Positions 1 to 27,147 of a DNA stretch of 27,147 nucleotides are shown piece by piece. The notes beneath the pieces are model-generated. The model did no database searches. It saw only the letters and a program-made list of their open reading frames with translations, and was not told the origin of the DNA. The stretch spans positions 1 through 27,147 of the IMG/VR virus record IMGVR_UViG_3300037502_003003, one strand, 5' to 3'. Positions within the stretch are counted from its first letter, which is position 1, and the number at the start of each line of letters is the position of its first letter. The position numbers and the translations under genes were made by a program. Source of the stretch: a virus.

Positions 1-24
1 TTTTTTTGTTGTTTTGACTGTTTG

Positions 25-50
25 AAAAAAGGCCGGTTTTTAGGCCGGCC
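25..50 (-). terminator. Rho-independent terminator of the 63-308 gene
   Basis: Read on the minus strand, a 6-bp all-GC stem (GGCCGG at 31-36 paired with CCGGCC at 45-50) with an 8-nt loop is followed directly by six Ts (25-30). It lies 13 nt past the stop codon of the minus-strand gene ending at 63, the expected place for its terminator. Confidence 0.8.
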
Positions 51-62
51 GGTTTGATTGTT

Positions 63-308
63 TTACGCAAAATACTCAGTAAATTCCTTACGCCAAATTT
101 TTAACTCAGTGTTAAAAAGATCTTGTAATAAATCAAAGTTTAATTGTAGGTTTTTTGAATCGGACATAAACCTAATCCATAAACGCGAATCGATAACGAT
201 TAATCTTTCGATGTTTCTTTCTTTACACGCCGTATCGAAATAGGCATCGAAAAATAGATCTAAATTGGTGTTAAAAAACTCTTTTGTTAATTTTGTTGTG
301 GTTGACAT
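63..308 (-). CDS. Small hypothetical protein (81 aa)
   Basis: I do not recognise this protein. It starts MSTTTKL and is rich in charged and aromatic residues, with amphipathic helices (FFNTNLDLFFDAYFD, LLQDLFNTELKIWRKEF) and no signal or membrane segment. The frame is open back to an ATG at 350, but that codon overlaps the -7 box of the promoter at 348-378, so the ATG at 308 is the likely start; it follows an A-rich leader (AAAACAAACAAA) typical of Bacteroidota. The gene has its own promoter and a strong terminator, so it is an independent single-gene unit. It reads away from the non-coding repeat region on its right, and a regulatory or early host-takeover role is only a guess. Confidence 0.7.
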   Translation of the reverse strand: MSTTTKLTKEFFNTNLDLFFDAYFDTACKERNIERLIVIDSRLWIRFMSDSKNLQLNFDLLQDLFNTELKIWRKEFTEYFA

Positions 309-347
309 TTTTTGTTTGTTTTTGACTGTTAAAAAAAATTTGATATG

Positions 348-378
348 CAAAAATACACATACTTTTTATAAATGCAAA
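348..378 (-). promoter_or_regulatory. Bacteroidota-type promoter, minus strand
   Basis: On the minus strand a TTTG (378-375) is followed after exactly 19 nt by TATTTTTG (355-348), matching the TTTG / TAnnTTTG pattern known for Bacteroidota housekeeping promoters. The predicted transcript start is near 341, giving a leader of about 33 nt before the ATG at 308. This is the most complete promoter match I found in the window. Confidence 0.7.
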
Positions 379-420
379 TATTTTTTAATTTTTTTTAACA
401 TTATTTTTCATCTACAGAAC

Positions 421-596
421 GACGGCCCAAAATATTTTATAGGATCAATTTTAAAAAAATTTGTTTCCAGGACACAAATTAACCCTATCTTTTTAATAGG
501 ATATTTTAACCCTACAATTTTGATATAACTTTTTTTTATTCTACCTTTTTGATAGAACTTTTTTTTGAATCCTAGAAAGCTGGGACGGCCCAAAAT
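421..596. repeat. 13-nt direct repeat, two copies
   Basis: GACGGCCCAAAAT occurs at 421-433 and again at 584-596, identical, 163 nt apart. The second copy runs straight into an AACCCTAC motif, the first into TATAGGAT, which is close to that motif read on the other strand. Confidence 0.7.
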
Positions 597-632
597 TAAC
601 CCTACTAATCCTATGGGACAAATAAACCCTAC
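481..632. repeat. AACCCTA iteron-like motifs
   Basis: AACCCTA(C/T) occurs at 481-488, 508-515, 598-605 and 625-632. Related TAGGA/TCCTA pieces lie at 440-444, 497-501, 570-574, 609-613 and 640-644. The density is far above what an AT-rich background would give. Between the copies a 20-nt segment reading TTTTGATA(T/G)AACTTTTTTTT is duplicated (about 518-537 and 547-565). These may be binding sites for an initiator or repressor. Confidence 0.55.
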
Positions 633-768
633 AAATTTAGTAGGATTTCCGAAAAACGCTGGGATCTGGCTGGGCTGGATTTTTTGACCTCAATTTAGAG
701 ATCCTTCCAGTTTCCGGTTAACCAAGCGTCATTCCCGATTTTAAATCGCCTAGAAAAAATTTTTTTTT

Positions 769-804
769 CGGCCGACCGACCCGACCGCGGCCGCCGCCGA
801 CCGA
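769..804. other. GC-rich patch with GCCGACCGA duplication
   Basis: A 36-nt stretch made almost only of G and C in an otherwise very AT-rich intergenic region. GCCGACCGA occurs at 771-779 and 796-804, with CCGACCG between them and a GCGGCCGC palindrome (787-794) near the centre. It could be a binding site, a strong secondary structure or a processing or packaging site; the sequence alone does not decide. Confidence 0.5.
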
Positions 805-890
805 TTGTCTGTTTGAGCCGAAGCACGATTAATAAATTATTTATTTAATTTATTTTTAGATTTTTTTTGAGTTTTTTTTGTCATCATTTT

Positions 891-902
891 GTTGACTTCA
901 AC
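891..902. promoter_or_regulatory. Near-perfect 12-bp palindrome resembling the site at 10202
   Basis: GTTGACTTCAAC is a 12-bp palindrome with one imperfect central pair and differs by a single base from the perfect palindrome GTTGACGTCAAC at 10202-10213. Two related sites in non-coding DNA 9 kb apart suggest a shared operator. Confidence 0.35.
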
Positions 903-1192
903 GAAATGGTTTTGTACTTTATTTATTGGCATTTTGTCATAGTTTTTTTTTATACTATAGTAACTATATTACCTCATTATAATCTACTATAACCGAGATT
1001 TTTCCTATAATATTCAATGGAGTTTTGTTTGAGTATTTTTGGTATATATAGTTAGAATTATATGTAAATTTTACTATCATTTTGCATTGCCTTATATATG
1101 TATATGCTTATGTATGTAATTTGTATATGTATCTGCAAAAAGTCTGGTAGTTTGACTATATATTTTTGACAGTTTTTTTCAAAATATCAAAC

Positions 1193-1290
1193 TTTCAAAA
1201 ACGATTTTCCATTTTTTCAAAAACGATTTTGGTTTCATTCGACATTGCCCCTTGCCTCATTCGACATAGCCCCTATTCGACCCTACCCCT
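1193..1290. repeat. Two tandem repeat sets with 22-bp period
   Basis: TTTCAAAAACGATTTT is repeated exactly at 1193-1208 and 1215-1230, a 22-bp step. Immediately after, CATTCGACATTGCCCCT (1236-1252) is repeated as CATTCGACATAGCCCCT (1258-1274), also a 22-bp step, followed by a diverged third copy ATTCGACCCTACCCCT (1275-1290). A 22-bp step puts successive copies on the same face of the helix, as in replication iterons or arrayed operators. The cluster ends just before the terminator of the ribbon-helix-helix gene. Confidence 0.65.
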
Positions 1291-1293
1291 AAT

Positions 1294-1322
1294 AAAAAAA
1301 GCCGTGACAAATTACCACGGCT
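1294..1322 (-). terminator. Rho-independent terminator of the 1351-1500 gene
   Basis: A 7-bp stem (AGCCGTG at 1300-1306, CACGGCT at 1316-1322) with a 9-nt loop is followed on the minus strand by seven Ts (1300-1294). It lies about 30 nt beyond the stop of the minus-strand gene ending at 1351. Confidence 0.75.
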
Positions 1323-1350
1323 TCAATACAGTCAAAAAACAATTATCTTT

Positions 1351-1500
1351 TTAATCCTTGGATTGATTTTCAATTAAATGTAGAATAGTTTTCTCCATTG
1401 TTAGTAATAAACCCTTTGATCTATAAACCTTCATTCTTATTTCCATAAGTTTACAGTGGGTATCTTCCGACATCATTACGTTCTTTTTCTTTATAGTCAT
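1351..1500 (-). CDS. Probable ribbon-helix-helix DNA-binding protein (49 aa)
   Basis: The small protein reads like the ribbon-helix-helix fold: a short basic beta strand (KKKNVMMS), a first helix beginning EDTHCKLMEIR, a turn at YRSKG and a second helix (LTMEKTILHLIEN). Proteins of this fold dimerise and bind operator repeats, as in Arc or ParG-like regulators. An in-frame ATG also exists at 1506, but it sits almost on the predicted transcript start, so 1500 is preferred. The gene has its own -7 box (1517-1524) and terminator (1294-1322). The 22-bp-step repeats immediately beyond the terminator are natural candidate targets; that link is inference. Confidence 0.65.
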   Translation of the reverse strand: MTIKKKNVMMSEDTHCKLMEIRMKVYRSKGLLLTMEKTILHLIENQSKD

Positions 1501-1516
1501 AATCATTAATTTTATG

Positions 1517-1524
1517 CAAATATA
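1517..1524 (-). promoter_or_regulatory. Promoter -7 box for the ribbon-helix-helix gene
   Basis: TATATTTG on the minus strand matches TAnnTTTG exactly and lies 16 nt before the ATG at 1500. No clear TTTG is seen 19 nt further upstream, so the site is only half matched. Confidence 0.5.
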
Positions 1525-1608
1525 CATTATTTTTTATAAAAAACTATTTTGTTAAATTATTTTTTGTATTTTTACCAATAAATTATTTTTTCATTCAATT
1601 ATACCCGT

Positions 1609-1785
1609 ATGTCACAGAGAACAAGTCTTGCAGAAATTGTATTTTGGCTAATCTTTTTAGCCGATGCAACAAATATTACTGATATTCATTTTAGTTATTT
1701 TATCTTACCTGGAGTAATATCAGCAGTAGAATCATTATTAAGTAACTATTCAAAAAACAAAGAGAATTCTAATGATAATTACTAG
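1609..1785 (+). CDS. Small hypothetical protein with hydrophobic stretches (58 aa)
   Basis: The ORF runs MSQRTSLAEI ... SNYSKNKENSNDNY. It has two modestly hydrophobic stretches (EIVFWLIFLADA and YFILPGVISAVESLL) that could be membrane segments or a hydrophobic core; I do not recognise the family. It is the first gene of the early plus-strand operon, and its last 14 nt overlap the start of the next gene, which supports translation coupling. A weak promoter candidate lies just upstream (TTTG at 1563-1566 and TATTTTTT at 1584-1591). Confidence 0.55.
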   Translation: MSQRTSLAEIVFWLIFLADATNITDIHFSYFILPGVISAVESLLSNYSKNKENSNDNY

Positions 1786-1996
1786 TGATTTATTAGAATA
1801 CTTACATAAAGACACCAAAAGACCTAACAAATATTTTCTTGAATTAATGGCAGTTAATGAAGTAGGTGGTTTTGAAATTATGTATAAAATAATTGAAATG
1901 GCTGATATACCTAATAAAGGTAAAATTAATACTAAAAAGAAAATTTTAAGATTAGAAAATATTTACAAAAACTTTTTAAACCAATTAAATGATTAA
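1772..1996 (+). CDS. Hypothetical protein upstream of ssb (74 aa)
   Basis: A mostly helical, charged protein (DLLEYLHKDTKRPNK, then a lysine-rich C-terminal half with KGKINTKKKILRLENIYKN). It has no signal, membrane segment or motif that I recognise. It overlaps the preceding gene by 14 nt and the ssb start by 8 nt (ATGATTAA), so it lies inside a coupled three-gene unit. Its position suggests an accessory to DNA replication, but there is no direct evidence. Confidence 0.65.
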   Translation: MIITSDLLEYLHKDTKRPNKYFLELMAVNEVGGFEIMYKIIEMADIPNKGKINTKKKILRLENIYKNFLNQLND

Positions 1997-2417
1997 GATA
2001 ATAGTAAGCGGAAGAGTTGGAAATGATGCTGAATTAAAGACAGTAGGCGATACGACTGTTTGTACATTTAGTGTTGCACATACCGAAAAGATATATGGCC
2101 CAACTCCTAGCGAGAAAACAATATGGGTTTCCTGCAATATTTGGGGAGAACGAGGGCCTAAATTAGCACCACACATTACCAAAGGTACTTTTGTAGTGGT
2201 AGAAGGATCAGGTACAGTTAATTCATATTTACAAAAGAATGGAGACCCTGCCGCTATTCTAAACTGTAAAGTTGTATCATTAGAATTTGGAGGTAAACCT
2301 AATGGAACGACAGAAAGTACTTCTGTAACAAATACTGGTTATACTAATCCTTTAAATAATCCAGTGGTACAAGAGTTAAAGAATCAATTAAATCTTGAAG
2401 AAGAACTACCATTTTAA
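1989..2417 (+). CDS. ssb: Single-stranded DNA-binding protein
   Basis: The N-terminal 100 residues follow the SSB OB-fold: MIKIIVSGRVGNDAELK, the CTFSVAHTEK strand, the WVSCNIWGERGPKLAPHITKG segment and VVVEGSGTVNSYLQKNGDP. A flexible Asn/Thr-rich linker leads to an acidic C-terminal tip ending EEELPF, the tail by which SSB recruits replication and recombination partners. At 142 aa it is short but normal for a phage SSB. It would coat single-stranded DNA during replication and work with the Bet/exonuclease pair at 7678-9235. It starts within the end of the preceding gene (8-nt overlap). Confidence 0.95.
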   Translation: MIKIIVSGRVGNDAELKTVGDTTVCTFSVAHTEKIYGPTPSEKTIWVSCNIWGERGPKLAPHITKGTFVVVEGSGTVNSYLQKNGDPAAILNCKVVSLEFGGKPNGTTESTSVTNTGYTNPLNNPVVQELKNQLNLEEELPF

Positions 2418-2419
2418 TT

Positions 2420-2638
2420 ATGAACGCTGAAAGAAAAAAAGAATATAGAAAGGGAATGAATGACTATCAAAAGAAAAAGTATTTAGAATACTGCCGAAAA
2501 CGATACGACGCACTCACCCCCGAGCAAAAAGAAGAATTGTTTGCTAAAAGAAGGGCTTATTACGAAGCGAACAAAGAAACAAGACGTGCATACCAGAGGG
2601 AGAGATACCATTTGACAAAAGAAAAAAGAAACAATTAA
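2420..2638 (+). CDS. Small basic Tyr/Arg/Lys-rich protein (72 aa), related to 12203-12469
   Basis: A highly charged, probably all-helical protein with repeated (R/K)-x-Y units: KKEYRKGMNDYQKKKY, CRKRYDALTPEQ, RRAYYEANKETRRAYQ, RERY. I know similar Tyr-x-x-Asn helical modules from phage proteins near HNH nucleases, but no nuclease motif is present here. The gene at 12203-12469 encodes a related protein (MNDYQ-K/R pattern, AYQxxY), so the phage carries two. It starts 2 nt after ssb and is probably co-transcribed with it. A nucleic-acid-binding role is plausible from composition only. Confidence 0.65.
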   Translation: MNAERKKEYRKGMNDYQKKKYLEYCRKRYDALTPEQKEELFAKRRAYYEANKETRRAYQRERYHLTKEKRNN

Positions 2639-2643
2639 CTTTG
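2611..2643 (+). promoter_or_regulatory. Possible promoter at the end of the 2420-2638 gene
   Basis: TTTG (2611-2614), 21 nt, then TAACTTTG (2636-2643) fits the Bacteroidota promoter pattern, with a spacer slightly longer than usual. The -7 box overlaps the stop codon of the upstream gene. Predicted start is near 2650, only about 40 nt before the terminator hairpin at 2690. Confidence 0.35.
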
Positions 2644-2689
2644 TAATAAATGCTTTTCTATTGAGTTGATTAGTTATATAGTGTTCTTC

Positions 2690-2722
2690 GTAACCAGGTG
2701 TTAAATGCCTGGTTACTTTTTA
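2690..2722 (+). terminator. Rho-independent terminator after the ssb unit
   Basis: A 9-bp perfect stem (GTAACCAGG at 2690-2698, CCTGGTTAC at 2708-2716) with a 9-nt loop is followed by TTTTTT (2717-2722). It separates the ssb unit from the methyltransferase unit. Confidence 0.8.
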
Positions 2723-2747
2723 AAATCCATAATGAAAATGCCATAAT

Positions 2748-3020
2748 ATGGAAAACGAAAACAAAAGAGTTGTGTATTACCCCGACACTAAAGTTTTTAT
2801 CAAAAGAATTATCGAGATTTTAGAATTGCACCAAAAGTACAATCCAGATAAGTATGGTGACTTGAATACCGATTTAACCAAATCTTATATAAGCCGTAAA
2901 AGCATTACTGTAACTATGCACGATGAAACTTTTGACAATCCATATTGTAAATTTCCTACTGAATGGTTGAAACTTAATGATGATGAAATTATGCTAAAGA
3001 TTTTGAGCAATAAAGAATGA
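2748..3020 (+). CDS. Hypothetical protein (90 aa)
   Basis: The protein starts MENENKRVVYYPDTKVFIKR and has a mixed alpha/beta look with no membrane segment or motif that I recognise. The ATG lies 25 nt beyond the terminator T-run, after an A/T-rich leader (GCCATAAT). It is followed after 10 nt by the C5 methyltransferase gene, so the two probably share a transcript. A function linked to the methyltransferase is possible but unsupported by sequence. Confidence 0.6.
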   Translation: MENENKRVVYYPDTKVFIKRIIEILELHQKYNPDKYGDLNTDLTKSYISRKSITVTMHDETFDNPYCKFPTEWLKLNDDEIMLKILSNKE

Positions 3021-3030
3021 ATTTTACAAT

Positions 3031-4038
3031 ATGAAACATGGATCACTATTTTCCGGCATTGGAGGATTTGACCTTGCTGCAGAGTGGATGGGATGGGAGA
3101 ATGTATTTCATTGTGAAATATCAGAATTTCCACGCAAAATATTAAAATACCACTTTCCAAAATCAATATGTTATGAAGACATCAAAAAAACAGACTTTAC
3201 AAAACACAGAGGAGAGATTGACATTATTTCCGGAGGATTCCCTTGCCAACCATACAGTAACGCTGGGAAGCGAAAAGGCAAAGATGATGACCGTCACCTC
3301 TGGCCTGAAATGCTACGAGTTATTCGAGAGATACAACCACGTTTCGTTGTGGGCGAAAACGTTGTTGGCTTGCTTAGTTGGAACAACGGAATGGTATTCC
3401 ACGAAATTATTACTGATTTGGAAAATGAAGGATATGAAACACAAGCGTTTCTTATTCCAGCTTGTGCCACGAACGCCCCACACCGAAGGGATAGAATTTG
3501 GTTTGTTGCCCACGCCAACAACACAAGAACCAACGAGCGAGTGCAATTTAACGGAGAACGGAAGGAGAATGACGAACAATGGAGAGGACAGTCACAGTCT
3601 AAATATAAGGAGAATGGCATCAATGAGATTATTGCCCACACCAATGGCACAAAACAGAGAAACGACATTGGAGAAAACATTGGACAGGAAAGAGAAATAT
3701 GGAAAGGAAAAGAGAGCAATGTATTTGGAGAATTACGCGGTAATGGGAATGCTACCGACACCGACGACCAGGGATTACAAAGGGGCAAGGTCAACGGAAG
3801 CATTAAGCCAATCAGGCAGGACGGAAAAGAACAGCTTGCCAGATGCTTTTCATCAAACTGGCAAAACTTCCCAACTCAATCCCCTATTTGTGGCAGAGAT
3901 GATGGGATTCCCACCCAACTGGACGGTATTACCTTTTCAAAATGGCGAAACGAATCAATTAAAGGCTACGGAAATGCCGTAGTACCACAAGTTGTTTATC
4001 AAATTTTTAAAGCAATAGAACAAAGTATTGCTAAATAA
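3031..4038 (+). CDS. DNA (cytosine-5) methyltransferase
   Basis: Transfers a methyl group from S-adenosylmethionine to C5 of cytosine in DNA, probably protecting phage DNA from host restriction. Motif I (GSLFSGIGGFDLA, residues 4-16) binds the cofactor; motif IV has the catalytic PCQ (71-73); ENV (109-111) is motif VI; APHRRDRIWF (149-158) is motif VIII; GNAVVPQ (314-320) is motif X. The stretch between motifs VIII and X should hold the target-recognition domain, but it is unusually rich in Asn, Gly, Arg and Gln with recurring AHANN / AHTNG / ATDTDD units. This is exactly where a second long ORF runs in another frame (3173-3982). No linked restriction enzyme is seen, so it looks like an orphan phage methyltransferase. 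Confidence 0.93.
   Translation: MKHGSLFSGIGGFDLAAEWMGWENVFHCEISEFPRKILKYHFPKSICYEDIKKTDFTKHRGEIDIISGGFPCQPYSNAGKRKGKDDDRHLWPEMLRVIREIQPRFVVGENVVGLLSWNNGMVFHEIITDLENEGYETQAFLIPACATNAPHRRDRIWFVAHANNTRTNERVQFNGERKENDEQWRGQSQSKYKENGINEIIAHTNGTKQRNDIGENIGQEREIWKGKESNVFGELRGNGNATDTDDQGLQRGKVNGSIKPIRQDGKEQLARCFSSNWQNFPTQSPICGRDDGIPTQLDGITFSKWRNESIKGYGNAVVPQVVYQIFKAIEQSIAK
3173..3982 (+). CDS. Overlapping ORF of the LPTP / MMGFPxxW phage type (269 aa)
   Basis: This ORF lies wholly inside the C5 methyltransferase gene, one frame over. It is not a random shadow: it carries three LLPTP-type units (residues 111-115, 153-157 and MLPTP at 193-197), an arginine/leucine-rich FLFQLVPRTPHTEG segment and a C-terminal NPLFVAEMMGFPPNW block (236-250). 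I remember closely similar proteins from phage and prophage sequences next to C5 methyltransferases. They carry the same order: GLKCYELF-like start, a WYST segment, FQLVP, LPTPT repeats, then NPxFVxxMMGFPxxW. Function is unknown to me. No clear ribosome site precedes the ATG at 3173, so its start, and whether it is made as a separate protein or by frameshifting, is uncertain. A caveat is that database relatives may themselves be alternate-frame predictions. Confidence 0.55.
   Translation: MKTSKKQTLQNTEERLTLFPEDSLANHTVTLGSEKAKMMTVTSGLKCYELFERYNHVSLWAKTLLACLVGTTEWYSTKLLLIWKMKDMKHKRFLFQLVPRTPHTEGIEFGLLPTPTTQEPTSECNLTENGRRMTNNGEDSHSLNIRRMASMRLLPTPMAQNRETTLEKTLDRKEKYGKEKRAMYLENYAVMGMLPTPTTRDYKGARSTEALSQSGRTEKNSLPDAFHQTGKTSQLNPLFVAEMMGFPPNWTVLPFQNGETNQLKATEMP
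3503..3784 (+). repeat. Three dual-frame coding repeats
   Basis: Related segments near 3503-3526, 3629-3652 and 3749-3772 read (V/I)AHANNT, IAHTNGT and ATDTDDQ in the methyltransferase frame, and LLPTPTTQ, LLPTPMAQ and MLPTPTTR in the overlapping frame. The shared core is TTGCCCACRCCAA, changed to CTACCGACACCGA in the third copy. Confidence 0.6.
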
Positions 4039-4112
4039 TACTATCTTTGATTATTCTTTTGAACGGAGTGCAGCCCTTCAAAGGAATTGGAACAAACCTT
4101 TGTTCTAACCCT

Positions 4113-4147
4113 TGCCCCAGCAACTGCACTTGTTGGGGCATTTTTTT
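4113..4147 (+). terminator. Rho-independent terminator after the C5 methyltransferase
   Basis: A 7-bp stem (TGCCCCA at 4113-4119, TGGGGCA at 4134-4140), with further CAAC/GTTG pairing possible inside the loop, is followed by TTTTTTT (4141-4147). A TAnnTTTG match (TATCTTTG, 4042-4049) lies about 70 nt upstream in the same intergenic gap. Confidence 0.8.
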
Positions 4148-4154
4148 ATTTATC

Positions 4155-4898
4155 ATGGAAATATTTAAAGAAATTGCTTATTCTAAATTTTGTTTATCCC
4201 GTGGGTTAAATATGGAAAATGATATAGAGATATATCATGGTGACAATAATCAAATTTTACCAAAATTAGATATTGATTTTAATAAGGTAATATTTGTTTC
4301 TGACCCTCCTTTTAATATTGGTTATCATTACAATAATTATTCTGACAAAATGAAAGAAGATGATTATTATAATTGGCTATCTAATATTTTTGGCTCAAAT
4401 AAGCAAGTTATTATTCATTATCCAGAAAACTTGTATAAACACAGTTACAATATAGGTATGTTTCCTGATAAGGTTGTAAGTTGGGTTTATAATAGCAATA
4501 CTGGAAAGCAACACAGAGATATAGCTTTTTTTGGTTTTAAACCAGATTTTAAAAAAGTACCTCAAGATTATAAAAATCCAACCGATAAAAGAATTGCTAA
4601 ACGTATTGAGGAAGGTAAATCAGCTAAATTATATGATTGGTGGGAAATTAACCAAGTCAAAAATGTAAGTGCTGAAAAAACAGAACACCCTTGCCAGATG
4701 CCTCTTAAAGTAATGGATAACATAATAGGAATAATTCCTGAGGATTATATTATAATTGACCCTTTTATGGGAAGCGGAACAACAGGTTTATCTTGCCTAA
4801 GACATAAAAGAAAATTTATAGGTATTGAAATAGATGAAAAATATTTTAAAATTGCTAAAGACAGAATTACAAGTAAAATGCTTGTTTTAAATTTTTAA
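4155..4898 (+). CDS. DNA adenine-N6 or cytosine-N4 methyltransferase (beta class)
   Basis: Methylates an exocyclic amino group in DNA using S-adenosylmethionine. The catalytic DPPF (motif IV) comes first, 31 residues after the internal Met at 4212, and the cofactor-binding DPFMGSGTTG (motif I) follows near the C-terminus, the order of beta-class N6/N4 enzymes. HPCQMPLKV and IGIEIDEKYFKIAKDRI are also typical of the family. DPPF can occur in either adenine or cytosine-N4 enzymes, so the target base is open. The frame is open back into the upstream terminator (4047); I take the ATG at 4155, which has the ATC-ATG context common here, but family alignments would also suit 4212 (228 aa). With the C5 enzyme this gives the phage two orphan methyltransferases. 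Confidence 0.88.
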   Translation: MEIFKEIAYSKFCLSRGLNMENDIEIYHGDNNQILPKLDIDFNKVIFVSDPPFNIGYHYNNYSDKMKEDDYYNWLSNIFGSNKQVIIHYPENLYKHSYNIGMFPDKVVSWVYNSNTGKQHRDIAFFGFKPDFKKVPQDYKNPTDKRIAKRIEEGKSAKLYDWWEINQVKNVSAEKTEHPCQMPLKVMDNIIGIIPEDYIIIDPFMGSGTTGLSCLRHKRKFIGIEIDEKYFKIAKDRITSKMLVLNF

Positions 4899-4901
4899 CT
4901 C

Positions 4902-5825
4902 ATGAAAGAAAATAGAGATTTTAAAGGTGTATGGATTCCTAAAGAAATTTGGCTAAATACTGATTTGTCTATTATAGAAAAAGTCTTATTAGTTGAAATT
5001 GATTCACTGGATAACTCCGATAGAGGATGTTTTGCCTCTAATGAATATCTTGCAAAGTTTGTGCAATTATCTGAAAGTAGAGTTGCTCATATTATTAGCG
5101 ATTTAAAAAAGAGAGAATACCTTGTTGTTGTGTTTACTGATGGTAGAAATAGAGGACTTAAATTGCATCCACAACAAAGCAGGTTTGCTAAAAATAGCAA
5201 AGCAGAATCGCTAAAAACAACAAATCAGAGTAGTCGAAAACAGCAACATAATAATACAGTTAATAATACAGATAATAATACAAATTATAATAGTAGTCAA
5301 ACACAGTTTGACACGCATGAAAACGAGGAAATTAAAAATCCTTTTACCCGTAAAAAACTTGATGACTTAAGCACAAAAAAAGAAAAAGAAAGAAAAGAAA
5401 ATTTTGCGCCAAAAGAAAAGAAAGAAAAAGAAGTCAGAGACCCGAACGAAATTTATCAGGCCTACGAATGCTTCTGCTTGTTTCATGAATCTGTAACTAA
5501 CGTAAAATATCCTAGAACATTAAATGGTAACTTTATTATTAATCCGATTGATTCAAGAAATATTAAATTGCTATTGACCTGGATAAAAACGGTTAGTCAG
5601 GATAATCCAATGGATAACCTAAATATATTTTTAAAAGGAGTATGGTTGCTAAATGATAAATACATTAATGCTAATTTTAGTATTGGATTATTGTATCGTC
5701 AATGCACATCTTTATACGCAAAGGTTCAAACATTAAACCCGATTACAAGTAAGCAAAAATTGGAAGAACAAAGAAACGCAGAGGCAGCTGAATTTTTGAG
5801 GGAGAGATATGGAATTGTTAACTAA
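4902..5825 (+). CDS. Winged-helix replication initiator-like protein
   Basis: The N-terminal 90 residues look like the helix-turn-helix domain found at the start of many phage and plasmid replication proteins: GVWIPKEIWLNTDLSIIEKVLL, then NEYLAKFVQLSESRVAHIISDLKKREYL as the recognition unit, then a wing (VVVFTDGRNRGLKL). A long Asn/Gln/Lys-rich low-complexity linker (about residues 100-180) leads to a helical C-terminal domain (NEIYQAYECFCLFHE onward), the arrangement seen in DnaD-like initiators. It probably binds the phage origin or recruits the helicase loader. It starts 3 nt after the methyltransferase stop and shares its operon. Confidence 0.7.
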   Translation: MKENRDFKGVWIPKEIWLNTDLSIIEKVLLVEIDSLDNSDRGCFASNEYLAKFVQLSESRVAHIISDLKKREYLVVVFTDGRNRGLKLHPQQSRFAKNSKAESLKTTNQSSRKQQHNNTVNNTDNNTNYNSSQTQFDTHENEEIKNPFTRKKLDDLSTKKEKERKENFAPKEKKEKEVRDPNEIYQAYECFCLFHESVTNVKYPRTLNGNFIINPIDSRNIKLLLTWIKTVSQDNPMDNLNIFLKGVWLLNDKYINANFSIGLLYRQCTSLYAKVQTLNPITSKQKLEEQRNAEAAEFLRERYGIVN

Positions 5826-5838
5826 TAAACTTTATAAT

Positions 5839-6096
5839 ATGAATGACTTAAAAAACATTAAACAAGTTGTTGAATTTATTGATTCTAGGATCAGTTTTTA
5901 TAACAGAAGCCTAAGAGAAGTAGATTCAAAATCATCTACCGCTACAATGGACAAAGCGTATTTTTACGGTAATATGTCCGCACTACTTGACATAAGGGAC
6001 ACTATGACCAAGTTATTAGACCATATTTCTAACCCAACATTATTTTCTCAAGATGAATACGAACTTACCGGCAATAGCAGCCAAAACCAATTCTAG
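5839..6096 (+). CDS. Hypothetical protein (85 aa)
   Basis: A helical protein (NIKQVVEFIDSRISFYNRSLRE, then AYFYGNMSALLDIRDTMTKLLDHI) with no recognised motif. An upstream in-frame ATG at 5809 would overlap the preceding gene by 17 nt and add ten residues; the ATG at 5839 has the better A/T-rich leader (TTTATAAT). Its 3' end overlaps the next ORF by up to 44 nt. It sits between the initiator-like gene and another unknown protein, so a replication accessory is possible. Confidence 0.6.
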   Translation: MNDLKNIKQVVEFIDSRISFYNRSLREVDSKSSTATMDKAYFYGNMSALLDIRDTMTKLLDHISNPTLFSQDEYELTGNSSQNQF

Positions 6097-6799
6097 TATT
6101 ACCCACGTCGAAAGGATTGTAAATCATAGGGAAAACCGCATAATGAAAATTGGTTTTCAAGCAGCCTATTCCCAGGTTTATCAGTTAATTGGTAATATAT
6201 TTCCTTTGTATGGTATTGATGGAACAAAGGAGTTTTACATGGAAGTTGCCGATCATATTGGTAGGAACTATAAATTAATTGCACCTGAAGAAATTAAAAC
6301 CGCATTTGAATTATTCTCTACCCAACAGTTGGATTTGGATGAGGATATAAAATTTTACGGTAAAATTAATTTACATACATTAGGTAAGATTATAAATGCT
6401 TATATGGTGTATAGGAATAAAATTACCTATCATCTTGATAAGGAAAAACAGGATAGGTTAGATCAAGAAATGATTGACAAAAAAAGGAAAGCATTGACAA
6501 AAGATTATGATGCTGACTTTGACAATAAGTTAAAAACCTTTAATAAGACTTTAGAAGAAATACCTATTTTTTGGTATGATGAATGTGTAAAACGTGGTTA
6601 TATTAATGAATGGAGTATAGGTGAAAAAGAGAAATTATGGGAAGAAGCACAACAAATGGCACTCAATGAAAAACCAGAATCTGAAAATTTGATTGACCGA
6701 AAGATACACATGAGAAAGATTGAAGATGGAAATATGCCCAGGGCTAGAGCATTGGCGTACAAATTAGCAGTCTGGAGAAAAGTATTATTAAGGGATTAA
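6053..6799 (+). CDS. Hypothetical protein in the replication cluster (248 aa)
   Basis: A soluble, largely helical protein. The N-terminal half includes QAAYSQVYQLIGNIFPLYG and IAPEEIKTAFELFSTQQLDLD, followed by KINLHTLGKIINAYMVYRNKI, then a charged coiled region (DKEKQDRLDQEMIDKKRKAL) and a basic C-terminus. The pattern of a conserved helical core ending in a long charged arm resembles unknown proteins I remember next to replication initiators in Bacteroidota prophages. No Walker motif is present, so it is not an ordinary helicase loader ATPase. The start at 6053 overlaps the preceding gene by 44 nt; an internal ATG at 6143 is an alternative. Confidence 0.65.
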   Translation: MNTNLPAIAAKTNSSITHVERIVNHRENRIMKIGFQAAYSQVYQLIGNIFPLYGIDGTKEFYMEVADHIGRNYKLIAPEEIKTAFELFSTQQLDLDEDIKFYGKINLHTLGKIINAYMVYRNKITYHLDKEKQDRLDQEMIDKKRKALTKDYDADFDNKLKTFNKTLEEIPIFWYDECVKRGYINEWSIGEKEKLWEEAQQMALNEKPESENLIDRKIHMRKIEDGNMPRARALAYKLAVWRKVLLRD

Positions 6800-6800
6800 T

Positions 6801-7046
6801 ATGAATGAAGAACAAAAATATTATTACGAAAAAGTTTTAAATGCCTTTGATAGAGATATTAGGGAACATAATTTATTATTAAGTAAGATAGAAAAACAAC
6901 TTTATAAACTATCAGTAAATCTGACAGTTGAAGATTGGAAAATAATTAGAGGTAAAGATTATTTTAAATACACACATAGAATGAGTATTCAGGATAAAAG
7001 GATATATTTGTTGGAAAGGATTAAAAGTTATTTAAAAGGTCAGTAA
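6801..7046 (+). CDS. Hypothetical charged helical protein (81 aa)
   Basis: A short Lys/Glu/Tyr-rich protein, probably two or three helices (YYYEKVLNAFDRDIREHNLLLSK and RMSIQDKRIYLLERIKSYL). No motif is recognised. It begins 1 nt after the preceding stop codon and is the last gene before the terminator at 7074-7105, so it closes the replication operon. Confidence 0.6.
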   Translation: MNEEQKYYYEKVLNAFDRDIREHNLLLSKIEKQLYKLSVNLTVEDWKIIRGKDYFKYTHRMSIQDKRIYLLERIKSYLKGQ

Positions 7047-7073
7047 TGTTTTTTTGTCATTCAATCTGGTTTT

Positions 7074-7105
7074 AGTGAGGCGTATTTTATGCCTCACTTT
7101 TTTTT
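7074..7105 (+). terminator. Rho-independent terminator closing the replication operon
   Basis: A perfect 8-bp stem (AGTGAGGC at 7074-7081, GCCTCACT at 7091-7098) with a 9-nt loop runs into a T tract (7098-7105). Confidence 0.85.
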
Positions 7106-7158
7106 ATATTTTTTTAAATTATTTATATCAAAAATATACTTTGTATTATATTTAATAT

Positions 7159-7166
7159 TATCTTTG
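7159..7166 (+). promoter_or_regulatory. Promoter -7 box for the recombination operon
   Basis: TATCTTTG matches TAnnTTTG and lies 24 nt before the ATG at 7191, just after the terminator at 7074-7105. A TTTG at 7140-7143 is only 15 nt upstream, closer than the usual 19, so the -33 element is uncertain. Confidence 0.45.
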
Positions 7167-7190
7167 ATATTATTAACAAAATCAGAAATC

Positions 7191-7448
7191 ATGACACCAG
7201 AACAAAGACAAAAAGCAATTTCAGAAGCATTTTATCAAATCTCCATTTACGCAATGGTAACTAACACCCATAGCAAAGAAGGCGCGCATAGGCTGGAATA
7301 TATGCTAAATATTATAAATCAAATACCCGTAGTTAATGATGTTGATTATAGCAACTTTAATCACAGGTATTATAAAGGCATATTAGAACAAGCCATTGAT
7401 GACAATAATAAGTTTATCGAAGAACTTAAACTAAAATCTTTACAATGA
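7191..7448 (+). CDS. Hypothetical protein (85 aa)
   Basis: A helical protein starting MTPEQRQKAISEAFYQISIY, with no motif that I recognise. The frame is open upstream to 7089, but that stretch covers the terminator and promoter and encodes only a hydrophobic run, so the ATG at 7191 with its ATC-ATG context is the real start. It is the first gene of the Bet/exonuclease operon and its stop overlaps the next ATG by 4 nt. Confidence 0.65.
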   Translation: MTPEQRQKAISEAFYQISIYAMVTNTHSKEGAHRLEYMLNIINQIPVVNDVDYSNFNHRYYKGILEQAIDDNNKFIEELKLKSLQ

Positions 7449-7675
7449 ACGATACTAACCTAATGGTGCTAAATTACCTTTTAGACGTTTACCACATAAA
7501 AGATACGTCTGTAGAAGGAGTAGAAAGGGCAATAGATGATATTTTTAACTTTGAAAATATTTTGCCTCAATACAGAAGTCTATTTAATTTAATTATGGTG
7601 GAAGCCATAGATTTTGAATTAATCAGCGAAAGATTAACTTTTAAAAAAATGAAAGACCAATTAGACCAATTTTAA
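7445..7675 (+). CDS. Hypothetical acidic protein upstream of bet (76 aa)
   Basis: A small acidic, helical protein (MNDTNLMVLNYLLDVYHIKD, VERAIDDIFNFENILP, LINLI-like core, FKKMKDQLDQF end). No family is recognised. A 4-nt overlap (ATGA) with the preceding gene and a 2-nt gap to bet show that it belongs to the recombination operon. Confidence 0.6.
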   Translation: MNDTNLMVLNYLLDVYHIKDTSVEGVERAIDDIFNFENILPQYRSLFNLIMVEAIDFELISERLTFKKMKDQLDQF

Positions 7676-7677
7676 TC

Positions 7678-8439
7678 ATGGAAGTAGCAAAAATAGGGAT
7701 AACACCCGCACAAATCGAAACATTAGCACAGGCAGGCGTTATTCCTGCAGGAACACCAGCCCCACAGGTAGAAGTATTTGCAGAAAGTTGCAGGCAGCAT
7801 GGATTAAGTCCATTTAAAAAGGAAATTTATTTAGTGGCATATAACAGCCGCGACGGAATGAAATACCATACCATTGTAGGTATAGATGGTTTGCAACAAA
7901 AAGCCGCACGCACAGGGAGGTTTGCCGGTATAGATGAAGAACAATATAACAGGGAATCAAACGGAACGTACAAAACAGCAAGCGAATTAAAGGCAGCTAA
8001 AGAAATGCCTATTTCATGTACAGTGACTGTTTGGGCTATTGTTGGTGGAATCAGATGTCCATTTACTGCTACGGTATTATTTGCAGAATATTATCCTGCT
8101 GTTTCATCCGGAAAAGATAGCTATTCAAAAGCCGCAACTATGCCTTTTAATATGATAGCCAAATGTGCCAGGGCGAAAGCGTTAAAAGTAGCTTTTAGTG
8201 ATGAACTATCAGGACTACACATTGAAGAAGAAAAAGCCGCTTTTGAAGATACTACGATACAAGCTGCGGAAGTTAATCCATCTGTAGAAATTGATGTAGA
8301 TGAGTTAAGGATTAAAATACTTTCTTGCAAAAATAGGGAGGAGTTAACTTATTTATACAAGTCAAATTCTGGATACAAACAATACGCTGCATTATTTACC
8401 GAAATGGCTAACGCCTTAAATACAAAGCCAAATGAATGA
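7678..8439 (+). CDS. bet: Bet/RecT-family single-strand annealing protein
   Basis: Promotes annealing of complementary single strands during phage recombination and recombination-dependent replication. Residues 33-85 carry the Bet pattern: VFAESCRQHGLSPFKKEIYL, a short loop, then HTIVGIDGLQQKAARTGRFAG. The conserved core continues to about residue 185 with PFNMIAKCARAKALKVAFSDELSG. The variable C-terminal third (DVDELRIKILSCKNREELTYL) probably contacts SSB or the nuclease. It overlaps the exonuclease gene by 8 nt, the usual two-gene recombination cassette. Confidence 0.93.
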   Translation: MEVAKIGITPAQIETLAQAGVIPAGTPAPQVEVFAESCRQHGLSPFKKEIYLVAYNSRDGMKYHTIVGIDGLQQKAARTGRFAGIDEEQYNRESNGTYKTASELKAAKEMPISCTVTVWAIVGGIRCPFTATVLFAEYYPAVSSGKDSYSKAATMPFNMIAKCARAKALKVAFSDELSGLHIEEEKAAFEDTTIQAAEVNPSVEIDVDELRIKILSCKNREELTYLYKSNSGYKQYAALFTEMANALNTKPNE

Positions 8440-9235
8440 AATAACCCATCTTAGTTTTTCAAGACTAAAAGCCCTTTCCCATTCTCCATTATGCCTAAAA
8501 AGGTATATTGAACAAACGCGTACATCTACGAAAGCAATGGATGAAGGTACTTTATTGGATTGTGTTTTATTTGAACCTGAAAGTTTTAACGATAGGTTTT
8601 TTATCATGCCAGAAGGTATAAAGAAACCAACAAGCGCACAAATTAATGCTAAAAAACCATCGGCCGAAACATTGGAACAAATTACTGTTTGGGAATCAAT
8701 CCAAATGAGAATTGGTAAAAGAATTGTTATAAATCAGGAACAATACAACGATGCTTTAAATATTGCTAGTGCCGTTATGGATAATACTACTGTCGCATTT
8801 AATGGTTTAATGAACATGAATAATTTTCAATTTCAAGTAACCGTTGAATTTTTTTACAAAGGATTTAAACACAAAGGAATCAAAGACGCGGAAGGAGTAG
8901 ATAGAAATGGTAAACGCGTTATATGGGATTTAAAACGTATGGGTGCCCGTTCTGGTGAACAACTTGTAAGGGCACAAATACGACATAATCAATACGATTT
9001 ACAAGCCGCTATTTATTGCCACAAATTTGATGAAATAAACGAGCCTGTAGATTATTTTATTATAGCAGTTGATAATGAAGGATATGTAACACCTTTTAGA
9101 ATTTCCCGTGATGCTAGGGAAAAAGCCAGATGGCAATGGAATAGGCTGATCGCTGCGGCCCACAGAGTAAATATGGAAGGTTTGGATATGGGACCCGAAT
9201 TTTGGGCAGATAGCGAAGGATTTTTTGACTTTTAA
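8432..9235 (+). CDS. PD-(D/E)XK exonuclease (phage exodeoxyribonuclease VIII-like)
   Basis: Probably degrades one strand of double-stranded ends to make the single strands used by the Bet protein. The N-terminal LSFSRLKALSHSPLCLKRYI and DEGTLLDCVLFEPE segments fit the phage PDDEXK exonuclease family. The active site is seen as GIKDAEG (Asp152) and VIWDLKRM (Asp166, Lys168), and NQYDLQAAIYCH supplies the QxxxY-type helix of RecB-like nucleases. The 267-aa length is normal for a phage enzyme. Overlap with bet by 8 nt implies coupled production. Confidence 0.9.
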   Translation: MNEITHLSFSRLKALSHSPLCLKRYIEQTRTSTKAMDEGTLLDCVLFEPESFNDRFFIMPEGIKKPTSAQINAKKPSAETLEQITVWESIQMRIGKRIVINQEQYNDALNIASAVMDNTTVAFNGLMNMNNFQFQVTVEFFYKGFKHKGIKDAEGVDRNGKRVIWDLKRMGARSGEQLVRAQIRHNQYDLQAAIYCHKFDEINEPVDYFIIAVDNEGYVTPFRISRDAREKARWQWNRLIAAAHRVNMEGLDMGPEFWADSEGFFDF

Positions 9236-9246
9236 AATAAATAATC

Positions 9247-9477
9247 ATGAACGAACAAGAAAAAGAAACATCCTTAAAATATTTTTACGAAAGAGTTCTT
9301 GAATCGTTTGAATATAACACTGACGAATATTATGCAATTACTGATGCTTTGAATGAGGCTTGGATAAAGTACGAAGAAGAAGGGATTGAAATTTATAAAG
9401 AAGGTTATAAAAAAGGCTACGAAGAAGGTGTAAAATATACCGATGGACTTATCAGCGAAGAAAGATTCCCATTTTAA
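9247..9477 (+). CDS. Hypothetical acidic protein (76 aa)
   Basis: A strongly acidic, helical protein with many Tyr and Glu residues (YFYERVLESFEYNTDEYYAI, then repeated KEGYKKGYEEG units). It ends FPF, reminiscent of short acidic tails, but no domain is recognised. The ATG has the ATC-ATG context. It follows the exonuclease by 11 nt in the same operon. Confidence 0.6.
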   Translation: MNEQEKETSLKYFYERVLESFEYNTDEYYAITDALNEAWIKYEEEGIEIYKEGYKKGYEEGVKYTDGLISEERFPF

Positions 9478-9487
9478 AAACAACCAA

Positions 9488-9898
9488 ATGAAAGAGTATA
9501 ATGCAAAGATGTTAGAAATAAAGGCATTTTGCGAAGAAATAAACGCATGGATTAGCACTGCTCCGAGTGCCGAAAATTTGGATGAATGCGACGAATATTT
9601 ACGACAATTATCTGCTTATTATTCTCGATATACGGTTATATCTGGCATGAATGAAAGTATCTATTCTTATCTTATGATGACTTGCATTCGTGATATGCCA
9701 GAGGAGGAGTACAAAAGAGTTAAGCACTCCTCCACATTAACCGATTTTTATGTGAAAGGGAAATACCCGAAGGCTACGGCAATCTTTGAACAATGTCGAG
9801 CGGTTCAAAAGTTATTATTAGTAACTTCCGATAATTATCGAACTTTGTTAAGTAGCTTTCGGCAGGAAAGAATATTAGTAGGTCACATGACTACATAA
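9488..9898 (+). CDS. Hypothetical protein (136 aa)
   Basis: A helical protein (MKEYNAKMLEIKAFCEEI, ECDEYLRQLSAYYSRY, IFEQCRAVQKLLLVTSDNYRTLLSSFRQE) with four cysteines and no recognised motif. The frame is open to an ATG at 9443 inside the previous gene, but the ATG at 9488, after an AAAAACAACCAA leader and 10 nt beyond the upstream stop, is a better start. It is the last gene before the tRNA region. Confidence 0.6.
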   Translation: MKEYNAKMLEIKAFCEEINAWISTAPSAENLDECDEYLRQLSAYYSRYTVISGMNESIYSYLMMTCIRDMPEEEYKRVKHSSTLTDFYVKGKYPKATAIFEQCRAVQKLLLVTSDNYRTLLSSFRQERILVGHMTT

Positions 9899-9917
9899 GA
9901 TATTTGCAGACCTCGGG

Positions 9918-9967
9918 TTTAGGTAAATGTTATTTTCCCCTTAATTAAACATTTCTTTTAGCCTAAA
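9918..9967 (+). other. Imperfect hairpin upstream of the tRNA
   Basis: TTTAGG (9918-9923) pairs with CCTAAA (9962-9967), and AAATGTT (9925-9931) pairs with AACATTT (9948-9954), around an A/T-rich loop. Further on, GCCTG/CAGGC (about 9990-10007) forms a second small hairpin. The 318-nt stretch 9899-10216 otherwise holds only the tRNA; these hairpins may be processing or termination signals. Confidence 0.35.
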
Positions 9968-10011
9968 TGCGTCAGAGGATGAATTGGCAGCCTGGAAATA
10001 GACAGGCAATT

Positions 10012-10115
10012 AGCAAGGTGGCGGAATTGGTTAACGCAGTGTATGGGTCGCAACCATTGGGATTACTTGTTCCAACAAACAAACAAGTTTGCAGGTTCGA
10101 ATCCTGCCCTTGCTA
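10012..10115 (+). tRNA. Atypical class II-like tRNA, isotype undetermined
   Basis: The acceptor stem is perfect (AGCAAGG at 10012-10018, CCTTGCT at 10108-10114, discriminator A10115). The D arm reads GCG-GAATTGGTTAA-CGC (10021-10037), like tRNA-Leu. The T arm is GCAGG-TTCGAAT-CCTGC (10091-10107). The middle is not standard. The only reasonable anticodon hairpin, TATGG-GTCGCAA-CCATT (10042-10058), has a T-T mismatch and would give anticodon CGC; a rival fold pairs CAGTG (10037-10041) with CATTG (10055-10059) around a 13-nt loop. The variable arm would be 32 nt with a 7-bp stem (ACTTGTT 10065-10071, AACAAGT 10082-10088). At 104 nt it is longer than ordinary tRNAs. No CCA is encoded. It could be functional, degenerate or a tRNA mimic. 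Confidence 0.7.
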
Positions 10116-10201
10116 CAAAACTGATACCTAAGTGATTGACACAAAAAGCTATTGTGTAAAGTATTGACAGCACGGAAAGACGGCACTTTTAAAACCATAT
10201 C

Positions 10202-10213
10202 GTTGACGTCAAC
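10202..10213. promoter_or_regulatory. Perfect 12-bp palindrome before the nucleotide-metabolism operon
   Basis: GTTGACGTCAAC is its own reverse complement and lies 12 nt before the ATG at 10226. A copy with one change sits at 891-902. A dimeric repressor or activator site is the simplest reading. Confidence 0.4.
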
Positions 10214-10225
10214 AAAATGATAATC

Positions 10226-10636
10226 ATGGCAATAGAAAACATTTATGACAAATATTTTAAAAATTCAGAACTAAGCGTTGATGAACTAATAAAAGCATCG
10301 GGCAGGAATCCAGACTATGACGAAAACAAGGCATTTAGGACAAATGAAAATAAACTACGCTACGACCTTATCCCACCATTGGCAAACCGCGAATATGCCA
10401 AAGTATGGACACAGGCATTAGGAAAATATCCGGAGGGTAATTGGGAGAAGGGAATGCCATGGACAGAGGTAATAGCCTCCGCTATGCGTCACTTGGAAGC
10501 GATAAGGCTAGGTGAGGATATAGATGCAGAATCAGGACTACTCCATGCTGCACACTTGCAATGTAATGCTGCAATGCTGACTGAATATTATTTTACTAAA
10601 CAAGATTATGATAACCGTAAAAAGTACGACAAATGA
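10226..10636 (+). CDS. dATP/dGTP diphosphohydrolase-like protein
   Basis: The protein matches, from memory, the N-terminal domain family of phage dATP/dGTP diphosphohydrolases: RYDLIPPLANREYAKVWTQALGKYPEGNW, then a KGMPWTEVIASAMRHLEAIRLGEDID block and ESGLLHAAHLQCNAAMLTEYY. The His and Glu/Asp residues of the MRHLEA, GEDIDAESG and HAAH segments would bind metal and nucleotide. Such enzymes trim purine deoxynucleotide pools during infection. An ATG at 10217 is also in frame; 10226 has the ATC-ATG context. It heads an operon that ends with the dCTP deaminase-like gene, so both sides of the pool are covered. Confidence 0.75.
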   Translation: MAIENIYDKYFKNSELSVDELIKASGRNPDYDENKAFRTNENKLRYDLIPPLANREYAKVWTQALGKYPEGNWEKGMPWTEVIASAMRHLEAIRLGEDIDAESGLLHAAHLQCNAAMLTEYYFTKQDYDNRKKYDK

Positions 10637-10902
10637 AACAAACAGCAGTTGAAATTTTAGAAATAAGTTTACTTGGCATTGTTTCTTTTGATTCAGAAGT
10701 ATTTAGAAATAAATACAAAGAAAGTTTTAAAATTGCCAAAGAAATGGAAAAGGAGAATACTATTAATGCTCATGTAACTGGATTAATTGACCCTTTAATA
10801 ATGAAAAACTACAAAGGACTTTCAGTTGATGAAATTAAAGTAGAGATAACAAAACAAGCTGAAGAATATTACAACGAAACTTTTAAAAACGAAACAAAAT
10901 GA
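10633..10902 (+). CDS. Shared-tail small protein 1 (89 aa)
   Basis: First of four consecutive small genes whose products end in (Y)YNETxKxxTK. It begins KQTAVEILEISL and contains FKIAKEMEKENTINAH, the Q/K-A-K-x-MEKE-x-I block I remember from a common small protein of Bacteroidota phages. It then ends EEYYNETFKNETK. Compared with relatives it has an insertion around residues 50-70. Function is unknown. Overlaps of 4 nt (ATGA) on both sides show coupled translation. Confidence 0.7.
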   Translation: MKQTAVEILEISLLGIVSFDSEVFRNKYKESFKIAKEMEKENTINAHVTGLIDPLIMKNYKGLSVDEIKVEITKQAEEYYNETFKNETK

Positions 10903-11141
10903 CTAAACAAACAGCAGTTGAATATTTATTAGAAGAATTTAGTGCAATTATTGGAAGAGTTAATTTTACAGTTACTCAAGACTTATTTATAAGAGATGCC
11001 GTTATAAAAGCCAAACAAATGGAAAAGGAGCAGATAATCAAAGCCTATGATGAATCAAATAAACGATTATGTTTACAATGCACTGATTTTAAAACTGGAA
11101 TAAAATATTACAACGAAACTTTTAAAAACGAAACAAAATGA
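10899..11141 (+). CDS. Shared-tail small protein 2 (80 aa)
   Basis: A paralogue of the first: TKQTAVEYLLEEF at the start, AVIKAKQMEKEQIIKAYDESN in the middle and KYYNETFKNETK at the end, which is the usual form of this unknown Bacteroidota phage family. The last 36 nt, including the stop and the next ATG, are identical to those of the previous gene. It overlaps both neighbours by 4 nt. No enzymatic motif is seen. Confidence 0.7.
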   Translation: MTKQTAVEYLLEEFSAIIGRVNFTVTQDLFIRDAVIKAKQMEKEQIIKAYDESNKRLCLQCTDFKTGIKYYNETFKNETK

Positions 11142-11455
11142 AACTATATACAGAAGACCAAGTAAGACAGGCAATTAAAAAAAGTAGAAGTATAAAAAAC
11201 AAAGACGGAGATGTTTTTGATTATTATTTTTCAGATGATGAAGCAATTGATTTTTTGACACCAATAGAATTTCCTAATTACAAAGAAATACACAAACAAG
11301 CTCAAGTTGTTGAGAGGTATCATGAATCAATGTCACTTGAAGAAAGTTGTGCATCAATGGGAAGATTTCATGGATTTTTTCATGGCGTTTATTACATAAT
11401 GGAAAAATTGCAATATTTTGATTACAACGAAACTTTTAAAAACAAAACAAAATGA
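11138..11455 (+). CDS. Shared-tail small protein 3, chimeric (105 aa)
   Basis: Only the last residues (DYNETFKNKTK) match the neighbouring genes. The body is different: it starts KLYTEDQVRQAIKKSRSIKNK, has an acidic FDYYFSDDEAIDFL stretch and a centre SCASMGRFHGFFHGVYYIMEKLQYF. The shared 3' end at DNA level suggests that an unrelated gene body was joined to this tail by recombination. Function is unknown. It overlaps both neighbours by 4 nt. Confidence 0.65.
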   Translation: MKLYTEDQVRQAIKKSRSIKNKDGDVFDYYFSDDEAIDFLTPIEFPNYKEIHKQAQVVERYHESMSLEESCASMGRFHGFFHGVYYIMEKLQYFDYNETFKNKTK

Positions 11456-11670
11456 GTAAACAAACGGCAGTTGAATGGTTTAATGATGAAATAATAATTC
11501 ATTTAAATTTTGACCAAAGATTATATCTTAAAGATATTTTTAAACAAGCTAAAGAAATGGAAAAGGAACAGATAATGGAGGCTTTTGAAGATGGCAATGA
11601 ACAAGGTTTTCTTTGCAAAGAAGGAATTGAATATTACAACGAAACTTATAAAAAAATAGAGACAAAATGA
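11452..11670 (+). CDS. Shared-tail small protein 4 (72 aa)
   Basis: Another paralogue: SKQTAVEWFNDEI at the start, FKQAKEMEKEQIMEAFEDGNEQG in the middle and IEYYNETYKKIETK at the end. It is the shortest member, and its tail has diverged most at DNA level. Its stop overlaps the ATG of the dCTP deaminase-like gene by 4 nt. Confidence 0.7.
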   Translation: MSKQTAVEWFNDEIIIHLNFDQRLYLKDIFKQAKEMEKEQIMEAFEDGNEQGFLCKEGIEYYNETYKKIETK

Positions 11671-12200
11671 TTTTAACAGACAAAACAATCATTGACGAAA
11701 TTGCATTGAAAAACATCGTCATTGAGCCTTTAATAGAAGCAAACATTGGGACTAATAGTGTTGATTTAACGTTATCCAAAACTTTGTTAATGTACACCGA
11801 CCATGTTCTTGACGTCAGGAAAAAGCCCCAAACGGTTGATATTATTATTCCCGATGAAGGATTAATTTTAAAGCCCGGTATCCTTTATCTTGCATCAACC
11901 GTCGAATATACGGAGACACTTCGCCACGTTCCAATTATTCAAGGCAAATCATCATTAGGTAGGTTAGGTTTATTTGTCCACATAACCGCAGGTTTTGGAG
12001 ATGTGAATTTTAAAGGACATTGGACATTGGAGCTTGCGTGTATCCAGCCTGTCAAGATTTACCCGGGCATGAAAATAGCACAAATATGCTACCATGACAT
12101 TTCAGAAATGCCATACACCGATTACGCATCAAAAGCCGATGCAAAGTATAAGAATCAGGGAAGCGATCCAGTAGCTTCAAAAAACTATTTAAACAAATAG
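11667..12200 (+). CDS. dcd: dCTP deaminase / dUTPase-family protein
   Basis: Probably converts dCTP to dUTP (or handles dUTP), feeding dTTP synthesis. The trimeric dUTPase-like fold is seen in SVDLTLS (31-37), GKSSLGRLGLFVHITAGFGD (93-112) and KGHWTLEL with the catalytic Glu (122), followed by YPGMKIAQICYH. The GKSSLGRLG segment carries the Ser/Arg residues of the active site. The length, 177 aa, is close to bacterial Dcd. It overlaps the last gene of the small array by 4 nt and shares the operon begun by the dATP/dGTP hydrolase-like gene. Confidence 0.88.
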   Translation: MILTDKTIIDEIALKNIVIEPLIEANIGTNSVDLTLSKTLLMYTDHVLDVRKKPQTVDIIIPDEGLILKPGILYLASTVEYTETLRHVPIIQGKSSLGRLGLFVHITAGFGDVNFKGHWTLELACIQPVKIYPGMKIAQICYHDISEMPYTDYASKADAKYKNQGSDPVASKNYLNK

Positions 12201-12202
12201 AT

Positions 12203-12469
12203 ATGACACCTGAGGAAAAAAAAGCATGGAAGTCGGAGTACATGAAAAAATACTACCGGAACATGAATGATTATCAAAGGGAAAAAAGGCGATTGAAAAA
12301 TCTTGAAAACAAAAAAAGGATATACCATGAAAATAAAACAACGTGCAAGAATAAAAATTACGACAAACACAAATCTTATAGGTTGAGAAATGCTGATAAA
12401 ATCAAGGCTTATCAAGAAGAATATCGTAAAAAACAAAAACAAAAAAAGAATCATGTTAACGCAGAATGA
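12203..12469 (+). CDS. Small basic protein (88 aa), related to 2420-2638
   Basis: A very basic helical protein made of Tyr/Lys/Arg-rich units (EYMKKYYRNMNDYQREKRR, NKNYDKHKSYRLRNADKIKAYQ, EEYRKKQKQKK). The MNDYQ(K/R) segment and the AYQxxY pattern are shared with the protein at 2420-2638, so the two are paralogues. A nucleic-acid-binding role is possible from charge; no catalytic motif is present. It starts 2 nt after dcd and its 3' end overlaps the next gene by 17 nt. Confidence 0.65.
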   Translation: MTPEEKKAWKSEYMKKYYRNMNDYQREKRRLKNLENKKRIYHENKTTCKNKNYDKHKSYRLRNADKIKAYQEEYRKKQKQKKNHVNAE

Positions 12470-12581
12470 AAAACAAAAATTGATTAAGGATTTGGCTCTC
12501 ATCATTGTAGCCGCTGGAGGGTTGTTAACTCTCGCTTATGCCATTTACTTTATTATTGACACTTTAAAAAAATGGTACTGA
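12453..12581 (+). CDS. Small single-span membrane protein (42 aa)
   Basis: The product has a short basic N-terminus (MLTQNEKQKLIKDL), one hydrophobic segment of about 22 residues (ALIIVAAGGLLTLAYAIYFI) and a KKWY end. The frame is open further upstream to 12390, but that part lies inside the previous gene and is only lysine-rich; the ATG at 12453 has the ATC-ATG context. It overlaps the preceding gene by 17 nt and the next by 1 nt. Function is unknown. Confidence 0.6.
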   Translation: MLTQNEKQKLIKDLALIIVAAGGLLTLAYAIYFIIDTLKKWY

Positions 12582-12727
12582 TGAAATATGAAATAAAATA
12601 CAATGACAGGCGAATGATTATTGAGGCTGAAAATGTCGAAAAGGCGCTGGAGCAATTTAAAGAGCTAAAAATCGACGTTCAAAACTTTGAGATTAGTATA
12701 TCTAAATTTGGACAATCTAAAGATTAA
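12581..12727 (+). CDS. Small hypothetical protein (48 aa)
   Basis: The ORF begins MKYEIKYNDRRMIIEAENVEKAL and ends KFGQSKD. It looks like a small beta-beta-alpha unit of the kind seen in tiny phage proteins; no function is known. Its ATG overlaps the stop codon of the membrane protein (TGATG), and a terminator follows 25 nt after its stop, so it closes the operon. Confidence 0.6.
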   Translation: MKYEIKYNDRRMIIEAENVEKALEQFKELKIDVQNFEISISKFGQSKD

Positions 12728-12751
12728 GTTGTTAAAAGTATTGTTGTTTTC

Positions 12752-12784
12752 AATCCCATATCTTTCGGTGTGGGATTTTTTTTT
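12752..12784 (+). terminator. Rho-independent terminator closing the nucleotide-metabolism operon
   Basis: A 7-bp stem (AATCCCA at 12752-12758, TGGGATT at 12771-12777) with a 12-nt loop runs into a tract of nine Ts (12776-12784). The 94 nt that follow, up to the next ATG, are very AT-rich; I see no clear TAnnTTTG box there. Confidence 0.8.
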
Positions 12785-12878
12785 AAATAAATACATAAAT
12801 ATTTTTTTATATAATTATTTATACATATTTTTACAAAAGAAACAAAAAAACATTTTTATTATCACTAAATTTTAACAA

Positions 12879-13145
12879 ATGGAAAAGCAAATTTACACCG
12901 TCATGTACTTCGGTAACGCTACAATCTATCAGGATTTATGCGAAGAAGTGGCTGCCTATTCTAAGAGGCACGCTGTTGAAAAGATATACGCAAAAATGCG
13001 TAACGAAGATTATTTCCCAGATGATTTCTTCCTATGGGGAGGGCTTGTTAAGGATTGCGACGGCAATGTTATTGCAGACAAAAGCGACGAAACTATCGAG
13101 TATGATGGAGGCTATTTTTATGCAGAACTAAAAATAGTTGAATAA
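12879..13145 (+). CDS. Hypothetical acidic protein (88 aa)
   Basis: The protein starts MEKQIYTVMYFGNATIYQDL and is rich in acidic and aromatic residues (EDYFPDDFFLWGG, YDGGYFYAEL), suggesting a small beta-rich fold. No family is recognised. The ATG follows an A/T-rich leader after a terminator, so it heads a new operon. Its stop overlaps the start of the wall-hydrolase gene (TAATG). Confidence 0.6.
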   Translation: MEKQIYTVMYFGNATIYQDLCEEVAAYSKRHAVEKIYAKMRNEDYFPDDFFLWGGLVKDCDGNVIADKSDETIEYDGGYFYAELKIVE

Positions 13146-13990
13146 TGAAAGAGCCAATAATTGAGACATACGTCCCACAAAATAAACGTTTACCTTATCA
13201 AATAGCTGCTGGCTTAGGTGTTGCTTTTGTTATTGGGTTGATTTATTCCCCAATAAATACCCAATACAATTATACTTCCTTTGTTCCTTTAATTCAAAGG
13301 GACACAGTTTACGTTCACAAAATTACATCTCTCACTATCCAGGGCAAAGATGAAAAAAAGGAAATAGATGAAAGCGCCTACGGATCTCGCTCGTATGGCT
13401 GGGAGGTGCGCAAGTTATCCGGTGAACAACTCAGGCAAACATTGGAAGGTAGAGGCTTTAGGAATTTAAAAGGAGTTGATAGGTCTAAATTACGTCGTAT
13501 ATACCTTGCTTATTGCTATGAAAGTATGCTAATGAACGTACACCTTTTAACCGACTTCCCTATTTCAATGATTTATTCTTTTTTTATCATTGAGGCAACT
13601 AGTCAAGGAGTTGAAACAGAACTTTGGAGAAAGCACGCCAACGCTGGAGGGGTGAAAGCTCTAAAAGGGCAACAAACTGTAACCTATAGAACTCGTGAAG
13701 TAATTCGTGGTAAAAACAGATATATCCGCGCTAAATTTATGAAGGCAGCGAACACCGAAGAAGGTATGAAACTTTGGGCAGGAGTTTTAAATTCTGGTAG
13801 ATACGCTGCTTGTAAAAAAGCAAATTATAAATTAAAGGGAATGAGATTATATGAATCTATTTGTAAGTGTGTTTACAAATCTGGTTATCACACAGATAGA
13901 GATTATAAGTTCCGTGCATCTTTAATGCAAGAATATTGGGACATTAAAACAGAAAATTTCCCATTAAAAAAGAGAACAAACGAATTTTAA
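13145..13990 (+). CDS. Membrane-anchored glucosaminidase-like peptidoglycan hydrolase
   Basis: A short cytoplasmic N-terminus, then one hydrophobic segment (residues 18-36, YQIAAGLGVAFVIGLIYS), then a C-terminal domain resembling FlgJ-like N-acetylglucosaminidases. FPISMIYSFFIIEATSQG has the expected catalytic Glu (150), HANAGGVKAL stands for the NxFGIK block, and a later segment with KFMKAANTEEGMKLWAGVLNSGRYAAC fits the end of the fold. Such enzymes cut the glycan chain of peptidoglycan. It lies in an early-strand operon next to a multi-span membrane protein, far from the holin/amidase pair, so it may act in wall remodelling or in lysis control rather than as the main endolysin. Confidence 0.7.
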   Translation: MKEPIIETYVPQNKRLPYQIAAGLGVAFVIGLIYSPINTQYNYTSFVPLIQRDTVYVHKITSLTIQGKDEKKEIDESAYGSRSYGWEVRKLSGEQLRQTLEGRGFRNLKGVDRSKLRRIYLAYCYESMLMNVHLLTDFPISMIYSFFIIEATSQGVETELWRKHANAGGVKALKGQQTVTYRTREVIRGKNRYIRAKFMKAANTEEGMKLWAGVLNSGRYAACKKANYKLKGMRLYESICKCVYKSGYHTDRDYKFRASLMQEYWDIKTENFPLKKRTNEF

Positions 13991-14010
13991 ACAACAAAAC
14001 AAACAACCAA

Positions 14011-14547
14011 ATGGAAAAGAATTTTAACAATTTGCAGTTTAAGTGGACTTTTGAAAGCATTAGCGATAATATTCCAACGATTATGTTGGCTACGATTGTC
14101 CTGACTTATGGCATTAATGCCTATTTAACGGCTATCTTTCTGCCAATAGATTTTTGGTTAGCTATCATCGCTGCTAGTATTTTACAATTAGGGCGTTTTG
14201 CAGTCGTTTTTATGGACTTTTTAAACCCTACTAAAGGTAGAAGTACCTATCCACCTAAAATAGCATTAGGAGCGACGATTGTGGCTTTAATTGAAATCTT
14301 TTTTGGTTTACAAGAACATTATGAGGGAGGTGAATTTATAACAATGTTTCTTTTTGTTGGAACAATTATTGTTTTTGGCTATCTTTTGGAAATAAATTTT
14401 GTCGATAAAGGTGTTGAAGCGTATGGCATAAACGAAACAAAGATTATAAGAAGGAGAAAACGTAGAACAATTATTAAAAATGTCCAAGAAGATTTTCCTA
14501 AACAAGTTAGACGTAATATTACATCATTTCAATTATCATTATTTTAA
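14011..14547 (+). CDS. Four-span membrane protein (178 aa)
   Basis: Four hydrophobic segments are visible: about residues 21-44 (IPTIMLATIVLTYGINAYLT), 47-67 (DFWLAIIAASILQLGRFAVV), 84-100 (IALGATIVALIEIFFGL) and 109-127 (ITMFLFVGTIIVFGYLLEI). A basic tail follows with a RRRKRR cluster near residue 150. I do not recognise the family. It follows the glucosaminidase-like gene by 20 nt after an A-rich leader, so the two may act together at the inner membrane. It is not a typical holin, which is encoded elsewhere. Confidence 0.65.
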   Translation: MEKNFNNLQFKWTFESISDNIPTIMLATIVLTYGINAYLTAIFLPIDFWLAIIAASILQLGRFAVVFMDFLNPTKGRSTYPPKIALGATIVALIEIFFGLQEHYEGGEFITMFLFVGTIIVFGYLLEINFVDKGVEAYGINETKIIRRRKRRTIIKNVQEDFPKQVRRNITSFQLSLF

Positions 14548-14549
14548 TT

Positions 14550-14927
14550 ATGGAAAAGGAATTTGTAAGCTACGAAATGGCTTTAGCACTTAAAGAATTG
14601 GAATTTAATGAGCCTTGTTTTACATATTATTACAATGTTTCTAGTAATTTAAGAACAAATATATCAGTAGATACAAACAATGGTTGGACATACTTTCCCA
14701 ATAAAAAATCAATTATTTTAGCTCCGACATTTTCTCAATCATTTAGATTTTTTAGAGAAAAATACAGTTTAGAAGGCGCAATTTATAGGTTAAATTTTAA
14801 ATGGGCTTCTCAAGTTTTTAATATTGAAACAAGTACATATTGCTTTATACCTGAATTGTTTGAAACTTACGAAGAAGCTGAAATTAATAGTTTGCAAAAA
14901 ATGATTAAAATGGTTAAAAACAAATGA
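14550..14927 (+). CDS. Conserved small phage protein of unknown function (125 aa)
   Basis: The pattern EFVSYEMALALKELEFNEPC, then a beta-rich middle, APTFSQSFRFFREKYSL, and a C-terminal YEEAEINSLQKMIKMVK is one I remember from many Bacteroidota phages and prophages, always annotated as hypothetical. It has no catalytic motif. It starts 2 nt after the membrane protein gene and overlaps the RuvC-like gene by 4 nt. Confidence 0.75.
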   Translation: MEKEFVSYEMALALKELEFNEPCFTYYYNVSSNLRTNISVDTNNGWTYFPNKKSIILAPTFSQSFRFFREKYSLEGAIYRLNFKWASQVFNIETSTYCFIPELFETYEEAEINSLQKMIKMVKNK

Positions 14928-15415
14928 GGACATTAATAGGCGTTGACCCAGCGTTAAGATTAAACGGAATGGCTGCCTGTTTTATCATGCCAGATAAAGA
15001 AGTTGAATTTAAAAGGTATAAAAGGTTTTTGGATTTTTTAAAAGATTCTATTTTTTGGAAAAATTTAGGTAATCCTGTTGTAATAATAGAAGATTCTAGC
15101 CTTCAAAATATTACCTTTAATAATTCAACAAACAGAGCTATTTTGTCCCGTATGTCCCGAAACGTAGGCATGAATCAGGGAGCCTCCCGAATAGCCTATG
15201 AATGGATTAAAGATAATGGCTGCGAAGCTTACAATATTTCTCCGGAACAAAAAGGTAGAAAATGGAGTAAAGAAATGTTTTTAAAAATCTTCGAACGCGA
15301 AGGCTACACATTTGAACCAGATTTTAAACCAGCTAAGATTAGTCAGGATGAAATAGATTGTTTTACTTTGGCGTTACAAGCTAAAAATTATCAAAAACAT
15401 GAAAAAAGGTATTGA
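14924..15415 (+). CDS. RuvC-like Holliday junction resolvase
   Basis: An RNase H-fold nuclease that probably resolves branched DNA before packaging. The acidic active site is visible: Asp8 in LIGVDPALRLNG, Glu56 in PVVIIEDSSLQN, and a C-terminal SQDEIDCFTLAL (Asp142, Glu143, Asp145). The basic region between them (NRAILSRMSRNVGMNQGASR) resembles the DNA-contacting helix with the GxxxG-like turn of RuvC. Length 163 aa fits phage RuvC homologues. It overlaps the preceding gene by 4 nt and the next by 17 nt. Confidence 0.85.
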   Translation: MRTLIGVDPALRLNGMAACFIMPDKEVEFKRYKRFLDFLKDSIFWKNLGNPVVIIEDSSLQNITFNNSTNRAILSRMSRNVGMNQGASRIAYEWIKDNGCEAYNISPEQKGRKWSKEMFLKIFEREGYTFEPDFKPAKISQDEIDCFTLALQAKNYQKHEKRY

Positions 15416-15686
15416 AATAATTGATGGTATTGAAATTACCACATGGAAGGAAATTGAAAAAATTTCTAAATTATATCCCAGGCCCATTAGATACGCGGAA
15501 GGAACACAGGCTAGAATATTTTTACTTAAATTTTATCTTGAACCTTTAATGAAAGATGAAAATTCACCTATGAATATGATGGATAAAGGCAGAATGCTAA
15601 CTATAGCTTATAGGATTTATAAAGAATCAATGGGTGATGTAACAAAAGATTTAGCATTAACTGTAATAAAAAAAATTATAAACTAG
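15399..15686 (+). CDS. Hypothetical protein ending the early operon (95 aa)
   Basis: A mostly helical protein (TTWKEIEKISKLYPRPIRYAE, ARIFLLKFYLEPLMKDE, MLTIAYRIYKESMGDVTKDL). No motif is recognised. It overlaps the RuvC-like gene by 17 nt and is the last plus-strand gene before the convergent terminator, so a link to DNA processing or early-to-late switching is possible but unproven. Confidence 0.65.
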   Translation: MKKGIEIIDGIEITTWKEIEKISKLYPRPIRYAEGTQARIFLLKFYLEPLMKDENSPMNMMDKGRMLTIAYRIYKESMGDVTKDLALTVIKKIIN

Positions 15687-15721
15687 GAATTGATTACAAT
15701 TTGTTAATTAGTGGTAAATAG

Positions 15722-15748
15722 AGGGTTAGCAATAAAGCTAACCCTTTC
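15722..15748. terminator. Bidirectional terminator between early and late operons
   Basis: A perfect 9-bp stem (AGGGTTAGC at 15722-15730, GCTAACCCT at 15737-15745) with a 6-nt loop sits between convergent operons ending at 15686 and 15752. The T run on the plus side is short (15745-15747). On the minus side the tail is CTATTTACC-like, so termination is likelier for the plus strand. Confidence 0.7.
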
Positions 15749-15751
15749 CAA

Positions 15752-16417
15752 TTAAAACAATATTACTCCCTGTGATATAACATAATCGGCAACTGCTCTA
15801 GCATGACATAAAGCTAAAGTATTTTGAAAGTTTGGGTCAAACATTATTTTTGCATCATGAAAATTTGTAAAAAACCCGTTTTCTGATAAAACAGAAGGCA
15901 TTGAAGTTTTGGTTAAAACGTAAAATCTTTCTTCTTTATCGTGATCGCCGTCACTTAAATCAGAACGATACATCCAATTAGGATAGGCTTTTTTTACCTC
16001 TTTATATAATAAATCTGCATAAATATCAGACTGGGTTTGTCCTAGTGATGTGAAAACCTCCCATCCCCTAGCACTTTTATTTTCAGCAGCATTACCATGA
16101 ATACTTAAATATATTGAACCTTTATAATTTTTAGCTGCAAAGTTAGCTTTTTGTACTCTTTTGCTTAAAGGCGTATCTATTATTTCGTCATAAACTTTCA
16201 TTGTAATTATTCCCCAATCATTTAAATATTGTTCAATGAGATTAACGACTGCTCTATTAAACACACCTTCAAAAAACCAACCATAAGAATGAAATTTGCC
16301 ATTGTTGTGTTGGCTACATTTTGATGGGAAAGTAGTATAACCATTAGGTAATTTTACTTTAGGATTAATACCACCATGTCCAGCATCTAAAAATATACAA
16401 AATTCTTTTTTGTCCAT
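15752..16417 (-). CDS. N-acetylmuramoyl-L-alanine amidase (endolysin)
   Basis: Cleaves the bond between muramic acid and the peptide stem in peptidoglycan. The zinc-dependent Amidase_3 fold is clear: DAGHGG (His14), a Glu in WFFEGVFNRAVV (Glu50), SIHGNA (His107) and the catalytic LSENGFF (Glu179). No signal peptide is visible, so release would depend on the holin at 16801-17202. It is the last gene of the minus-strand late operon. A hairpin (16432-16459) lies 15 nt before the ATG. Confidence 0.93.
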   Translation of the reverse strand: MDKKEFCIFLDAGHGGINPKVKLPNGYTTFPSKCSQHNNGKFHSYGWFFEGVFNRAVVNLIEQYLNDWGIITMKVYDEIIDTPLSKRVQKANFAAKNYKGSIYLSIHGNAAENKSARGWEVFTSLGQTQSDIYADLLYKEVKKAYPNWMYRSDLSDGDHDKEERFYVLTKTSMPSVLSENGFFTNFHDAKIMFDPNFQNTLALCHARAVADYVISQGVILF

Positions 16418-16431
16418 AATTTTAATTTTTA

Positions 16432-16459
16432 AGGGGAATAGAAATCAATCTACTCCCCT
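16432..16459 (-). other. Strong hairpin before the endolysin start
   Basis: AGGGGAATAGA (16432-16442) pairs with TCTACTCCCCT (16449-16459) over 11 bp with one G-T pair and a 6-nt loop. On the minus strand it ends 15 nt before the amidase ATG and is followed by TTAAAAATTAAAATT rather than a T run. It may be an attenuating terminator or a stability or translation control element. Confidence 0.5.
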
Positions 16460-16495
16460 CGGCACTAAGGTAGCAATTCTTCTGCGCCTATTTCT

Positions 16496-16789
16496 TTACA
16501 AACGAAATCCGATAAGTGAAAAAGCTGCGGAAATTAATGAAAATTTGGGAGGTACTTTTACTTCTATCGTTTTCCCAGCACACTCTCTTGATGTCTCCTT
16601 AATCTTGTCCCAAATTATCTGGGCAAGTTGAACGTATTCCCTCCACGTGAATTTCACTTTGTTGCCCTCTAAATGAACATTTATCTCCGAAGCAAGCTCC
16701 GCAAAGTTCATCGAATAACAAGCAATGTCACCCATCGGTGATTTTATCCCATCTGCATTTTTCAATGCTTCTTTTAAATTAGTCTGCAT
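16496..16789 (-). CDS. Hypothetical protein in the lysis module (97 aa)
   Basis: A soluble protein (MQTNLKEALKNADGIKSPMG, FAELASEINVHLEGNKVKFTWREYVQLAQIIWDKIKE) ending in a moderately hydrophobic segment (FSLISAAFSLIGFRL). No family is recognised. It lies between holin and amidase, the place where some phages keep accessory lysis genes, but there is no lipobox or signal to support a spanin. The ATG has the ATC-ATG context. Confidence 0.6.
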   Translation of the reverse strand: MQTNLKEALKNADGIKSPMGDIACYSMNFAELASEINVHLEGNKVKFTWREYVQLAQIIWDKIKETSRECAGKTIEVKVPPKFSLISAAFSLIGFRL

Positions 16790-16800
16790 GATTATTTATT

Positions 16801-17202
16801 TTAACGATTAAAAAAACGTGTGATTAAAACGCCCAAGTTTACGCCTGTAATGCGCTTTATATTTTCCGCAATAGAATATAGCTCCACCGTCGCTATCAAG
16901 AACGCTGCCATATACGTTATGTTGGGAAGGCTAAATGTATTTCTTGCACCCTCGAAAATAAGGATACCACAAAAATAAACGACAATCTTTTCCATCGTAC
17001 GGTAAAGCCCTTTACTATTTATCTTTTGCTGTTCTTTCTTTGCTGCGATTATTCCAGTTCCCATGTCTGCGAAAACCACAAAAATTGTAAAAATTAAAAA
17101 TCCTTTAATCGGTATAAAGAAAGAAAAAATATAACCACAGCAAATGGCATACGTTATTTTTTCCCATCCAAGGTGCAAAAAGTTGATTAACGTTGTTTTC
17201 AT
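16801..17202 (-). CDS. Phage holin
   Basis: Forms holes in the inner membrane that let the endolysin reach peptidoglycan. The pattern fits the toxin-secretion/phage lysis holin family. Hydrophobic segments are YAICCGYIFSFFIPIKG, FLIFTIFVVFADMGTGIIAA, EKIVVYFCGILIFEGA and ITYMAAFLIATVELYSIAE, with the family's DMGTGIIAAKK, KGLYRTMEKI and SIAENIKRITG blocks. It overlaps the upstream 203-aa gene by 4 nt and precedes the 97-aa and amidase genes. Confidence 0.85.
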   Translation of the reverse strand: MKTTLINFLHLGWEKITYAICCGYIFSFFIPIKGFLIFTIFVVFADMGTGIIAAKKEQQKINSKGLYRTMEKIVVYFCGILIFEGARNTFSLPNITYMAAFLIATVELYSIAENIKRITGVNLGVLITRFFNR

Positions 17203-17810
17203 CGCGTTGCAGATATTCTTCGGAGGTTAATTTTACCATCCTGTGAAACGTATAATTTTCGCCCTTCATCCCAATACAAATCAAGAAAGCTGCCTGTCGT
17301 TGGATAGCTTGTAAGTCTTATCATATTCTTTCCAAAACCAAACATTGTTTTAATCGTTGCGCCTTCCACCGTGTATCTTAGCACCTTGTTTGCCGTGATG
17401 GTAAAGGAAATAGGTACGTTATTAATAACCCATTTAAATTTATTATCTGAAAGAAATTCAAATGTTTGAACACCTAATGTATCTATTGGACTTTTGCCCG
17501 TGATGGCAATAATTCCAGCATTTTCCCTAATTGCTCCCGTTGTTTCTTTGCCATAAAAATACGAGCCGTTTACAAAGTTAGCAAAGCTATTTGCTGTGCT
17601 TTCAAATTTCTGCAAAGCTGATAAGTAAAATTGAGCCGTATCACCAATGATAGTAACTTTTTCGTAGTACGAATCATCATCGTACTCAATGCGATTTAAA
17701 AGGTAAAACTTGCTATTCTGTGAAATAACATAAGCGGTATCAAATACTTGATTTTGAGCCATTGTAAAGGTACAGTAAAACAAGGCTATGAAATAAATAA
17801 TTCTTTTCAT
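17199..17810 (-). CDS. Hypothetical protein with signal peptide (203 aa)
   Basis: The N-terminus (MKRIIYFIALFYCTFTMAQ) is a standard signal peptide with a likely cleavage after Ala18 or Gln19, so the product may be exported before assembly or lysis. The rest is beta-rich, with YYEKVTIIGDTAQFYLSALQKFES and a repeated pattern of short strands (FKWVINNVPISFTITANKV, GATIKTMFGFGKNMIRL). I do not recognise it. It lies between the second fibre gene and the holin and may belong to the tail tip or cell-surface functions. Confidence 0.6.
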   Translation of the reverse strand: MKRIIYFIALFYCTFTMAQNQVFDTAYVISQNSKFYLLNRIEYDDDSYYEKVTIIGDTAQFYLSALQKFESTANSFANFVNGSYFYGKETTGAIRENAGIIAITGKSPIDTLGVQTFEFLSDNKFKWVINNVPISFTITANKVLRYTVEGATIKTMFGFGKNMIRLTSYPTTGSFLDLYWDEGRKLYVSQDGKINLRRISATR

Positions 17811-17819
17811 ATTTATAAT

Positions 17820-18965
17820 TTATTTTGTTACGAATACTTTAAATAATGCTGAGGCTGGGTCAACCGTTCCGATAGAATAATTATTAAATCTAACTGTTAC
17901 AGTGTTCGCTGCTGATACCCACGCGGAATAAAAGGTATTTGCATTTACGGCAGCATTTGGCACACCAAGGCTAACAACGTCACCGTCTGCCGCGCCTGTT
18001 ACTGTTATTGTTAAATCAGCTGATAACATAGTTAATGTTGAAGGAAAATTAAGGGTTGCCGAACCTGTTAAACCGTGGTTTACCGTGTGGCGTGTTGTGG
18101 ATGGGGAAAATAATAAATTTGTTCCGTTAAACTCCATTGCCCCGGCCTCTGGAGTTGTAAGATTTGTACCACTTGTAAATTTTAAAGGTGCGGTTGAGGC
18201 TGTGGCGGTACCTGCTTTCAAATGCAAAACGGCGGTGGGAGTTGTTTGTCCAATGCCTACGTTGCCAGTCGAATTTAAACGCATTTTCTCTGTGCCAGTT
18301 GTTGTTGTATTTGCGCCAGTCCAAAAAACAATATCTGTGGGAGAATCATAAATACTTGATGATCCACCAAAATTAAGTGTATTAGTTGGAGTTGAGTTAA
18401 CTGATCTAAATACCATAATATCTTTGCCATTGCCATAAGACGGAGTGACAAATTCCCCAGTCTTTAATGTATTAATATCTCTCCTGCCAGTATTCTCAAA
18501 AGTTTCGCCAATTCTTAAAGCATTATCTAATATGTCTAATTTATATATAGCATTTGTAAGTCCTATACCAACATTTCCACCAGCCTCATAAATTACACTG
18601 GTATCAAAAATTCCAGTTGAATTTATACGAATTAAGTAATTATTTGGACTTAATAAACTTGTACCCGTCCCACCATTTGCTACAGGCAAAACACCCGTTA
18701 ATCCTGATGAAATAGATCCACCAACACGCAACCACGAATTACTTACCGCTTTTTTATAATGCCATTGAATATTTGTTGCCGTGTCTAAGATGATATAAGC
18801 CATTGTGTCAACTGATGGCTTGCGCGTGGTATCAGCGGCAAGACCCCGCCACACCAGCCCGTCGGCACTCGTTTGTTCACCGAGCGTTATCTTTTGGTTT
18901 CCGTTGCCTTGATACTGTGCCAAGGCAAGGCAAGGAAAAAGGAGGAGGAAAAGGAGTTGTTTCAT
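17820..18965 (-). CDS. Second tail fibre protein with signal peptide (381 aa)
   Basis: Starts MKQLLFLLLFPCLALAQ, a clear signal peptide; an upstream ATG at 19016 overlaps the previous gene and is unlikely. Residues 20-90 repeat the domain found after the membrane segment of the 1479-aa fibre (QTS..GLVWRG...DTTRKPS). Fibre signatures follow: VLPVANGGTGTSLL, two GNVGIG..T units (GGNVGIGLTNAIYKLDI, GNVGIGQTTPTAVLHL), and a beta-rich C-terminal domain. This layout suits a trimeric receptor-binding or accessory fibre. It lies 17 nt after the larger fibre gene. Confidence 0.75.
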   Translation of the reverse strand: MKQLLFLLLFPCLALAQYQGNGNQKITLGEQTSADGLVWRGLAADTTRKPSVDTMAYIILDTATNIQWHYKKAVSNSWLRVGGSISSGLTGVLPVANGGTGTSLLSPNNYLIRINSTGIFDTSVIYEAGGNVGIGLTNAIYKLDILDNALRIGETFENTGRRDINTLKTGEFVTPSYGNGKDIMVFRSVNSTPTNTLNFGGSSSIYDSPTDIVFWTGANTTTTGTEKMRLNSTGNVGIGQTTPTAVLHLKAGTATASTAPLKFTSGTNLTTPEAGAMEFNGTNLLFSPSTTRHTVNHGLTGSATLNFPSTLTMLSADLTITVTGAADGDVVSLGVPNAAVNANTFYSAWVSAANTVTVRFNNYSIGTVDPASALFKVFVTK

Positions 18966-18982
18966 GTTTATGTTTTTGTTGT

Positions 18983-21900
18983 TTACAATGCGCTTCCTGT
19001 TGAAATGATATACCAATTTGTGCCGTTACTTTGTACGGTTATCCATCGCTTGGCAGCAATAGAAGATTCAGCCGCACCGTCTATTCCTAATGGTCTTGCA
19101 TTTGAATAAGAGCCACTTGTATTTAAAACAATGCTTTGGTCTGACCTCAAATTTGTAATTGTTAAAATCCTTCCAACTGTAAAGCCAGATACGTCCGCTG
19201 GGTCAGGAAGCAAAATATAAGCAGTGCCAGATGAACAGTTATTTACATAATTGCCAGTGCTTGTTCCGATTAAATTTGGCGATCCTGAAGAACCGCAATT
19301 TGTGGATATTGTAATTGGACTTGAAAATGTACCGTTGTTTTTTATTGCACCTAATTTTACGTCACTACTTGCCATGTCAACAGTTGTGCCATCTTCAAAT
19401 ATATTACTTCTTTTTATTCCAGCTCCAATGTTATCACTAAATTTAACAAGATAGTCTTGCAAAGGATCAGTAACGCTTAAAGTTTTGTAATTTGGAATGT
19501 TTAAAGTTTTATTTATCAATGTTGCTGCATTGCTTGTTCCAAATGTTGTTAATTTTATAGTATCAGATAAATTTAATTTAGCTGCAAATCTGGAAGTTAA
19601 GTTTAAAGAAGTTGTATCAGCATCCCTAAAGTAAGGTAATAACATATTTGTAGTATCTGCCTTTCTCAAATAAGGCAAAAGCATTGAAGTTGTATCCGCA
19701 CTTGTTAAAACATTGTTTCCATTTTCGGTTATATCGCCAGACACCGCCAAGGTTGAGCCAAGAGTTGCTGCGCCTGTGGCATTGAGAGTGCCGTTGATGT
19801 CTAATTTATAAGACGGTGTATCGTCGTTTATTCCAATATCACCATTAAAATTAATATAAAGTCTATTTGTATTTTGCGAACCAATGCCAGAGGTATAAAA
19901 AGCAAGTGAATTATTTCTTGTATCGCCACCTTGATGTGCATAATTTCTCATTCCGCTTCCAAAAGTAGAATATTCGCCTGCAAATAATTTATTAGCTAAA
20001 AAAACATTTGCTGAGCTTCCAATTAAATTTGAATCAGGAAAAACCATTATTGTTCCGCCTCGAAAAGCAGATGAAATATTGGTTAAATTTTCGCCTATTC
20101 CAACATCAAAAGGAATGTAAGTTGTTTTTGCAAATGTGTTTAAATACTTTGCGTATAAATCGCCTGTCAATGTTCCCCCAGTCAACGGCAAATAAGTTGA
20201 AGCTGCTGAAGATGTGGTAAGGTAACTTGAATTATCATACGTTATACTTGTTCCGCTTGCTTTGATAAAGCCAGTGCCGCTGAGGGTGTTTTGCTTTGCC
20301 GAAAATCTGGAGGTAAGGTTTAATTGAGATGTGTCAGCATCCCTAAAGTAAGGAGTGAGCATGGAAGCGGTGTCGCTTATATTTAATTTAGCCGCAAATC
20401 TCGAAGTTAAATTTAATAATGATGTGTCGGCTCTCCTTAAATATTTCGATAACATTAAAGTTGTATCAGCTTTCCGAAGGTATGGCACCAACATATTTAA
20501 GGTGTCCGATAAATTTAATTTAGCCGCAAATCTGGATGTGAGGTTTAATTGAGATGTGTCGGATTGAGTAAATAAAAACGAGGTATCAGTATAATTTAAT
20601 TTAGCCGAAAATCTGGAGGTAAGGTTTAATTGAGATGTGTCAGCATCTCGAAAGTAAGGTGTAAGCATGGAAGAGGTGTCAAATCTTGTAACTAATAAAT
20701 TAGTATCTGCAAGTAATGTAGATGAAGTAATAGATAATCCATTACCTAAAGTAAATTTACCAACAGAATTAACACCTCCAGTTAAATCTATTCCAAGAAT
20801 AGCTGTGGGAATTGGACTTGTATTATTTAAATAAAATAAAGAATCTGCTGTTAATCTATGTTTAAAAACTTTACTTCCACTAAATAATTGTGCTGTTGTA
20901 CTTACAATACCTGATTGAACATCAGAAGCTGACAATATTGATAATGTTCTATTTGCGCTTAAATTTCCACCTCCCTGTAATGGAGATGTGGTATTTATAG
21001 TTATTGTACTATTAGCAGGTGTAAATCCTAAAGCATTTTGTTTGTTATTAAATGTAGTCCAATCTGTAGATGTTAAATAACCATTTACACTTCCAGTTGC
21101 TGCTAACATACTTATTTCTGGAGTAGTAGTATTATTTATTATTGACATTGGAGTACCAGCTGCTACATTTACGCTTGTTACTGTACCTGCGCCAATGGCA
21201 CTTCTAAAGGAAGCTGCTGATAATGCAGTGACTGTGTTATCTGCATTAAATCGAGGGAAAGAAATAGTAGATGGATTAGTTAAAGTAAACATTGATTGTC
21301 CAATCGTTGTGCCTCCTAAACTTGTTCGACCTGTAGATGGAGTAAGTCCAGTACTGCCTCCGTCCCATTTTAACCTATCGGTGAATGCTGTGTTCCAATT
21401 ACTTGAATTATTTGGAATAGATGAAGCCCAAGTACTGCCAGTGCTTAATGCTATTCCTGCCTCTGGATAGATAGGATTTTGAAATACTCCCGTACCCACT
21501 GAACCAATGCCGGAAACAGTGACCACCGTGTAATTAGCACCTACTTTAAAGGAGTTGGTAACAATAGTAATTTTATTCGTATCAGTTAAATTGTATTGGT
21601 CATTGATAAGTAGCTGACCATTCCTAAATACTAAAATATATTGTTTTAATTGAATAGGAAATTTTGGCGTTACCGTCCAAGTCAATACGCTTGTTGTGGC
21701 TGGTGCGTATTCTTGTTTTAAAATCTTTATGGTATCATTCCCAATAGCAACGTCAACAATAGAATCTCTTATTCTTGAAAATACCACGGCTGAATCAAGA
21801 ACCAATGTTCCTGTTGAGGTAATAGTTCCACCTGTTAATCCGTAGCCAGTCGCAACACTTGTAACTGTGCCAGTGCCTTTAGCATCTATTCTATTGGACA

Positions 21901-23422
21901 ATGAAACCGTATCGGTTGTATTTAATTTACTTGCAAATCTTGTACTAAGGTTTAATAAACTTGTATCCGTCAACTCCATTAAAACAGATAAATCAGCCGA
22001 AACCGTGCCAGTCGTCGTAATTGGATTTGGCGAAACAATGATTCCCGTGCCGCCTGAAATTGATGTTAAACTTCCCGATCCTCCGCCACTTCCTGCACCT
22101 CCACCACGAGGAAAAATAACCGTGTAATTATCATTGACTTTGAATGACGAAACTGCAATTACTACGCTTGTTGACGTTGGTATTGTGTATTGCGAAGGCA
22201 ATAAGATTTGTCCGTTGCGATACACTTGAACGACGTTAACTCCCCCAGGTATCAAAGTGTCACTTTGTGTCCATGTCAAAGTTGAGGATGAAACATTTGT
22301 AAAATCCTGTCTTGCGTATAACCTTCCTGTTGTGTCCGCATACGCTTTGGTTGCGTAGTTGGAAAGCATGAAAGCCGTATCACTTACTAAAAGTGCGGCA
22401 GTTGTATCTCTCCATAATCCACCTGAATAATATAAACTTGATTTTTCCACGGGTGATGAAATAGCAACGTCATGAAGCTCTGATAATTTATAACCCGATG
22501 CTACTCTTATCGCTATTGTTCCGTTGTTTGAAGATGAATTGACACAAAAACCAATAGGCATATCAATGTTAGGCGCAACAGGTTCAATGTCAGTCCAAAC
22601 ACCTGCCACCGTTGGCGATGGGTAAAGAATTGCACCAGCCGCAAAGGTATCGGTATTAACTTGCCTTATTTTCCCAAATGAAATAACATAACCGTCTTCA
22701 CCATCAGTTAAATCATGTGCCGTTATTCCTAATAAATACTTTGCATCTATTGATCCGTTAGCAATAAACTTATCAACGGTTATTCTACCACTTGCGCCCA
22801 CCGTACCACTAGCATATACAATACTATTTTTTGTTATTGTTGAGCCTGTTTGATTTTTAACTAACCAAAAGTTTTTAAATCCTAATTCATTTGGCACTTG
22901 ATCATACATTCCTAATGCAACCGTTCCTAAATCAGAATCCCATCGCATTTTTGCCGTTTCTACATTATTTGTAGGAACACTTGTATCAAAAAATAAACTA
23001 TCAATAGGCTGTGTAAAAGCACCACTACCTACTAAAATGCTATCCCAATATGTTTGTCTCCAAACAAATATAGTACCTCTAACAGAATCTAAAAGTAAAT
23101 AAGCTTTAACATTTTTATCTACATAACTTGAAGGCTTTGTTATTGTATCGTTTGAACGACCTCTATAAACCAGCCCGTTACCGGAAGTCTGCCAACCTAA
23201 ACGCTGCTTATTACCTGTCAATGGATAGGGAATAGAATCAATGGATGCATAAGATATTCCTGCTACTAATAAAAAAACAATAGCAAGACCTTGCCGTTTA
23301 TTTCCTACTTTGTTTATAACCTTTTTGCCGACGTTAAGAAGAAGGTCGCGCACTAAAGTCAATGCAACGTCTCCTATAGCTTTTAAAAACTTTCTTTCTT
23401 TTTTTGGCTTTATTTTTTCCAT
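18983..23422 (-). CDS. Large repeat-rich tail fibre protein (1479 aa)
   Basis: Probably the main tail fibre. The N-terminus is basic with one hydrophobic segment (residues 45-60, GLAIVFLLVAGISYAS), then a domain shared with the 381-aa fibre (RLGWQTSGNGLVYRGRSNDT). The middle has two copies of an RNGQ-type beta module (QVYRNGQILL..QY; LVFRNGQLLI..QY), Gly-rich linkers and VTSV..G fibre-shaft segments. The C-terminal half has six NL(T/S)xRFxxKxN units alternating with PYxRxADT units, and a closing IGINDDTPSYKLDI segment. It overlaps the upstream gene by 1 nt (TAATG). Confidence 0.8.
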   Translation of the reverse strand: MEKIKPKKERKFLKAIGDVALTLVRDLLLNVGKKVINKVGNKRQGLAIVFLLVAGISYASIDSIPYPLTGNKQRLGWQTSGNGLVYRGRSNDTITKPSSYVDKNVKAYLLLDSVRGTIFVWRQTYWDSILVGSGAFTQPIDSLFFDTSVPTNNVETAKMRWDSDLGTVALGMYDQVPNELGFKNFWLVKNQTGSTITKNSIVYASGTVGASGRITVDKFIANGSIDAKYLLGITAHDLTDGEDGYVISFGKIRQVNTDTFAAGAILYPSPTVAGVWTDIEPVAPNIDMPIGFCVNSSSNNGTIAIRVASGYKLSELHDVAISSPVEKSSLYYSGGLWRDTTAALLVSDTAFMLSNYATKAYADTTGRLYARQDFTNVSSSTLTWTQSDTLIPGGVNVVQVYRNGQILLPSQYTIPTSTSVVIAVSSFKVNDNYTVIFPRGGGAGSGGGSGSLTSISGGTGIIVSPNPITTTGTVSADLSVLMELTDTSLLNLSTRFASKLNTTDTVSLSNRIDAKGTGTVTSVATGYGLTGGTITSTGTLVLDSAVVFSRIRDSIVDVAIGNDTIKILKQEYAPATTSVLTWTVTPKFPIQLKQYILVFRNGQLLINDQYNLTDTNKITIVTNSFKVGANYTVVTVSGIGSVGTGVFQNPIYPEAGIALSTGSTWASSIPNNSSNWNTAFTDRLKWDGGSTGLTPSTGRTSLGGTTIGQSMFTLTNPSTISFPRFNADNTVTALSAASFRSAIGAGTVTSVNVAAGTPMSIINNTTTPEISMLAATGSVNGYLTSTDWTTFNNKQNALGFTPANSTITINTTSPLQGGGNLSANRTLSILSASDVQSGIVSTTAQLFSGSKVFKHRLTADSLFYLNNTSPIPTAILGIDLTGGVNSVGKFTLGNGLSITSSTLLADTNLLVTRFDTSSMLTPYFRDADTSQLNLTSRFSAKLNYTDTSFLFTQSDTSQLNLTSRFAAKLNLSDTLNMLVPYLRKADTTLMLSKYLRRADTSLLNLTSRFAAKLNISDTASMLTPYFRDADTSQLNLTSRFSAKQNTLSGTGFIKASGTSITYDNSSYLTTSSAASTYLPLTGGTLTGDLYAKYLNTFAKTTYIPFDVGIGENLTNISSAFRGGTIMVFPDSNLIGSSANVFLANKLFAGEYSTFGSGMRNYAHQGGDTRNNSLAFYTSGIGSQNTNRLYINFNGDIGINDDTPSYKLDINGTLNATGAATLGSTLAVSGDITENGNNVLTSADTTSMLLPYLRKADTTNMLLPYFRDADTTSLNLTSRFAAKLNLSDTIKLTTFGTSNAATLINKTLNIPNYKTLSVTDPLQDYLVKFSDNIGAGIKRSNIFEDGTTVDMASSDVKLGAIKNNGTFSSPITISTNCGSSGSPNLIGTSTGNYVNNCSSGTAYILLPDPADVSGFTVGRILTITNLRSDQSIVLNTSGSYSNARPLGIDGAAESSIAAKRWITVQSNGTNWYIISTGSAL
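20298..20679 (-). repeat. 77-bp near-identical direct repeats in the fibre gene
   Basis: The segments 20298-20374 and 20603-20679 match at 72 of 77 positions by eye. Shorter related copies lie at about 20520-20560, 20385-20430 and 19560-19620. They encode the PYFRDADTSQLNLTSRF unit. Such repeats can expand or contract by recombination and so alter fibre length. Confidence 0.75.
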
Positions 23423-23787
23423 TATATTATTATAAAAAATACAACATAATTTGAACCATCATAATGTGTATTAGCATCAATAGTTATTATTGATCCTGCA
23501 ACAGAAAATTGACTGGTAATTAATTCCTGGCCATTTTGGAAAAGTAATAGCTGCTCTAAATTTGAAGGTAATACACCACCATTTTTAGTAATAGTCAATG
23601 ATGCAGTAATACTATTTAAAAAGGATTCTTTAAAGACTTTTGTAACGCTACTATTTTGCGTATTTGGTTCACTATTTGTCGGCGTAATACTACCAGTTCC
23701 TGCAACACCACCAGCTGAATGATTAGATGTTCTTCCTGAATCAAAATTTAAACCACGATACAATACTGTTTTTTCTGTATAACCCAT
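23422..23787 (-). CDS. Small virion protein with RNGQ-type module (121 aa)
   Basis: The protein begins MGYTEKTVLYRGLNFDSGRT, has a Gly/Ser/Asn-rich middle and a C-terminal beta module (LLLFQNGQELITSQFSVAGS, then SNYVVFFIII). That module matches, in shape, two modules of the adjacent large fibre. The overlaps with both neighbours (1 nt each, TAATG) place it in the structural operon. It may be a fibre-attachment or tail-tip protein; inference only. Confidence 0.65.
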   Translation of the reverse strand: MGYTEKTVLYRGLNFDSGRTSNHSAGGVAGTGSITPTNSEPNTQNSSVTKVFKESFLNSITASLTITKNGGVLPSNLEQLLLFQNGQELITSQFSVAGSIITIDANTHYDGSNYVVFFIII

Positions 23788-26033
23788 TATGATTGATCTA
23801 TAATTTGTACAAATGTACCACTTACTATATCTGTTAGCAAATCTAAATTAGCACTTTCCATAACGTATGTTAAACCATCTGTTTCAATAGCTTTATGCGG
23901 ATACCAAGGTTCGTCAATATCTAGCATTTGAAATGACATATTAACCATTTTCTTTACAGGAAATAATTGACCTTTAATAATTTCATTTACTAATAACTGA
24001 CTTATATTTTTGCCATCACCAGTATTACCTACCCTCCAACCAGTACCATCAGTAATTTGCCATGAATTAGAATCATTTTTTACACGAATTGCACCAGGCG
24101 ATCCTAATGAAGGCCCATCACCAATAAACACTCTTTTTTTAACACTTATACTACTTGTGTCATTATTAAATGAGCCAAACACAACAACGTCGTTTTGACC
24201 ATTTAAATTACCTGCTGCCAAATGTTCCATGAACAAATTTCCTAACTCATAGAATTTAAGATAGCTTGTTAGTAAATCAGTATTATTTGCCGTTTGAACT
24301 CTTGTTAACATAAATCTTATTCCAACATCTCCACTTTCTGGCATTTGAGGGCTTGTCCAATTTACAATTATATTATCAACGCTTCCACCATTTGCAGGTA
24401 ATGTAGTTGACCCACCTGGAATAACAAATTTATAATAATTAAATGATTGTTCCCATGATTGAGCAGTAAATGTGTGCTGAAAACCATTATATGAAACTTC
24501 TCTTTTTAGCCAATATTTTACATGATTTACTTTAACATAATTAATTTTACCCCTAAATGATGTATTTGGATCAAATGTTAATTGAGCAGTATTTATACAA
24601 ACAATTCTTTCATAATATTCTCCTGATACATTTATACTTACTGAATCTCCTCCCATTTTAAGTGAAACTGATCCTGCGTCAACTTCAATACCGAATGATA
24701 CATAATAAGTTTGACCTGATACTGGAGTAAAATTGGTATATACTAAATTTCCTGTTGCGTTTATTGCATTAGCATACCCTAAGGCATCTCCATTATTATC
24801 AGAAAAAAACCATCCAGAACCTAAAGTCCATGTTGTAATTTCAGGAGGCCGGTTTGCAGTTAAAAAATCAATTAAGTTTACCACAATAGGCCGTAATTCA
24901 ATTACAAATGCACCTTCAACAATATGTTCGGCAATAGGCGATACCCCAACTTGACTATCGCGATATTTCATTACGCTTGTATAAGTTATTACTGCCTCAT
25001 TGTTATTATAATCTAAATCTTTAGCAGTAAAAAATTCTGTTGCTAAATTATTAAATATTTTACCGGACAATAAATTTACACTTGCAATATGTTCATATTC
25101 AATATCCAAATCTTTTATATGGCCATAGTAACCCCATCTACCAGATGCAAGTCTAATTAATTTAGTATTTACGTCGCTATTGTCGTTTATAATAGATGTT
25201 TGGAAACTACTTTGTTGTAATAAAGTGGATGTTAAATAATAAATATTTATAATTACAGCTGAATTTAAATAGCTATTAGGCTGAACCATAAAAAATTTTC
25301 TATCACTAAAAAAGAAACGCATACCTAATGGTACCATCATTCTTTTTAAAACATCATAGCACTTCATATAAGTGATATTGTCTTTAGTGTCGATAGTGTA
25401 AAAAACTTTATGATTAACTCTCATTCTAATTAAAGGATCAATACTGGATGAATAAGTCCAACTATCCTCATGCCAATTAAAAGCTGTCGCCAAAACACCT
25501 GTATTTGTTCCATAAATTGACGGAACGTAAGTTATTTTTTGTAAACAATTATTTACATGATTAATAATAGTATCATCGCCCTGGTAAACATTGTAACCAT
25601 CAGGTTTATAATCTATTCCTTTTAACCAACCAATACCATCAACTGCATTTATATCATAGAAATATCCAACCGATAATGAAACATCATCATATTCAACAAG
25701 ATCTGCTAAAATATAACCATACCAATAAAAGTTAGGTGCATCACCTGTATCATAACCTGTTAATCTAATTGTAAATCTACCTTCTGGACTGACTAAAAAG
25801 TCTGTAAGAAATTGCTCTTTAACATTGTCGTTTATTAAAATAGTAAATTTAAAATTAGACGCTATAATTGGCGCATATCTTTCCAATCCATTTTCTACAT
25901 CTGATTGCCAAGTTATAGAAGCATTTATAACATCAACTGTACTTGTAACACCTGAAAAATTAGCATCATCTATAACAAGATAATATTTACGACCTTTTTC
26001 TGAATAAAATGTAGAAGTATATCGTGCTGCCAT
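23787..26033 (-). CDS. Tail/baseplate protein (748 aa)
   Basis: Placed right after the tape measure gene, where distal tail and tail-associated proteins are normally encoded. The N-terminal part (YTSTFYSEKGRKYYLVIDD, ASITWQSDVENGLERYAPIIAS, GRFTIRLTGYDTG) and the YDVLKRMMVPLGMRFFFSDRK segment are ones I remember from large unknown tail proteins of Bacteroidota phages. The C-terminal half is beta-rich (APIAEH..., VSGQTYYVSFGIEVDAGSVSL), like carbohydrate-binding or baseplate domains. There is no signal peptide. Overlaps of 1 nt on both sides support co-expression with tape measure and fibre genes. Confidence 0.7.
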   Translation of the reverse strand: MAARYTSTFYSEKGRKYYLVIDDANFSGVTSTVDVINASITWQSDVENGLERYAPIIASNFKFTILINDNVKEQFLTDFLVSPEGRFTIRLTGYDTGDAPNFYWYGYILADLVEYDDVSLSVGYFYDINAVDGIGWLKGIDYKPDGYNVYQGDDTIINHVNNCLQKITYVPSIYGTNTGVLATAFNWHEDSWTYSSSIDPLIRMRVNHKVFYTIDTKDNITYMKCYDVLKRMMVPLGMRFFFSDRKFFMVQPNSYLNSAVIINIYYLTSTLLQQSSFQTSIINDNSDVNTKLIRLASGRWGYYGHIKDLDIEYEHIASVNLLSGKIFNNLATEFFTAKDLDYNNNEAVITYTSVMKYRDSQVGVSPIAEHIVEGAFVIELRPIVVNLIDFLTANRPPEITTWTLGSGWFFSDNNGDALGYANAINATGNLVYTNFTPVSGQTYYVSFGIEVDAGSVSLKMGGDSVSINVSGEYYERIVCINTAQLTFDPNTSFRGKINYVKVNHVKYWLKREVSYNGFQHTFTAQSWEQSFNYYKFVIPGGSTTLPANGGSVDNIIVNWTSPQMPESGDVGIRFMLTRVQTANNTDLLTSYLKFYELGNLFMEHLAAGNLNGQNDVVVFGSFNNDTSSISVKKRVFIGDGPSLGSPGAIRVKNDSNSWQITDGTGWRVGNTGDGKNISQLLVNEIIKGQLFPVKKMVNMSFQMLDIDEPWYPHKAIETDGLTYVMESANLDLLTDIVSGTFVQIIDQS

Positions 26034-27147
26034 TATCTTATTCTTGTATTTACATTTCTTGCTTTTTCCATAATAACCAATAAATCACTTCCGGCAACTC
26101 TTGTAGTTAATACGTAAGGATCCCCTCCACCTACATCACCTAGCATACTTTTCAATTTAGATAATGGAGCAATTACTTCTGGGTCATAACTTGCACCACG
26201 ATTATCTCCTACAGTTGCTAAAGTAGGGCCAAATGCTAAACCTCCTTTTGCAAGCTTTACTGAATCCATTTTTGATTTTAAAAAGGATACAGCAGCAATT
26301 CCTAAACCTATAGCCAACATCGTACCAAATGGCCCTGTTCCATCAACTATTGATTTTTTAACCATTTCAACTAACAGTAATTGCAATGCAGCATTTACAG
26401 CATCTAACATTACACTTACAAATGTTTTTCCAAATGATAATATTGCATCTTCTCCACTTGCTAAGGCAGTTCCCAATGCTACAAAACTTTCAGCTAAAGC
26501 ATTACCTAATTTATCGCTTAATGCGTCTCCTACGCTATTTATAGCATTTTTTAAACCTTTAAAAGCATCTGTTAATGTGTAAATTGATTCTTTTGGTACA
26601 TTCTTGATATTATCATAATATTCTTTTACAGCTTTTTTGCCTTCATCTAATAATCTTTGATTAATTAAACCTTGTAATTCACCACCAGCAAGAGCATTTT
26701 CTATAGATGGTGTCATTATGTCTAATGTTTCTTTTTTTGCATTTATATCAACATTCCTGTAATCAGCTTGTGTTTGTTCTGGATTTATCAATGGTTTAAA
26801 ATCAGTCCAAGAATCTATTTTTTCAAGTTCTTTAAGAGCAGATACTACAGCTTGAATTTCAAATTTAATAGACCTAATTTGTTTTGCTAATTCCTCTGCA
26901 CCATCCGAATTTTTACCATAAAGTAAAACTTGATCTTCATATTGTTTTTCAAGATTTTTTAAAGTTTCTTGTAATTGCTCATATTTTGTTTTTGCCTTAT
27001 CTAATCCACTAGAAGTTTCTGTATCGCCAAATAATTCTTGATTTAAAACAGGAACTACACCAATTAAATCTTGTAATTCTTTACTTGTTTTTTTCCAAGC
27101 TTCCTCAATAACTACACTTTCTTTTTTTACTTTTTCAAGTTCATTAT
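26033..27147 (-). CDS. Tape measure protein, C-terminal part (5' end outside window)
   Basis: The frame stays open from the stop at 26033 to the window edge, so only the last 371 residues or so are seen; the TTG at 26791 is not the true start. The upstream part is a long charged coiled coil (for example KTKYEQLQETLKNLEKQYED and EELAKQIRSIKFEIQAVV). It is followed by amphipathic and hydrophobic helices (LSFGKTFVSVMLDAVNAALQ, MLAIGLGIAAVSFL) and a GGLAFGPTLATVGDNRGA ... PEVIAPLSKL ending, which is typical of tape measure C-termini. It would set tail length and help DNA entry. Its presence points to a long-tailed phage. Confidence 0.85.
   Translation of the reverse strand, partial: NELEKVKKESVVIEEAWKKTSKELQDLIGVVPVLNQELFGDTETSSGLDKAKTKYEQLQETLKNLEKQYEDQVLLYGKNSDGAEELAKQIRSIKFEIQAVVSALKELEKIDSWTDFKPLINPEQTQADYRNVDINAKKETLDIMTPSIENALAGGELQGLINQRLLDEGKKAVKEYYDNIKNVPKESIYTLTDAFKGLKNAINSVGDALSDKLGNALAESFVALGTALASGEDAILSFGKTFVSVMLDAVNAALQLLLVEMVKKSIVDGTGPFGTMLAIGLGIAAVSFLKSKMDSVKLAKGGLAFGPTLATVGDNRGASYDPEVIAPLSKLKSMLGDVGGGDPYVLTTRVAGSDLLVIMEKARNVNTRIR

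Follow-up and report, generated by a model that had tools for sequence, protein, structure and literature searches.

The window analysed here, a virus record of 27,147 bp, contains four consecutive small genes that are best explained as an array of interchangeable small-protein cassettes occupying one slot in the early-type replication operon of a Bacteroidota phage. We hold this account, taken as a whole, with considerable confidence. Each gene is made of two modules, front (N) and back (C), that meet at a central seam some 30 nt long; its start is conserved, and so is its tail, which continues into the next ATG. Recombination at start, seam and tail would move the parts. The slot and the neighboring genes that bear on it are as follows.

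7678..8439, + strand: RecT-family single-strand annealing protein, possible local recombinase (Pfam PF03837, E 1.5e-20)
8432..9235, + strand: exonuclease VIII-like / DUF3799 protein, RecT partner (Pfam PF12684; phrog_412)
10217..10636, + strand: left slot border, dATP/dGTP diphosphohydrolase N-terminal domain protein (Pfam PF18909, E 1.2e-28)
10633..10902, + strand: gene 1, family-1 member of 89 aa (ORF; family profile match, E 3e-18), with N half KQTAVEILEISLLGIVSFDSEVF... and C half VTGLIDPLIMKNYKGLSVDEI...
10734..10758, + strand: central joint of gene 1, GCCAAAGAAATGGAAAAGGAGAAT... (family joint consensus)
10867..10902, + strand: tail joint of gene 1 into the gene 2 ATG (direct repeat)
10899..11141, + strand: gene 2, family-1 member of 80 aa (ORF; N-half DNA comparison)
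11010..11038, + strand: central joint of gene 2, GCCAAACAAATGGAAAAGGAGCAGATAAT (identity to L320/L321/L002 stops there)
11106..11141, + strand: tail joint of gene 2 into the gene 3 ATG (direct repeat)
11138..11455, + strand: gene 3, family-2 (YTEEQV) body, residues 1-95, with a family-1 tail, residues 96-105 (orthologue comparison)
11423..11455, + strand: tail joint of gene 3 into the gene 4 ATG (direct repeat; missing in the orthologues L320/L321)
11452..11670, + strand: gene 4, canonical family-1 member of 72 aa (ORF; AlphaFold2 model)
11548..11576, + strand: central joint of gene 4, GCTAAAGAAATGGAAAAGGAACAGATAAT (identity to L147/L196 stops there)
11632..11670, + strand: diverged tail joint of gene 4 into the dCTP deaminase ATG (direct repeat)
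11667..12200, + strand: right slot border, dCTP deaminase (Pfam PF22769, E 2.7e-40; NCBIfam TIGR02274)

The four ORFs follow one another on the + strand with an ATGA overlap at each junction and, together with the direct repeat in the DNA, they bear out the four-gene array with a common 3' tail that an initial annotation had described. It had also reported the tail, stop and next ATG as identical in two copies and nearly so in a third, which is what we found: the tail repeat TATTACAACGAAACTTTTAAAAACGAAACAAAATGA is the same in genes 1 and 2, gene 3 departs from it by one mismatch from TTACAACG through the next ATG, and gene 4 retains TATTACAACGAAACTTATAAAAA and diverges after it. Motif comparison likewise agrees that genes 1, 2 and 4 are paralogous, with KQTAVE, AK(E/Q)MEKE and YYNET(F/Y)K in common, and that gene 3 (MKLYTEDQVRQAI...) has a body unrelated to theirs and the same tail. 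The anchors of the array are three (start, middle and tail), beyond the tail noted at first. A tRNA-like gene was also detected at positions 10012-10115 (+; Rfam tRNA, 44.9 bits; missed by ARAGORN); a long insert points to class II, and the anticodon loop appears by eye to read GUCGCAA, which would be unusual with a Leu-type body.

Scans of viral contigs, protein searches and the scan of a genome collection yielded at least 481 distinct members of family 1 at no fewer than 392 loci. The contig scans used degenerate codon patterns for tail, start and middle; the figures are lower bounds, and the contigs sampled are often fragments that may be incomplete. The family plan is M(K)QTAVEWL - variable - QAKEMEKEQI - variable - YYNETF, with the consensus xKQTAVEWL - variable - QAKEMEKEQIIxA - variable - EQYYNETFK. 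Between one and five copies were present in 49 of 51 records (nearly all of at least 30 kb), and only seven family-1 loci, all metagenome-assembled and mostly Bacteroidota, were found in the collection of bacterial and archaeal genomes. Searches of Pfam, PHROGs and NCBIfam gave no above-cut-off match for the array members (weak sub-threshold matches at most), and the literature search returned no paper containing QTAVEWL or MEKEQI. Family 1 is a large, undescribed family that annotation libraries miss. Two window members had no match in cultured phages. Flavobacterium phage elemo, a cultured case, carries a member gene (MNTAVEWLVEQ...EQAKAIEKNQI...YYNEKFKK, with the motifs confirmed by eye in the translation); the match is weak (E 0.03) and came from a consensus-like composite query rather than a natural sequence. 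Two composite queries and one consensus query, all non-natural, served as search probes only. In addition, proteins of 124 aa in L110, L114, L152, L172 and L181 start with MLNETDLEAWEYYNETYKNKD, an N-terminal YYNETYK motif.

An origin of the tail by chance or by codon bias, the latter named as a possible objection in the initial annotation, is excluded, because hundreds of viral contigs carry the tail, start and middle motifs, the tail codons are non-preferred, and near-identical orthologues of gene 3 exist without the tail.

The contents of the corresponding slot in related phages support cassette exchange by what would be recombination at common sequences. Eleven distinct related slots hold one to four cassettes each in varying combinations and order, with no fixed four-gene set, and the same-slot gain, loss, reordering and swapping uphold the earlier proposal that cassettes are exchanged between common sequences. 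The N half of gene 2 is 94-97% identical in DNA to L320, L321, L002, L004 and L007, and the C halves differ. Gene 4 and gene B of L147 have 99% DNA identity in the N half and 74% in the C half, and the C half of gene 1 is 86% identical in DNA to that of a chimeric gene in L147, in which a different front body is joined at MEKE to a gene-1-like back half. Such shared half-genes reach 94-99% DNA identity, versus 70-84% in the flanking genes (74-84% for the dGTPase-like gene and 70-74% for dCTP deaminase). In the window alignments, identity is lost at GAAATGGAAAAGGAGCAGATAAT, the central seam. The first interpretation is thus supported in part and needs a change: exchange mainly takes the form of half-gene swaps at the mid-gene seam ATGGARAARGARCAG, which the first reading overlooked, and the tail is one of three joints. 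In L109, the same slot contains a further chimera, in which the dCTP deaminase start (MILTDKTI) is fused to an unrelated EEVAENF body.

Exchange was then measured across family 1 on the variable parts only, with modules counted as shared at 70% or more and backs as unrelated below 40%. Among the matches listed, 131 of 164 front-sharing pairs had unrelated backs, 127 of 156 back-sharing pairs had unrelated fronts, and 26 pairs shared both halves. The inventory comprises at least 349 fronts and at least 349 backs; of the modules that recur, 62 of 68 fronts and 66 of 72 backs had two or more partners, again among the matches listed, and the front module KTAxQEVFSDLEKLHP occurs in at least 12 members with 11 different backs among them. 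As a control, small ORFs outside the family, 2,531 of them from these loci, gave 14 discordant versus 358 concordant pairs, compared to 65 versus 24 for family 1 under the same method (among the matches listed). Maximum-likelihood breakpoints in strongly discordant pairs place the end of front identity at a median of +20 nt from the seam ATG and the beginning of back-shared identity at a median of -11 nt, so that the breakpoints fall within short conserved DNA (seam interval -11 to +20 nt). Flanks were less than 10% alignable within 3 kb in 63 of 130 strong mosaic pairs among the matches listed; thus, exchange crosses unrelated backbones. Same-locus pairs seldom have a module in common, and donors are therefore mostly other phages. 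Identical C-terminal extensions, present in 11 of 38 same-locus pairs (among the matches listed) versus 4.3% between loci, point to some local exchange. Assembly artefacts were considered as a source of the mosaics and rejected, at least 44 members being found in two or more loci. The variable halves are under purifying selection (dN/dS 0.25 in each), which indicates working proteins whose diversity reflects reassortment and divergence rather than random mutation and which argues against mutational hypervariability.

The initial annotation had further taken gene 3 to be chimeric. This stands and can be refined: gene 3 is a chimera across two separate modular families, because its body falls in family 2 and near-identical orthologues differ at the tail. 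The body is 97-98% identical in DNA to the L320 and L321 orthologues, which are without the YNETF tail; the L322 orthologue has it. In the window and L322 the gene closes with YNETF or YNETY followed by a short run of basic residues, and in L320 and L321 it ends in DNHKYETK, which by eye looks like the terminus of the dGTPase-like gene upstream. Family 2 (L431-L497), made up of relatives of the gene-3 body, has the anchors MKLYTEEQV, PIELPSDEEIE and GAKWMRDKIQGG (GAKWM), likewise in non-preferred codons. The same front-seam-back plan was recognized in 57 members, and 37 of 49 front-sharing pairs had unrelated backs. Other cross-family chimeras were observed in L274, L341 and L461, which combine a QTAV or YTEEQL front with back parts of other families. 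A possible third modular family, KAKELV...AKQCALIAVDEI...VKQEIEKL (L089, L102 and L044), has 19 members; both of its two back-sharing pairs have unrelated fronts, a small sample.

The joints of family 1 are conserved in DNA beyond what their protein sequence demands, with short conserved DNA lying at the start, seam and tail borders. Within the seam, Ala is encoded by GCC in 72% of cases versus 8% elsewhere in the same genes, Lys by AAG in 65% versus 16%, Glu by GAG in 85% versus 18% and Gln by CAG in 69% versus 9%; in the tail, TAC encodes Tyr in 71-85% versus 30% elsewhere in the same genes, and AAC encodes Asn in 84% versus 25%. The search patterns were codon-degenerate, and these non-preferred anchor codons were therefore not imposed by the search. 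Excess codon information, measured against the family's own codon usage after removal of half-sharing members and with one member kept per locus, had a median of 0.31 bit at the anchors; for 405 conserved columns drawn from 19 control families, the median was 0.00 (P = 1e-6). This is the stricter version of the control, with a corrected background; an earlier, cruder one, which relied on related families of small size and had a poor background, gave a less clear result. An RNA or translational signal, rather than recombination, could also be the source of this synonymous conservation.

One such signal would be translational coupling, with the tail-stop-ATG DNA serving mainly as the start-region element of the next gene and its repetition following from that role. 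This is a real possibility, although we consider it doubtful as the main explanation. The ATGA overlaps in all four genes and the A-rich lead fit it, as do the C-terminal codons of family 2, which often spell AAGGAGGTAACAAATG and so combine a ribosome-binding site with the start of the next gene; however, it leaves unexplained the central seam, the swapping of half-genes and the NETF codons about 20 nt upstream. A coupling role of the tail can also be true in addition to exchange.

Somewhat less probable, and in our view unlikely, is that the anchors are kept because the protein needs them as a small helical core, with the mosaics representing ordinary phage mosaicism that survives where parts are compatible. 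The AlphaFold2 model of gene 4 has, at moderate confidence, three helices (residues 6-17, 20-50 and 56-71; pLDDT 80, pTM 0.59), on which the three anchors sit, protein-level conservation is strong, and the purifying selection on the modules is also in its favor. Against a purely protein-based need, the anchor codons are atypical and are common at synonymous sites beyond the conserved columns of other families, and discordance is far above the level in the control ORFs.

More improbable still is the second idea of the initial annotation, here that the tail is a protein tag for a common partner, acquired by diverse effector bodies. Front bodies of several unrelated kinds do carry the tail (gene 3, KTALQ-type, L029 and L147), but the gene-3 body exists without it, the helical model of gene 3 has low confidence in the tail, and the seam behaves likewise inside genes.

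If the cassette account is correct, the anchors, being alike in DNA as well as in protein, would allow incoming or paralogous copies to recombine at start, seam or tail while staying in frame. Exchange at the seam would swap half-genes, exchange at tail and start would lead to whole genes being gained, lost or reordered, and the A-rich tail would provide the start region of the next gene. Co-infecting phages may carry out the exchange by homologous recombination or by annealing, with whichever recombinase is present. The window itself encodes RecT and its partner exonuclease upstream of the array; as a general agent, RecT fits the window but was found in only 3 of 51 records. ERF was present in 8 of 51 and AAA_24 above cut-off in 6 of 51, so that no single recombination enzyme goes with the family; given the RecT and ERF counts, different phages probably use different enzymes or rely on one from the host. 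A diversity-generating retroelement or an integron-like site-specific system, for which the bracketing of variable segments by constant ones might speak, has a negligible chance of being the source, since reverse transcriptase was found in 0 of 51 records (positive controls were detected) and integrase in 2 of 51, none in the window, and the variation is module replacement at dN/dS 0.25.

The gene 4 model had no match in PDB and only weak matches in BFVD, to uncharacterised phage proteins; the gene 3 model had no significant match in PDB, and a sequence search of solved structures returned nothing useful. Encoded in a replication/nucleotide-metabolism operon, small, variable in copy number and subject to module turnover, the products would fit a role as helical accessory proteins in host takeover or counter-defence, which we propose tentatively, at somewhat less than even confidence.

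In Neisseria pilin and Borrelia vlsE, cassette recombination is guided by conserved blocks on either side of variable segments. The arrangement of conserved blocks around variable segments is alike here; however, no silent store was seen in the genome, and donors are mainly other viruses. Short conserved boundary sequences have been proposed for homologous recombination at module borders in lambdoid phages (PMC3029335). The likeness lies in a short shared sequence at module borders, whereas in the present case one seam is intragenic, recurs in hundreds of members and parts two large module sets. Protein fragments shuffle continually between otherwise unrelated phages, with receptor-binding proteins, endolysins and replication proteins highlighted (Smug et al. 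2023, PMC10684548); in contrast to such domain mosaicism, the present proteins are tiny, uncharacterised and early-type, with standard DNA-conserved joints. Start-associated sequences upstream of gene starts in cluster K mycobacteriophages, with a proposed role in translation initiation (PMC3203893), are similar as short repeats beside many small-gene starts, whereas the repeats here are coding and occur at start, middle and end.

Whether phage mosaicism arises through boundary sequences or illegitimate joining has long been argued, in large part because boundary sequences have rarely been found (PMC3029335). Here, two families contain them within their genes in hundreds of cases, with conservation that extends to synonymous sites, and the question thereby becomes open to direct test. 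Bacteroidota phages might share a combinatorial pool of small proteins, built from several hundred fronts and several hundred backs and reaching across families, with joints kept constant in DNA because they promote exchange; we regard this broader reading as plausible, if a little short of an even chance. The findings also offer an explanation for small, uncharacterised phage proteins of a kind that annotation libraries miss, and they suggest how viruses may renew their accessory proteins without raised mutation rates.
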